IMG/VR virus record: IMGVR_UViG_3300042356_000196
Location: 1-50,419 of that record
Source: a virus
Strand: one strand, 5' to 3'
DNA: 50,419 nucleotides
Under the pieces are notes generated by a model. That model made no database searches. It had not been told where the DNA came from and was given only the letters and a program-made list of their open reading frames with translations. Each line of letters starts with the position of its first letter. The stretch's first letter is position 1. Of the stretch, positions 1 to 50,419 are shown piece by piece. The position numbers and the translations under genes are program-made.

Positions 1-726
1 ATTTATAAGCTGAACCTCCATGTAGTATCCACGAATACCGTAAGACTCAGCTACGTTATTCTTAACTATAAATATCATATCTCCAACCGCAGGTGGTGGT
101 GGTGAAGTAGATGGGTCAGGTATGTAGTCCATTGCGTCTCCTGAAAAAGAAGATATATAACCTAAGTAAGTCATTGTATTACTTAAGGTATTAAACTTAT
201 ATACTCTATCTCCAACACTTACATTTGAAGGTATATTGAATGGGAAGAATATTGTAGGGCCAGCAGGGTTTACAAAGTTTGTTCTTCCAATACCTTGCGT
301 AGATATTGAGTTAGGATCTATTATTGATGCAGAGTTGTTACGTATGTATGCAAACCATCCTCCTTCTTTTTGATCGAAGTAGCTCTCAAGAACAGATGCG
401 TACCCAAGGTCTGTAGTTATGTTAGCCTCCCAAGTATCTGTAGATTCAAGAGCTATAGTCTTGAACATCTTATTTATTGTAGGGTCTTGGTTAAATATGG
501 TTGTTATTGTAGAGTTGTAGTGATAGTAGTAATTTCCTGGAAGATCGAAGTTACGATAAAAATCATTCCTATACAAAGCAGCTGATGAGTCATGCTCATA
601 AAGATTACCATTCTTCCACGTATAAAAAGTGCTGTTTAATCCCAACATCCAGTCTGGGTAAAAGCTCCAGAATGAAGTCCATCCCTTAGATCGTGGTGAA
701 TATGTTACTGTAATCTCTCCTGCCAT
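1..726 (-). CDS. crAss-like phage tail structural protein, C-terminus beyond window
   Basis: The frame is open from the ATG at 724-726 to the left edge, so at least 242 residues are present and the C-terminus is missing. The N-terminus reads MAGEITVTYSPRSKGWTSFW, followed by aromatic-rich segments (PDWMLGLN, FYTWKNGNLYEHD). This pattern resembles a structural protein conserved in crAss-like phages and sits at the end of the tail gene chain. A Pro/Ser-rich loop (STSPPPPAVGD) lies near residue 215. It follows the glycosyltransferase-like gene by 18 bases, and a TATCTTTG box lies 4 bases before the ATG. A tail/neck role is inferred from position and resemblance. Confidence 0.8.
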   Translation of the reverse strand, partial: MAGEITVTYSPRSKGWTSFWSFYPDWMLGLNSTFYTWKNGNLYEHDSSAALYRNDFYRNFDLPGNYYYHYNSTITTIFNQDPTINKMFKTIALESTDTWEANITTDLGYASVLESYFDQKEGGWFAYIRNNSASIIDPNSISTQGIGRTNFVNPAGPTIFFPFNIPSNVSVGDRVYKFNTLSNTMTYLGYISSFSGDAMDYIPDPSTSPPPPAVGDMIFIVKNNVAESYGIRGYYMEVQLIN

Positions 727-730
727 ACAG

Positions 731-738
731 CAAAGATA
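731..738 (-). promoter_or_regulatory. -7 box TATCTTTG, 4 bases before ATG
   Basis: On the minus strand TATCTTTG is followed by CTGT and the ATG at 726. The preceding bases (TAAATTTGC) resemble those before the gene starting at 29934. No TTTG lies at the usual -33 distance. A transcript from here would be leaderless or nearly so. Confidence 0.5.
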
Positions 739-744
739 GCAAAT

Positions 745-1659
745 TTAGACCAAACAGCTACTTACAGACTTCATAAAGTTGTAGTAGTTGTAAGAACACC
801 TGCTGTCACTTATCTCTAAGTCAACGTTAAAAGGGTAGCTATCTATGTAGTCAGCTTTAAAGAACATACCCTGATTTGCGTCTGGCACTCCTGCGTTGTG
901 GAAGAACGATAGTTCGTACCACCTCTCTATTGAACATGTAGCCCAGCAGAAGTCAAACTCTTTAGGCACAACAACCTGATGACCTAGCTTCCATCCTACC
1001 CACAGCTCTGCCCACATGGACGCAGTCCACACCTGAATGCCGTATGGATCACCTTCTTGTTTTAGATGACTTACTGAGTTAAGGTACTTATATAGTTCGT
1101 TAGATGTCTTGTATACTTGTCGCCAGTAGTCTCCATCTATATTCTTCATAAGTTTCTGAGCACCACCACTGTTAGCTTGGTTTGTTTCAACTATCGCTCT
1201 ATCTATACCTACAACAGCACACATGCCTTCAAGTATCTCGTTACTCTTACTCTTAATGTAGTCAGCACCTATATAGCTCACAGTGTCACTGAAGTACCAC
1301 TTGTCGTCTTGTAAGAATGGTGTGAAGTCGAAGTACTTAGTAAATAAGAAGTCGCAGTCATGGAAGAATATAGCGTCATCCTTTAAGTACGGATGCTCGT
1401 CAAAGTGCTTCGCTAGTATATACGCCTGAACGGATGGAGGATAGAAATCCTCCTCCCTATCGTCCTCGTAGAAGAAGAACCTTACGTATGGGAACTTAGC
1501 CTGTACCTTTCGCCATGACTCAGGTATATCACCATAGTATCCTGCAACCACATCGATGTAGTTGCCGTTGTACCCCAACTCTAAGAAGTTGTGAAGGTAT
1601 ACCTCAACCTGCCACGCATAGTAATCGTTAGCAGGTTGAGCTGATAATAGTCTTAGCAT
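745..1659 (-). CDS. Putative GT-A-type glycosyltransferase-like protein in tail cluster
   Basis: 304 residues starting MLRLLSAQPAND. This ATG overlaps the stop of the upstream gene by 7 bases; a longer upstream start would overlap it by more than 100. A hydrophobic-HDCDFLF segment (DCD at residues 101-103) resembles the DxD metal/nucleotide-sugar motif of GT-A enzymes, preceded by an acidic stretch (YEDDREED). Many Trp and Tyr residues and a HNAGV segment lie in the C-terminal half. It lies between the Thr-rich adhesin gene and a tail gene, so it might modify a virion protein or a host glycan. A structural protein with a GT-like fold is the alternative. Function is inferred from one motif and context. 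Confidence 0.55.
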   Translation of the reverse strand: MLRLLSAQPANDYYAWQVEVYLHNFLELGYNGNYIDVVAGYYGDIPESWRKVQAKFPYVRFFFYEDDREEDFYPPSVQAYILAKHFDEHPYLKDDAIFFHDCDFLFTKYFDFTPFLQDDKWYFSDTVSYIGADYIKSKSNEILEGMCAVVGIDRAIVETNQANSGGAQKLMKNIDGDYWRQVYKTSNELYKYLNSVSHLKQEGDPYGIQVWTASMWAELWVGWKLGHQVVVPKEFDFCWATCSIERWYELSFFHNAGVPDANQGMFFKADYIDSYPFNVDLEISDSRCSYNYYNFMKSVSSCLV

Positions 1660-4538
1660 ATAATTGAATTTCCAGTCCAATCGTTTCCATCCCACTCGTA
1701 GGCTACTGACCCAGTAGTCAGCATATACCAAGCTGCTGGAACAAGTACGTATATAGAACCAGTCCACTCGTACAACTTGTTACCTATCGTACCTAACGGC
1801 CCGTCTGCATAACGCTGTACAATAATACCACTACATACATTCTCTTCTGTATCTTTCCTTACAAATACAGCAGTAAGTGGAGGAAGTGATGTTGTTGTAG
1901 TGGTTGATGTCGATGTTGTTGACGTACTTGTAGTCGTAGTAGTTGACGTAGTTGTTGTAGTTGTAGTTACTCCTGTACAGTCCTCGCACTTCTCATACGT
2001 GAATAGTATATTAGCTATTGATGTTGTTGGTGCTATATTTAATTTTAATTCATAGCATAGCCCATTATCACATTTAACTACTGTGTAGTTAGCTAGAATA
2101 CTGAAAGACTGCTGAGATATTACTACCTGTGGCCCAGACAAGTCAGAACATAGCGCAGCTAAGTAATAATACGTAGGTATAGTAGTAGTTGTTGTCGTTG
2201 TAGTCACTCCTGCACATGCTATAACATTCAATACCTGTCCTGTTGACGCAATCTGTATAGAATAATCTGCACCATCGTAGAAATAGTACCAGCTTGATCC
2301 ACCATTAAAAGGTGAAGCTCCTAACGAGTCAGAGTAAACAAAGTTTCCTGCAACTGGGTATGCACCTCCTCCGTTATGGTACAATGTTAAGTTTACTGGA
2401 CTTGCGTTAGAGCAAGCATTAAAGCTGCTTGTATACGCAGTGTTTAGTATCATAAACGATGTGAACACAGGAGCAGTTGTTGTTGTCGTTGTAGTCGTTG
2501 TAGTTGTAATTCCTAGACAAGATGTACAGTCTACGAATGGTCCTTCTGTATGATCTATTACAATATAAGGATACGAAGCTGTAGTTGTGTTAATTAATTC
2601 CCAGCAGTTACCATCCATAGTCTTAACGATATCTCCAACTATAAACCCACTAGTTGTTGTATCAACTAATATACCTGTAACTGATCCATCAGGACAAAGA
2701 GTAGCTTCGAACCAATCTCCAGTAGGAAGAGTAGTAGTTGTAGTCGTTGTAGTAGTAGATGTAGTTGTAGTAGTAACAGTAGGACATTCGTTCTTGTCGC
2801 ACACGTTACCAGTCTCACATACCTTAATAGAGTATGTTGAGTGGTCTATCTTGTACCATACACCTCCACCCATGAACTTCTCTTGGGCCTTGTAGTCGAT
2901 GTAAATTGTGTCGTTTACTGTAGGTATCCTTCCGTTACCGTTATGGTACAATAACGTATACACTGGGTCTACAGCGCAAGCTGCGTCACCAGTGTCACCT
3001 ATGTTCTCAACGTCAATAGCGAAAGGTGTTAGTCTTATGCCTGTGTCTACATTGATGGATAAAGGCTTCTTAAAACTACCTCCTACACAATTATTTGCAT
3101 ATAAAGTTATATCATACTTACATGCCTCACTAGGTACTCCTGATAGTATACCTGAACTTACATTAAATGAAAGACCTTCAGGAAGTGAGTAAGATTGACA
3201 TGCGTCAAGCTCTGTAAATGTACCATCACCACCTACTAAAGACATAGTTCCACCTTCTCCACAAACTGTAGTGTTTCCATTTATGTTTAACGTCACATTC
3301 ACAGTGTTTCCATCACAGTCTGTATACTGGAATAATGAACCTCTAGTGCCTCCAGTTAATTCAAAAGTTACACAGTTAGAAATAATAAGCCATGACGTAG
3401 GATTATTTGTTGCTGCAAATGATATGTTTACTGCGTTACCCTGAGTTATGTATATATCGTCTTGGAAGATAAAAGGAACAGCGTACTCTAAGCAGTCACA
3501 TCCACCAGATGAAGTGACAACTCCTTCAGTACTAACACCTACATAAACACCACCTGATGGAGGTGGTACAACAAGAGAAGTAGTGCTCATTAAGTGAAGT
3601 GCATTACCACCATTATAAACAGTTGATCCTATCGAATCAGTATATATTGTATTATTGTTATCTGGAAGAGCATTAATACCATCGTGCCAGTACTGAGTAG
3701 CAGGCACTTGAGTACATACGTTAGCTACTGTCCCATCTGTAGGATCTAAGTAAAAAGACGTAAGTGCAGGATCTATCTTAGTAAGTGTCCACGAAGAAGA
3801 CACCAAAGGAGAGTAAGCGTAAACGTAACCTTTATTTATAACCGAAGAGAACTTACTGAAGTCCATGCTTCCTGCTCCATTATCAACTAGCCCATCGTAT
3901 GGAAAAACAAGCTTAATATCCTCTGGGTCCACACCTGCTGCTATAAGTGCGTTGTAGTTTGCAGATGAGTTAAGACCTATGTACCCCGTGTCTGCAACTA
4001 CAGCATTATTGTAAACCAATATAAATCTAGTTGGAGCACCAGTAATATTATACTGAACAGATGCACGGCCAATGTCAAGTCCAAAATCAGACTCTATATA
4101 CCTAGTGGTTTGATCTCCTATATAAGATACTACGCCTCCAGTCATAGTGTCTGTATAGTCCCATATAAGGTATAAGTTTTGGAAGTTGTTTGGGTTGCTA
4201 AACACAAACGTTCCCTCATACCTGCCTCCAACTAGAGTTACAGGTATTTGTGTAGCTAACGAAATAATAATATCTCTGTCCTTATCTGTGTAGTTCTCAT
4301 CAGTAACTAGGTAGTAAACCTTATTATTTAACGTTGGCTGTAGGTCTTGAATATCTGTACTAGTTCCAATAAATCCAGTCTTAACAGTTACTGTAGACCC
4401 ATTATATGGCATGTAGTCTATGCCTCCAATGCCAGTGATTACATCGAAAAGAGCTACCTGATTCTGATTAAGTCCTACATTATCGAACTGAAAATTTGAA
4501 CTACCTGTATAACTAAATCCTTGATCTGTTCTCATCAT
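1653..4538 (-). CDS. Large tail/adhesin protein with poly-threonine linkers
   Basis: 961 residues. The start ATG overlaps the stop of the preceding 1325-residue gene (ATGA). The N-terminal ~350 residues look like a tail-attachment part. The rest is modular: a ~90-residue module with LYHNG, P..D.IY.D, GG..WY and Cys occurs near residues 290, 520 and 710, and a second module (LCPDG, DGNCWEL, Cys-rich) near 605 and 790. Four Thr-rich linkers of 8-25 residues separate them (about residues 583-600, 673-687, 776-785, 856-883). This bead-on-string design suits a surface fibre or adhesin. The linkers could be O-glycosylated. Host-binding is inferred. Confidence 0.75.
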   Translation of the reverse strand: MMRTDQGFSYTGSSNFQFDNVGLNQNQVALFDVITGIGGIDYMPYNGSTVTVKTGFIGTSTDIQDLQPTLNNKVYYLVTDENYTDKDRDIIISLATQIPVTLVGGRYEGTFVFSNPNNFQNLYLIWDYTDTMTGGVVSYIGDQTTRYIESDFGLDIGRASVQYNITGAPTRFILVYNNAVVADTGYIGLNSSANYNALIAAGVDPEDIKLVFPYDGLVDNGAGSMDFSKFSSVINKGYVYAYSPLVSSSWTLTKIDPALTSFYLDPTDGTVANVCTQVPATQYWHDGINALPDNNNTIYTDSIGSTVYNGGNALHLMSTTSLVVPPPSGGVYVGVSTEGVVTSSGGCDCLEYAVPFIFQDDIYITQGNAVNISFAATNNPTSWLIISNCVTFELTGGTRGSLFQYTDCDGNTVNVTLNINGNTTVCGEGGTMSLVGGDGTFTELDACQSYSLPEGLSFNVSSGILSGVPSEACKYDITLYANNCVGGSFKKPLSINVDTGIRLTPFAIDVENIGDTGDAACAVDPVYTLLYHNGNGRIPTVNDTIYIDYKAQEKFMGGGVWYKIDHSTYSIKVCETGNVCDKNECPTVTTTTTSTTTTTTTTTLPTGDWFEATLCPDGSVTGILVDTTTSGFIVGDIVKTMDGNCWELINTTTASYPYIVIDHTEGPFVDCTSCLGITTTTTTTTTTTAPVFTSFMILNTAYTSSFNACSNASPVNLTLYHNGGGAYPVAGNFVYSDSLGASPFNGGSSWYYFYDGADYSIQIASTGQVLNVIACAGVTTTTTTTTIPTYYYLAALCSDLSGPQVVISQQSFSILANYTVVKCDNGLCYELKLNIAPTTSIANILFTYEKCEDCTGVTTTTTTTSTTTTTSTSTTSTSTTTTTSLPPLTAVFVRKDTEENVCSGIIVQRYADGPLGTIGNKLYEWTGSIYVLVPAAWYMLTTGSVAYEWDGNDWTGNSIIC

Positions 4539-7500
4539 TTATTAAATTTACCTGGTACAGGTCTTATAGGGTTATGTATTACAACACTTATTACGCTTCC
4601 ATTCTCACCAACACCCTGCGTAAGAATAAACTCAAGAGTTTTATTACCACAGTATGTAACCACAAATTTAATACTTCTATTTGAACCTGTATTATTCACA
4701 GCTATAATTCCTGTAATAGGTGTTGTTCCAAATCCAAATGTCTGATAGTTAGATACCCAGTTTGTTCCTGAACCCATGTTAACTACAGATATAGTCCAAG
4801 AAACGTCTCCAATGATTGTGAAAAGAGAGTTAGCAAAATTAGATGTATTTGAAGCTATACTGTTTGAATACCTATTAAGCCTTACGTTACAGTTTAGTAT
4901 GCTTGTATCATTGTTAGCTAAAACATATGCTTGGTTATGAGGATCATAACATCCTAACTTCTGTGTGTTAGGGTAGTCACGCATAAGCTCTATAAAGTAG
5001 TCCTGCATACCAGTGTTGGATATCTCATCCATCTGATTGCCATAAAGACCCATAATGACACCTCTCCTTGCATCTGTGAAGTATATATCTGTACCCCACA
5101 CTGCAAATGATTCAGGGTTTAAGCTGATACCATACTCACCAGGGAATGCTATCTGTGTACCTAATACCTCTGGTACAGATACTACTGAACCTCCACCAAC
5201 TGAGTCAGATAGCAAGTTCTTTCCGTAAAGAACTGAACTTACTTTATTCTCTTGGAATACTAACAAGTCAGTATCTCTTGCATGAAGCTTCTGAATAGAT
5301 CCAAACTCACTATCTAGGTATTTGAAATTTGCTTTAGATAAGTTAAACTCATTAAGTGCGTTAAAGTCAGTATTCTCACCGTACACACCACTATATGATA
5401 TAGCGTTTCTACTTACCTTCTGCTGATATTCATCAATAATAGTCGTAACCCTTGGGCTGTACTGTAAAGTAGCAGCAGCGTAGTCATCACGTATCCTAAA
5501 TGTTTCTAATGCATTTCCGTAGCTCCATGCGTTAAAGTCAGAGTTTACTGTACTGTTAGGATTATTTATCTTAATAATAGCACCACTATTTGCTCCTGTT
5601 TGGTCTTGTTCAATAATATCATAAGCTACTGATCCAGGACTTAATGGTCCTGCTACAAAACCTAAGTCGATAACAATGTTATACGGATTTGGAACCTCTA
5701 ATATTTCATACATACCTGAGAACCAACCACCGCTAACGTATACAGTTTCACCTGCAACATAGTCATGCATCTCGTCAGTAGCTGTTGGAGCTAATGATGG
5801 GTTTACTTGACCTAAATTAGTTCTACCTGTATTTGGCCCAACTGATACATAAGTTGAGTCTTTATATTTCCAACGAACTCTATGCTTATTTTTATCTATT
5901 TTAAATGTCCTTGATAACTCATGGAATACATCTATATCTACATCTTTAGGTGTTGTTTCAGCTATGATTTGGTTACTTATTCTTCTGATAGTTAAATCAC
6001 CACTAAGTACATTATATTCAGGAGGGCTTGTATCATTATGACCATAACCCATTATAACCATGAACATAGGTTTTGTCAATTGATCATTAAATTGAAAATC
6101 TTGTGTTATTTGACTAAAATATAATGGACTTATTCCACTTGATACTGAATCTGGACCATTGCCTCTTCTAAATGATATTGCCTTTGCATCTTGTTCTACT
6201 CCATTTCTATCTACAGCTTGAAAATTTTGCCATTCGCCACTTTCAATAAACCACTCTTCTATATTCTCATATGTAGCTGGACTTGGTGGAAATACTTGCT
6301 CTGTTGTATATGCTTGATCATTATACAAGTCTTGTATTATTTGTATAGAAACAATATCTCCTTCGTTTATTCTTTGTAATGAAGGATTTGTTTCACCTAG
6401 AACTAAATAACCACCAACATTATTATTCCATAGTACATTAGTTCCAGTTCCTGTATTATTTATTATTCCTTTTCCTCCAAAATAGTTTTCTATAAAAAAT
6501 CCTTGACTAGATCTTACATTTATTTTCCATACATCTCCAACAGTAGGAATATAATTCCATTTTATCTGACATAAAGGAATACCTAAATTATATAGTATTT
6601 GGTTTGAAAGGGTTATATTCAATACTGTTCCTCCAGCACCTGTTAAATCTACACCATATCTAAATTGATTATTACCTAAAGCCTCTATAGTAATTCTATA
6701 ATCCTTATCAACTACACCTGTTGTAGGAGGTAAATTATTATTAGTTACAGATAATGCTCCTGCTGATCCATTACCATAATGAATAGGGTTTTCTACATAT
6801 TCATAACGATTAACTACTGGAAATGGATAATTTCCACCTATTGGAGCTGATCCTAAAACATTTAAGCTTGCATTATCTGTACCAATTGAAGAAAAATACG
6901 CTGTAGTTATACCAGTAAGTAAATTAAGTTCATTTGGTGAATCTACTTTTATTTTAATGTAAAGACCAGCAAATGCACCTGATATAAAGTTAGACGCTTG
7001 ATCTTTTATCTCAAGTATTTTATATTTTTTATTAAAAAATGTTGGTCCAGATGGAGTTGATTTAAAAATCAAATAATCCCCAGTACTTACTTTTTCTCTA
7101 TCTGATTCATTAATTAAAAAATACCTATAACTACTGCTTATACGAGCATCAATAGGAAATATATTATAGTACTGATCCCTAGACTGTTTAATTATAACTC
7201 TATAGTTTGTAGCCCATGACGGAGGATTGTTTCGTATTCTTAAAGTTAAACTATTCCCTTTGTCTGATTGAGTTGGTGGTATATATGTAGTATTACCTTG
7301 AGATGTAAGAGCAGTCGTAGATCTACCGTACTTATCTAAATAAATAAGACCTAACTCATAATCTCTATCTGATCTAAATGTCTGTGTTGGTACATTTCCT
7401 GACCCATTAATAGAAACATATCTAACCTCTAAACTTACAGGAAAATCTATATCGTAGAACTGTGTATAGTTACCGTACATAATACGGTTACCAACATAGT

Positions 7501-8512
7501 CCTGTGATTTAGCTAGTAAAGGAACATTATCAAAAAGTCTTGTAACTTGTCCTTCTGGAAGAAGTGTATAAGTCTTATTATTGTTAAATATAAAACTATA
7601 AAATACATTATTAGATAAAGCAAGTTCTTGTTTATCTATTGTCTCAACAATGTAGCAGTTTATATTTCTTGCGTCACGCATTATGACCTGAATCTCTTTA
7701 ACAAACTGATTACCAGTAAAAACAGTTATTCCAGCTTGATTAAATCTATTCACCATAGATTTATTGTTACCAGCTCTAAAATCTAACTGATAATCTTTAG
7801 GTCTGAACGCAACTGCTGAGAAAGGTGATAACGCACTATACTGATCGTCAACGTACTTGTACCTATAAGAGAAGTATAAGAACTTCTCCTCCATGTTATT
7901 AGACTGAGTACTTGTATTATCAGATAGCGATATTTTCGGTGCGTTTAATGGCGGAGCCAGTATAACGTTGATGTCGTCATCAATACGTGGGTCATCTATA
8001 GAGTACCCAGAAGTACCAAGTGAGTTACTCTTTACACGAGCGATATTAATACGTCTAGGTGGGTTAAGATTATCAGTCCAGTAAAGGAATCCATCGATAA
8101 AGTTAACACCTGTTATAAGAAATTCCTTATTGAAGTTAAGCTTACTTTTAGTTGATGGCGTAAGCTTGTTAGACTGCAATACACGTACAGTTGTACCTAT
8201 TGTCGTGTCGTACTCATATATCCCATCAAACTTATCTGAAGTAACGAACCAGTAAATAAATCCATCTCTCTCGTTAGCTACAGCACCAATTGTCTTAGCG
8301 TCAGCAGCTAAAGGATAAGGAAATCCAGCAACGTTCCAGACATTAGAAACTAAAAGGTTACCCTTCTTGTTCTTTACAGCACCGATATTACCACCGTCAG
8401 CAGTGTCTATATCAACGTTAAGTGCATCACGGTACACACCATCAGGTACAAGCCTCTCATCGAGGTCTTTGTTCATTATACCTGCTAGAAAACTATTCTT
8501 TAATTCTGGCAT
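4535..8512 (-). CDS. crAss-like large tail stabilisation/structural protein
   Basis: 1325 residues. The N-terminus (KNSFLAGIMNKDLDERLVPD, then GVYRDALNV) is the recognisable signature of a large structural protein of crAss-like and related Bacteroidota podoviruses, usually annotated as stabilisation or tail protein. The middle carries many short beta-rich segments and the C-terminal ~100 residues look like a separate beta domain (VSWTISVVNMG). It is followed by the adhesin gene with a 4-base overlap, and preceded by two smaller neck/tail proteins, so all are probably cotranscribed. A role in the tail hub/nozzle is known for the family in general; details here are inferred. Confidence 0.85.
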   Translation of the reverse strand: MPELKNSFLAGIMNKDLDERLVPDGVYRDALNVDIDTADGGNIGAVKNKKGNLLVSNVWNVAGFPYPLAADAKTIGAVANERDGFIYWFVTSDKFDGIYEYDTTIGTTVRVLQSNKLTPSTKSKLNFNKEFLITGVNFIDGFLYWTDNLNPPRRINIARVKSNSLGTSGYSIDDPRIDDDINVILAPPLNAPKISLSDNTSTQSNNMEEKFLYFSYRYKYVDDQYSALSPFSAVAFRPKDYQLDFRAGNNKSMVNRFNQAGITVFTGNQFVKEIQVIMRDARNINCYIVETIDKQELALSNNVFYSFIFNNNKTYTLLPEGQVTRLFDNVPLLAKSQDYVGNRIMYGNYTQFYDIDFPVSLEVRYVSINGSGNVPTQTFRSDRDYELGLIYLDKYGRSTTALTSQGNTTYIPPTQSDKGNSLTLRIRNNPPSWATNYRVIIKQSRDQYYNIFPIDARISSSYRYFLINESDREKVSTGDYLIFKSTPSGPTFFNKKYKILEIKDQASNFISGAFAGLYIKIKVDSPNELNLLTGITTAYFSSIGTDNASLNVLGSAPIGGNYPFPVVNRYEYVENPIHYGNGSAGALSVTNNNLPPTTGVVDKDYRITIEALGNNQFRYGVDLTGAGGTVLNITLSNQILYNLGIPLCQIKWNYIPTVGDVWKINVRSSQGFFIENYFGGKGIINNTGTGTNVLWNNNVGGYLVLGETNPSLQRINEGDIVSIQIIQDLYNDQAYTTEQVFPPSPATYENIEEWFIESGEWQNFQAVDRNGVEQDAKAISFRRGNGPDSVSSGISPLYFSQITQDFQFNDQLTKPMFMVIMGYGHNDTSPPEYNVLSGDLTIRRISNQIIAETTPKDVDIDVFHELSRTFKIDKNKHRVRWKYKDSTYVSVGPNTGRTNLGQVNPSLAPTATDEMHDYVAGETVYVSGGWFSGMYEILEVPNPYNIVIDLGFVAGPLSPGSVAYDIIEQDQTGANSGAIIKINNPNSTVNSDFNAWSYGNALETFRIRDDYAAATLQYSPRVTTIIDEYQQKVSRNAISYSGVYGENTDFNALNEFNLSKANFKYLDSEFGSIQKLHARDTDLLVFQENKVSSVLYGKNLLSDSVGGGSVVSVPEVLGTQIAFPGEYGISLNPESFAVWGTDIYFTDARRGVIMGLYGNQMDEISNTGMQDYFIELMRDYPNTQKLGCYDPHNQAYVLANNDTSILNCNVRLNRYSNSIASNTSNFANSLFTIIGDVSWTISVVNMGSGTNWVSNYQTFGFGTTPITGIIAVNNTGSNRSIKFVVTYCGNKTLEFILTQGVGENGSVISVVIHNPIRPVPGKFNK

Positions 8513-8514
8513 TT

Positions 8515-9417
8515 TTACTTAAGTTGTTGTGCTCTACCTCTCATTGTCATAATGAGTCTAGATGGGTGAAGGTTGCTTAGGCGAAGTTTAGCGTTCCTAA
8601 ACTCAGCCTGCTTTTCATCACGAGCCATCTTACGCTCATACATAGGGATGCCATACTTAGCGTTAAGTAGACACCACTTTATATATCTGTAAACGAATTC
8701 CTCTGCAAACTTATGTACGTTAACTTCTGCGTCGTTACCGTTCGCCATACCGTCAGATATGTACTCAAGAACAATACGATGTCCTGAGACACCTGAAGAG
8801 AAGTCGATAACTCCGTTATTCACTCTGAAAGATGGGCCTGCATGTAATCTAGATGGATCAACCAGCCACTTAGCGCCTACCTCGTAACCGAAGTACCATG
8901 ATCCATCAACACACCACCCATAGCATCCGTTGTACATGCCTGGACCATCGTACAACTTAGCTTCAAGTCTATCAATATCAAGCTGTGAGTCACCTATAAG
9001 TATCTCTCCGTTCTGATCGAAAAGTATATTATAGTTGTTGTCCTGAAGGTAACCCTTCGCAGTGTTAACCTGCTTGTTCTCATACAGCGGACGTAGTACG
9101 CCATTAACAAGTATAGATATACGAACGTAGTTAACGTAGTCTGAAGGAAGGATAAACTTAAGGTTGTCACCTACCTCCATCTCAATACTCTTAATAGACC
9201 TAAGAGCATCGAAGTTCAGCTGCTTAATTGCTTGCTTTGCATGAAACAATACCTCGTAACGTTTTACGTTACTAATCAGCTTATCATTTCCGACATACAT
9301 CAACATAAAGTTGTTGACTATATCAGCAAGTGTAGTGTACTGGTAAGAACCCCAGTTCTGATCCTCTGGGATGTTACCGTTATTTGTGTAGTACTGATAT
9401 GGTGTTATGTATGCCAT
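8515..9417 (-). CDS. crAss-like neck/tail protein
   Basis: 300 residues. The N-terminal half holds a helix-rich segment (YEVLFHAKQAIKQLNFDALR) followed by a beta segment (LPSDYVNYVRISI), a combination conserved in a crAss-like virion protein next to the stabilisation protein. The C-terminus is basic (RKMARDEKQAEFRNAKLR, ending MRGRAQQLK). It starts 3 bases after the stop of the 240-residue gene and ends 2 bases before the next start. Probable ring/neck component; exact position in the virion cannot be told from sequence alone. Confidence 0.8.
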   Translation of the reverse strand: MAYITPYQYYTNNGNIPEDQNWGSYQYTTLADIVNNFMLMYVGNDKLISNVKRYEVLFHAKQAIKQLNFDALRSIKSIEMEVGDNLKFILPSDYVNYVRISILVNGVLRPLYENKQVNTAKGYLQDNNYNILFDQNGEILIGDSQLDIDRLEAKLYDGPGMYNGCYGWCVDGSWYFGYEVGAKWLVDPSRLHAGPSFRVNNGVIDFSSGVSGHRIVLEYISDGMANGNDAEVNVHKFAEEFVYRYIKWCLLNAKYGIPMYERKMARDEKQAEFRNAKLRLSNLHPSRLIMTMRGRAQQLK

Positions 9418-9420
9418 CTA

Positions 9421-10143
9421 TTAAATCTTTTGTGCGTTTTGTCCTTCCTCTGCTTTCGCTGCGCTTGTTATCTCAGTCTCACGGATAGATAGACCTGCGT
9501 ACTGAAGTATCTTGATAACTAAGTCTGTCTCATAGCTAAGAGGCAACTCAAAGTCTTGGTAGTCAAGCTGAGTCGGATCAAATATTGGTGTACCAGAAAT
9601 GATAGTGTTATAAGTCCACTTAGGGTCTCTTGGATACCTAACATACTGAGCTGTAACAAGACCTGTCTGAGCGATGCTGTCTGGATACACAGTGATAGTT
9701 GAGTTTAGAGTAGAAGTCAAAGTTCCTTCTTGTGTATATGCTGGATAAGAAACAGTAGGTGTTGTAAGATTAGAGCTTAGTAGGTTATATATCTTATTGT
9801 ATGGAACCTTTTCAATCTCTACCGTACCATTGTAAATAACAGTGTTCAGTACATAAGCATCGTCAGGAACGTTATACTTCCCAGTAATACCATTATAAGT
9901 TAATATGTCATAATCAGAAAACGTATCAATAGCCTCCTCTATCTGTTTAGGAATATCAGTATATCCACTGTTATGCATGTGAGCGTTCTGCTTGTTAACA
10001 GAGTTGCTGTACGTGTAGAACATACCCTCGAAGATCTCAAGTTGTGCCTGCTTCGCAAACAAGTTAAACTCAAATGGGGTTATATATCCACGGTTATCCT
10101 TACTGATGATAGATAACACTGTGCTTCTTACGCTGTCAATCAT
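9421..10143 (-). CDS. crAss-like head-tail connector/tail protein
   Basis: 240 residues. Recognisable features are the N-terminal helical part (FNLFAKQAQLEIFEGMFYTY), a central beta region (NVPDDAYVLNTVIYNG) and the RYPRDPKWTYN motif near residue 170, seen in connector-region proteins of crAss-like phages. It opens the tail operon: a terminator hairpin precedes it, and a TATATTTG box lies 4 bases before the ATG, so its mRNA may be leaderless. Followed closely by the 300-residue neck protein. Confidence 0.78.
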   Translation of the reverse strand: MIDSVRSTVLSIISKDNRGYITPFEFNLFAKQAQLEIFEGMFYTYSNSVNKQNAHMHNSGYTDIPKQIEEAIDTFSDYDILTYNGITGKYNVPDDAYVLNTVIYNGTVEIEKVPYNKIYNLLSSNLTTPTVSYPAYTQEGTLTSTLNSTITVYPDSIAQTGLVTAQYVRYPRDPKWTYNTIISGTPIFDPTQLDYQDFELPLSYETDLVIKILQYAGLSIRETEITSAAKAEEGQNAQKI

Positions 10144-10147
10144 AGTG

Positions 10148-10155
10148 CAAATATA
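10148..10155 (-). promoter_or_regulatory. -7 box TATATTTG for the tail operon
   Basis: TATATTTG, then CACT, then the ATG at 10143 (minus strand). It directly follows the T-tract of a terminator, so one operon ends and the next begins within about 30 bases. Confidence 0.6.
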
Positions 10156-10157
10156 AT

Positions 10158-10182
10158 AAAAAAGGCACTAATAAATAGTGCC
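10158..10182 (-). terminator. Rho-independent terminator
   Basis: On the minus strand GGCACTA, a 5-base loop and TAGTGCC form a perfect 7 bp stem followed by six T. It lies just after the 94-residue gene and before the tail operon start. Confidence 0.85.
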
Positions 10183-10208
10183 TAGTTTTGTAGAGTGGTT
10201 AACTAATG

Positions 10209-10493
10209 TTATGCTAAAGCAATCTGTGATACAGCAACTGGAGGAGCTACTGTATAAACAGGCTTAGTCCAAGCTGTTGACAAAGCTGCCTCAATTTGAT
10301 TCTGAACAAAGTCACGGAAATCATCATTAGCAACTGATGCGTGAGTAATAGTCAAAATATCGCCAGCTGAATTTCCTGCTGCATATTGAATAGTAGTTGA
10401 TGTAGCTGAAGCTTGCTCAACAATAATAACTCCTGTAATAGATACTAATTGAAAAGTACTACCAGAAATAGGGAATTTTAAAAATTTTTCCAT
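10209..10493 (-). CDS. Small virion-associated protein of unknown function
   Basis: 94 residues from the ATG at 10491-10493 (MEKFLKFPISGSTFQLVS). A longer frame starting at a TTG (10607) is possible but would read through a terminator hairpin and a promoter. Composition is Ala/Thr/Ser-rich with little Cys or charge, as in small capsid-decoration or fibre proteins. It has its own upstream TATATTTG box and a downstream terminator, so it is a single-gene unit between capsid and tail operons. Decoration role is inferred. Confidence 0.75.
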   Translation of the reverse strand: MEKFLKFPISGSTFQLVSITGVIIVEQASATSTTIQYAAGNSAGDILTITHASVANDDFRDFVQNQIEAALSTAWTKPVYTVAPPVAVSQIALA

Positions 10494-10523
10494 TTTGTAA
10501 AAAATTAATGGGTTAATAAAGTA

Positions 10524-10531
10524 CAAATATA
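10524..10531 (-). promoter_or_regulatory. -7 box TATATTTG for the 94-residue gene
   Basis: TATATTTG on the minus strand, about 30 bases before the ATG at 10493 and immediately after the T-tract of a terminator. No clear -33 TTTG. Confidence 0.5.
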
Positions 10532-10534
10532 AGT

Positions 10535-10562
10535 AAAAAAAGGCAGACGATTTTCGACTACC
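10535..10562 (-). terminator. Terminator hairpin between two promoter boxes
   Basis: Minus-strand RNA can pair GGUAG-U-CGA with UCG-U-CUGCC (one U.U mismatch, one G.U) around an AAA loop, followed by seven U. It ends transcription of the 254-residue gene. It also lies between boxes at 10605 and 10524, so RNA from the upstream box would be only about 60 nt long. Confidence 0.7.
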
Positions 10563-10604
10563 TTTTTCTTTACCTAAACAACTATGTGAATACTTTATGC
10601 TGTG

Positions 10605-10612
10605 CAAATATA
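10605..10612 (-). promoter_or_regulatory. -7 box TATATTTG before a short terminated transcript
   Basis: TATATTTG on the minus strand, overlapping the end of the 254-residue gene. RNA begun here would meet the hairpin at 10535-10562 after about 60 nt unless read through. Confidence 0.35.
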
Positions 10613-11377
10613 TTAATTTTCAGAGAACTCTTTCTCTAAATACTTATAAAATTCAACACCTTCATTAGATTTTAACCAAGTCATAAACACATCTTCTTTT
10701 CGTTCACCAAATGGAACTGTAAGAATCTTCTTTTTGTTGTTACTTAAGTTATAGTGGATATCCTTCCCAGCTCTGAACGTGATGTACCCTTCCTTAAATG
10801 CTCGTGACGAGAAGTCATTTACACTAATGTCTGGATCATCAACAGCATCCAAGAACTCTTCTGGATAGTTTTTAGCAAATAATAAAATGTCGTGCTTAAT
10901 CTCAGATGATGCCATCTTATCTGGATCCATACCTAAATGCACACGAGAAATTGCCTTCATTACCTCTAGATCTAAACCTCTTGCAGTGATTAATGCATCA
11001 ACTTCTAAGTTTAAATCTCTAACTCTATCTTCAGCAATTTTCTGTGGATCAAATTCATAGAATAACGTACCGCCATTAGCTAAATTATCAGGATGTATAT
11101 CCATAAATTTCTGAAGTAATGGATTATTTTTAGGTATAGTAATTTTACCATCTTCCATTACAATTGGCTCAAGTATGGCAGTTCCATCCTGCTCATCCTC
11201 AAATATTGATCGTTGATTTCTTGAATAACGAAGTGCTCGGTTAATTCCTTTCTCCTCGTCAAAGTGAAGCAACTGTCGTCGCTTATTGCTTCTTGATTGA
11301 ACAAAGAAGCTTACTGGTGTCTTTGCTTGTTTAAGGATATAAACCCTATCCTTAGAGGTTCTCTCTTGTGTTTTCAT
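10613..11377 (-). CDS. Conserved phage protein downstream of capsid gene
   Basis: 254 residues, charged and mostly helical. The first ~60 residues are basic (SNKRRQLLHFDEEKGINRAL); the middle contains NPLLQKFMDIHPDN, GGTLFYEFD and a long helix (RVRDLNLEVDALITARGLDL). This layout recurs in proteins encoded beside the major capsid gene of marine and Bacteroidota phages. No enzymatic motif is seen. The gene lies between the capsid terminator (11401-11433) and its own terminator. A capsid-interior or DNA-binding role is possible but unproven. Confidence 0.75.
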   Translation of the reverse strand: MKTQERTSKDRVYILKQAKTPVSFFVQSRSNKRRQLLHFDEEKGINRALRYSRNQRSIFEDEQDGTAILEPIVMEDGKITIPKNNPLLQKFMDIHPDNLANGGTLFYEFDPQKIAEDRVRDLNLEVDALITARGLDLEVMKAISRVHLGMDPDKMASSEIKHDILLFAKNYPEEFLDAVDDPDISVNDFSSRAFKEGYITFRAGKDIHYNLSNNKKKILTVPFGERKEDVFMTWLKSNEGVEFYKYLEKEFSEN

Positions 11378-11400
11378 TGTACTTAATTTAAATTTAAAAT

Positions 11401-11433
11401 AAAAAAAGAGAGGGAGTATCTCATCCCTCTCTT
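11401..11433 (-). terminator. Strong terminator after the major capsid gene
   Basis: Minus strand: AAGAGAGGGA pairs with TCCCTCTCTT (10 bp) around an 8-base loop, followed by a T-run. It lies 8 bases past the capsid stop codon. Confidence 0.9.
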
Positions 11434-11440
11434 AAGTGTA

Positions 11441-12841
11441 TTAGTCTTTGAACAATACGAAGTTGTTTGCTCCAAGTGTACAAAGTGCACGCTCAGACAA
11501 GAAGTTAACTTGCATTGCATCCAAGTCGCTAGTAGCAGCACCACCAGCAGAACCTGTAACCCAAGTTTTCATCTTACGGTTTTCAGCTTCGTTTGCACGG
11601 TAACGAACGTGTAAGAATGGTCGCTTCGCGTTTTTACCCATTACTTGGTCATATACTGACATAGTACCAGCAGGGATAAGAACACCGTTTACAGCACCAC
11701 CAACGATACCTCCACGAAGAGCAGCATCATTTAAGTACTTCCAGTCAGACTTATAAAAGTCATAACCACGACGGAAAGAAGTGAACCCTAAGTTAAGAGC
11801 CATATCTTTATCGTTGTCAAATAGACCGTAAGAAGTACCACCAACTCCGTAAGAGTTTTGTGCAGCTAACATATCATCGATATCGAAAGAGAACTCACGG
11901 TTAACGAACAATACATTCTCAGCGATAGCACCTTGCTTGTCAAGACGAGCAACGATATCATCGAATTCACCTAATGTACCTGGATTACCTCCTGACCATA
12001 CATTACCACGATCTTCGATAGCATCGAATAAACCTTGAGTACCAGAGTTAGTACCTAATGCTGATGCAGCAACACCTGAAGATGCTTCAGTTGGAACATG
12101 CTCAATCATCATCATTTCAAGGTAGTCCTCAAAACGTAGACGAGTCTCATGCTCAGCTTTAACATACCAAAGGTATCCTGTAGCTCCATTTTCAGTAGTT
12201 ACTTCAACCCATCCAATTTGAGCCATATCTGATCCAGATACTTCAAACTTATCCTTGATGATAACAGGTTTAACTTCGAAGATATCATCTACTGGGTCAA
12301 GTGAACCACTCATTCCAGTTGATCCTTTTTGGAACTCAGAACCGTATACAAATGCAGTAATATCATTATTACCAGAATCTGTAATAGTACCACCAGAAGT
12401 AGTATAGTATGCAACAGTAAATGTTAAACCAGATACAGCTGTGATATAAGCCTTATCAGATTGGTTAGCAACATTAGATGATAAAAATACTGTTTGACCA
12501 ACTCGGAAGTTACATTCAGTAATACCTGCATCAGCAACAGTTAATGTAGCAGTATCGTTACCAGCAACATAAGCAATTGAACATGCAGCATACTTAGTAT
12601 GCAAACGTCCTTGTTCTGCCCACTTGATCAAGTCAGATGCAGAAGGAATTTCTGCACTTACGTTACGCAAGAAAGAAGCGATTGAACGGTTACCGTAACG
12701 CTCGAATTCAGCTTCGTAAGTGTCAGGTAAATACTGATTTAAGAAGTTGAATTGGTTACTTCCTAAATAGTTAGTAGGTAGGGTTGTTTTAACCGAACTC
12801 GGTTGTAAGTCAAACCCTGGGGTGTTTAATGAACCAGCCAT
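11441..12841 (-). CDS. Major capsid protein (HK97 fold, crAss-like)
   Basis: 466 residues. The sequence matches crAss-like major capsid proteins: an N-terminal arm with LPDTYEAEFERYGNRSIASF, a segment of VIIKDKFEVSGSDMAQIGW type, a long backbone helix with AEHETRLRFEDYLEMMMIEH, and a C-terminal part with GAVNGVLIPAG and RPFLHVRYRANEAENRKMK. It is preceded by an acidic scaffold-like gene 12 bases upstream and followed by a strong terminator, consistent with high expression. An Ala/Thr-rich insertion near residues 90-170 could be a surface domain. Confidence 0.93.
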   Translation of the reverse strand: MAGSLNTPGFDLQPSSVKTTLPTNYLGSNQFNFLNQYLPDTYEAEFERYGNRSIASFLRNVSAEIPSASDLIKWAEQGRLHTKYAACSIAYVAGNDTATLTVADAGITECNFRVGQTVFLSSNVANQSDKAYITAVSGLTFTVAYYTTSGGTITDSGNNDITAFVYGSEFQKGSTGMSGSLDPVDDIFEVKPVIIKDKFEVSGSDMAQIGWVEVTTENGATGYLWYVKAEHETRLRFEDYLEMMMIEHVPTEASSGVAASALGTNSGTQGLFDAIEDRGNVWSGGNPGTLGEFDDIVARLDKQGAIAENVLFVNREFSFDIDDMLAAQNSYGVGGTSYGLFDNDKDMALNLGFTSFRRGYDFYKSDWKYLNDAALRGGIVGGAVNGVLIPAGTMSVYDQVMGKNAKRPFLHVRYRANEAENRKMKTWVTGSAGGAATSDLDAMQVNFLSERALCTLGANNFVLFKD

Positions 12842-12853
12842 TTTGTTTTAGTT

Positions 12854-13939
12854 TTAACGTTTTTTAATCTTTAATCTACCATCGTAGCCCTCCTCTACTA
12901 CTCTGATCTGTAGACCCTCTTTCGGTGTTGCAGGAGCAGACTTTCGAACCATGTTAATGTTCTTAGACTCCTTCTCAAACTCCGTTACAGCATCAGATTT
13001 TCCTTTTTCATAGAAAAACTTAGCCGTCTTATCAGGGTCCATAGCCATTGCAATTGCTTTATGGAATCCTTCAGCGTCTTTGATATATCCACTGTCATCT
13101 AAAAACTTACTAATGAAGTTATTTAGGTTTGACTGTCTGGACTTAATCTCCTCAGCTTCTCCTGGCTTGTAGACAACTTTTGTGTTCTCATCTAAATTAA
13201 ATCCGAAACCTTCGAACTTTGAGAACAACTCCTCTGTCTTTTGCTGGAAGAATTGAGACTTCTTCTGATTCTCCTCCATTAAAGCAGACTCGGACTGCTT
13301 ATATGCTTTGTAAGACTCGTAAGCATCTTTATCCTCTTGCGGAACAAAGCTTTCTCTTGACTCAAGAGGAACCTTGTACTGTTCCTTAAGACTGTTAAAG
13401 TACTCCTTCGCCTTCTTCAGCTCTTGTTTTTTCTGTAGCTTCTTCTGTTTAATTTCTTTGTCGTCATCAAGATCCTCGTCGTACTCGTACATACTCATCT
13501 TGTAATCGATGTCTTCATCGTCATCACCGTTCTCACGGTAGAAGTCAGCTAACAGTCGGTCAGGGTTTTCGGAATCTAAATCTCTGTTGATCTTTAGAAA
13601 GTCCTCTAGTCCTCGACCTGTTTCTTTTTTATATTTACGGAAGGCAGCAACGTCCTCTTCTAACTCTTCTTGAACAACTCGCTCTTGAAATAAATCATCG
13701 ATAGAGTTAACTTCCTTTCCGTATTTTGTTCTGATGTGGTTTACAACCACTTCGTCGTCAATATTATATGCAGCTGTGTTCTCTTCTTGGCTAAGATCTA
13801 TCTGTGGAGTTTCCTCTACTGATGTCTCGCTAGTCTGTTCAGCTACCTCTTTTTCATGCTGCTCTACTAACTGAGTCTCTAACTCAACTAGTGACTTTTC
13901 TTCAAAGTCAACAGCTCGTACTTTAAATTCCCCTTCCAT
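12854..13939 (-). CDS. Acidic coiled-coil capsid scaffold-like protein
   Basis: 361 residues, strongly acidic in the first half (DSENPDRLLADFYRENGDDD) with a Lys/Glu-rich coiled coil near residues 165-240 and a basic C-terminus ending RLKIKKR. Acidic N-terminus, coiled coil and basic capsid-binding tail are typical of phage scaffolding proteins, and the gene lies directly upstream of the major capsid gene. No protease is visible nearby. Role inferred from composition and position. Confidence 0.8.
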   Translation of the reverse strand: MEGEFKVRAVDFEEKSLVELETQLVEQHEKEVAEQTSETSVEETPQIDLSQEENTAAYNIDDEVVVNHIRTKYGKEVNSIDDLFQERVVQEELEEDVAAFRKYKKETGRGLEDFLKINRDLDSENPDRLLADFYRENGDDDEDIDYKMSMYEYDEDLDDDKEIKQKKLQKKQELKKAKEYFNSLKEQYKVPLESRESFVPQEDKDAYESYKAYKQSESALMEENQKKSQFFQQKTEELFSKFEGFGFNLDENTKVVYKPGEAEEIKSRQSNLNNFISKFLDDSGYIKDAEGFHKAIAMAMDPDKTAKFFYEKGKSDAVTEFEKESKNINMVRKSAPATPKEGLQIRVVEEGYDGRLKIKKR

Positions 13940-13978
13940 TATATTAGATTTTAATTGATTACAAAATTAGTTAATTTT

Positions 13979-14095
13979 TTAATATAGACTTTTAAGTCTT
14001 TTAATGATGCTTGGCATCTTAGGCTTTGGTGCTTTTGGAACCCTAACTTTAGGAACCTTTGGCGACTTCGGTTTTGGTACTTTTATACTTTTCAT
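13979..14095 (-). CDS. 38-residue Lys/Pro-repeat basic protein
   Basis: Starts MKSIKVPKPKSPKVPKVR and contains repeated VPK and PKP units, with about 13 Lys/Arg in 38 residues. Its ATG overlaps the TGA of the preceding gene (ATGA), which strongly supports a real, translationally coupled gene. The downstream 39 bases before the scaffold start are non-coding. Such a peptide could bind DNA or capsid interior; no homologue is recognised. Confidence 0.7.
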   Translation of the reverse strand: MKSIKVPKPKSPKVPKVRVPKAPKPKMPSIIKRLKSLY

Positions 14096-14394
14096 GATCC
14101 TTTAACCCATTTCTTACTTGGTGATGCAGTCTTGCTTGGACTCCACTTAATTTTATCGGCCCAGTACGCTGCTGACATCTTACCCTTAGCTATGTTCTTA
14201 GCGTGTCTGCTTTTAAAAGCCTCTCGCTGACCAGTAGTCTGATTAGTCTTTACACCTTGCTGGCCGAAACGTATCGTCTTAACTTGATCCCCTTCTTTAG
14301 CCACAACAATATGCGACTTAGTCGGGTGACTAGGAGTTCTTTTTGGCTTGTTGAATCCTTCAACTCCAGCTCGTGCTAATCTTGAGTCTTTCAT
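14092..14394 (-). CDS. Conserved basic phage protein (GQQGV / AAYWADKIKW family)
   Basis: 100 residues, pI high. Diagnostic motifs are GFNKPKRTPSHPTKSHIV, KTIRFGQQGV, FKSRHAKNI and MSAAYWADKIKW. This family recurs in crAss-like phages, other phages and large DNA viruses; its biochemical function is not known to me. Both ends overlap neighbours by 4 bases (ATGA). It belongs to the chain of small basic proteins between portal and scaffold, suggesting a virion component. Confidence 0.85.
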   Translation of the reverse strand: MKDSRLARAGVEGFNKPKRTPSHPTKSHIVVAKEGDQVKTIRFGQQGVKTNQTTGQREAFKSRHAKNIAKGKMSAAYWADKIKWSPSKTASPSKKWVKGS

Positions 14395-14840
14395 TTCTTC
14401 TTAGCTGTTTTTTTTACTTGCTTGAAATCTTTAGACTGGGTATATAACAATCCTTGTTTTTTATCAGATCTATAATTTTTCATTGCTTCTTTTCTATCTT
14501 CTCCTTTTTTCCAAGATCCAGCTGCAAATTTTTCAGCTTTTTTTGCAGATCTAAAACCAAATACTTCATCTCTTTTTTTAGCTTCTTTATAAGAAGCCAT
14601 TCTATCTTCTGATTGACCTAAATCAGTCCATGAACCATCTTTATTTGGAAATATTGTTGGATTTACAGCGTATTTACTTCTTCCTTTACCTTCTCCACCA
14701 CCCCATTCCATGACATGTGTAGATTGTGTCCCATTTTGATTTTGTCTTGATGTAGACCTAATTGATTGAGCAGTTTTTTTTCTATTAGATGTAATAACAC
14801 CATTGTTAGATTTTTTTGTATTTCTTTTTGGAGTCAACAT
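14391..14840 (-). CDS. Basic phage protein of unknown function
   Basis: 149 residues, rich in Lys, Ser and Gln. Features: N-terminal KRNTKKSNNGVITSNRKK, a Gly-rich EWGGGEGKGRSKYAV and a central NPTIFPNKDGSW. The C-terminus ends with KKTAKKK. Overlaps the next gene by 4 bases. Codon use is more AT-rich than in the portal gene. Probably a virion-internal or DNA-associated protein, by context only. Confidence 0.75.
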   Translation of the reverse strand: MLTPKRNTKKSNNGVITSNRKKTAQSIRSTSRQNQNGTQSTHVMEWGGGEGKGRSKYAVNPTIFPNKDGSWTDLGQSEDRMASYKEAKKRDEVFGFRSAKKAEKFAAGSWKKGEDRKEAMKNYRSDKKQGLLYTQSKDFKQVKKTAKKK

Positions 14841-14845
14841 AATGT

Positions 14846-14992
14846 CTATTTCTTCTTAGCTGTTTGTGCTGACTTCTTAAATGCACTATCTTTAGGAGCA
14901 CCTTTAGCACCTGGCTTGCGCATAGTCTCACCTGAACCCTGCTCAATACGCTTTCTTTTAGCGTGAATGTTTGCATACAATCCTTTTGCCAT
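14846..14992 (-). CDS. 48-residue conserved basic protein (MAKGLYANIHAKRKRI type)
   Basis: The sequence MAKGLYANIHAKRKRIEQGS, then GETMRKPGAKGAP, is a recognisable small family in phages and large DNA viruses. About one third of residues are Lys or Arg. It lies 3 bases after the 210-residue gene and 5 bases before the 149-residue gene. Function is unknown; a virion DNA-condensing or structural peptide is plausible. Confidence 0.85.
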   Translation of the reverse strand: MAKGLYANIHAKRKRIEQGSGETMRKPGAKGAPKDSAFKKSAQTAKKK

Positions 14993-14995
14993 AAC

Positions 14996-15628
14996 TTATT
15001 TATTATCGTAAAACATTAAGTAAGAGTCTTCTGTACTCCACTTCTCAAATCCTTCACAGTTGAAGTATGTGTCATTCACCAAGTAGTCTGGCTTCTCAGG
15101 GAATGGCTTAGTAACAAATGACGGCTCAGACCACTTAACTCTGTTGTTAGGCTGTAGTGCTATCTGACCGTTGTCAAGTAATATAATATGATGTGACTTA
15201 TGCTCTAGCGGATCTTCAGCTAAAGTAATGTCTGTATTTATGTCGTTAGACCCCCAGTTAATTGTAGCGTAGTAACTACCCTTATACCAGTTCCTGTCTT
15301 TCATGTACACATCAACAGGAGTGTCGTACACATAAGAAAGCTGAGTGATTGTGAATCTATAAGAGAAACAGTTCCATATCTGTAGGACGTGGAACGGTAG
15401 ATCTATTTCAGGTAGTTTAGGCTCAGTCAACAACGCATGACTTGGTAACTTGTCACGCATAACTCCGTTATCTAAAAGTACCTGAAACAATGCTGCCTGC
15501 CCAGGCATACATCTAACAGATATCACAACGCCTTCAGTAAACTCTCCGAATCCTTTTTTAAATTGGTACATATACTCGTTCCTAACGAATACTTTTAAAG
15601 GAAAAAAGTTATGCTCTATATAAGCCAT
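14996..15628 (-). CDS. Conserved phage protein (HNFFPLKVFV family)
   Basis: 210 residues. The N-terminal HNFFPLKVFVRNEYMYQF, the central FTITQLSYVYDTPVDVYMKD and the segment HIILLDNGQIALQPNNRV with KWSEPSF are characteristic of a protein common in marine and Bacteroidota phages near the portal gene. Mostly beta. Its start overlaps the previous stop by one base (TAATG). No function is established that I know of. Confidence 0.85.
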   Translation of the reverse strand: MAYIEHNFFPLKVFVRNEYMYQFKKGFGEFTEGVVISVRCMPGQAALFQVLLDNGVMRDKLPSHALLTEPKLPEIDLPFHVLQIWNCFSYRFTITQLSYVYDTPVDVYMKDRNWYKGSYYATINWGSNDINTDITLAEDPLEHKSHHIILLDNGQIALQPNNRVKWSEPSFVTKPFPEKPDYLVNDTYFNCEGFEKWSTEDSYLMFYDNK

Positions 15629-15843
15629 TACAATTTTTTACGCTTGTCCTTTACTCTTTTTGTAATAGGAATAGAAACTGATAAATTAATATCTGTCTCA
15701 GGCTTATATCCAGTCCCTGCACTCTGACTAACATCTAAAGTTACAGGACCTTTGCTTACTGATACACCATAGTTAACATCAAATCCAGACTTTCCAGCAG
15801 TACCAGATAAGTAAGGATTTATTTTTGCTTTATTCTTTCTCAT
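15628..15843 (-). CDS. Small beta-rich protein of unknown function
   Basis: 71 residues with alternating hydrophobic/polar pattern (GFDVNYGVSVSKGPVTLDVS, then INLSVSIPITKR) and basic ends. The pattern suggests a small beta barrel or hairpin. It lies 2 bases after the portal gene and overlaps the next gene by one base. No family recognised. Confidence 0.7.
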   Translation of the reverse strand: MRKNKAKINPYLSGTAGKSGFDVNYGVSVSKGPVTLDVSQSAGTGYKPETDINLSVSIPITKRVKDKRKKL

Positions 15844-15845
15844 AA

Positions 15846-18281
15846 TTATCTAGGTTCAAATGATTCCATATCAAAATCTCCAAGTGAGTCCTCTGTACTC
15901 TCAAACTTAACTGGAGGAAGATTATTCTTACGCTGATTAATAAGTTCTGACTGACGTTCTGCCTGTAGATCCACACGCTTGTCCTTAGCCTTTTCTTTCT
16001 CCTTCTCACGCTTCATTAATCCATCAGTCTCAATGCCTTTAAGCTGCATGTTATACTCGAACTCAAGAGCCATAAGCTCTTTCTTCTTGTCAACCTCAAA
16101 CTGCATTCTTTGCATATCTAGCTGCGCTTCGTTCTGCTTAATAGCAATCTTAGACTGAGCCTCAATCTGAGCAGTCTGCTGTTTCTGAGCTGCGGCTGCT
16201 TCTTGTGACTGCATGTTGATCTGCATCTGCATCTGCTGCTGCATATCTTCACGCTCCTGCTGTTTCTGAACCTTGCGTCTGCGCTTAACCTTAAGCATCT
16301 CGTTAGCAAGCTTCAAGTTCTTAATCATTCGGATATCTATAGCGTCCTCAAGATCAATCTGATCTCTACCTAATGACACCTGGATGTTTGCCTCAAGCTG
16401 TTGTTTTTCTTCAGCATCTGGTGCGACATCTATAAATATTCCAAAGGAGTGAAGGTATAGGTTCTTAATATCATCTAGAATAGCAAGGTTATACTTACCA
16501 ATCTGCATTGCAAACTCATCCTTAAAATCAGCGTACTGTAAAATATCTCCAATACGAAGTGACAAACACTCAGCAAGTCGCTTAGTAATCATCAAGCCTC
16601 CTTGAAGGATGTGACGTGTAGCAACGTTACTGTTAAGAGCAGCTAACTTCTGAACACCTAACAATGCGTTAGGGTCAGGAGAAGATCCATCACGAGCCTC
16701 ATTAAGACCTGTGACATCACGTATCATATTAAGGTTGTAATTGTAGTTATTTATAAGAGCAGCCATCTTACTCTGACCGCTGTTACTGTTAAGTTCTTGG
16801 ATAGGAACTCGTGCGTTGTTAAACTCACCGTCACCAGTGTAGCTTCTACCAATAACGGATCCTGTCTGGAAGTATAACTTAAGTGCATCCTCTGGGTTGT
16901 ATGCTGCGCCAGTACCAAGATCTACCTCAGCGATACCATCTGCATCAATAAATACCCCATCAGGAACTACTCGTGCCATTACCTGCTGTAGCTTCAAATG
17001 TGTAAGCTGAATCTGATCAGCAAAAGGAATCATTCGCTTAACTAACGACTGAATCTGTCCCTTGTACATACTCGGTGCAAACATTACATAGTTAGGTAAC
17101 GCCTTCTCTGTAGCTGCATCAGGACGAACCATGTTCTCAAGCATGTTCCACTTGATTACAGTGTTAGTACCTAACACAAGTACCCCCTCGTACCATACCT
17201 CCTTAGTAACATCAAGGCGTTCAAACATCTCGCTCTCTGACTCTGGGTTAAACGTCTCATCTCTACGGATTACTCGTTCACCACCATTCTCAAGGTACTT
17301 CTTCTTATATACGAATCGTTTCTCTGTCTTGTAGTTAAAATACAACAACGTAACTACTTCATCGTCAAATACATCGTCTTGGAAAGTTCTAATGATTGGG
17401 TAGTAGTTGTACCACGCAGATCCTGAATTCTTAATGTCTTTAAGTTCCTCGTCTGTAACTGCTGGGTTAATCTTACGAAGTTCAGTATAGTGAACTTGCT
17501 TAACTTCTCCCACATAGTATACGTCAGAAAAATCTGGCTTCTCTGTGTAACTGTAAATAAGTGCAGCAGGATCAACGTACTCAACTGCAACTCCAGATCC
17601 AATATTGAATGAGTGCTTAACAGATCCTATACCTATCTCAGTAAGATCTCTGTCTACTTGTGGCTTAACTACGTCACCGTAGTCATTCATCTCCAACAAA
17701 GTATTGATCGCAACCTCTTCAGCTATCTCAATAGCTGGCTTATACTTAAGCTGCATGTATAAAGAAAGCTCCTCATCATTCTCAGGAAGCTCGTCCTCTG
17801 GTACGTTAAACGCATCAATACCGAACTGATCCTTAGTCTGCTTCAAGAAGTCCTTAGCCAACATATCAGCCTCAACCATCTCTTGGAACAAGTTCTTCTT
17901 CTCTGCTGACGAAATATCTTGTGACTCTACCTTTAAGGCATACTCACGGTCAGCCATACCATTTACAACAATGTCAACAAACTTAGGTATAATTGGAACT
18001 GGCTTCCAGTCTAAGTTCATATAAGAAAGGTCACCATCAACAGCAAGCAAGTCCTTGTACATCTGTGTTGGCTGCATACCACGAGAGTAAAGTCTCAGTT
18101 TATGAAACTCTAAGTACTGATCGTAGTATCTACAGCTACCTGCGTTAACTCGCTTAAACCACTCACCCTCAATTGCCTTACCAACTCTAAGACCGTAGTC
18201 TTTAGTTTTTTTCTCTGCATCAGTTGCGTACTGGTTTGGGAATGGAGAGTTACTTATAATTACCGATGGTTTGCTATCCAT
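15846..18281 (-). CDS. Portal protein
   Basis: 811 residues. Size, position directly after the large terminase (TAATG overlap) and sequence mark it as the crAss-like portal: N-terminal YDQYLEFHKLRLYSRGMQPT, core segment MIPFADQIQLTHLKLQQVMA, and LNEARDGSSPDPNALLGVQK where portal proteins carry the clip-adjacent region. The last ~150 residues form a long Gln/Lys-rich coiled coil (QKQQEREDMQQQMQMQ), a barrel-like extension. It forms the dodecameric DNA-entry pore. Confidence 0.92.
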   Translation of the reverse strand: MDSKPSVIISNSPFPNQYATDAEKKTKDYGLRVGKAIEGEWFKRVNAGSCRYYDQYLEFHKLRLYSRGMQPTQMYKDLLAVDGDLSYMNLDWKPVPIIPKFVDIVVNGMADREYALKVESQDISSAEKKNLFQEMVEADMLAKDFLKQTKDQFGIDAFNVPEDELPENDEELSLYMQLKYKPAIEIAEEVAINTLLEMNDYGDVVKPQVDRDLTEIGIGSVKHSFNIGSGVAVEYVDPAALIYSYTEKPDFSDVYYVGEVKQVHYTELRKINPAVTDEELKDIKNSGSAWYNYYPIIRTFQDDVFDDEVVTLLYFNYKTEKRFVYKKKYLENGGERVIRRDETFNPESESEMFERLDVTKEVWYEGVLVLGTNTVIKWNMLENMVRPDAATEKALPNYVMFAPSMYKGQIQSLVKRMIPFADQIQLTHLKLQQVMARVVPDGVFIDADGIAEVDLGTGAAYNPEDALKLYFQTGSVIGRSYTGDGEFNNARVPIQELNSNSGQSKMAALINNYNYNLNMIRDVTGLNEARDGSSPDPNALLGVQKLAALNSNVATRHILQGGLMITKRLAECLSLRIGDILQYADFKDEFAMQIGKYNLAILDDIKNLYLHSFGIFIDVAPDAEEKQQLEANIQVSLGRDQIDLEDAIDIRMIKNLKLANEMLKVKRRRKVQKQQEREDMQQQMQMQINMQSQEAAAAQKQQTAQIEAQSKIAIKQNEAQLDMQRMQFEVDKKKELMALEFEYNMQLKGIETDGLMKREKEKEKAKDKRVDLQAERQSELINQRKNNLPPVKFESTEDSLGDFDMESFEPR

Positions 18282-20518
18282 TATTTTCTTAATTGACTAA
18301 TGTTGCCACTGTTGTTGTATCTGACAAAATTAATATTTATTTTTGACTTTTCCTCTTTGACTTGAAACATGTTCTTCCTAGTTGCCATAATGGCAAGTCC
18401 TGAGCTAATCGAGGCATCATGTTTTGTTCGATTGTTTATGTCAAACCTTGCCCAGTCCTCTAAAGTTTTGGTAAAGTACATGTTACCCATCTCGTCTGGT
18501 TCACGGTAAGTTCCTTCCTGATCAAAGCCTACGTACTGTTCAATGTACGTTCCTATAGATGATGCGTGAGCTTGTTTAACGTCTTCAGACGAGTTAGGTA
18601 TACCACCAAGCTCTAACTCTGTCTTAGAGAGCTTAGAAATGTGTTTGTCTGGTCTGTTCAGTGAGTAGCCCCTGTACCCTCTGTCCTTAATATGGTACAG
18701 TAGCCTAGTCTTATTGTTCTCAATAAGTATTGGCATACCGTAGAATATAATAGCCATAAGGACATCCTCGAAGAATATCTCTGCTGTCTGTGTACGTGTA
18801 ACGTACTCTAATACAAACTGATTAGTTGGGGCGTTAGGCTCCATATGGAACCCAGTAAGTCCGTGTAGAGCACCGTTTGATCCACCACCACCTACAGTTC
18901 CTGATATATCGTAAGGGTCACATCCAAATGCACCTAAATGCTCGTTTGCAGGACGCTTCTTTCCGTGTCTATCTGTTATTACTTTGTTTCTTAACTCAGG
19001 TGGTGGTAACCACGATACTGTAAATTTACCTCCTGGATCTGGTGTCCATATAACCTCAGAGTCTAGCACTCCATCCTTCCAATGGAAGTTACCCTTAGTT
19101 AGTACACGCTCCTTAATAAGTGAGTCGTTGTAGTCTATCTGTTGGTATATCTTAGATAAGTTGTACAGTGATTGCTTAGACTCATCCCTAAACGCATGCG
19201 ACTCAGTACGTGGGTACTGTCTATAGTATTCATTAAGTGCGTCAGAGTCGTTCTTAAGTGCTGCAACCTCATTGTTCCAGTAAGTAATAACACCATTATC
19301 TATCATCTCCCCATCTATACCTAGCACAGGAGTTTTTGGATCTTCGAACACTGGAAATCCATACTTATCTATGTAACCCTCAAAGTTCCACTCCATAGGT
19401 ATAAATAGACTGTACAGCCCTGACTTAGTCTGTCCGTTGGCTGATCTATGCTTAGGATTAGAATCTGCGTACAACTTTTTAAAGTTGTTACCACCCTTCT
19501 CTAGTGCGTTTGATGTAGAACCCATCATACACTTACCAATAACCTTAGATCCTAATCGAAGACATGTCTTTGTTACACGCCAGTTGTTCAATATGTTATC
19601 AGGCCGTAGCCATTTTCCAGATTCATCATGTACCAATAGTAAAAGCTTTTCACCATCGTATGAGTTATCTGCTGTATTCTTCCAGTCAATAGTTGTGTCA
19701 AGACCTTCAATATCGTCAGTCTTCTCCTCGTTCATACTCTTCTTAGTAATCTTTGAGGCTGGAACCCTAAACGAAAGCTCTGTCTTTGGATTATCCATAC
19801 CATCCTGAACAGGCTTAAAGAAGAATGGGTAGTTCCTAACTATTGGAACAACCTTATCTGTAAACATCTTCTTGGCATCAGGACCAGTCTTAGAAAGTAT
19901 ACCAAGCCTAGAGTCCTTAGATATTGTACCCAAGTTTGATACCTCCCCTGAACTCATGAACGAGAAACCACTACGACGGTTCTTAAGGTAACACATACCA
20001 AAAGAACGTTCGTCAGCCTTGCACGCCTCCCAATATATGTAGAATATTCTGTTTGATTCACGGAAGTCAGGAAGACCGATATCTATCTTAGACCACTGAA
20101 GGTACATGTAGTGAGTACCAGTCATGTAAGTTGGCTCACCATCGTTCATGAACCAGTGGCCATACTCACGCCTATCAAACTCATTCTCTATGTAGTCAAC
20201 CCACTGTGATTTAAATACGTTGTCACGTCTCGACCACTCGAACGAAGACTTTATTTTCTGAAGCTCTTTAGGGTACTCATGTGGCATCCATCTGTTTTCC
20301 CCGACCTCCAAATCTTTCGGCGTCCTAGGAAGTGCGATATTGATACCATTAATGTAATATATGTCGCCAATAGTACCATCTTTCGAAATAATAATTAAGT
20401 CATAGTCACGATCATATCCGTACTGCCAAGCCTTACTAGCATTCCTAGTCGAACGAGCAGTCTTGTTTACATGATCGTTGTTTAGTTTATAAAGGTCATA
20501 TTTACTATTTCTTCGCAT
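18281..20518 (-). CDS. terL: Terminase large subunit
   Basis: 745 residues from the ATG at 20518, which overlaps the preceding stop by 14 bases; a further upstream start in the same frame is less likely. ATPase: Walker-A-like KNRRSG at residues 179-184 and hydrophobic-DE Walker B LLLLVHDES near 292-300. Nuclease domain: first acidic residue in GAFGCDPYD (Asp 534), then ILIENN and the C-terminal DASISSGLA. It powers DNA packaging with the portal encoded next to it. Confidence 0.93.
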   Translation of the reverse strand: MRRNSKYDLYKLNNDHVNKTARSTRNASKAWQYGYDRDYDLIIISKDGTIGDIYYINGINIALPRTPKDLEVGENRWMPHEYPKELQKIKSSFEWSRRDNVFKSQWVDYIENEFDRREYGHWFMNDGEPTYMTGTHYMYLQWSKIDIGLPDFRESNRIFYIYWEACKADERSFGMCYLKNRRSGFSFMSSGEVSNLGTISKDSRLGILSKTGPDAKKMFTDKVVPIVRNYPFFFKPVQDGMDNPKTELSFRVPASKITKKSMNEEKTDDIEGLDTTIDWKNTADNSYDGEKLLLLVHDESGKWLRPDNILNNWRVTKTCLRLGSKVIGKCMMGSTSNALEKGGNNFKKLYADSNPKHRSANGQTKSGLYSLFIPMEWNFEGYIDKYGFPVFEDPKTPVLGIDGEMIDNGVITYWNNEVAALKNDSDALNEYYRQYPRTESHAFRDESKQSLYNLSKIYQQIDYNDSLIKERVLTKGNFHWKDGVLDSEVIWTPDPGGKFTVSWLPPPELRNKVITDRHGKKRPANEHLGAFGCDPYDISGTVGGGGSNGALHGLTGFHMEPNAPTNQFVLEYVTRTQTAEIFFEDVLMAIIFYGMPILIENNKTRLLYHIKDRGYRGYSLNRPDKHISKLSKTELELGGIPNSSEDVKQAHASSIGTYIEQYVGFDQEGTYREPDEMGNMYFTKTLEDWARFDINNRTKHDASISSGLAIMATRKNMFQVKEEKSKININFVRYNNSGNISQLRK

Positions 20519-20804
20519 TGCTTCTTGCCCTTCCCTCTGCAAATCCTCCGCTACCAGATAACACAACTGGCATAGAACCAACAGTCTCTTTTGCACGCTC
20601 TGAATCTATACGCTCAAGTATAGATAGCGCATCCTCAAATGCAAGTCTCTTTGCAGCTGCGGCATTCTTCATCTTATCAACTGACAAGTCGTCGTCAATA
20701 GAGTAATTTACAATTTGCTGTTCGAGTACTTTAATAAGCTCGTCAACAGACTTCTCTGCTGCACGTAGCACTCTGTCTTTTTTATCTCTTAGATTTTCAA
20801 GCAT
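20505..20804 (-). CDS. Candidate terminase small subunit
   Basis: 99 residues, helical and charged (KKDRVLRAAEKSVDELIKVL; KRLAFEDALSILERIDSERA), with a Gly-rich tail ending SNAKK. It lies immediately upstream of terL with a 14-base overlap, the usual place of the small terminase. No clear DNA-binding HTH is visible, so the assignment rests on position, size and helical character. Confidence 0.6.
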   Translation of the reverse strand: MLENLRDKKDRVLRAAEKSVDELIKVLEQQIVNYSIDDDLSVDKMKNAAAAKRLAFEDALSILERIDSERAKETVGSMPVVLSGSGGFAEGRARSNAKK

Positions 20805-21355
20805 AGACTACTTAATTTCATTCGGTATAACTTAGTCTCATCAATATTAAACTCGTACTCAGACTCTGGCTTAAATGATACAACATCACCTACCTTAATA
20901 TCCTCACCTTCTGGTATATACTCAATGACACCTTTAAGTTCTGACTCTACGTTTACAGTGGATATAGATCCATCCTCGTTATTATGAAGTATAGGCCTAA
21001 CAAAGCAGTAAGGACGAGGAGCACTCCATTCTACAGAGAACTCCTTCTTATAAAGATACAGCTGATCTGATTCTATCATAAAGATATCATCTCTGAAGTG
21101 ATTCCAGCTAGATCTCTCGTTGCCCTTCATGTCGTAGTACAACCTAAAAACATTATGGTGAACCACAACAAGATCTCCATTATATATCTCTCCTTTATAA
21201 CCGATAGGGGTAGCAACAACTACCCCTATTCGATTTGTGTATCTGTGGTCCTCTTGAGATGAGGACATAATGAAATCCTTTCCATTCAAGTTCTTGGATG
21301 CATTATATCGTACACCTTGATGAGGACGCACAATAAAGTAGTGTGGTGACTTCAT
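20789..21355 (-). CDS. Conserved phage protein, possibly GroES-like beta-barrel fold
   Basis: 188 residues with two similar halves: IGVVVATPIGYKGEIYNGDL, then VVVHHN, and KGVIEYIPEGEDIKVGDVVS, then FKPESEYEF. Each has the hydrophobic-GD-hydrophobic pattern of the GroES barrel, and the C-terminus (TKLYRMKLSSLCLKI) resembles the last GroES strands. This likeness is weak and no mobile loop is evident. It overlaps the small-terminase candidate by 16 bases and the previous gene by one base. Unknown function; a packaging or assembly factor is possible. Confidence 0.7.
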   Translation of the reverse strand: MKSPHYFIVRPHQGVRYNASKNLNGKDFIMSSSQEDHRYTNRIGVVVATPIGYKGEIYNGDLVVVHHNVFRLYYDMKGNERSSWNHFRDDIFMIESDQLYLYKKEFSVEWSAPRPYCFVRPILHNNEDGSISTVNVESELKGVIEYIPEGEDIKVGDVVSFKPESEYEFNIDETKLYRMKLSSLCLKI

Positions 21356-21573
21356 TAGAAGTTTATATTATACTCAATAGATACTGGAACTGTACTACCA
21401 ATAGACTTCCATTTAACGGCCTCTCCATCTTTCTCAACCCATATATCGTAAAGCCCTTCATCAGTTCTCATGATGTCAAACACGGTATACTCACCACCCA
21501 TCACAGGCTTCCCAACCTGAAAGTGCATGGCGTTTAAAAGATCTGTCCCTATGGAAATCTTGCGAATTATCAT
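21355..21573 (-). CDS. Small protein of unknown function
   Basis: 72 residues, beta-rich (GGEYTVFDIMRTDEGLYDIW, then VEKDGEAVKW). It overlaps its upstream neighbour by 4 bases and its downstream neighbour by 1, so it is part of the terminase-side operon. No family recognised. Confidence 0.7.
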   Translation of the reverse strand: MIIRKISIGTDLLNAMHFQVGKPVMGGEYTVFDIMRTDEGLYDIWVEKDGEAVKWKSIGSTVPVSIEYNINF

Positions 21574-21815
21574 GATATCTCGCCAGTCTGCATATTAATG
21601 CGACCCTCACCGTACTTGTCGTGAATCTCCTTTTGAACTACTGCTAGTTCGTTGTGAGCTACGTCAAGGTTAATAAGTGTAGTCTGCTTGTCTGTCTTAA
21701 GACGTTCCTCTGTGATCGTAATATCAGCTAAGTGTTCTCTTAACTGGTAGTAATTTGTTCTAGCTGCAACGAACTTTTCTAGCTCTTCAGCTGTCAATAC
21801 TTTTTTCTTTCCCAT
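21570..21815 (-). CDS. Small coiled-coil protein of unknown function
   Basis: 81 residues, almost entirely helical with heptad-like spacing (LTAEELEKFVAARTNYYQLR, then NLDVAHNELAVVQKEIHDKY). Small coiled-coil proteins at this spot in phages are sometimes chaperones or scaffolds, but nothing specific is visible. A TATATTTG box 22 bases upstream suggests it begins the terminase-portal-capsid transcription unit. Confidence 0.75.
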   Translation of the reverse strand: MGKKKVLTAEELEKFVAARTNYYQLREHLADITITEERLKTDKQTTLINLDVAHNELAVVQKEIHDKYGEGRINMQTGEIS

Positions 21816-21837
21816 TTGAATTTAATTTAATTTGTCA

Positions 21838-21845
21838 CAAATATA
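21838..21845 (-). promoter_or_regulatory. -7 box TATATTTG for terminase/capsid operon
   Basis: TATATTTG on the minus strand 22 bases before the ATG at 21815. It is followed by many closely spaced genes down to the capsid terminator at 11401. No -33 TTTG at the usual distance. Confidence 0.5.
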
Positions 21846-21864
21846 GTAGATTTTTGCGACAGAG

Positions 21865-22299
21865 TTATATTGCGAATGTAAAAATCTCTACATAAACTCC
21901 AGTCAACATACCGTTAGCAAGAGTACCATTACTGTATGTCTTTAAAGATATGCTGTTGTTATTTGTTACAGCGAACTCATATGTAGTATCATAATTTCCT
22001 GAAGCACCAACGATGCATCCAGCATTAACAGAACCAAATGATCCTGTTGATGTAAATGTATAAACACCTGTGCTACCGTATGCCCAAGTTCCAGTGATAG
22101 TATTTCCGTCAACAATTGTAGCTACAGGAGCCGTTGACGCAGACTGTGTCAAGAATGCACGGTAAACTTTAGAAGATCTTCCAAGGTCAGCAATAGACTG
22201 AGCTGTAAAATTCTTAGTGCTACCGTTCGAATCTGTTGATCCTAATATTCTGTCTCCTGGAGAAGGAGTTTGTGTCTGATAATTATTAATTTTTCCCAT
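21865..22299 (-). CDS. Phage structural/decoration protein (INNYQTQTPSPGDRILG type)
   Basis: 144 residues. The N-terminal GKINNYQTQTPSPGDRILGS, then STKNFTAQSIADLG, is a recurrent motif of small phage virion proteins, where it precedes a beta-rich decoration or fibre domain. The rest is Gly/Ser/Thr-rich beta sequence. A TAAATTTG box lies 4 bases before the ATG. Probably a capsid fibre or fibre-tip protein. Confidence 0.75.
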   Translation of the reverse strand: MGKINNYQTQTPSPGDRILGSTDSNGSTKNFTAQSIADLGRSSKVYRAFLTQSASTAPVATIVDGNTITGTWAYGSTGVYTFTSTGSFGSVNAGCIVGASGNYDTTYEFAVTNNNSISLKTYSNGTLANGMLTGVYVEIFTFAI

Positions 22300-22303
22300 G
22301 TGA

Positions 22304-22311
22304 CAAATTTA
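22304..22311 (-). promoter_or_regulatory. -7 box TAAATTTG, 4 bases before ATG
   Basis: Minus strand TAAATTTG then TCAC then ATG (22299). No -33 TTTG. A candidate leaderless start. Confidence 0.55.
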
Positions 22312-22328
22312 GTAAATATTTGTGACAA

Positions 22329-22469
22329 TTATCTTCCCTGACCCTTGTACGCCTTCTTGTAGTTCTTACTACTCTTAAGCTTAGATGTTTTTGTCTTAGA
22401 ATGAATGCCAGGTCTTTCTACGTGTACCTTAGCAACTCTAGTTGATTCCTGAGATTTAATCTTAGCCAT
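22329..22469 (-). CDS. 46-residue conserved basic protein (RPGIHSKTKTSK type)
   Basis: Contains VHVERPGIHSKTKTSKLKSS, then NYKKAYKGQGR at the C-terminus, a small basic family seen in many phages and some large DNA viruses. 14 Lys/Arg. It starts one base after the stop of the 52-residue gene (TAAAATG). Probably virion-associated; function unknown. Confidence 0.82.
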   Translation of the reverse strand: MAKIKSQESTRVAKVHVERPGIHSKTKTSKLKSSKNYKKAYKGQGR

Positions 22470-22470
22470 T

Positions 22471-22629
22471 TTATCTATTTTTAATAGTGAAATTAAGAAC
22501 AGTAAGAATAAAGAACTCTCTTGAAATATCTAATTCCAAAGTAAATAAGTCAATCTTACCAAGTCTAAACCTAATACAAAATTTATCCCACTGTTTATTT
22601 TTTACCTTCCAAGTGTTTCTAATTATCAT
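22471..22629 (-). CDS. 52-residue protein of unknown function
   Basis: Starts MIIRNTWKVKNKQWDKFCIR and contains LELDISREFFILTVLNF. The ATG overlaps the TGA of the upstream peptidoglycan-binding gene (ATGA), supporting a coupled gene. Strongly aromatic/hydrophobic but not a clear membrane segment. No family recognised. Confidence 0.65.
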   Translation of the reverse strand: MIIRNTWKVKNKQWDKFCIRFRLGKIDLFTLELDISREFFILTVLNFTIKNR

Positions 22630-23435
22630 ACTATATCGTTTGATTCAATCAATGTATAAGTAAACTTGTTTCCGTTTGCAGTTCTTGCTCTACGGCATAT
22701 TGCCATAAACTCTTCAAAGTCTTTAGACTTCTTAAACACTTGGCATCCTTCACTCCAATTTTCTACAAATGTAGAATCTGAACCTGCCTTGTGTATGTTA
22801 ATTCCAAACAAACCTTCTTGTGTTCTATCCTCAGCATATACCATGTTACGATCAGCATCACGATAAACTTTAACAGGTTTATTTTGTCCTAATGCTTCGT
22901 ATTTACCTCCGTGTAAACGAATACCATGAGAGTCAATGTATTGACCTTCTACAAGTCTTGCAACTCCTGCTTTATTACCAAACTTCATAACGCCTTTAGT
23001 TCCTGGATCAGTAGTCGCTGGCCAACAATGGAAGTGCTCTACACCATCAACAGTGTAAGTTAAAGTTAAATGGTCATCAAATAAGTTAGTTACTTTTTGT
23101 CCTGTAGAAGAGTTTCGAACTCCTACAATATTTAGCATTAGGTCTTTACCTTCAAACCACTTATGTCCTTTAGATACTACTGCGGTTTTTACTTGTTCTC
23201 CTGTATACTTAGGAGCAGCTTTTGGTTTAGATGGTGTTGCTTGAGCATCAACCTTTATTCCCATCTTAGCTAGTGTAGCAGGACCTACTATCCCATCAGC
23301 CTTCAAACCGTTTTTAGTTTGCCATTCTTTAACCGCTTCTTCTGTTTTAGGTCCAAAATTTCCTACTGGTTCTACACCTAATACAATCTGAATTTGCTTA
23401 ACAACCTCGTTGTTGTCTCCTCTTTTAAGTACCAT
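22626..23435 (-). CDS. Peptidoglycan-binding, L,D-transpeptidase-like lysis protein
   Basis: 269 residues. The N-terminal ~60 residues are a PG-binding-1 repeat (NNEVVKQIQIVLG, GNFGPKTEEAVKEWQTKNGL, DGIVGPATL). The C-terminal domain has SHGIRLHGG, then GINIHKAG, 13 residues, then WSEGCQVF, matching the His-to-SxGC spacing of L,D-transpeptidase/YkuD-type catalytic sites, but with Glu where those enzymes have His in SHGC. It is followed by small basic genes and preceded by a holin-like gene, supporting an endolysin or wall-processing role. The exact reaction is not certain. Confidence 0.8.
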   Translation of the reverse strand: MVLKRGDNNEVVKQIQIVLGVEPVGNFGPKTEEAVKEWQTKNGLKADGIVGPATLAKMGIKVDAQATPSKPKAAPKYTGEQVKTAVVSKGHKWFEGKDLMLNIVGVRNSSTGQKVTNLFDDHLTLTYTVDGVEHFHCWPATTDPGTKGVMKFGNKAGVARLVEGQYIDSHGIRLHGGKYEALGQNKPVKVYRDADRNMVYAEDRTQEGLFGINIHKAGSDSTFVENWSEGCQVFKKSKDFEEFMAICRRARTANGNKFTYTLIESNDIV

Positions 23436-23437
23436 AA

Positions 23438-23722
23438 TTATCCTAATTCTTCGTTAGTAGTTTCTTCTTCTTCAGTATTTTTTTCTGCTTTCTTTTTTAG
23501 GCTTAGTATTCTACCTGCTGTAGTAATACCAAAAGCACCTAAAGTTAAGATCATAAAACCATCAAAGATAAATTCTTTGATAATTAATTCTTTACTAAAA
23601 ATTCCTGTAACAACATCAACAAGTAACACAGTTACCATAGCAAAAAAAGATATTACTCCTACAAATGCTTGTTCGTTGATATTGTTATCATCCGAAATCA
23701 AGTCTCTAAAAAATTTTTTCAT
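23438..23722 (-). CDS. Holin-like two-helix membrane protein
   Basis: 94 residues with two hydrophobic segments (about 20-41, FVGVISFFAMVTVLLVDVVT, and 53-70, FDGFMILTLGAFGITTAGRI) and a strongly charged C-terminus (KKKAEKNTEEEE). Size, topology and position next to the wall-active protein suggest a class II-type holin. It is 2 bases from the lysis gene and overlaps the next gene by 4. Confidence 0.65.
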   Translation of the reverse strand: MKKFFRDLISDDNNINEQAFVGVISFFAMVTVLLVDVVTGIFSKELIIKEFIFDGFMILTLGAFGITTAGRILSLKKKAEKNTEEEETTNEELG

Positions 23723-24075
23723 TCTAATGTATCTCTTTTAGTTTTACCCCAGAAGTTCTTCTGTTCTTTAATAACTACTGTATCATGAATAACAATAGTG
23801 TCATGAATGTAAATTCTTACCTTTTTAATAACCTCAATGGTTTCTGCAACTGGTGTTTGTGCTAGTTCACCTTCTGCTGTTAATACAGTTTTCTCAAGCT
23901 GTTTTACATCTGACTCTAGTAGTCCATTCTCTTCTACTAATTTTTCATTATCAAATTGAAGAGTTTGTGCTGTGTCAACAACATCAACATGCTCTGTACC
24001 ACTCTTAAGTATTTGAGTAAGCATAAGAGCAATGATTATTGCTATAAGTCCAAGTATTACAAGCTTGTTTTTCAT
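23719..24075 (-). CDS. Rz-like inner-membrane protein (candidate i-spanin)
   Basis: 118 residues: one N-terminal membrane helix (LVILGLIAIIIALMLTQIL), then a long periplasmic coiled coil (FDNEKLVEENGLLESDVKQL) and repeated IHDTIVIHDTVVI. This is the architecture of phage i-spanins (Rz). The HDT repeat resembles Bacteroidota phage Rz-like proteins. Overlaps both neighbours by 4 bases. Confidence 0.6.
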   Translation of the reverse strand: MKNKLVILGLIAIIIALMLTQILKSGTEHVDVVDTAQTLQFDNEKLVEENGLLESDVKQLEKTVLTAEGELAQTPVAETIEVIKKVRIYIHDTIVIHDTVVIKEQKNFWGKTKRDTLE

Positions 24076-24356
24076 CGCTTAGAGATTATAATGTCTTGTA
24101 GTTTCTCAAGGGCTTTTGTATTATTGTTCAAAGCCTCTGTAGTTTTTTGAGCATCTGAAGCAATATAAGTAGTGAGTTCTTTTTGTAACTCATCAACTTT
24201 TGTTTTTAAATTGTCCTCAGAAGTTAATTGTCTTTTTAACATAAACCAAAGAACAGCTCCTAATCCTAGGACTACAACTCCTAGTGCCCCATATTGGGTT
24301 AGTGTTTCAAAAATTCCAAATGAAGGAACAGCGGGGGTAGTGGCTATTAATACCAT
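24072..24356 (-). CDS. Small single-span membrane protein with coiled coil
   Basis: 94 residues with a membrane helix (YGALGVVVLGLGAVLWFMLK, about 22-41) followed by a helical cytoplasmic or periplasmic part (NLKTKVDELQKELTTYI; TTEALNNNTKALEKLQ). Similar layout to the next gene. Perhaps a holin/antiholin or spanin partner. Function unknown. Confidence 0.7.
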   Translation of the reverse strand: MVLIATTPAVPSFGIFETLTQYGALGVVVLGLGAVLWFMLKRQLTSEDNLKTKVDELQKELTTYIASDAQKTTEALNNNTKALEKLQDIIISKR

Positions 24357-24358
24357 AA

Positions 24359-24622
24359 TTATTTTTTATTTAAAACAAATTCTTTTACTGCATCTGATAA
24401 TTCACTTACGTGTCGAGCTAAATTTTTAATCTCTAATTGAGTTTGTTCCTGGATTGCTTGATATTTTAATCTAGCCTCTTGTTCTACTAATTCTATTTTA
24501 CCTTTAAGTTTTCCTTGTTCTTCTGTGTTTTTTCTTACATCATTGTGAACTATCTTTAGGAAGTACCCAATAATTAATACAGCAGTGCCAATTATAAATG
24601 TTGTAATTTCAGCAGGTGTCAT
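24359..24622 (-). CDS. Small single-span membrane protein with coiled coil
   Basis: 87 residues: N-terminal membrane helix (IIGTAVLIIGYFLKIV) and a coiled coil (KGKIELVEQEARLKYQAIQE). Pairs structurally with the preceding-position gene at 24072 and may be a diverged duplicate. Starts inside the stop of the lipoprotein gene (4-base overlap). Confidence 0.7.
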   Translation of the reverse strand: MTPAEITTFIIGTAVLIIGYFLKIVHNDVRKNTEEQGKLKGKIELVEQEARLKYQAIQEQTQLEIKNLARHVSELSDAVKEFVLNKK

Positions 24623-25101
24623 TTTTTAAACTGTTTGATTATAAAAAATGAAAAGATTAAGCTTATCGCTATAAAAAGCCAAGTCCAAGGAAATGATTTA
24701 TTCTCTTTACGTATTTTAGTTCTTTCTGTTTTTTTATTTGCCTTGTTTTGTTTGGTCTTATACTTTAGTGCTAGTCTAAGACTGTCGTTCTGCAACTTCA
24801 TCATCTTCTCCATGTGCTTGAACATGTCCTCGAAGTACTTACGTTCTTGCTTTGACATGCTTGATTTGATGGTGTTTGTTATAGTATATGGAAAGCTATC
24901 CTTTACTAAGTGCCTAACTTCAAGTGTATTAGTCTCTTTATTATAGATAGTGTCTGATGTGTACGAATACTTCCATACAGTGTCTGACTTAATAACAGCA
25001 CCCTTAGACTTAGCAATAGCTATGTGCTTCTCAGCTTTCATTAGGTGCTTCTCAGCACTGCATGAGTACAGTAGAAATAATGCTATAAGTAACTTATACA
25101 T
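24619..25101 (-). CDS. Unimolecular spanin-like lipoprotein
   Basis: 160 residues. The N-terminus MYKLLIALFLLYSC is a lipoprotein signal with lipobox LYSC (Cys14). The middle is a charged helical periplasmic region (KQERKYFEDMFKHMEKMMKL). The C-terminus is a second membrane helix (FPWTWLFIAISLIFSFFII, about 139-157) followed by KQFKK. Outer-membrane lipid anchor plus C-terminal inner-membrane helix is the design of u-spanins such as phage T1 gp11, which fuse the two membranes in the last step of lysis. Assignment is by architecture. Confidence 0.7.
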   Translation of the reverse strand: MYKLLIALFLLYSCSAEKHLMKAEKHIAIAKSKGAVIKSDTVWKYSYTSDTIYNKETNTLEVRHLVKDSFPYTITNTIKSSMSKQERKYFEDMFKHMEKMMKLQNDSLRLALKYKTKQNKANKKTERTKIRKENKSFPWTWLFIAISLIFSFFIIKQFKK

Positions 25102-25594
25102 TGTTCTTTGTTCTGCTTATAAAATCAGTAACGTTATTGATAGAATTCCTTAAGACAACAACAGTGTCCTTTACAGACTTTAGTATATTATTTCCTGATA
25201 TATCAAACCAGTTCTCGTTAATTGATGCAAGCTCAATTATACAGAATATTATAAGTAAAAGATTTGTAAATATTGCCTTTGTAACAACTATGTACTCAAT
25301 TGATAAGTACTGCATAACGCCCTTAATAAATGGTGTTAGCATGTAAAAATCTAACGGAAAAACTGCTAAGGCAAACAACAAGTAGCCAGTACCTTTATAG
25401 ATATATCCTTTTCTAAGCATCTTAGATGCAAAAACATCCATGTACCTTCGTCCATCTCGTTTAGACTGTATCTTAAGAGATATAAGCTTAACCAACGTAT
25501 CTACACCCATTGCCACCATTAGAAGTATGATTGATAACTCAATAGGAGAAATAAACCCTAAGAATAGTGTAAATACAGTAGCTAGTTTTTTCAT
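25094..25594 (-). CDS. Multi-span membrane protein, holin-family-like
   Basis: 166 residues with about three to four hydrophobic helices (PIELSIILLMVAMGVDTLVK; YLLFALAVFPLDFYMLTPFI; AIFTNLLLIIFCIIELASI) and a MGVDTLVKLISL segment after the first helix, a pattern seen in the toxin-secretion/phage-lysis holin group. A basic loop follows (KIQSKRDGRRYM). It overlaps the spanin-like gene by 8 bases. A second holin candidate in the cluster. Confidence 0.65.
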   Translation of the reverse strand: MKKLATVFTLFLGFISPIELSIILLMVAMGVDTLVKLISLKIQSKRDGRRYMDVFASKMLRKGYIYKGTGYLLFALAVFPLDFYMLTPFIKGVMQYLSIEYIVVTKAIFTNLLLIIFCIIELASINENWFDISGNNILKSVKDTVVVLRNSINNVTDFISRTKNNV

Positions 25595-25595
25595 C

Positions 25596-25889
25596 CTACT
25601 TAAGAACTAACGTTACAGATCCACTAGCTAACTCAATACTAGAAAAAGGCTTACTAACATCCATTGGGGTAATTATAGCTCCTGCCTTTATAGGTGTTAA
25701 TAGATCTGCAAAGTGATCATTTATAACATCAGTAACTATACCGTTTGAATCAGTAATTTCTAGAATAGAAAATTCTGTATCTTCTAATGTTACAATAGCA
25801 TATACTAGTGAAGTGTTATATGTACTAGTATCATTAAGGATGTATGTTCCTCCTCTTGCTGTTAGGATTTCTCCGTATGAATTTGGCAT
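25596..25889 (-). CDS. Small virion-type protein of unknown function
   Basis: 97 residues, low charge, beta-rich (SGSVTLVLK at the end; GAIITPMDVSKPFSSIELAS). The C-terminal region resembles small phage proteins of fibre or decoration type. It lies one base upstream of the holin-like gene. Function unknown. Confidence 0.72.
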   Translation of the reverse strand: MPNSYGEILTARGGTYILNDTSTYNTSLVYAIVTLEDTEFSILEITDSNGIVTDVINDHFADLLTPIKAGAIITPMDVSKPFSSIELASGSVTLVLK

Positions 25890-25895
25890 ATCTTT

Positions 25896-26150
25896 TTATT
25901 TTAAACCTTTTCGTGCTCTGTTTCTACTTCTATGTTCTGCTACAACTCCACCATCCTTTGTATGGCTTGCGTCTCGCTTATCTCCTTTTTTAAGTCCTAG
26001 CTTCTTTCGTCCTGCATTCGCCTCGACTCTAAGCTCTAGTCCTTTCTCAGTCTTGTTGTACTTAGACTGCTGCTTGAGGCGTTTCTGATTCGCCTCCTTG
26101 TTCTCCGCGTAGTACTTCGCTGTCTTCCCTTTTGTAGTTGAACTTTTCAT
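25896..26150 (-). CDS. Small, very basic protein of phage/large-virus type
   Basis: 84 residues, nearly 40 percent Lys/Arg. Motifs: KTAKYYAENKEANQKRLKQQ (YYAEN-type), YNKTEKGLELRVEANAGRKK, GDKRDASHTKDG. This type of protein recurs in crAss-like phages and large DNA viruses beside other small basic genes. Likely virion-internal or DNA-binding. Its start lies inside the preceding gene, which overlaps it by 89 bases. Confidence 0.8.
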   Translation of the reverse strand: MKSSTTKGKTAKYYAENKEANQKRLKQQSKYNKTEKGLELRVEANAGRKKLGLKKGDKRDASHTKDGGVVAEHRSRNRARKGLK

Positions 26151-26298
26151 TCAATAACTTTTTTCTCTTATCACATCCGCAATCCTCAATAATACCAAGC
26201 TCAACAGCCTTCTTAACGGCATACTTAATGCCTGTTACCTCAGTGATGAACTCAACAGTATCACCAAGACCCTGCTGACGCTTGATCTTTTGGATCAT
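26062..26298 (-). CDS. Small CGC-motif protein of unknown function
   Basis: 78 residues. Its first ~55 residues (GLGDTVEFITEVTGIKYAVK, then DCGCDKRKKLLNEKFNYK) match a small phage family with the DCGCD-R-LN pattern that normally ends soon after this point. The remaining ~25 residues overlap the next gene out of frame and look unconstrained, so the stop may have been extended by mutation. Starts at the ATGA of the previous gene. Confidence 0.75.
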   Translation of the reverse strand: MIQKIKRQQGLGDTVEFITEVTGIKYAVKKAVELGIIEDCGCDKRKKLLNEKFNYKREDSEVLRGEQGGESETPQAAV

Positions 26299-26471
26299 CG
26301 CTTTTTCTTCATACCGCCCATCATACCCATGACAGACATCTTAACTGCGGCCTCAGTCACTTCTTCTTTCAAATCTTCAGCCATCTTCATGCTCTTCTTA
26401 GCACGAATCAACTTATCGATGTACGTATCGAAAGAAAAAACTGGCTTATTGTATGGATACTTGTTTTTCAT
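26295..26471 (-). CDS. 58-residue protein with Met-rich C-terminus
   Basis: Starts MKNKYPYNKPVFSFDTYIDK; the C-terminus is MSVMGMMGGMKKKR. The ATGA junction with the next gene and a TATATTTG box four bases before its ATG support it as the first gene of a small operon. Central helix is charged (EDLKEEVTEAAVK). No family recognised. Confidence 0.75.
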   Translation of the reverse strand: MKNKYPYNKPVFSFDTYIDKLIRAKKSMKMAEDLKEEVTEAAVKMSVMGMMGGMKKKR

Positions 26472-26475
26472 GATG

Positions 26476-26483
26476 CAAATATA
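26476..26483 (-). promoter_or_regulatory. -7 box TATATTTG, 4 bases before ATG
   Basis: Minus strand TATATTTG, CATC, ATG (26471). It starts the operon running through the small basic and lysis genes. No clear -33 element. Confidence 0.55.
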
Positions 26484-26490
26484 AGTATTT

Positions 26491-26802
26491 TTACAATATA
26501 ATTTCTACGAGATAACCTTGTTGTTCGTATGCAATTTGAGCATATTCATGAGCAGTTTCTAATCCTTGTACTTCAGTAGGTTTAATCTCTACATTAATAT
26601 TACCCATAGGTACATCGGTAGATAATACAGCAGCTCCGCTTTCATATGCCTCTTTTGAGGCATATGTAGCAATGCTAACTTCTAATGTCTTACCATCTGC
26701 TCGACCAGCAAATTCAATTCTTCCGTACACGCTATCCATTTCAATAGTTGTGCCTTGAATGGTGATAGTTTTTTCTTCTGTTTTGTTTATTATTAGTCCC
26801 AT
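26491..26802 (-). CDS. Small phage protein downstream of fibre gene
   Basis: 103 residues, acidic and beta-rich (TITIQGTTIEMDSVYGRIEF; PMGNINVEIKPTEVQGLETA). It lies 9 bases after the 447-residue fibre gene; such small genes often encode fibre-assembly chaperones or decoration proteins. No domain is recognised. Confidence 0.72.
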   Translation of the reverse strand: MGLIINKTEEKTITIQGTTIEMDSVYGRIEFAGRADGKTLEVSIATYASKEAYESGAAVLSTDVPMGNINVEIKPTEVQGLETAHEYAQIAYEQQGYLVEIIL

Positions 26803-26811
26803 AATGTAAAA

Positions 26812-28155
26812 TTAAGCAATTAATCCGTGAGCTTGCAACCTTGCCTGAATTTCTGCAATTCTTGTAACTGCATTTGCAAGTGTTCCATCAGATGCCGTTA
26901 ATGCAGAACCTCTAAAAAGTTTTATTATATTTCCGTTTTCTGTTCTAAAGTGTGGTGCTGCATTTCCTGCTACGATGTCGGCTGAATACAGTTCAAAACT
27001 ATCTACTTTAGCTGTATAAGCATCTGGCCCTGTTCCAGTAAAAATGGATAATGTTTTCTTTGGGGTTAACCATAATGCTCTTTCCGAATCTAATGGGTTT
27101 AAATTATTATTAAAATACCAATGAAACCCATTATTCATACCATAATTAGTAATATCTGCACAAATCATATTAAGTTTTGGTGCTGTACTCTGGGAGCCAT
27201 CACTAAAACCTGATTGAAAAAAAGTAAAAGAATGTTTTAAATTTATAACAGAATCTCCTCTTGGATGATGACTTATAGAGCCACCATTATTTGCCGAAGC
27301 ATACGTCATTTTAGGTGCTACTCCAGTAAGAATTAAATTAGAATCCCCCCTTTGTTCTAATATATTTGCACTATCAGCACTGTTTCTAACTCTAAACGCT
27401 ATATCCGTACTTAACGCACCTTGCGCTCTTACGTCTAGTCTAGCAGCTGGTGTAGTTTGACCTATACCGAAAAAATTACCTTTCAATAGAGTAAATGTAG
27501 ATGAGTTTCTTGTACGAATATCTCCACTAGATGATATTATATCCCATCCTTGAGTGCCAGAGTTTAATTGACCAAAACCACTTGATGGAAACTGTATATT
27601 TAAATCAGTCGTGCCTCCTAGAACCATTTTAGTGCTTCCTGCTCTATTAATTAATAGCCTTGGTTCCGTTGATTCGTTTCTACCTATAATAGTTAATTCA
27701 TCTCCATAAGATGATATTATATTATATGTATCAGCACTATTTCTAACTCTAAATGCTATGTCAGTACTCAACGTTCCTTGAGCGCGAACGTCTAAACGCA
27801 CACTTGTTGAAGGTGTTGCACCAATGCCTAAACGCTTATTAGTGTTATCCCAAAATAACGCAGAATCTTGACCTAAAACATCGCCGCCATTTTGAAATAA
27901 TATTCTTCCGATAGTTCCACTTGCAATAGCTGTTGTACCTACCGTTAAACCACCTCCACCAATAACCAAATCACCACTACCAAGTAAAGAGTTGCCGTTA
28001 ACTGTTTTGATATTTGTAGCTGAAACTAATGTAGGCTGATAGTTTGCTGCTAAATAACTCTTCACAGCTTTCTGAGACGGAACAACAATATCACTATTAA
28101 GTGATAGGGTAGGATCTGTATCTATAGGGGTTCCTTTTGTAAATCCTTGGCTCAT
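26812..28155 (-). CDS. Fibre/tail-spike-type protein with internal repeat
   Basis: 447 residues. The N-terminus (DPTLSLNSDIVVPSQKAVKS) is the common anchoring segment of phage fibres. Two copies of a ~25-residue unit (RLDVRAQGxLSTDIAFRVRN) lie near residues 120 and 236 with almost identical DNA, suggesting a recent internal duplication. The C-terminus TLANAVTRIAEIQARLQAHG looks like a trimerising coiled coil; no autoprotease is evident. Host-binding or head-fibre role inferred. Confidence 0.8.
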   Translation of the reverse strand: MSQGFTKGTPIDTDPTLSLNSDIVVPSQKAVKSYLAANYQPTLVSATNIKTVNGNSLLGSGDLVIGGGGLTVGTTAIASGTIGRILFQNGGDVLGQDSALFWDNTNKRLGIGATPSTSVRLDVRAQGTLSTDIAFRVRNSADTYNIISSYGDELTIIGRNESTEPRLLINRAGSTKMVLGGTTDLNIQFPSSGFGQLNSGTQGWDIISSSGDIRTRNSSTFTLLKGNFFGIGQTTPAARLDVRAQGALSTDIAFRVRNSADSANILEQRGDSNLILTGVAPKMTYASANNGGSISHHPRGDSVINLKHSFTFFQSGFSDGSQSTAPKLNMICADITNYGMNNGFHWYFNNNLNPLDSERALWLTPKKTLSIFTGTGPDAYTAKVDSFELYSADIVAGNAAPHFRTENGNIIKLFRGSALTASDGTLANAVTRIAEIQARLQAHGLIA

Positions 28156-28156
28156 A

Positions 28157-29398
28157 TTATCTGCTTATTTCTTCCCAGTCCATTGATGCAACAACAGTAT
28201 CACTACCGCTATTAGAAGCAATTACCAGTGTAAGTTCAAATGGTGTTGATATTAATCCATTTCTTTCTAACTGAAATTTAAACAATGCTTCCTTCAATAT
28301 ATCAACTTGACTTGCCGCTTGATTACTTTCACTAAAAAATCCACTTGCAAGTATTCTTCCTCCTGTAAATGAGGTTCCTGTTATATTATATTCTACAGAA
28401 GAGTTTACTCCTGCACTCGTCCAAGTGCCACCTGTTGTTGTTCCAGATGCTACAACTTGCCAATTAAACTTAGCTGTACTCATTGGCATTATAGAAAGAG
28501 CAGTAAGAATAATAATACCATCCAATCTTGTTGATTTTAAACGTAAGCTTATTACAGGGTAAAATGTTCCTGCTGTTCCTAATGTTCTTGGAGATTGAAT
28601 TGGAATACCAATTGCTTGCTGTAGCCCATTAAGTTCATATCCACCCTCAGACAATACCGTAGAACATATTTGCTTCAATGTACTAGCACTAATTGTAGCA
28701 CCTGTATTTGTTATCTCATACCTTAATGGTAATGATGCTGTAGTTATGTATGTAGAAGCAATAATATTAGCATGGTGAAACTTATGGCAAACATAAAAGT
28801 TACCATTTACAACAAAGCCTATCCTAACCGTTCCTACTCCTAACCACTCCAAGTCCATGAATAGAATCTGAGCCTTTGTTAGGTCAAGGGTGATTCCACT
28901 TGGACCAGACCCATCCATAGGATCAACATTCCAACTTGCTTGAGTAACAGGTGTATTTACTACTGCTCCTGTAACAAAACTCCTCTCTACAAAACTTACA
29001 GTAGTCCCGTTCTGCTCTAGATAATATCCGTTGTTTGCTCCATAGTACCCAATCCTTTGTCTTAGGTTAGCCTTAGCAGGACTCATTACAAACGTGCTTA
29101 GTACCAATAAACTTTTTCCTGGTTGATATGAGAATACTTTAGTAGTCTCCCTTACAACCTCAGATCCTGACGATGTGGTTACATCTAGATCAATTAAACC
29201 TTGAGCGGCATTAAATGTTGCAGTTCCTCCTGTTGCAGTTCCTGTTGACCAAAGTCCGTTGTCAGCAAATCTATGGCTTGAATCAAATAGTGTAAATGGT
29301 TCACTTACCCTAAGTCTACCAAATGCATCTATGTTAGGAGTATTTGCAAATGAAATCTCACTACTAATTATATTATATGAAGCGTATCCCTGTGCCAT
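28157..29398 (-). CDS. Conserved phage virion protein (AFGRLRVSEPFTLFDS type)
   Basis: 413 residues. The N-terminal DAFGRLRVSEPFTLFDSSHR is a hallmark of a structural protein widespread in marine phages, followed by a jelly-roll-like beta domain (RIGYYGANNGYYLEQNGTTV; LEWLGVGTVRIGFVVNGNF). It lies one base from the fibre gene, so the two proteins probably form one appendage. Confidence 0.85.
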   Translation of the reverse strand: MAQGYASYNIISSEISFANTPNIDAFGRLRVSEPFTLFDSSHRFADNGLWSTGTATGGTATFNAAQGLIDLDVTTSSGSEVVRETTKVFSYQPGKSLLVLSTFVMSPAKANLRQRIGYYGANNGYYLEQNGTTVSFVERSFVTGAVVNTPVTQASWNVDPMDGSGPSGITLDLTKAQILFMDLEWLGVGTVRIGFVVNGNFYVCHKFHHANIIASTYITTASLPLRYEITNTGATISASTLKQICSTVLSEGGYELNGLQQAIGIPIQSPRTLGTAGTFYPVISLRLKSTRLDGIIILTALSIMPMSTAKFNWQVVASGTTTGGTWTSAGVNSSVEYNITGTSFTGGRILASGFFSESNQAASQVDILKEALFKFQLERNGLISTPFELTLVIASNSGSDTVVASMDWEEISR

Positions 29399-29399
29399 A

Positions 29400-29729
29400 T
29401 TAGCTTATTTCAGATCCATAAAGTGAAAATGACAGATTAGTATTTGATGCATAAACTCTTACTACATCTGTTGCAGCTAAAGTTACACCTATTGTAGCGA
29501 TAAATGTATCGTTAGCTCCTATAGGTAAGTCATAATATATATAATCCTTATTAGCAGTAGTGGCTCCAGCAATAGCTATTGATATTCTAAATGTAGATAG
29601 AACTGCTGATCTATTACAAATAATAACAGAACTAGCTACAGATGATGTAGCAGATGGAACTGTATATAGAGCTGTCTCTGTAGTTGCTGATGGACTAGAC
29701 TGTCCTAATACTTTATAAATTGTTGCCAT
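29400..29729 (-). CDS. Small structural/decoration protein
   Basis: 109 residues, Ser/Thr/Ala-rich beta sequence (YKVLGQSSPSATTETALYTV, then SSVIICNRSA; YDLPIGANDTFIATIGVTLA). It resembles small virion proteins encoded next to fibre genes in marine phages. Spaced one base from each neighbour. Confidence 0.8.
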   Translation of the reverse strand: MATIYKVLGQSSPSATTETALYTVPSATSSVASSVIICNRSAVLSTFRISIAIAGATTANKDYIYYDLPIGANDTFIATIGVTLAATDVVRVYASNTNLSFSLYGSEIS

Positions 29730-29730
29730 A

Positions 29731-29934
29731 CTAAGCTCCCATTAATAAAAAATTCATTTCAAATCCAGCAGAACCTGTTGATGATGGAGGGACAGACCAT
29801 GTGCCGTCACCTCTAAGGTATGTAGTACTGTCAGCAGTCCCACTACCAAGGTTAAATGTAGGTACCTTGTCCTGCTTGGAGAACGGTATTATCTTGCCTA
29901 GGACCCTCTTTAATGGACGTGGAAATATACTCAT
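29731..29934 (-). CDS. Short fibre-related protein
   Basis: 67 residues with basic N-terminus (FPRPLKRVLGKIIPFSKQDK) and the STTYLRGDGTWSVP motif found in phage fibre proteins. Too short for a full fibre; it may be an adaptor or the remnant of one. First gene of the fibre operon, with a TACCTTTG box 8 bases upstream. Confidence 0.75.
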   Translation of the reverse strand: MSIFPRPLKRVLGKIIPFSKQDKVPTFNLGSGTADSTTYLRGDGTWSVPPSSTGSAGFEMNFLLMGA

Positions 29935-29938
29935 GCTA

Positions 29939-29970
29939 GTTGCAAAGGTAGCAAATTTAATCTAAATTTG
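29939..29970 (+). promoter_or_regulatory. Promoter for the winged-helix gene
   Basis: GTTG (near-match to TTTG) at 29939-29942, 20 bases, then TAAATTTG at 29963-29970, 7 bases before the ATG at 29978. It overlaps the divergent minus-strand box, so one regulator could affect both. Confidence 0.5.
29943..29950 (-). promoter_or_regulatory. -7 box TACCTTTG for fibre operon
   Basis: Minus strand TACCTTTG, 8 bases before the ATG at 29934. Preceded by TAAATTTGC, the same bases that precede the box at 731-738. It lies back-to-back with the plus-strand box at 29963. Confidence 0.5.
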
Positions 29971-29977
29971 TACATCT

Positions 29978-30505
29978 ATGAGAACTAACAGGTGTAAGAG
30001 AAAGGACAAATACAAAATAAGTATAAAGTCCCGTCCGTTCCAAAAACATATCACAAGAAACTACCCAGACCATAACTACATGAAGTACTGGAGGGTGATA
30101 AGGTACTGGGCATGTCGATACTACGACGTCACCATGATAGAGCTAGAGATACTGTTCTTCCTGCATGACGAGATGCTGTTCAACAAGACAACGTTCGATT
30201 CATACGACAACATATTCAGGTGGGATACAAAGAGGATGGCTAACCTAAAAAGAAAGGGGCTCATCAGAACATTCCGTGAGCCCACTAATAGCCAAGCTAG
30301 ATTGTACGAGCTAAGCTTCAAAGCAAAGAAGATGATTAACTCAATCTATAAAAAGCTAAACGGCGAAGAACCCATACCTACTACACCTAGTAGAAACCCT
30401 ATGTTTAAGAAGAAAGCAGGCTTCACAGATAAGGTCTTCGCCATCGCAATTAGAAACTTTAACAAAGAGTTTAAAGAATCAAAGCAACATCTCGATACTG
30501 AATAA
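29978..30505 (+). CDS. Winged-helix DNA-binding protein, candidate phage regulator
   Basis: 175 residues. Basic N-terminus (MRTNRCKRKDKYKISIKSR), then a winged-helix-like region: helix with TMIELEILFFLHDE, a DTKRMANLKRKGLIRTFREP segment typical of the recognition helix and wing of MarR-type proteins, and a further helix. The only plus-strand gene within the late block; it shares an intergenic space of 43 bases with the fibre operon and runs 35 bases into the end of groES. A switch of late transcription is a plausible, unproven role. Confidence 0.7.
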   Translation: MRTNRCKRKDKYKISIKSRPFQKHITRNYPDHNYMKYWRVIRYWACRYYDVTMIELEILFFLHDEMLFNKTTFDSYDNIFRWDTKRMANLKRKGLIRTFREPTNSQARLYELSFKAKKMINSIYKKLNGEEPIPTTPSRNPMFKKKAGFTDKVFAIAIRNFNKEFKESKQHLDTE

Positions 30506-30734
30506 TCCTGTACGACTCTTCACCATTTCGGTAGTCGTGCCCTTGGACAGCATCGTAGGCAACAACGTCACCCTTATGTATATGCTCAGCAACTAAATCG
30601 CTGACCTCTATAACCTCTGCCTCCTGGTAACGCTGCTTTACAATCTCAGCTCCAGTGAGTAACAACCCACTCGCGCTCTTTTGCTGCTCTACAACTAGAG
30701 GCTTAACTACAATAAAACTATTTAACGCTTTCAT
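30471..30734 (-). CDS. groES: Co-chaperonin GroES
   Basis: 87 residues. N-terminal strand SFIVVKPLVVEQQ, mobile loop with SASGLLLTGAEI (hydrophobic GLLLT like the GroEL-binding IVL of GroES), and C-terminal KGDVVAYDAVQ with YRIIQYRDVALIL. It caps the GroEL ring during ATP-driven folding. Its ATG lies inside the last codons of groEL (17-base overlap), so it is translated by coupling and its order is the reverse of the bacterial groES-groEL operon. The 3' end overlaps the plus-strand regulator gene by 35 bases. Confidence 0.88.
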   Translation of the reverse strand: MKALNSFIVVKPLVVEQQKSASGLLLTGAEIVKQRYQEAEVIEVSDLVAEHIHKGDVVAYDAVQGHDYRNGEESYRIIQYRDVALIL

Positions 30735-32316
30735 TCTCTCTTACATTTGTGATTATCGCATTCGTACTAAGGATCGTAGTGGCCACAGATACAGCATTCT
30801 TAAGCGCGTTCTTAGTTACCTTCGCTGGATCAATAATACCCATCTTCACCATGTCACCTGTCTTCTTATCCTTCACGTTGTAACCCCTGCCTACACTACC
30901 ATCGTCAAAGAACTTCTCGTAGTCCAACACCTCGTTGCCATCAACGCCAGCGTTCTCACAGATCTTATGGAATGGAGCCTCGCACGCCTGAGACATAATG
31001 TCCAACGCAACTGATGGGTTACCGTTAACCATAGCTTTAGACGCTGTAAACGCCATCGCGTTCACAAGTCCTACACCACCACCAGGAAGCACACCATCCT
31101 CAATCGCAGCCTTAACAGCCAGCACCGCATCGTCAACACGATCCCTCAACTCCTTCTGCTCGATGTCTGAACTAGCACCAACGTAGATCATACCTACACC
31201 TCCTGAGATAGAGGCAATTCGTTCGTCCATGAACTTAAGGTTCTCCTCCAACGTCTCCTCCCACTTGCTCATCTTAAGCTCCTTAACGTATGCATCAAGG
31301 TCCTCATCAGTGCCCTCGTGACGCACAATGATCGTACTGTCCTGACTAACGATGATCTTCTTCGCCCTGCCAAGTCCTGACACCGTACACAACGCTAGGT
31401 TGTCACCAGTAGACTCTGAGTAGTAGTGAGCACCCAATGCCTTGGATATATCTGTCATCATCTCGTCCTTACGGTAACCGAAATTAGGTGGGATAATGTT
31501 ACATACCTTGATCTTGCCCTGCACAACGTTCATGTTAAGTGTAGCTGATACCTGTGGTGACAGCTGACCTACAATAAGCAATGGCTTACCTTCCTTCAAC
31601 ACATGAGCCAGTACGTTCTCTATGTTAGATAGATTATTAATCTCATGATCCGTAAGTAACACATACGCATCCTCCATCACGCACTCCATCTTCTTGTGAT
31701 CCGTAACGTAGTACTTAGATGTCCACCCCCTGGCAACACGGATACCCTTAATAACCTCAGAGTATGTCTTCGTGGTCTTAGAGTTCTCTACAATAACATG
31801 GCTAACCTGTGAGTACACATCAGCGATCAACTTACCTACAACTGGATCATTGTTCGCAGAGATCGTCGCTACATCAAGCAGCCTCTTACCACTGACCTTC
31901 TTAGACATACGTCCAAGCTCCTTCACTACATCGTCTGCAATTGATTGGATCTGTCTTAGTACCTCAGTCTTGCTGTGCTTGTCTACATCAAAGTAGTCCT
32001 CGAACGCATCGATAATAGCCTTGGTAAGCACAATACTAGTCGTAGTGCCATCACCTGCCGACGAAGCCGTCTTAGATGCTGCCTCCCGTACTAACTGTAC
32101 CGCTAAGTTCTCTACTGGATCGTACAAGTTGATTGATCGTGCGACAGTCACACCATCCTTTGTAACAGTCACACCTCCTATGTGGTGTTCTGACTCTATT
32201 AATACCGTCTGACCTGATGGCCCTAACGTAGATGAAACTGCTGCTGATATCTTGTCGATGCCATTTTTCAGTTTCTTACGTCCACTTTCATCTAAAAATA
32301 TCTGTTTTACTACCAT
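30718..32316 (-). CDS. groEL: Chaperonin GroEL (phage-encoded)
   Basis: 532 residues, against about 545 in bacteria. ATP-site motifs are present: TLGPSGQTV (30-38), KDGVTVAR with the Asp equivalent to Asp52, AGDGTTTS (87-94), and VDDAVLAVKAAIEDGVLPGG with Asp396. The apical domain (about 190-370) is present. The Gly-Gly-Met-rich C-terminal tail of bacterial GroEL is missing; it ends NESVK. A TTTG-N19-TATATTTG promoter lies upstream, so expression may be early and host-driven. It probably folds phage proteins, alone with the phage GroES or with host subunits. Confidence 0.95.
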   Translation of the reverse strand: MVVKQIFLDESGRKKLKNGIDKISAAVSSTLGPSGQTVLIESEHHIGGVTVTKDGVTVARSINLYDPVENLAVQLVREAASKTASSAGDGTTTSIVLTKAIIDAFEDYFDVDKHSKTEVLRQIQSIADDVVKELGRMSKKVSGKRLLDVATISANNDPVVGKLIADVYSQVSHVIVENSKTTKTYSEVIKGIRVARGWTSKYYVTDHKKMECVMEDAYVLLTDHEINNLSNIENVLAHVLKEGKPLLIVGQLSPQVSATLNMNVVQGKIKVCNIIPPNFGYRKDEMMTDISKALGAHYYSESTGDNLALCTVSGLGRAKKIIVSQDSTIIVRHEGTDEDLDAYVKELKMSKWEETLEENLKFMDERIASISGGVGMIYVGASSDIEQKELRDRVDDAVLAVKAAIEDGVLPGGGVGLVNAMAFTASKAMVNGNPSVALDIMSQACEAPFHKICENAGVDGNEVLDYEKFFDDGSVGRGYNVKDKKTGDMVKMGIIDPAKVTKNALKNAVSVATTILSTNAIITNVRENESVK

Positions 32317-32335
32317 ATTTGATTAAATTATGGTG

Positions 32336-32366
32336 CAAATATAGATGTTTTTAGTAGAAAAACAAA
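32336..32366 (-). promoter_or_regulatory. Promoter of groEL-groES
   Basis: Minus strand TTTG (32363-32366), 19 bases, TATATTTG (32336-32343). Full Bacteroidota consensus; leader of about 19 bases to the ATG at 32316. Confidence 0.75.
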
Positions 32367-32397
32367 CAATCAGGATTTAATGGGATTTTAAAATTAA

Positions 32398-32745
32398 TCA
32401 TGATTTTGAACTATCACCACGACTAATAGGTATAACCGTGTTACTGTCGGCAGATGCGCTTCTTACAGCATTTGTAGCTGTTACAGTACATTTAATAGAC
32501 TGCTTAGCATCTGCATCTGCTAATGTATAGGTGTTTTTATTTGCGCCAATTATTGGATCGCTGTTTCTTATCCACTGGTAAGTATAAGTAATTTTAGGTG
32601 TACCTGACCAAGTGCCTTGTGAACAGGTTAAAGTCTCCCTTACTTGAACTGTACCTGTAATTACAGGTGCTTTCTTGTTTTTAGGAGCAAATGCACTATC
32701 TCCGAACAAAAGTATACTTGAAGTAAATGGCGATATACCGATCAT
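32398..32745 (-). CDS. Ig-like domain protein
   Basis: 115 residues from the ATG at 32743-32745; a GTG 36 bases upstream is less likely because it lies in a terminator stem. The domain TLTCSQGTWSGTPKITYTYQ, then WIRNSD, NTYTLADADAKQSIKCTVTA, then TNAVRSASADS is a bacterial/phage Ig-like fold typical of virion surface domains that bind glycans weakly. Here it stands alone as one gene, with a short hydrophobic N-terminus. Possible soluble decoration protein. Confidence 0.8.
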   Translation of the reverse strand: MIGISPFTSSILLFGDSAFAPKNKKAPVITGTVQVRETLTCSQGTWSGTPKITYTYQWIRNSDPIIGANKNTYTLADADAKQSIKCTVTATNAVRSASADSNTVIPISRGDSSKS

Positions 32746-32757
32746 TCTTTTTTTTGA

Positions 32758-32765
32758 CAAAGATA
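32758..32765 (-). promoter_or_regulatory. -7 box TATCTTTG for the Ig-like gene
   Basis: Minus strand TATCTTTG, 12 bases before the ATG at 32745 and just after the T-run of the upstream terminator. Confidence 0.5.
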
Positions 32766-32768
32766 AAC

Positions 32769-32797
32769 AAAAAAAACGCACACCGTTAAGTGTGCGT
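32769..32797 (-). terminator. Terminator after the secreted-protein gene
   Basis: Minus strand ACGCACAC, loop TTAACG, GTGTGCGT (perfect 8 bp) followed by a run of T. Confidence 0.9.
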
Positions 32798-32821
32798 CTT
32801 AGTTATGTAGAGTGGGGGTTG

Positions 32822-33169
32822 TTATAATACTCTGCACATAATCATGCTTCTATCAGTGTTCTTGTAGAACATCATTCTTACATTCTGATCGTACTCATTC
32901 TTGTAGAACCATACGTTAACCTCTGCACCTGATTTCTTGTCTGTGAATTTTTCGTCAGGGTTTGCGGCATTCATTCCATATGCATCTAACCAGTTGTAAA
33001 CAATACCATTCATATCAAAGCTGCTTCCTTTAAACGATACTAGGTTAGTGTCACCTTTTACATAATACCACTCAAAGTCTGGAGCTGAGCTGTGGTTCTT
33101 GTAAGTCTCTTGTGCTGTGGCCATGAAGCTAAACGCTAACATGATTGCCGATAAAATTGCTTTCTTCAT
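32822..33169 (-). CDS. Secreted/periplasmic protein with Sec signal peptide
   Basis: 115 residues. N-terminus MKKAILSAIMLAFSFMATA-QE is a clear Sec signal, cleavage after Ala19 likely. The mature part is ~96 residues, beta-rich and aromatic (DFEWYYVKGDTNLVSFKGSS; VWFYKNEYDQNVRMMFYKNT). It has its own consensus promoter and terminator, so it is an independently controlled unit like a moron. Roles such as superinfection exclusion or envelope modification are possible; no family is recognised. Confidence 0.82.
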   Translation of the reverse strand: MKKAILSAIMLAFSFMATAQETYKNHSSAPDFEWYYVKGDTNLVSFKGSSFDMNGIVYNWLDAYGMNAANPDEKFTDKKSGAEVNVWFYKNEYDQNVRMMFYKNTDRSMIMCRVL

Positions 33170-33196
33170 AGTTGTTATTTAATTGAGTTTCTATTT

Positions 33197-33227
33197 CAAA
33201 TGTAGTCAAAAAAAAATACCCACCAAA
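33197..33227 (-). promoter_or_regulatory. Promoter of the secreted-protein gene
   Basis: Minus strand TTTG (33224-33227), 19 bases, TACATTTG (33197-33204). The -33 box lies in the 3' arm of the preceding terminator. Confidence 0.7.
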
Positions 33228-33247
33228 TTTTTTGGCAGGTATTTTTA
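33208..33247 (-). terminator. Long terminator hairpin
   Basis: Minus strand: AAAATACC-UGCCAAA pairs with UUUGGUG-GGUAUUUU around an AAA loop (15 bp with two G.U), followed by a T-run. Ends the 334-residue gene. Confidence 0.85.
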
Positions 33248-33263
33248 AAAAAAAATATATTTA

Positions 33264-34268
33264 TTAAGAATAACGCATCTTTCCAGCTTGCATTCTGCCT
33301 TTCATGCCAGTCTTCTTCTCAACTTTTTCATTCATCTTAGACTTAGTAAAGTATGAAGTCTTTCCTACTTGCTCTTTCTTTTCGAACTTCTGTGCTTTGC
33401 GTGTGTCTCTAATTGCGCTACCAACTTTTACTCCAGTCTCTTTTCTAGCAGCTTTAAGATCACTACGCATAGCTTTGTATCCAGCCTTTTTCTCTTTAGA
33501 AAAAGCTCCAGCTACAACGTTTGGCCCTTGGTTTTCGTCAGCTAATGCCTTAGTACGTGTATAAGCACCAGCCAATTTTTCCTCTTTACGGAACTTACGA
33601 CCTTCTGCACCTCTAGCTAATCCTCCTTGTGGTTTAAGTCGGTTAGTTACACTACCTTGCTTTTTAAATGATCTACCTTTTACACCAGGACCTTCAATAG
33701 CTTTGTTAACCATCTCAGTCTTCTTAGTAGCTGTTGCCAAACTTCTTGAAGGTGTAGATGAACCAAGCTTCCTTGTTGGCAAATTACCTACCTTAACTTT
33801 CTCAGGTGTCTTAACTGGAGTAGATGGAGTCACTTTAGCTGGAGATTTGTAATACTGCTTTTCTTTTGAAGGATCAGCATAGTAAACTTGGTGGAAACCA
33901 GGTTTTCCATATTTAGCTCCTTCAGCTCCTTCAGAACCTTTTGCATACCATACCTCTTTAGCCTTCATATTGTATCCCATAGATTCCTGCTCTTTATTAA
34001 ATAACTCAAGCTCTGAAGGTGAAAGTTTAGACCCTCCAGCCTTTCTGCCAATACCAGCTGTATATTCATAATTAGGCGCTTTTCTCTGCTCCGAAACCCA
34101 TTCTTTATACTGATCTTCAGCACTCATACTTTTATATTGAGCCTGTGTCCTTCCACCAGAAGTAGGGTTTTTACCAGTAACAGTTACTTGCTTTAAGTTC
34201 TTAGGATCACCTGGAGCCCTTGTTGTGGTTTTAACGGTCATTCGACCTGTTTTCATTTTTGTTGCCAT
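33264..34268 (-). CDS. Large Lys/Arg-rich basic protein, probably virion-internal
   Basis: 334 residues from the ATG at 34266-34268; an earlier in-frame ATG (34319) would lie in the -7 box. Very rich in Lys, Gly, Ser and Thr, low in hydrophobics; no globular domain is evident. Repeated basic motifs (GVKGRSFKKQGS; EGRKFRKEEKLAGAY; KTGMKGRMQAGKMRYS). Composition fits a DNA-binding or ejected internal virion protein. It begins the right-most late unit, with a TAACTTTG box upstream and a terminator downstream. Confidence 0.78.
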   Translation of the reverse strand: MATKMKTGRMTVKTTTRAPGDPKNLKQVTVTGKNPTSGGRTQAQYKSMSAEDQYKEWVSEQRKAPNYEYTAGIGRKAGGSKLSPSELELFNKEQESMGYNMKAKEVWYAKGSEGAEGAKYGKPGFHQVYYADPSKEKQYYKSPAKVTPSTPVKTPEKVKVGNLPTRKLGSSTPSRSLATATKKTEMVNKAIEGPGVKGRSFKKQGSVTNRLKPQGGLARGAEGRKFRKEEKLAGAYTRTKALADENQGPNVVAGAFSKEKKAGYKAMRSDLKAARKETGVKVGSAIRDTRKAQKFEKKEQVGKTSYFTKSKMNEKVEKKTGMKGRMQAGKMRYS

Positions 34269-34293
34269 AACATATATGTTTTTTAAAAAGTAA

Positions 34294-34590
34294 TTACTCG
34301 ACAAAGTTAGTAAATTCAAATGAATTACAAACAGAGTTCTCGCACGCAGTTATTTCTACAAACCTACTCATGCGAAACGCTGGCTCCTGATACCGACCAA
34401 GAAGCTGCTGATATATCTCCTCGTTACGAACCTCCTCCAATAAAACACCAGTGACAATCCCATCGTTCTCCAATACCTGCCGAACAGTATACTCCTCACC
34501 CTTCTTCACCCACTGCGGATAAACCATGCACACGAACTCTATCTGGTCCGCCTTGATGGAATCATCTATGCAAATAAGCCTACTCTTCAT
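34294..34590 (-). CDS. Small conserved protein, SH3-like
   Basis: 98 residues. N-terminal KSRLICIDDSIKADQIEF and central WVKKGEEYTVRQVLENDG with MSRFVEI near the end are the pattern of a small protein common in Bacteroidota phages (Cys-rich start, KGxxYTV barrel core, RFVEI). Function unknown. Overlaps the 62-residue frame upstream by 11 bases. Confidence 0.75.
   Translation of the reverse strand: MKSRLICIDDSIKADQIEFVCMVYPQWVKKGEEYTVRQVLENDGIVTGVLLEEVRNEEIYQQLLGRYQEPAFRMSRFVEITACENSVCNSFEFTNFVE
34302..34331 (-). promoter_or_regulatory. Promoter upstream of the basic-protein gene
   Basis: Minus strand TTTG (34328-34331), 18 bases, TAACTTTG (34302-34309). The leader carries a perfect palindrome AACATATATGTT just before the ATG (34268). 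It overlaps the end of the 98-residue gene. Confidence 0.55.
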
Positions 34591-34768
34591 TGTTCATCAT
34601 TATATACCTCTTACCATCGGTAAGCCAACGCATCACATAGTTCGTCTGACGCCTCTTAGACCTCTGAATGTACGAAAATGTTGACTTGTGTCGAGAAATG
34701 TCGGTCCAGTGTCGAGAAAATGTCGACTCAAAAACACGTAAGTTATTGATCCTGTGCATGTTATCCAT
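34580..34768 (-). CDS. Possible short basic protein within the left repeat element
   Basis: The frame runs upstream to 35062, but the upstream part is low-complexity. From the ATG at 34768 it gives 62 residues, with a basic C-terminal half (IQRSKRRQTNYVMRWLTDGK) and an 11-base overlap with the next start. Its N-terminal half encodes the GTGTCGAG repeats (STFSRHWTDISRHKSTFS), so it may simply be DNA signal sequence that happens to be open. Confidence 0.4.
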   Translation of the reverse strand: MDNMHRINNLRVFESTFSRHWTDISRHKSTFSYIQRSKRRQTNYVMRWLTDGKRYIMMNNEE

Positions 34769-34985
34769 TTTTAGTGTCGAGATGTCGACTTTACTGCAAA
34801 AAAAAATATTTTTTTTATTTTTTCCTACTACTACTACTATATATATACTAATTTTTTTTTTATTTATAATTGGTAAAAAAGTCAACATCTTAACACTAAA
34901 AACACTAAAACCTTTACTACGACTGGGCTGTAGGAGTTTTGCATGTAACATCAACTCAGCACAAACCGACACTAAATCGGGCTTT
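34683..34985. repeat. Left copy (L) of inverted paired AT-rich element
   Basis: Non-coding element upstream of the leftward genes. In plus-strand order it holds: three copies of GTGTCGAG-(N1-4)-TGTCG (34688, 34709, 34774), a T-rich tract, TATATATACT, a second T-tract, AACATCTTAACACTAA (34884-34899), AGTTTTGC (34935) and AACATCAAC (34947). The same landmarks recur at nearly the same spacing, inverted, at 39065-39362. Confidence 0.75.
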
Positions 34986-35520
34986 TCAACAAATTCTAAC
35001 ATCTTTTTTCGGGGGTCGCATATTCGGGGGTAGTGGGTAATATACCCATTTGACGTAAGCACCCATCAAACGAAAACCGATCAAAATCCAGGTGGGGGGT
35101 ATCGATTTTGGATAAATGCATGGAAGTTTTTAGCTTTTTGTTGAGGGGGCGCATAGGTAGGTAGGTAGCACTCTACGCGCGCGCGCACATGTGTATGTAT
35201 ATAGATGGGTACAGCTGTAGGTATATAGATAGACCTACCGACGTACATACGTATGTATGTGCCGACGATCATTCGATCAACCATTCTATTTAACATAATG
35301 TAAATTATAGGACAAGAAGATCAAACACCAGGCAACACGATCAATCGTTCAACCAATCGGCATGCCGTTCGTTCGTTCGGTGATCATAGGCGCACATCCT
35401 TAGATGTTGAATAACCCCATCAACCCCCCAAACCACGAAAAATCTAGCAAAATCCGACGTAATATCCGCATAACTATCTGAGGATCAGTAGATAGATATG
35501 TATAAAAGCAAATTGTAACA
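34986..35520. other. Non-coding divergence point with origin-like sequence
   Basis: No convincing gene; a 71-residue minus frame is rich in simple repeats. Visible: direct repeat TTCGGGGGT (twice near 35010-35030), palindrome GGGTAATATACCC, tandem GTAG units, a GCGCGCGCGC run, GTAGGT...ACCTAC and ACATACGTATGT inverted repeats, and two related blocks (CGATCATTCGATCAACC near 35268; CGATCAATCGTTCAACC near 35339). Leftward genes lie on one side and rightward genes on the other, as at many phage origins. Origin function is inferred. Confidence 0.45.
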
Positions 35521-35569
35521 TGTATTTTTATTTAGAATGAGTATAAATAAGCTATAAAATGAAAAAAAG

Positions 35570-35589
35570 TTATGCGAAAGTTTGCATAA
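35570..35589. promoter_or_regulatory. Operator-like palindrome over the early promoter -33 box
   Basis: TTATGC, 8 bases, GCATAA: a perfect 6 bp inverted repeat whose spacer and right arm cover the TTTG at 35581-35584. A repressor or activator bound here would control the early promoter. Confidence 0.5.
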
Positions 35590-35612
35590 TCCAATCAACT
35601 ACTGTACATTTG
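35581..35612 (+). promoter_or_regulatory. Main early promoter
   Basis: TTTG (35581-35584), 20 bases, TACATTTG (35605-35612): exact Bacteroidota consensus. Transcription would begin near 35617 and give a ~300 nt leader before the first early gene at 35922. Confidence 0.78.
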
Positions 35613-35616
35613 TTTC

Positions 35617-35921
35617 AACAAGATGAGGGAACGACCTCATGTAAAGCTTAAGAGTAATTAAAAGGGGGTGACAAAGCTAACCACTGAACAAAGCTTAACA
35701 ACAACAATACGATCTTTGACATATATAACTAAGTAGGGGCAAGCGGTGCGGACGTTACTTAGTTTATACATTGGGTGCACATTCTTGTCGGGAATGTGGG
35801 AACACTGAATTAATAGACGGCATGTAGTACTTTGTACGTGACATGCACACATGGTGCAATTGATACGATCAACTAGTCAGAGCGAAACTGATTGCACCAC
35901 TAACCAAATAAAATAAACACC
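35617..35921 (+). ncRNA. Hairpin-rich early leader RNA
   Basis: No gene in about 300 bases. Predicted helices: ATGAGG/CCTCAT (35623-35640, 6-base loop); AACTAAGTA/TACTTAGTT (35727-35735/35756-35764); CACATTC/GAATGTG (35778-35784/35792-35798); GCATGT/ACATGC (35820/35841) with inner GTAC/GTAC; GGTGCAAT/ATTGCACC (35853-35860/35891-35898). The last ends 23 bases before the first ATG. Either a regulatory 5' leader or a separate small RNA. Confidence 0.55.
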
Positions 35922-36044
35922 ATGAGAACAGTAGAAAGATTGATCGAAGTAGCTTTCATTAGCTTATTTGTAGCGGCATTTATGTTTGTCGTAGTTATGG
36001 CCTGCACAGGGCATGTATATGCAAGTCACACAGGATTAGGATAG
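35922..36044 (+). CDS. 40-residue membrane peptide
   Basis: M at 35922, preceded by ACCAAATAAAATAAACACC. A single membrane helix (VAFISLFVAAFMFVVVMACT, residues 10-29) follows a short charged start. First gene of the early operon. Function unknown. Confidence 0.65.
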   Translation: MRTVERLIEVAFISLFVAAFMFVVVMACTGHVYASHTGLG

Positions 36045-36074
36045 TAGATTAATAAACCAATTAAAACAAACTAT

Positions 36075-36257
36075 ATGACAACTTACGAAAAACAATGCAA
36101 AGGAATGTACTTACAAAAGTGTTCAAAGAATAGTAATTTACTTCGTACTGCTGAACAATTTGAATCAGGGAATTGGGTAGTTCATGTGTATTCAGGCCTT
36201 GATATTAGTGGAGAATATACTGATAAAGAATTCAAAAAAATCCGCAAATACTTTTAA
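36075..36257 (+). CDS. Small early protein of unknown function
   Basis: 60 residues, soluble, with an aromatic beta segment (FESGNWVVHVYSGLDISGEY) and a basic end (KEFKKIRKYF). A-rich leader without Shine-Dalgarno. No family recognised; small early proteins often alter host functions. Confidence 0.65.
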   Translation: MTTYEKQCKGMYLQKCSKNSNLLRTAEQFESGNWVVHVYSGLDISGEYTDKEFKKIRKYF

Positions 36258-36292
36258 AAATAAGAGAATAAAAACCAAATAAACCAAACACC

Positions 36293-36397
36293 ATGAGCAA
36301 GATCATTAAAATTGAGGGAGCATATGAGATCATAGGCTTTTTCGTAGAGGGTAAATTAGTAAGCACAACTAAAAGAAGAGTAACTAACTGGAAATAG
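36293..36397 (+). CDS. 34-residue early peptide
   Basis: Starts MSKIIKIEGAYEIIGFFVEG and ends TKRRVTNWK. Preceded by ACCAAATAAACCAAACACC. Supported by the leader motif and spacing; function unknown. Confidence 0.55.
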   Translation: MSKIIKIEGAYEIIGFFVEGKLVSTTKRRVTNWK

Positions 36398-36422
36398 TAT
36401 TAACATTTAAAAATTAGAAATC

Positions 36423-36587
36423 ATGAAAATCGAAAAAATAATTCAAGAGTATAAGTTTATTAAGTTAGTTAAAACAGAAATGATAATGGGGGGAAATTAT
36501 GCCGTAATTAATGGCGATAGAGCAAAAACAGGTCTAACATTAGATGCGGCTTATGATCTATTTAAATTATTAAAAAAACTAGGTTAA
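36423..36587 (+). CDS. 54-residue early protein
   Basis: Starts MKIEKIIQEYKFIKLVKTEM; the C-terminus is helical and basic (LFKLLKKLG). Its last codons and TAA stop (36582-36587) form the 5' strand of helix I of the hammerhead ribozyme that follows, so translation to the stop would disturb that fold. Confidence 0.65.
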   Translation: MKIEKIIQEYKFIKLVKTEMIMGGNYAVINGDRAKTGLTLDAAYDLFKLLKKLG

Positions 36588-36660
36588 CTGACGAGTCTTG
36601 AATAGACGAAAGCAATTAAATGAACGGATGTTCAGCCATGCGAATGGTTTGCTATTAACC
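36582..36660 (+). ncRNA. Hammerhead self-cleaving ribozyme (type I)
   Basis: Complete catalytic core in order: helix I 5' strand GGTTAA (36582-36587), CTGACGA (36588-36594; fits CUGANGA), helix II GTCT-TGAAT-AGAC (36595-36607), GAA (36608-36610), helix III AGCAA (36611-36615) with TTGCT (36649-36653), cleavage base A36654 (site CUA, fits NUH), helix I 3' strand TTAACC (36655-36660, perfect 6 bp). Helix III is capped by two hairpins: TGAAC-GGAT-GTTCA (36621-36634) and GCCAT-GCGA-ATGGT (36635-36648, GNRA loop). Cleavage is predicted between 36654 and 36655. Confidence 0.88.
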
Positions 36661-36677
36661 AAATAAAACCAAACGAC

Positions 36678-36860
36678 ATGACAAATATAGCATTTAGAGA
36701 TATCGCAGGCGGAAAGATTCACGTGTACACGGCAAACCAGGATTTACCAAAGAACGAACGAATCAAGGTAGCATTGGAAGAATTGAAGCCAATGGGTAAT
36801 ATTGTAATCTACCTATACAAAAGAAGAAAGTTTAGAATTATTAAAGTAAAGAGATATTGA
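36678..36860 (+). CDS. Small early protein downstream of the ribozyme
   Basis: 60 residues: FRDIAGGKIHVYTANQDLPK, then NIVIYLYKRRKFRIIKVKRY, basic at the C-terminus, beta-rich. After ribozyme cleavage its mRNA would begin UUAACCAAAUAAAACC, 23 bases before the ATG. Function unknown. Confidence 0.68.
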   Translation: MTNIAFRDIAGGKIHVYTANQDLPKNERIKVALEELKPMGNIVIYLYKRRKFRIIKVKRY

Positions 36861-36861
36861 T

Positions 36862-36975
36862 ATGGAGACAAATGAAATATTCGATCTCAATGATCGATTG
36901 ACGCAATTACGCATGAAAGCATTGCGTATCACATTAGCTGACGGAATGTGTACATATCTGTTGGCATTTAATTAA
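36862..36975 (+). CDS. 37-residue early peptide
   Basis: Starts METNEIFDLNDRLTQLRMKA; one base after the previous TGA. Helical. No family recognised. Confidence 0.55.
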   Translation: METNEIFDLNDRLTQLRMKALRITLADGMCTYLLAFN

Positions 36976-36998
36976 TAACCAAATAAAATCCAGAAACC

Positions 36999-37499
36999 AT
37001 GAGAAATTTAACAGCAGAACAATTGAGAATCATTGATGAACTAACTAATGAATTCTTGTCAATGAATGAAAAGCAAACAAGCGAAAGAAAATTGATTGAC
37101 TTAGACTTTTTATCCGAAGCGAAAAAAGAGTGGAAAGAAAAGGTATTGATGCTTGAGAAAAAGAACGAATGCCTATTGAACAAAGCAAAGGATGAATGCC
37201 TAATTGCATGGGGAAAATTAAGAGACGAACTAGAAGGAATCGCTGATGTGAAAGTAAGATATGACGATTACGGTGGTTATATATCAATTGAAAAAGGTAG
37301 AGATGCATTCAGAATAACATATAAAGCACCACAAACAGTATATGTTAGCAACGATACTCTTGGAGATAACTTCAGATATGCTGATAAGTTTACAGTTAGT
37401 GGTTACGTAAGTGGTAATCACGATATAAAATGTGACTCTACTGAAGAATTCTTTTCTAATGAGTATGTAAAAAATAGATTGTATAAATTACTTAAATAA
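36999..37499 (+). CDS. Early protein with N-terminal coiled coil
   Basis: 166 residues. Residues 1-85 are helical and charged (EKQTSERKLIDLDFLSEAKK; LMLEKKNECLLNKAKDECLI); the rest is a small mixed domain with aromatic residues (VRYDDYGGYISIEKGRDAFR). Leader carries ACCAAATAAA. Largest gene of the early cluster's first half; no family recognised. Confidence 0.75.
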   Translation: MRNLTAEQLRIIDELTNEFLSMNEKQTSERKLIDLDFLSEAKKEWKEKVLMLEKKNECLLNKAKDECLIAWGKLRDELEGIADVKVRYDDYGGYISIEKGRDAFRITYKAPQTVYVSNDTLGDNFRYADKFTVSGYVSGNHDIKCDSTEEFFSNEYVKNRLYKLLK

Positions 37500-37508
37500 C
37501 TAGAAACC

Positions 37509-37673
37509 ATGCAAGAAATAATCGACCAAGCAATTAACGACATGTTTGTCTGGGTTGCAAAAGATAACGGTTTGTCATCAGTGGATATCAGTCCCCTTGA
37601 TGACATGATCATTGAGGATATAAAGGAACAGTTGCAAGAGGTATTGCAACGATTTGTAGAACAAAACAGATAG
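37509..37673 (+). CDS. 54-residue helical protein
   Basis: Starts MQEIIDQAINDMFVWVAKDN; acidic helical C-terminus (EQLQEVLQRFVEQNR). Nine bases after the preceding stop; the next ATG follows its TAG after two bases. Function unknown. Confidence 0.65.
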   Translation: MQEIIDQAINDMFVWVAKDNGLSSVDISPLDDMIIEDIKEQLQEVLQRFVEQNR

Positions 37674-37675
37674 CC

Positions 37676-37894
37676 ATGTACGGAAGAGTAACAGATCAGA
37701 AGCTTAAAAGCTACGGAAAAATCGTAGAGTATTGGCCTAACAAGTTGAATAGGTACATGCGACACGTTAGATTCCAAGGTAGCGAGAAGACGTACACCAT
37801 GAGCAAAGACGCGATCCAGGATTTAAATGACCTGGAGGTGATAGAGAAATGGGAGTCTATAGATAGACAGATGTTGAACCAAATAAACAAGTAA
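37676..37894 (+). CDS. Small early protein of unknown function
   Basis: 72 residues, basic N-terminal half (GRVTDQKLKSYGKIVEYWPN, then RYMRHVRFQGS) and helical end. Probably nucleic-acid-related by charge only. Ends in ACCAAATAAACAAG, reused as leader of the next gene. Confidence 0.7.
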   Translation: MYGRVTDQKLKSYGKIVEYWPNKLNRYMRHVRFQGSEKTYTMSKDAIQDLNDLEVIEKWESIDRQMLNQINK

Positions 37895-37896
37895 CC

Positions 37897-38037
37897 ATGA
37901 GTAATAAAGAATTAAAAAAAATAATAGATGAATTTGAAAAGCATGCTCATTTATTATTTGATAAAGGAGATAAAAATATGATTCATGAATCAAAAGGAAT
38001 AATGCAAGTTTTAATAAAATTAAAATCAAAGTTATGA
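37897..38037 (+). CDS. 46-residue helical protein
   Basis: Starts MSNKELKKIIDEFEKHAHLL and ends GIMQVLIKLKSKL. Its TGA overlaps the next ATG (ATGA). Function unknown. Confidence 0.68.
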   Translation: MSNKELKKIIDEFEKHAHLLFDKGDKNMIHESKGIMQVLIKLKSKL

Positions 38038-38594
38038 AAGCAAAAACATTTTTACCGCTGTTCAGCGGATTCTACGGATCAATATGGGATGATGTAGATT
38101 TTTACGGAGAGGACGAATACTACAAGCTACCTGAAGGAACATACTTTGAGGATATGGTTGATTGGGAGAAGTACCATGATACGATAGCGAAAAAGATGTG
38201 TGATTTCGTTGAAGATGAGCTTCGGCCATTCGTATCAGAGATAACGTTCGAACGTATTGCGAGTCCAAAGTACTACAACTTCGAGAACGATTCAATCTAC
38301 ATCGAGATTGAATTCGATTACCTAAAGGTATATAGATACCTACTTGCAAACTTCCAAACGTTCGATAGGTATATAGCTGATAGGTACACAAGTCGAGATG
38401 GTTTCATTAGTTATCACTCAACAGATCCATTCGATTGGTTGGATGAATTCGCGAACGATGAGCATAAACTCGGTGCAGTCATGGACTTTATCCTACGTAA
38501 CGAAGAGGTTGAAGAACCAATGTATCTTGACGATGTTCATGTGTCATTGTTTTACAAGGACGAGATCAGCCAGTATAGTATTAACGAAAATTAG
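38034..38594 (+). CDS. Conserved early phage protein (LPLFSGFYGSIWDD type)
   Basis: 186 residues, very acidic and aromatic. FLPLFSGFYGSIWDDVDF, FERIASPKYYNFENDSIYIE and ADRYTSRDGFISYHS match a family common in phages and plasmids of low-GC and Bacteroidota hosts whose function I do not know. The high acidity (many Asp/Glu) is compatible with a DNA-mimic or antirestriction type of role, which is speculative. Confidence 0.8.
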   Translation: MKAKTFLPLFSGFYGSIWDDVDFYGEDEYYKLPEGTYFEDMVDWEKYHDTIAKKMCDFVEDELRPFVSEITFERIASPKYYNFENDSIYIEIEFDYLKVYRYLLANFQTFDRYIADRYTSRDGFISYHSTDPFDWLDEFANDEHKLGAVMDFILRNEEVEEPMYLDDVHVSLFYKDEISQYSINEN

Positions 38595-38599
38595 AAGCC

Positions 38600-38701
38600 A
38601 TGGAAGTAGTTATCTTTGTAGTAGAAAGCCTGCTGTTGATGGCAGGCTTCTACGGTTTGATCGGAGTAATCGATGTGCTAATTGAGGAAGAACGTAAGTG
38701 A
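38600..38701 (+). CDS. 33-residue membrane peptide
   Basis: Starts MEVVIFVVESLLLMAGFYGL, one membrane helix, then a charged end (EEERK). Five bases after the previous stop; the next ATG follows its stop by one base. Function unknown. Confidence 0.6.
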   Translation: MEVVIFVVESLLLMAGFYGLIGVIDVLIEEERK

Positions 38702-38702
38702 T

Positions 38703-38900
38703 ATGTGGCAAGCAGTCGTCAGACCTGTTGGCATTCCAGAGGAATGGGTGATAGGTGTGCTGTATGGAGAGAGTCATGTGGAGAGGTACAGCGAGATCGT
38801 ATCGTATATGTTAGACATGGGTATCCAAGAATTCGAGGTGATGCACTATGCACCACTTAGGTGCACAGCTGTAGCGATTGAGGATATATTTTTAAATTAA
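38703..38900 (+). CDS. Small early protein of unknown function
   Basis: 65 residues from the ATG at 38703 (MWQAVVRPVGIPEEWVIGVL), chosen over an in-frame ATG 21 bases upstream that would overlap the preceding gene. Ends VAIEDIFLN. Mixed alpha/beta; no family recognised. Confidence 0.65.
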   Translation: MWQAVVRPVGIPEEWVIGVLYGESHVERYSEIVSYMLDMGIQEFEVMHYAPLRCTAVAIEDIFLN

Positions 38901-38912
38901 ATCTATTAAGTT

Positions 38913-39077
38913 ATGAGTAGTAAACCTGATTTCAGAGTCAAGTTATTTGGCGACGATGTGACTAAGCAGATCCTTGCCGCATCGATTATCAATATGTATA
39001 AGGATGAGTACGGTGATAACAATATCCATGCATGGATATCTAACGGTTATGTAAATATCAGTGTCAAGAATTGTTAA
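38913..39077 (+). CDS. 54-residue protein at the edge of the right element
   Basis: Starts MSSKPDFRVKLFGDDVTKQI and ends YVNISVKNC. Its last codons enter the right copy of the paired element. Last gene of the early cluster. Function unknown. Confidence 0.65.
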   Translation: MSSKPDFRVKLFGDDVTKQILAASIINMYKDEYGDNNIHAWISNGYVNISVKNC

Positions 39078-39362
39078 AATCTGTTAAATCGTGCTGACAA
39101 ATGTTGTGTTGATGTTGCCCGCAAAACTATGTCTAGCCCTTTGCCAGTCTAGCTTTCAGCTTTCTTAGTGTTAAGATGTTACTCTTTACTCTAATTAATT
39201 AGAAAAAAAAATAATAGAGTATATATAAAGAGAGATGGGGCGTGGAGATAAAAAAAATAAAAAAAATCAGCGTCATGTCAGCACATCAGCACTAAAATAG
39301 GTTAGTCTATTGATAGTCAGGCAGTTACACATTTTTGTGTCAGCACTGAGTCAACATTTTGC
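39065..39362. repeat. Right copy (R) of inverted paired AT-rich element
   Basis: Read on the minus strand it has the same order of landmarks as the left copy: TTAGTG (from 39295), T-tract, TATATATACT, T-tract, AACATCTTAACACTAA (39180-39165, all 16 bases identical), AGTTTTGC (from 39128), AACATCAAC (from 39116). Outward-side repeats here are GTCAGCAC (39277, 39339; inverted at 39091) instead of GTGTCGAG. Transcription from 39381 runs outward on its right. Confidence 0.75.
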
Positions 39363-39380
39363 AACATTTGTTGACAGAGA

Positions 39381-39412
39381 TTTGCAAAGTTTATAATAAT
39401 TGCATAGATTTG
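39381..39412 (+). promoter_or_regulatory. Promoter of the tRNA-like RNA and rightward genes
   Basis: TTTG (39381-39384), 20 bases, TAGATTTG (39405-39412): exact consensus. Start expected near 39418, a few bases before the tRNA-like fold. Confidence 0.78.
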
Positions 39413-39425
39413 CATTTATTAGTGA

Positions 39426-39511
39426 TTAGGTCGGGTAGTAAGGTAGCTTACAAACTTATAGCGTTGAATTCCTTTAAGTCCCTGTAGATGGTTCGAGTCC
39501 ATCGCCTGAAC
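39426..39511 (+). ncRNA. tRNA-like RNA with enlarged anticodon arm
   Basis: T arm is perfect: GATGG-TTCGAGT-CCATC (39487-39503). The acceptor pairs TTAGGTCG with CGCCTGAA with two single-base bulges. The D-like arm is GTAA-GGTAGC-TTAC (39438-39451). Where the anticodon arm should be, ACTTA-T-AG (39454-39461) pairs with CT-T-TAAGT (39472-39479) around a 10-base loop, so no normal 7-base anticodon loop or readable anticodon exists. A degenerate tRNA, a tRNA mimic or a regulatory RNA are all possible. Confidence 0.5.
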
Positions 39512-39538
39512 AAAACATGTTCATGGTAGACATGTTTT
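39512..39538 (+). terminator. Hairpin after the tRNA-like RNA
   Basis: AAAACATGT, 9-base loop, ACATGTTTT: perfect 9 bp stem ending in four T. It could trim or end the small RNA. Confidence 0.55.
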
Positions 39539-39550
39539 ATTTGGTTTCAT

Positions 39551-39578
39551 AGGAGGGGGTGGTTCCCCTCCTTTGTTT
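39551..39578 (+). terminator. Strong terminator
   Basis: AGGAGGGG, GTGGTT loop, CCCCTCCT, then TTGTTT: perfect 8 bp GC-rich stem. With the promoter at 39381 it delimits a ~160 nt transcription unit. Confidence 0.85.
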
Positions 39579-39602
39579 AACTTAATTTAAATTCAATTAA
39601 CT

Positions 39603-39758
39603 ATGTGGTACTGTCCTTTATTTTTAATCTTTTGTTTTTACGCTGTGATCTTCTCAGCGTTACACAATCCCTGGCATAGATACACCGTATGGGTGTTATT
39701 CATGTGCATATTTATTAATCTAATCGGAACGTTATGGTTTATCATCGAAATAATTTGA
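39603..39758 (+). CDS. 51-residue two-helix membrane protein, candidate holin
   Basis: Starts MWYCPLFLIFCFYAVIFSAL; a second hydrophobic helix (VWVLFMCIFINLIGTLWFII) follows a short HNPWHRYT loop. It overlaps the endolysin gene start by 25 bases in another frame. Size, two helices and position suit a small holin. Confidence 0.65.
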   Translation: MWYCPLFLIFCFYAVIFSALHNPWHRYTVWVLFMCIFINLIGTLWFIIEII

Positions 39759-40231
39759 TAGTCGCTGTAGGGCTAATATCATTTGTGCTCTTATCCTACA
39801 AGAGTAAGGAGACAATAGTAGTAACTAAGATCGTTGAGAGGAAGAAGGCCGTTGTTCACAATCATCCTTCTTTCAGCCCTGAAGTTTTTTATAGCTACGT
39901 GAAGCAGTGCGGTATTAAGTTTCCGCACATCGCGTTCGCTCAGGCTATATTGGAGAGTGGTCACTTTACATCTAATCGATTCAGGCAGACCAACAATGCG
40001 TTCGGCATGAAGGTCGCAAGGTCAAGACCTACGACATGCAGTCGTGAGCATACGGGCCATGCGTACTACGATGACTGGCGTTTGTCAGTCCAGGACTATG
40101 CGCTGTATCAGGCGGCGTACATGCGGAAGGTTAGGTCTGAGGACGAGTACTACGAGAGGTTGGATGGTAGCTATGCAGGAGATCCGACTTACGTTGAAAA
40201 GGTACGACGCATAGCAGAAAAATATAAGTGA
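39734..40231 (+). CDS. Glucosaminidase endolysin with N-terminal membrane helix
   Basis: 165 residues. Residues 8-22 (LIVAVGLISFVLLSY) form a signal-anchor or signal peptide; the domain from ~48 is a glucosaminidase/FlgJ-type muramidase fold: PHIAFAQAILESGHF with the catalytic Glu (residue 74), RQTNNAFGMK, YDDWRLSVQDYALYQAAY and DPTYVEKVRRIAEKY. It cleaves the glycan strands of peptidoglycan. It sits in the rightward, early-side operon, far from the wall-active gene at 22626. Confidence 0.85.
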   Translation: MVYHRNNLIVAVGLISFVLLSYKSKETIVVTKIVERKKAVVHNHPSFSPEVFYSYVKQCGIKFPHIAFAQAILESGHFTSNRFRQTNNAFGMKVARSRPTTCSREHTGHAYYDDWRLSVQDYALYQAAYMRKVRSEDEYYERLDGSYAGDPTYVEKVRRIAEKYK

Positions 40232-40232
40232 T

Positions 40233-40463
40233 ATGGAAGACAGAAAGAAAGCACTAACGGAAATGATGTCTGACGATGAAAAGTCAGGGTTGTACATGGG
40301 TGAACAAAGCCCAGTAGAATGGCTGTTCTATAAGCTATGGGACGAGCCTAAAGATAAGTTTAGGTGGCATTCGTTGCTGAAGAAAGCTAAAGAGAAAGAA
40401 GAAAAACTAAAAGACATTGAAACATGGAAAGAATGGAAAAACGAAACCTTTAAATCAGAATAG
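40233..40463 (+). CDS. Small charged protein of unknown function
   Basis: 76 residues, helical and charged, with QSPVEWLFYKLWDEPKDKFR, then KAKEKEEKLKDIETWKEWKN. The C-terminal EVWKEWKN-like end recurs in the gene at 40710, suggesting relatedness. One base after the endolysin stop. Confidence 0.68.
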   Translation: MEDRKKALTEMMSDDEKSGLYMGEQSPVEWLFYKLWDEPKDKFRWHSLLKKAKEKEEKLKDIETWKEWKNETFKSE

Positions 40464-40464
40464 A

Positions 40465-40719
40465 ATGAGTACAACATTTGGAATACCAATAGAGCCTATT
40501 GATATAGAGTTAGGCGATGAAGATGGAGTATATTACTACATCAATACAAATATATTTGAGGAAGTATTTTTTAGAAGTATGGGTAGATGCAGATGGTTAA
40601 GTCCATTGGCTGAAAGATTGCCAGACGATACAAAGGTGTACGCCTTAGATAATTCTCAACAAGGTGTGTATACAATTGGAGATATTAAGGAACTAATGAA
40701 AGATAAACGATGGAAATAG
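40465..40719 (+). CDS. Small acidic protein of unknown function
   Basis: 84 residues from the ATG at 40465 (MSTTFGIPIEPIDIELGDED), chosen because the upstream in-frame ATG overlaps the previous gene by 47 bases. Contains CRWLSPLAERLPDDTKVYAL. No family recognised. Confidence 0.65.
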   Translation: MSTTFGIPIEPIDIELGDEDGVYYYINTNIFEEVFFRSMGRCRWLSPLAERLPDDTKVYALDNSQQGVYTIGDIKELMKDKRWK

Positions 40720-40838
40720 GAATTATAATTGGGATGTTTGTGATGTTTATGATATCAACAAAGATGTACTTGGAGATAAAAAAACAAATTGAACAGCTAA
40801 AGGACTTTGAGGTATGGAAGGAGTGGAAGAACAGATGA
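40710..40838 (+). CDS. 42-residue membrane-anchored peptide
   Basis: Starts MEIGIIIGMFVMFMISTKMY (one membrane helix) followed by a charged helix with FEVWKEWKN, similar to the end of the 40233 gene. Overlaps both neighbours by 4-10 bases (ATGA at the end). Confidence 0.6.
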   Translation: MEIGIIIGMFVMFMISTKMYLEIKKQIEQLKDFEVWKEWKNR

Positions 40839-41056
40839 TTGATAAAGATATGGATACAAAAGAAAAAGCGAAAGAACTGATTGACAAGTACTTCGACTTA
40901 GTCGAGGCACATACAGCAGAACAGCAGGAAGATAACGCACGAGATGCCGCATCGATTACCTGTGATGAAGTACTTAATGCACTAGAAGAAAACCGTTGGC
41001 AGAATAGGCTGATGATGGATTACTGGGAGGAAGTTAAAAAAGAAATAAACACTTAA
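40835..41056 (+). CDS. Small helical protein of unknown function
   Basis: 73 residues from the ATG that overlaps the previous TGA (MIDKDMDTKEKAKELIDKYF); an ATG 21 bases upstream is the alternative. Acidic helical protein with DAASITCDEVLNALEENRWQ. This helix-Tyr-Phe start with ALEE is a common small phage protein pattern. Confidence 0.7.
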   Translation: MIDKDMDTKEKAKELIDKYFDLVEAHTAEQQEDNARDAASITCDEVLNALEENRWQNRLMMDYWEEVKKEINT

Positions 41057-41073
41057 ACGAAAAAAAACCGATT

Positions 41074-41469
41074 ATGAGACAGCTAGTTTACAACGCAGTA
41101 AGATGCCATGATTGTGAAGAGACGATAGTCAGCTACAGTAGGCACGACTATAAAACGTGCGGTTGCCCGAACGGAGCGATGGTTGATGGTGGCCTTGACT
41201 ACGCTAGGTATGGCGCGAAGACCTTGAAGAAGATCACATCGATCAACATCTATGCAGACGATGACTTTGAGTTAGTCAGAAAACATGCCTTTAGAGGTAG
41301 CAGAGGTGTGAGTGGTATAGAGCCAATGAAGTACGTACCAATATGCGATATGGACGACGGCTACCTACAGAAGGTATTGGAGTATGGTGGTGCTTCGTGG
41401 CATCTTGATTTGATTAGGAAAGAGATCGATTACAGAGAAAATATGTTAAACAAAAAAATGAACAAATGA
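41074..41469 (+). CDS. Cys-motif protein, probably metal-binding
   Basis: 131 residues. RCHDCEETIVSYSRHDYKTC, then GCP and VDGGLDYARYG form a CxxC...CxC cluster with His, typical of a small phage zinc-binding family. The rest is charged helical. Function unknown. Confidence 0.78.
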   Translation: MRQLVYNAVRCHDCEETIVSYSRHDYKTCGCPNGAMVDGGLDYARYGAKTLKKITSINIYADDDFELVRKHAFRGSRGVSGIEPMKYVPICDMDDGYLQKVLEYGGASWHLDLIRKEIDYRENMLNKKMNK

Positions 41470-41732
41470 AAAGTAGAAAGGAAGAGTTCTTAATTGACCT
41501 TATCAACAAGATGTTCGAGATCGCAGGTCACGATGTCAAGTTCGAGGATATCGTAGAAAGGAAGGACGCATGGTACAACAATTGGACCATGACTAGTGAA
41601 CAGAATGAAGAATGGGTTAATTATGGCGAGGCACTTATAAAGAAGGTGTTCAGGTACCCAAAGAAGATATGCCACAGAGAAATGATGTGGTTAAATATGA
41701 TGTACGGACTTAAAATAAAAAACGATGAGTGA
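41466..41732 (+). CDS. Small helical protein of unknown function
   Basis: 88 residues (FLIDLINKMFEIAGHDVKFE; WTMTSEQNEEWVNYGEALIK). The NNWTMTSEQNEEW segment is typical of a small phage family. 4-base overlap with the Cys-motif gene. Confidence 0.72.
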   Translation: MKSRKEEFLIDLINKMFEIAGHDVKFEDIVERKDAWYNNWTMTSEQNEEWVNYGEALIKKVFRYPKKICHREMMWLNMMYGLKIKNDE

Positions 41733-41937
41733 GGAGTATATGGCGGTAAAGATCTTCAACGAGATATGGATGGAGGTTGGCCACAAGGAGAAGTCTAAGA
41801 GACTAGCTATTATGCACGCAGACAGAATGATCGAGATGGCGTTCTTCAGACGTGGGTATGGTATAATACCTATCTACTACACAAAGAGGTACTGGATAGA
41901 TGTAAGAAAGTACATATGCAATTTATCAAATACTTAG
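41725..41937 (+). CDS. Small protein of unknown function
   Basis: 70 residues, helix-rich (YMAVKIFNEIWMEVGHKEKS; FFRRGYGIIPIYYTKRYW). Overlaps the previous gene by 8 bases. No family recognised. Confidence 0.65.
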   Translation: MSEEYMAVKIFNEIWMEVGHKEKSKRLAIMHADRMIEMAFFRRGYGIIPIYYTKRYWIDVRKYICNLSNT

Positions 41938-42113
41938 TCGTATGGATATCACAAAACCTATCTGTTCCATTCTGGATGGTAGGTCATGTGTATCTATCTG
42001 TAAATGTGTATAAGGATATACACGAGATAATTGCATCATTAGGGATGAATTTAATTGTATTTATTGGATTTTTAATTAGTTATAATGAAAGAGATAATCA
42101 ACGAAAATCATGA
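41916..42113 (+). CDS. Two-helix membrane protein
   Basis: 65 residues with two hydrophobic segments (SVPFWMVGHVYLSVNVY; LGMNLIVFIGFLI) and basic ends. Overlaps the previous gene by 22 bases. Function unknown; a membrane target in the early phase is possible. Confidence 0.6.
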   Translation: MQFIKYLVVWISQNLSVPFWMVGHVYLSVNVYKDIHEIIASLGMNLIVFIGFLISYNERDNQRKS

Positions 42114-42468
42114 GATTTTCAAGACGAGAAGTCGCAAAGCAGAGGTAGTGAGACAGAGACAAGAGGTGTACTACCATGCGTTTCAGAAGTACCAGAGTGC
42201 TCCTAAGATACAGCAGTACTTGCTTGACAACTACAACTTCTCAGTGAACCAGTCAACGATCTACTACTCGTGGCGTAAGGTGATGACATCACTTGCGGAG
42301 CTTACACCTCAGCAGTTTGAGGCTGAAAACGATATCTTTAATAAGTACGAGCTCGCTGAGAGGTACGCGGCATATCAGCTGAGTCTTCACTCAGATGGCT
42401 ACATGCGTGGTGATATCAGGCACAAGATTCAGAAACTAACAGCAGGTTACGATGAAGGCATGGAGTGA
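42085..42468 (+). CDS. Helix-turn-helix-like DNA-binding protein
   Basis: 127 residues. The segment IQQYLLDNYNFSVNQSTIYY, then SWRKVM, looks like an HTH with recognition helix starting at SVNQSTIYY; the flanks are helical (AEVVRQRQEVYYHAFQKYQS). Overlaps the previous gene by 29 bases. Possible early regulator or small-terminase-like fold. Confidence 0.65.
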   Translation: MKEIINENHEIFKTRSRKAEVVRQRQEVYYHAFQKYQSAPKIQQYLLDNYNFSVNQSTIYYSWRKVMTSLAELTPQQFEAENDIFNKYELAERYAAYQLSLHSDGYMRGDIRHKIQKLTAGYDEGME

Positions 42469-42844
42469 ATTGAAGGAGAGGCCACACGTCTCGTTTGTGC
42501 AGACAGATAATAGTGAGTTCTATGTAAACCACGGTGTAAAGATAGAACGATTCAACGATGGAAGGATCGAGGTCAAGAACACAATGACTAACAGTGATCA
42601 CTATGAGGATGTGCCCTGGGAAATCCTACAGATATTTAAGGAAGTAGGGTTCGATCACGGTGCATTCGCAGTGTGTTCGTATGTACACAAGAACAGAGCT
42701 GACAAGGTCATGTACAACATAGAGCTTGCTCTAAGAGATGACAGGACTGAGCTTGCGGCTAGGTTAAATGATACGTACTTAAAAGTTTTCAACAAACATT
42801 TAGATTATGAGGATAGGATAAGCAAATTATCCTCATCTTTGTAG
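42452..42844 (+). CDS. Unknown early protein
   Basis: 130 residues: beta-rich first half (SEFYVNHGVKIERFNDGRIE), helical second half (ADKVMYNIELALRDDRTELA). Overlaps the previous gene by 17 bases. A perfect 6 bp hairpin, GGATAA/TTATCC, lies at its 3' end. No family recognised. Confidence 0.68.
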   Translation: MKAWSELKERPHVSFVQTDNSEFYVNHGVKIERFNDGRIEVKNTMTNSDHYEDVPWEILQIFKEVGFDHGAFAVCSYVHKNRADKVMYNIELALRDDRTELAARLNDTYLKVFNKHLDYEDRISKLSSSL

Positions 42845-42895
42845 CCCCTAATTAGTGATGGGTTAATTCACTACTCAACTCAAATCAATTTAATT

Positions 42896-43402
42896 ATGCA
42901 CTGGAGACAGAATTTTAAAGACAGTGACAAGTACCTAGGCGCAGTAGACCTATGGGACGACAAGAAGAAAGGCTACGCACAGCTCGTAGTAACCATCGAC
43001 AAGTTCTTTGTTGATGAGATGGTAGGATCAATGGGTAAGGAACGTAAGGTGTTCTGTAAGCTCAAGGAGTTCACAAAGCCAATGGTTGTAAACGTAACTA
43101 ACTTCAAGCGATTACAGAAGTTGTTCGAGACAGTCGAGCAGGACGTTTACCTAGGTAAACCAATCGCACTAGGAGTGGAGAAGGTATCATCACCTGAAGG
43201 TAAGGTTGACGCACTACGTTTCAGCAGCAGACCTCCGCAGGTAGCACAGAAGGAGGCTAAGCCTGGGATCTCTGACGATGACTTCCCGAAGGCGATTGCA
43301 TCGGTACAGAAGGGATCAACGACTATCGAAAAGCTCATGGCTAGTCGTACACTTACACCTAACCAGATTAAACTTCTGAAGGATGCGATTGAGAACGTAT
43401 AA
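42896..43402 (+). CDS. Recombination/replication-associated protein
   Basis: 168 residues. KYLGAVDLWDDKKKGYAQLV, then beta strands with VFCKLKEFTKPMVVNVTNFK, and a low-complexity linker before a C-terminal helix (NQIKLLKDAIENV). It immediately precedes an exonuclease and an SSB-like gene, and overlaps the exonuclease by 20 bases. An ssDNA-binding or annealing accessory role is inferred from context. Confidence 0.7.
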   Translation: MHWRQNFKDSDKYLGAVDLWDDKKKGYAQLVVTIDKFFVDEMVGSMGKERKVFCKLKEFTKPMVVNVTNFKRLQKLFETVEQDVYLGKPIALGVEKVSSPEGKVDALRFSSRPPQVAQKEAKPGISDDDFPKAIASVQKGSTTIEKLMASRTLTPNQIKLLKDAIENV

Positions 43403-44150
43403 CATCGCACCACTTTTCTTAGGCACGGATGGCCTAACAGAGGTACAGAGCAATAAGCTGGAGGAGTTACTCAACAAGATCAAGCTTACTGAGAAGCAGG
43501 CAGAGGAGAGAGATAAGCTGATCGCTAAGCGTGACGCAGATGTAGAGCTTCCAGTAGGTGCTAAGAGTCTTATTGAGTCTTATGTTGACAGTGAGGTATA
43601 CGATTACAAGGATACGTTTGATAGCAAGGAAGTAGCGAAGGGTAGAGATGTTGAGGACCAGGCTATCGAGCTGTATAACCGTGTGTTCTTCACTGACCAT
43701 AAGAAGATGACAGAGTTTGATGAGTACTACGAGCTGTCGTATAAGAGTGTTGTTGGTCACCCAGATGTAGTTGACAAGGAGAACCTAATGGTTAAGGACG
43801 CGAAGAGTTCGTGGTCTAAGAAGACGTTCCCTAAGACTCCTGAGAAGGCTGACAACAGTACGTACACATGGCAGGTCAAGACTTACCTATACATGCTACG
43901 TGGTATGACTGGTATGGACTGGCGTAAAGGTGAGGTGTTCCATTCACTTGTAACTACTCCAGAGGAGTTGGTTCCAGAGTACGAGCACGACAGCTTACAC
44001 TTCGCTGATAACCTAGCCGACAACCTACGTGTGACTGTGTGTCCTGTGTACCTGTCAGATGATGACATCGTTCACATGAACAGAAGATTAAATGCTGCAT
44101 TCAAGTATGCGCAAGAGTATAAGGATTATTTATTAAACAAAAACAAATGA
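43383..44150 (+). CDS. PD-(D/E)XK exonuclease, recombination type
   Basis: 255 residues. GRDVEDQAIELYN (Glu near 90), GHPDVVDKEN (Asp near 127) and VKDAKSSWS (D-x-K, about 139-141) followed by WQVKTYLYMLRG give the order of PD-(D/E)XK nucleases of the lambda-exo/YqaJ/Cas4-like type. Its start overlaps the preceding gene by 20 bases; it overlaps the SSB-like gene by 4. Together these suggest a phage recombination module. Confidence 0.82.
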   Translation: MRLRTYNIAPLFLGTDGLTEVQSNKLEELLNKIKLTEKQAEERDKLIAKRDADVELPVGAKSLIESYVDSEVYDYKDTFDSKEVAKGRDVEDQAIELYNRVFFTDHKKMTEFDEYYELSYKSVVGHPDVVDKENLMVKDAKSSWSKKTFPKTPEKADNSTYTWQVKTYLYMLRGMTGMDWRKGEVFHSLVTTPEELVPEYEHDSLHFADNLADNLRVTVCPVYLSDDDIVHMNRRLNAAFKYAQEYKDYLLNKNK

Positions 44151-44542
44151 CAAATCAATTTCAGATGACTGGTGTCATCAAGTTTATCGGAGATACTGCA
44201 CAGGTATCTGAGAAGTTCAAGAAGCGTGAATTCGTTGTAACAGAGCTAAGTGACAAGGACTCGAAGTATGATCAGCACATAGCGTTCCAACTTACTCAGG
44301 ACAAGTGCGACTTGATTAACTCATTCGGAACGGGGCAGTCAGTTAAGGTGTCGTTCAATCTAAGAGGACGTGAGTGGCTTTCTCCACAAGGAGAGACCAA
44401 GTACTTCAACACATTGGAAGCATGGCGTGTAGAGGCAGATGTGATAAGTGCTCCTCAAGACTTAGGTACTTACGTACTTACTTCTGCACCTATTGAACCA
44501 GCTACATCCGCGCCAATAGATGACGAGGATCTTCCTTTCTAA
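44147..44542 (+). CDS. SSB-like protein (DUF3127 type) with acidic tail
   Basis: 131 residues. QMTGVIKFIGDTAQVSEKFK and KREFVVTEL, then FNLRGREW and FNTLEAWRVEAD, are the DUF3127 OB-fold pattern of Bacteroidota. The C-terminus DDEDLPF is like the DDDIPF tip of SSB that recruits partners. Likely covers ssDNA during replication/recombination. Followed by a strong terminator. Confidence 0.85.
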   Translation: MTNQFQMTGVIKFIGDTAQVSEKFKKREFVVTELSDKDSKYDQHIAFQLTQDKCDLINSFGTGQSVKVSFNLRGREWLSPQGETKYFNTLEAWRVEADVISAPQDLGTYVLTSAPIEPATSAPIDDEDLPF

Positions 44543-44564
44543 TTAGGTAACCATAAACGTAGAG

Positions 44565-44593
44565 CCCACAGATGTAATGTCTGTGGGTTTTTT
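44565..44593 (+). terminator. Terminator after the SSB-like gene
   Basis: CCCACAGA, loop TGTAATG, TCTGTGGG (perfect 8 bp) then six T. Confidence 0.9.
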
Positions 44594-44613
44594 AACCAAT
44601 TAATTTTAATCTC

Positions 44614-47001
44614 ATGATAACTCTATTCAGGAACATATCTGAAACTGATAAACCTTACTACATATCTGTTGACAAGGCTCTTGATCGTATACGCACTGGT
44701 AAGTCAAAGGAGTTGTGTGAGCAGATCAGGATGTACCCTGGGTCTGACAGTAAGCATAAGCGTAACGAGATCAAGAAGCATCTACCTGCAATATGTTTTA
44801 GTGGTAAGTTCACCAAGCGATCAAAGGCAGGGATAGTAGAGCACAGTGGGTTCATATGCATAGACTTCGATGGATTCATAGATGAGTGGTCAATGATAGA
44901 CTACCGTGACTTCTTAGTGAAGGACAAGTACTCTTACGCTGTGTTCACTTCTCCTAGCGGTGACGGACTGAAGGTGATTGTGAAGATACCGAAGGACATC
45001 GAAAGCCATCAGAATTACTTTTTATCCCTAAAAAAATACTACAACGTCCCTGAGTTTGACAACAGCACTAAGGATATTAGCCGTGTATGCTACGAGTCCT
45101 ACGATCCAGAGCTATTTGTTAACGCAGATAGCGAGGAATTTAACCAAATAACTACCGAAGAACATACAGTATTTGACACCAAGACCTCACGTAACACCAT
45201 TAAGCTAGACAACACCAACGAGATAGTCAGAAGGCTACTCATATGGTGGGATCGTGACTTCGGAATGGTGCAAGGCCAGAAGAACAACAACTTGTTTATC
45301 CTAGCCTCAGCACTGAACGACTTTGGTATACCTGAGTCAGAGGCACAGACTGTTTTACTGAGCTACGATGAGGGAGACAAGGATCGTGAGATAATGAACA
45401 TCGTTAGGTCTGCATACAAGAACACAGCTGCTCATGGGAGCAAGTTCTACGAGGACAACGAGAAGGTTGACAGTATTAAGACCTTGGCAAAGAAAGGTAC
45501 ACCAGTTAGTGAACTTGTAAGTATCAACAAGAACATAGCGTCTGATGTAGTTGAGGCTATAGCCTCAGATATTGAGACAGATGATCCTACAGTGTTCTGG
45601 ACAAAGAGTAGTAAGGGTGCGATAACGCACATCAATCACCTTTACAAGGAATACCTTGAGTACCTTGGGTACGGGAAGTACTTTGTTGAGGGTGGAAGTG
45701 TGTTCGTATTTGTTAAGGTCCGCAACAACATTGTATCTGATGCAAATGATACGATGATAAAGGATCACGTAATTAATGACTACCTGTACAACCTTGAGGA
45801 CAAGAGTATATACAACTACTTTGCTGACAAGAGTAAGCTGTTCAAGGAAGATCACCTATCGTTCTTAAACACAATCCATCCTAACATCATGAAGGATGAC
45901 AAGGACGTATCGTATCTGTACTACCGTAACTGTGTTGTGAAGGTGACAGCTGATAAGGTTGAGACCATAGATTACTCAGATATTGATGGGTACATATGGC
46001 AGAACCAGATGATCAACAGAGACTACGTACAGTGCGAGTACAAGGACAGTATATATCGTAAGTTTGTACATAACATTGGAGGTCAAGAGTCTGATCGAAT
46101 CAACAGCATTGAGTCAACAGCAGGATACCTGATGCACAGCTACAAGCCACCGTCGTTCTCGCCTGCTGTAATTATTAATGACGAGGTGATATCTGACAAT
46201 CCCTCTGGAGGTACTGGTAAGGGGTTGTATGTTCAAGGGATCAGCCACATGAAGCGCATGGTTATTATTGATGGTAAGGCTTTTTCGTTCACTAAGTCGT
46301 TCCCATACCAGCGTGTATCTGCTGATACTCAGCTACTTGTGTTCGATGACGTGAACAAGAACTTTGACTTCGAGAGACTGTTCTCAGTGATTACTGAGGG
46401 TATAACACTTGAGAAGAAGAACAAGGACGAGATCCACATACCGTTCGAGAGATCACCGAAGATAGTGATCACGACTAACTATGCGATCAAGGGTGACGGT
46501 AATTCGTTTGAGCGTCGTAAGTGGGAGCTAGAGTTCGCACAGTACTACAGCAAGGACTTTACGCCTGAGACAGAGTTCGGTCATCAGCTCTTCACTGAGT
46601 GGAGTAAAGAGGAGTGGGCTAAGTTTGACAACTACATGATCTCCAATCTACAGATGTACCTTAAGAAGGGACTGCGGAAGGCCAAGTTCAAGAACCTACG
46701 TGAACGTAAGTTCATTGCTCAGACTGACTACAACTTCTACGACTGGTGTGCTGACAAGGACAACATGCTGACTAAGAGTCATGCAGAGAATCCTGGAAAT
46801 GCGCTGTACTACAGTTTCGTAGAGCAGAACCCTGACTACGGTCCACGAGGTAAGCTGGCTATTCCGCTGACTAAGTTCTACAAGTGGTTGGATCTATGGG
46901 GAGACTTTAAGTACAACTGTAAGCCTCACTCGTACAGATCAGCGGCAGGTAAGATGATTAGGTTTGATGTAAAGTATGATGAACAATCTAAAATGTTTTA
47001 A
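44614..47001 (+). CDS. Primase-helicase (BT4734/VirE-type N-terminus plus SF3-like ATPase)
   Basis: 795 residues. N-terminal ~180: BT4734/VirE-N type primase-like domain with EHSGFICIDFDGF (DFD near 84-86), TSPSGDGLKVIVKI and STKDISRVCYESYDP. C-terminal: SF3/D5-type ATPase with NPSGGTGKGLY (Walker A, about 529-539; Gly where Ser/Thr usually follows Lys), LLVFDDVN (Walker B) and SPKIVITTNYAI (sensor 1). It would make primers and unwind DNA at the replication fork. Main replication gene of the window. Confidence 0.88.
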   Translation: MITLFRNISETDKPYYISVDKALDRIRTGKSKELCEQIRMYPGSDSKHKRNEIKKHLPAICFSGKFTKRSKAGIVEHSGFICIDFDGFIDEWSMIDYRDFLVKDKYSYAVFTSPSGDGLKVIVKIPKDIESHQNYFLSLKKYYNVPEFDNSTKDISRVCYESYDPELFVNADSEEFNQITTEEHTVFDTKTSRNTIKLDNTNEIVRRLLIWWDRDFGMVQGQKNNNLFILASALNDFGIPESEAQTVLLSYDEGDKDREIMNIVRSAYKNTAAHGSKFYEDNEKVDSIKTLAKKGTPVSELVSINKNIASDVVEAIASDIETDDPTVFWTKSSKGAITHINHLYKEYLEYLGYGKYFVEGGSVFVFVKVRNNIVSDANDTMIKDHVINDYLYNLEDKSIYNYFADKSKLFKEDHLSFLNTIHPNIMKDDKDVSYLYYRNCVVKVTADKVETIDYSDIDGYIWQNQMINRDYVQCEYKDSIYRKFVHNIGGQESDRINSIESTAGYLMHSYKPPSFSPAVIINDEVISDNPSGGTGKGLYVQGISHMKRMVIIDGKAFSFTKSFPYQRVSADTQLLVFDDVNKNFDFERLFSVITEGITLEKKNKDEIHIPFERSPKIVITTNYAIKGDGNSFERRKWELEFAQYYSKDFTPETEFGHQLFTEWSKEEWAKFDNYMISNLQMYLKKGLRKAKFKNLRERKFIAQTDYNFYDWCADKDNMLTKSHAENPGNALYYSFVEQNPDYGPRGKLAIPLTKFYKWLDLWGDFKYNCKPHSYRSAAGKMIRFDVKYDEQSKMF

Positions 47002-47003
47002 TT

Positions 47004-47663
47004 ATGAAAGTATTAGTAGCATGTGAGGAATCACAGACAGTAACAAAAGCGTTTCGTGCATTGGGTCACGAAGCATATTCATGTGACTTACTTCCGTGTA
47101 GCGGAGGTCATCCTGAGTGGCACTATCAACAGGATGTATTTGAAGTAATAGATAAAGGATGGGACTTAATGATAGCCCATCCTCCTTGTACATTTTTAGC
47201 AGGAAGTGGAGCGCAATGGTTGTCTCATCCAGAAGATAAAGAACTTCCATTTGATGATAGAAGACCTCATCCAAAATATCCTAACAGAAGACAAGATATG
47301 TTAGATAGTGTTGAATTTGTTAAAGCTTTATATAATTCAGATATTAAACATATAGCTATTGAAAATCCTGTTGGTTTATTAAGTGGTAGATGGAGAAAGC
47401 CTGATCAAATAATTCAGCCATATATGTTTGGTGATGAAGCAACTAAAACAACCTGTTTGTGGCTTAAGAACTTACCTTTATTACTACCAACTAAAATTGT
47501 TGGAAAGGGTGAAAGAACTGTTTTTTCTTCAGGCAAATCACATCCTAAGTGGTATGCTGATGCGCTTAAAAATGCAAAGACAAAAGAGGAAAGACAGACA
47601 CTTAGGAGTAAGACGTTTCAAGGTATTGCTGATGCTATAGCTAACCAATGGGGATCTATATGA
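47004..47663 (+). CDS. DNA cytosine methylase-like protein
   Basis: 219 residues. KVLVACEESQTVTKAFRALG, then HPPCTFLAGSGAQW (PPC motif), IAIENPVGLLSGRWRKPDQI, IQPYMFGDEATKTTCLWLKN and FQGIADAIANQWG define a phage family related to C5 cytosine methylases. The family lacks parts of typical methylases and its activity is not certain. Codons here are more AT-rich than in the flanking primase and helicase genes, hinting at separate origin. Confidence 0.8.
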   Translation: MKVLVACEESQTVTKAFRALGHEAYSCDLLPCSGGHPEWHYQQDVFEVIDKGWDLMIAHPPCTFLAGSGAQWLSHPEDKELPFDDRRPHPKYPNRRQDMLDSVEFVKALYNSDIKHIAIENPVGLLSGRWRKPDQIIQPYMFGDEATKTTCLWLKNLPLLLPTKIVGKGERTVFSSGKSHPKWYADALKNAKTKEERQTLRSKTFQGIADAIANQWGSI

Positions 47664-48904
47664 AAGAACTACGCGAATATCAATCATCTGGAGCAAAGAA
47701 GGGTCTAGAGATACTCAACATGTACAAGATTCTGTACATGGCTTGGGGAGTTAGAACAGGAAAGTCAGCTACTTCTATGGAGGTAGCTAGGCTTTTCGGT
47801 GCGAAGAAGGTGCTGTTCTTGACTAAGAAGAAGGCTATATCATCCATCCAGTCTGACTATAATGACTTTGGTTTTAACAATTATTATGATATAACAATAC
47901 TCAACAATGAGTCATTGCATAAGTTAGAGAACCCTAGTCAGTATGATCTAGTGATCATGGATGAGTCACATAGGCACGGATCGTTCCCTAAGCCATCGGC
48001 AGGAGCGAAGCTATTCAGACAGTTATTCAGCAGTAAGCCTATGATCTTCCTATCTGGAACTCCGTTCCCTGAGTCATTCTCTCAGGCCTATCATCAGCTG
48101 TGGGTGTCAGACTACTCCCCTTGGCGCAGGTACTCAACGTTCTATAAGTGGGCCAATGACTACGTCATAGCTTCACAGAAGAGGATCGGTGCGTTCATGT
48201 ACAACGACTACTCTAAAGGAATAGAGAGTAAGATAATGGCTGACATATCACATCTGATGATCACGTATACACAACAGCAGGCAGGATTCTCATCCACCAT
48301 TGATGAAGAGATCGTGCATGTGAATATGAAACCTCAGACGTATGCTATTATCAATCAGCTGTTCTCAGACAGAGTTGTAGAAGGAAAGGAAGAAGTGATA
48401 CTCGCTGACACATCAGCTAAGCTTATGCAGAAGGTACACCAGCTATGCGGAGGAACGATTAAGTTTGAGTCAGGAGTGTCGATGGTTCTTGATACCACTA
48501 AGGCAGAGTACATCAGAGATAGGTTTAGTTCTGATAAGATAGGCATATTCTATGTGTTCAAAGAGGAGCTCGTCGCTCTTAAGTCTATATTCTTAGATGA
48601 CTTGACTACAGATATTGATGAGTTCAATACAGGTAAGTTTAAGGCTATCGCCTTACAAACGGTTTCTGGGCGTGAGGGTATATCCTTAAAAAATGCAGAC
48701 TACCTAGTGTTCTACAACATCATGCACAGTGCTGTGAGCTACTGGCAGGCGAGGGATCGTATGACTACCATCGATAGACTTAACAACAAGGTGTTCTGGA
48801 TCTTCTCGGAGAATGGTATAGAGGACAAGATATACAAGGTCGTTAAGTCCAAGAAGAAGTACACACTGAACATATTTAAAAAAGACTACAAGGTTTGTGA
48901 TTAA
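47660..48904 (+). CDS. SF2 DEAD/DEAH-type helicase
   Basis: 414 residues from the ATG at 47660, which overlaps the previous TGA (ATGA). Motif I WGVRTGKSATS (about 28-39), motif II VIMDESH (about 96-102), motif III FLSGTPF, then QTVSGREGISLKNADYLVFY, and motif VI-like YWQARDRMTTIDR. SNF2/ERCC3-like phage replication helicase. Loads or remodels replication and recombination complexes; exact role unknown. Confidence 0.85.
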   Translation: MKELREYQSSGAKKGLEILNMYKILYMAWGVRTGKSATSMEVARLFGAKKVLFLTKKKAISSIQSDYNDFGFNNYYDITILNNESLHKLENPSQYDLVIMDESHRHGSFPKPSAGAKLFRQLFSSKPMIFLSGTPFPESFSQAYHQLWVSDYSPWRRYSTFYKWANDYVIASQKRIGAFMYNDYSKGIESKIMADISHLMITYTQQQAGFSSTIDEEIVHVNMKPQTYAIINQLFSDRVVEGKEEVILADTSAKLMQKVHQLCGGTIKFESGVSMVLDTTKAEYIRDRFSSDKIGIFYVFKEELVALKSIFLDDLTTDIDEFNTGKFKAIALQTVSGREGISLKNADYLVFYNIMHSAVSYWQARDRMTTIDRLNNKVFWIFSENGIEDKIYKVVKSKKKYTLNIFKKDYKVCD

Positions 48905-48925
48905 CTTATTATTGGTGTACATTTG
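48894..48925 (+). promoter_or_regulatory. Promoter inside the helicase 3' end for the VRR-NUC gene
   Basis: TTTG (48894-48897), 20 bases, TACATTTG (48918-48925), 5 bases before the ATG at 48931: exact consensus with nearly no leader. Confidence 0.7.
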
Positions 48926-48930
48926 CTCAA

Positions 48931-49188
48931 ATGCTTGAGTCAAAGATACAGTCAGCACTAATTAAAGACCTAGAGAGTAGAGGCTACTATGTCATAAAGC
49001 TATCGGTAACAAATAAGAACGGCATACCAGACATACTAGCCCTGCCTCCAGGGTGCAACGCTGAGTTCTACGAGGTAAAGCAGAAGGGCAAGCAACCAAA
49101 GCCAATACAAAAATTTAGGATGAATGAAATTAAGAAAGGAGGATTTGGAAAGACGTTTGTCCATGATGGAACAACAAGAGAAGCGTAG
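48931..49188 (+). CDS. VRR-NUC nuclease
   Basis: 85 residues, the usual length. Motifs: N-terminal ESKIQSALIKDLESRGYYVI, GIPDILALPPG (Asp34), EFYEVKQKGK (Glu48-Val-Lys50). VRR-NUC phage proteins cut branched DNA. First gene of a new transcription unit. Confidence 0.85.
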   Translation: MLESKIQSALIKDLESRGYYVIKLSVTNKNGIPDILALPPGCNAEFYEVKQKGKQPKPIQKFRMNEIKKGGFGKTFVHDGTTREA

Positions 49189-49459
49189 CTATTTAGCTTA
49201 CTTGGATTTCAAGGATGGTATGTTGATAAGTGAGATATGCAGGAAACATGCATGCCACGTTGACTCAATATACCCACACTTCAAGAAGTTCATGGCTAAT
49301 GAGACTACGAGAATAATACTAACTGTTAGCGGACATAAGTCAGAGCCATACTACAAGGAGGAATCTGAGATGCTTACTGATAGGGTTTATAATTACGAAG
49401 ATTTAAGTGATAAAGAAAGATGGTTCTATGAGTGCAGACAGCCACTACAACAACAGTAA
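49163..49459 (+). CDS. HTH-type small protein
   Basis: 98 residues from the ATG at 49163 (MMEQQEKRSYLAYLDFKDGM), 26-base overlap with the nuclease. The segment MLISEICRKHACHVDSIYPH is an HTH-like element. Acidic C-terminal half with Gln-rich end (PLQQQ). Possible transcription regulator. Confidence 0.65.
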   Translation: MMEQQEKRSYLAYLDFKDGMLISEICRKHACHVDSIYPHFKKFMANETTRIILTVSGHKSEPYYKEESEMLTDRVYNYEDLSDKERWFYECRQPLQQQ

Positions 49460-49631
49460 CGGAAGCCTTTACAAGTTTGCTGAAGATCATGGGTTAAACG
49501 CCTACGAGTTTGATATATGCAAACGTATTGTAAGATGCCGAAAGAAAGGTCAGTTCATTGAAGACCTAGAGAAGACAAAGAGAGTAATTGATTTATATTT
49601 AAAAGAGCACAATGACAGAGGAAGGGATTAA
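49428..49631 (+). CDS. DUF3310-type protein
   Basis: 67 residues from the internal ATG at 49428 (MSADSHYNNSNGSLYKFAED). HYNNSNGSLYKF, FDICKRIVRCRKKGQFIEDL and TKRVIDLYLKE match the DUF3310 phage family. Overlaps the HTH gene by 32 bases. Function unknown. Confidence 0.75.
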   Translation: MSADSHYNNSNGSLYKFAEDHGLNAYEFDICKRIVRCRKKGQFIEDLEKTKRVIDLYLKEHNDRGRD

Positions 49632-49923
49632 GCTAACAATGATAACAGCAGTTGGACCAGTGCTAGCTGACTTTATCGATGACCTTATTGAAGAAGGTCT
49701 ATTCAAGAACCACATCAAGTATAAGTTCCAGAACACTGCGGCACAGATCCGTAGCATCGACGAGTACTTCATGAAGGACGCAACGATTGAGGAGGGAGAG
49801 CAGCAGATCGCCCTACAGAGATTTTTCAGACAATGGGTAAATCACATACATGAGCAAAGCACTGTACATAACGGACATAGTGATAACAGTCAGGAGGAAG
49901 AGGGAGGTACTGAAAATACATAA
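49612..49923 (+). CDS. Unknown acidic helical protein
   Basis: 103 residues, helical (VLADFIDDLIEEGLFKNHIK; RFFRQWVNHIHEQ) with an acidic Gly-rich end (SQEEEGGTENT). Overlaps the DUF3310 gene by 20 bases. Not recognised. Confidence 0.68.
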   Translation: MTEEGIKLTMITAVGPVLADFIDDLIEEGLFKNHIKYKFQNTAAQIRSIDEYFMKDATIEEGEQQIALQRFFRQWVNHIHEQSTVHNGHSDNSQEEEGGTENT

Positions 49924-50095
49924 GATCCTTCACCCTGTTATACTTACAGAGGATGGCCGCATACCACCAGAGGATCTAAACCAACAACTACGCATGATGG
50001 TTAAGGATAGAGTAAAGAAGTTTGATGAGTGGACTTACTCTTACGAAGTGCTTCGATATGTCTTCAGTAGTAAGTTATACGGAGATCGCTTGTAA
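49850..50095 (+). CDS. Small unknown protein
   Basis: 81 residues: SKALYITDIVITVRRKREVL, then LTEDGRIPPEDLNQQLRMMV, basic N-terminus. Long 74-base overlap with the previous gene. No family recognised. Confidence 0.65.
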   Translation: MSKALYITDIVITVRRKREVLKIHKILHPVILTEDGRIPPEDLNQQLRMMVKDRVKKFDEWTYSYEVLRYVFSSKLYGDRL

Positions 50096-50120
50096 ACTAA
50101 AAAATAAAGACATACATTTG
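50089..50120 (+). promoter_or_regulatory. Promoter with 4-base spacing to ATG
   Basis: CTTG (50089-50092, near-match), 20 bases, TACATTTG (50113-50120), CGAA, ATG 50125. Confidence 0.55.
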
Positions 50121-50124
50121 CGAA

Positions 50125-50295
50125 ATGGATGTCAGACTAGTAACCTACGTTAACTCAGTTATGGACGAGTTCAACGAGCTCGGTTCAGACCTTTACGAGT
50201 CCATGATAGATATGGACAGAGAAGTAGTAAAAGACACAGCTATCAAGCTTAAGAAACTACTGAGCGACATACAACGATCCTACCATGAAGAATGA
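50125..50295 (+). CDS. 56-residue helical protein
   Basis: Starts MDVRLVTYVNSVMDEFNELG; continues as a helix (DMDREVVKDTAIKLKKLL). Followed by the next start with an 11-base overlap. Function unknown. Confidence 0.7.
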   Translation: MDVRLVTYVNSVMDEFNELGSDLYESMIDMDREVVKDTAIKLKKLLSDIQRSYHEE

Positions 50296-50419
50296 AATAG
50301 AAAAAGCTATAGAGATATACCTATCGAAAAAAATCTCTAAGACAAATACAGCTAAAGAAGTAGCTAAAGAGTTAGGCATACCATACGACAATGTATTTAG
50401 AAGAAGAATAGCTCGCAAG
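50285..50419 (+). CDS. HTH protein, truncated by window edge
   Basis: The first 45 residues are in the window: KNEIEKAIEIYLSKKISKTN, then TAKEVAKELGIPYDNVFRRR, a helix-turn-helix of the resolvase/sigma-like type. C-terminus lies beyond the right edge. Confidence 0.65.
   Translation, partial: MKNEIEKAIEIYLSKKISKTNTAKEVAKELGIPYDNVFRRRIARK

Follow-up and report, generated by a model that had tools for sequence, protein, structure and literature searches.

Hammerhead ribozymes have been known from between the genes of phages since 2011, when Perreault et al. (PMC3088659) described phage hammerheads that flank genes and proposed transcript processing for them, while calling the role of hammerheads in phages unclear; the hammerhead of HF1/HF2, for example, is placed there 13 nt 5' of a start codon. 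The cutting mechanism is likewise already known. Bacterial hammerheads and twisters are enriched near certain genes, most strongly near those of Mu-like phages (PMC10085705), and the theta (HDV-like) ribozymes of gut phages (PMC10879173) are self-cleaving RNAs of a different fold with a postulated role in RNA processing, specifically of tRNA 3' trailers. Cellulophaga phage phi19:3 combines a border hammerhead with a Pistol ribozyme (RF02679) at another gene border; the Pistol fold is a different one, and an Rfam search found no Pistol in the window (by which we mean the whole stretch of DNA analysed here, 50,419 nucleotides of the IMG/VR virus record IMGVR_UViG_3300042356_000196). What is new here is a recurring domain in helix III, of which we found no description in open papers; neither it nor a leader-locked arrangement is reported among the titles and abstract openings listed for them. 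Compared with the examples in the accessible part of PMC3088659, a helix I that pairs with the leader (GGUUAA/UUAACC) and is flanked by A's is not described there, and neither are the helix III domain or numbers of up to 15 ribozymes per phage.

The locus examined here shares with the type I hammerhead family (RF00163) the topology open at helix I, the CUGANGA...GAA core, the A15.1-U16.1 pair and the NUH site, and differs from it in a helix III that bears a 33-nt three-way-junction domain and in a score that lies under the Rfam cut-off. Positions 36582-36660 of the window (this and all following features lie on the plus strand) constitute a complete type I hammerhead, open at helix I, whose three helices join at the core; the coordinates given in the initial annotation proved exact. 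Helix I consists of GGUUAA (36582-36587) and UUAACC (36655-36660), with all six pairs Watson-Crick and an unpaired A on its 5' flank (36581) and its 3' flank (36661). The core segments CUGACGA (36588-36594), which is also matched by our covariance model R1, and GAA (36608-36610) were identified by reading of the sequence, and their order and spacing are correct by that reading and by a hammerhead scanner. Helix II (36595-36607) lies between them, its strands GUCU (36595-36598) and AGAC (36604-36607) enclosing the loop UGAAU, of the form U-N-A-N-U. Helix III pairs AGCAA (36611-36615) with UUGCU (36649-36653), A36611-U36653 being pair 15.1/16.1, and the 33 nt inserted between these strands are made up of a joining strand, UUAAA (36616-36620), hairpin A (36621-36634, UGAAC-GGAU-GUUCA) and the G.U-closed hairpin B (36635-36648, GCCAU-GCGA-AUGGU). 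The NUH triplet is CUA, and the geometry predicts a cut between A36654 (A17, that is H17) and position 36655. Neither the upstream ORF (36423-36587, 54 aa) nor the downstream ORF (36678-36860, 60 aa) has a Pfam match; the stop codon of the former, UAA at 36585-36587, lies inside helix I, just as the initial annotation had read it, and the ATG of the latter (36678) begins 23 nt past the cut. That these two may be early genes, as they had been labelled, is suggested by a small-gene array beside replication genes. Judging from sequence, we consider it likely that this type I hammerhead, between two small phage genes, cuts their co-transcript at A36654/U36655 and so separates the fates of the neighbouring messages.

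The covariance search with the Rfam hammerhead model, which had been put forward as a check, fell short: Hammerhead_1 (RF00163) gave the element 16.4 bits against a cut-off of 34 (E 0.41 over 351 bases), in an alignment that assigns helix I a wrong partner and leaves out the long helix III, and over the whole window no Rfam family rose above its own cut-off. The Rfam cut-off was dropped as the deciding test because clear relatives also score under it. R1 finds 17 such ribozymes in L199, L200, L202 and L203, where the Rfam cut-off admits two, and in 20 further loci the cut-off admits none where the model R2 finds at least one in each, so that in the loci tested most of the subfamily falls below the cut-off; the gathering score is a filter, and not what defines the hammerhead fold. 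R1, built from 43 other phage hammerheads with the window and its twin excluded, matches the element at 53.3 bits (E 7.7e-15), the next match standing at 9.7 bits (E 1.4). Scanned for hammerheads of all three types, the window yields a single match, the element at 36582-36660, and 300 dinucleotide-preserving shuffles of the window yield none.

Homologues were gathered with a 24-nt pattern of the core and helix II, which matched 69 sites in 67 IMG/VR contigs. The full type I descriptor is satisfied by 65 of the 69; L017 and L041 lie outside the descriptor set and are matched by R1, L054 is a type III hammerhead, and L033, which failed the type I descriptor, was not among the sequences run against the models (it was omitted from the R2 search). 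R1 was searched against 50 of these 67 records. Alignment A3 holds 43 of 53 distinct sequences, those above 62 nt having been dropped, the window's twin among them. It exhibits changes on both sides at six of six helix I pairs and four of five helix III pairs, and its covariation score of 0.705 compares with a shuffled mean of 0.131, with 99.5% of cells paired; two of five covariation measures are no higher than in shuffles, and as many pairs changed on both sides occur in 81 of 500 shuffles, as many further pair types in 364 of 500. Helix II is invariant in A3 because the search pattern fixed it; compensatory changes in it are seen elsewhere (in L200, and in alignment A6 below). Pair 15.1/16.1 is A-U in 43 of the 43 sequences, but its A was preset by the pattern. 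These covarying helices, together with those of A6, bear out the complete hammerhead that had been proposed from the window alone, and the element is very probably a real hammerhead. A second pattern, which specifies helix I as GGUUAA, has matches in 100 stretches of viral contigs and also in two bacterial MAG contigs, L207 and L208, labelled Aliivibrio and Cryomorphaceae; L207, with many GGUUAA-type hammerheads over 5.8 kb, may be of phage origin and have been assigned to a bacterial bin.

From L001-L067 and L199-L284 we collected 257 type I sites, distinct by ribozyme plus 30 upstream bases, and counts over them are not independent events, since close relatives are included. The gathering patterns fixed the core and part of helix II (and, for one scan, GGUUAA), and the descriptor required at least five pairs in helix I and at least four in helix III. 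Helix I is exactly 6 bp long in 238 of the 257, against the descriptor minimum of five, an A stands directly 5' of it in 247 and directly 3' in 222, and among the 243 members with a 13-nt helix II the first base of loop II is U in 242, the third A in 220 and the fifth U in 204. H17 is A in 33 of the 257 sites, as in the window, and U in one. The flanking A's and the U-N-A-N-U loop look like the parts of a tertiary contact between loop II and helix I, a contact of hammerheads that is described in PMC3088659. The window element holds every one of these marks (A36581, A36661 and loop UGAAU) and is a member of this gene-border subfamily of type I hammerheads.

Most of the gene borders at which the subfamily occurs have a common architecture, with co-oriented genes, a stop at the 5' edge of the ribozyme and a start soon after the cut, and the window has the same one. 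By a frame test that took the longest frame of at least 30 codons (13 of the 257 sites have no such upstream frame and seven no downstream one), the upstream stop starts at -14 to +17 relative to helix I in 238 sites and outside that range in six. In 73 sites, as in the window, it starts at +3 of helix I, and in 68 elsewhere in the 5' half of the ribozyme; a further 97 have it 1 to 14 nt ahead of the helix, 40 of these (-1/-2) extending into it. Start codons follow the cut by 19-25 nt in 174 of the 257 sites and in 137 of the 164 whose helix I is GGUUAA, and the longest open frame lies on the ribozyme strand upstream in 218 and downstream in 215 of 253 sites. The window's twin, L022, has its stop at +3 and its start at +23.

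The window cut falls where the phage's repeated leader, UUAACCAAAUAAAA, begins. The leader of the downstream gene, UUAACCAAAUAAAACCAAACGAC, occupies 36655-36677, so that the 3' strand of helix I is also its first six bases, and a similar leader precedes other, ribozyme-free genes. The sequence AACCAAATAAAA occurs in the window in seven copies with at most one mismatch, against 0.73 expected, and TAACCAAATAAAA, at 35901, 36656 and 36976, stands each time 21-23 nt before an ATG, with a ribozyme only at 36656. A comparable leader is found at several neighbouring genes of G012, a phage whose portal is 82% identical to that of the window, and one of these genes has a type I and one a type III ribozyme. 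Helix I thus has the leader as its pairing partner, and a cut would leave precisely this sequence exposed; the 5' end predicted at 36655 fits in that it would coincide with the first base of a leader repeated in the phage. The type III hammerhead of G012 (L199, 1726-1775) lies shortly 5' of the leader of a 40-aa gene, which by eye resembles the window gene at 35922, a gene with the leader and without a ribozyme.

The two additional helix III hairpins pointed out in the initial annotation recur in other phages. This domain was first recognised among the longest helix III arms of the 257 sites, and with the members added by pattern searches it is found in 15 contigs besides the window, which hold 13 distinct sequences. 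Not every pattern match is a member: among 16 contigs matched by a looser module pattern, eight lack a hammerhead core by eye, and among 34 matched by another, 15 carry the module, L294 has a hammerhead without it, and the remainder do not show it. Alignment A6 comprises nine of the 13 module sequences (L025 and L257 were misaligned, and L254 and L271 have a long hairpin B). Compensatory changes are found in each of its five helices, at 14 of 25 pairs (among them three of four in helix II, three of five on both sides in hairpin A and two of five on both sides in hairpin B), and its covariation score is 0.566 against 0.186 for shuffles. The UUAAA strand, the GNAU loop of hairpin A and the closing G.U of hairpin B are invariant in all nine; the constancy of UUAAA carries little weight because it is part of the search patterns, and the GNAU loop, which is not in the two module patterns, is found in 11 of the 13 distinct members and is absent from L254 and L271. 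The isolated arm is predicted to fold as the same junction in five of six members, the outer helix opening in L295, while three of the six are indistinct from shuffles in energy (z above -1.4). With R2, 16 module loci including the window score at least 61.9 bits, and all other matches listed in 161 sources at most 51.6. The domain is present in seven of the 257 sites, which had been gathered without regard to helix III, and in all 13 module sites the start codon lies 21-23 nt past the cut and the stop at -3 to +7. It most likely stabilises or protects a terminal structure, or is a binding site. By eye, a second insert also recurs in helix III, about GGGGUGUAC...GUGCAUCCCC-UUU, in L028, L216, L222, L268, L272 and L246, and may be another conserved domain.

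The phage of the window is related to phages of Flavobacterium and Cellulophaga; the named phages with portal relatives infect Flavobacterium, Cellulophaga, Tenacibaculum and Maribacter, with identities all below 60%. R1, run on 50 of the 80 portal-relative records, many of which are fragments, gave matches with E 0.1 or better in five, strong only in G012 and G053 and of 11-12 bits in the other three. G003, a record of 56.5 kb whose portal protein is 99% identical, is without a hammerhead by R1 and by the scanner, and together with the restriction of strong matches to G012 and G053 this marks the trait as dispensable. For the 54-aa and 60-aa proteins on either side, relatives occur in one viral contig only (L022 = L069 = L070), and a comparison over 901 bases showed no difference between that contig and the window. 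The DNA of 36400-36900, searched against 29 of the 80 portal-relative records, matched in short pieces of G012 (leaders and ribozyme core) and in one weak piece of G006. Conservation of the core in related phages, on which the initial annotation had staked its reading, is borne out: the element recurs, though at no fixed gene pair, conserved synteny of the exact pair not being found, and many portal relatives are without it. Other phages have it in quantity. G077 (L201 and L202, 39.8 kb) carries 15 hammerheads, 14 of type I and one of type III, on one strand of the 29.8 kb read, 11 of them in one 10.8-kb stretch among 31 called ORFs; its sister G099 has 12 R1 matches, and G066 has five hammerhead elements within 1.7 kb.

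The subfamily extends to cultured phages. Among annotated phages a query of 501 bases gave no match, and three longer queries gave matches all with E 0.2 or worse, of which R1 confirmed two, in Cellulophaga phage phi19:3 and Agrobacterium phage OLIVR1; no hammerhead is present in the portal relative MW202828. A match of a 32-base query in a microvirus capsid gene (E 0.9) was set aside, as neither R1 nor the scanner finds a hammerhead in it. The phi19:3 element is of type I and lies between gp051 and gp050 (R1 44.8 bits); as in the window, helix I contains the UAA stop of the upstream gene, gp051, and 34 nt separate the cut from the next start. The Pistol ribozyme of the same phage sits at the gp046-gp045 border (L334, 2883-2950; 46.5 bits, cut-off 34.5), and this occurrence of two unrelated ribozyme classes at borders suggests that cutting at gene borders is the selected property. 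The OLIVR1 hammerhead (L335, 1498-1547; R1 47.7 bits) is intergenic, between small genes and with tRNAs nearby, and the annotated upstream gene ends more than 100 nt 5' of it; as OLIVR1 is a phage of a proteobacterium, the subfamily is not confined to phages of Bacteroidota.

The energetics of folding are less distinctive. The folding energy of the isolated element is unremarkable (z -1.39), 21 of 200 shuffles folding equally well, and in a context of 171 nt the minimum-energy fold is not the hammerhead, since upstream coding RNA pairs with helix II and GAA instead. The energy needed to impose the hammerhead fold there is 7.4 kcal/mol; when the upstream 60 nt were shuffled ten times, it was lower in nine cases and averaged 4.6 kcal/mol. 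Across 81 sites the median cost in context is 1.49 kcal/mol, against 2.17 with the upstream 60 nt shuffled, and it is lower than shuffled in 59 of the 81 (Wilcoxon P 0.003, the sites not being independent). Pairing of upstream coding RNA against the ribozyme is therefore unsupported as a trait of the family, and the window is an exception.

Several other accounts of the locus have to be weighed. A score under the Rfam cut-off, an unremarkable folding energy and a competing fold speak for a chance resemblance or an inactive relic, but the core and the subfamily signature are intact, homologues covary and 0 of 300 shuffles contain a hammerhead, so that we regard this explanation as very improbable indeed. 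Translation could instead decide when the RNA is cut, as the initial annotation had proposed, in that ribosomes finishing the upstream gene would cover helix I and the core and cleavage would take place mainly when translation is low. The UAA of the window lies within helix I, the stop starts inside the 5' half of the ribozyme in 141 of the 257 sites, and it falls at -3 to +7 in every one of the 13 distinct module-bearing sites, all of which favours this account. The position of the stop is variable, however, as the 97 sites where it precedes helix I demonstrate; stop codons are present in all three frames of the element, and therefore any frame that enters it must end there; the genes are tightly packed in any case; and the competing upstream pairing in the window would reverse the effect of the ribosome. 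Terminating ribosomes may gate the element of the window, but such gating is no fixed property of the family, and as an explanation of the locus we think it rather unlikely.

The ribozyme and leader might alternatively serve, or mainly survive, as a patch of homology for the exchange of small genes. The ribozyme and leader of L280 are 90.5% identical to those of the window over 105 bp, while other L280 DNA matches the window at mostly 66-75% (one match of 34 bp reaches 91%) and its flanking proteins do not match those of the window; one gene family follows a ribozyme in L025 and precedes one in L254 and L271; and relatives of the 34-aa gene at 36293, which has no ribozyme in the window, are found directly behind one in G012, L011 and L013. 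Such exchange is compatible with cleavage as the selected function, and DNA homology alone would not yield the covarying helices of A3 and A6, which makes a linker as the main role doubtful. A natural aptazyme, with cleavage switched on or off by a ligand or protein bound to the helix III domain, is favoured by the GNAU loop and closing G.U that stay constant in nine of nine A6 sequences while the surrounding pairs covary, and by the isolated arm that is predicted to fold by itself into the same junction in five of six cases. Against it, GNAU is missing from L254 and L271, UUAAA was itself a search criterion, and the constant positions could be purely structural. The downstream proteins of the 13 sites fall into nine groups with no mutual match at E 0.01, a diversity unlike that of a metabolite switch serving a single pathway. 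A domain-only pattern without hammerhead letters, which covers one size of hairpin A only, matched 23 viral contigs, of which 14 do not form the domain; the nine full domains all lie inside hammerheads, and a free-standing copy was found in none of the 23. No known Rfam riboswitch was found in 36450-36800, where three matches up to E 10 all belong to other families. We judge the aptazyme improbable. A wider formulation, in which the junction acts as sensor or protector, either through cleavage gated by ligand, protein or ribosome or through an exonuclease-resistant 3' end of the upstream message, we put forward tentatively, as a minority possibility; if it is true, the operons of these phages would be punctuated by RNA-encoded cut sites of tunable strength.

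The reading we prefer is thus cleavage between two messages. Comparison of sequences across many phage contigs shows the fold, its covariation, the subfamily signature and the stop-to-leader placement, and from these we infer cleavage in the cell, with the separation of the fates of neighbouring messages (stability, copy number, translation) as its purpose. The co-transcript would fold behind the polymerase and be cut when free of ribosomes. The upstream message would then retain its stop and have the folded ribozyme as its 3' end, helix III with the three-way junction coming last; the downstream message would have a 5'-hydroxyl end and open with the repeated leader, here of 23 nt. Because the upstream coding RNA is predicted to compete with the hammerhead fold, whose cost in context is the 7.4 kcal/mol noted above, ribosomes on the upstream gene could help as well as hinder cleavage. 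The architecture of the subfamily (stop, ribozyme, cut, leader, start) predicts exact RNA ends, phi19:3 on Cellulophaga baltica offers a cultured phage where it can be tested, and helix III provides a small recurring RNA domain whose role is open to direct testing. Elsewhere in the window, at 30718-32316, the phage carries a gene for a GroEL-type chaperonin (Pfam Cpn60, E 1.2e-58).
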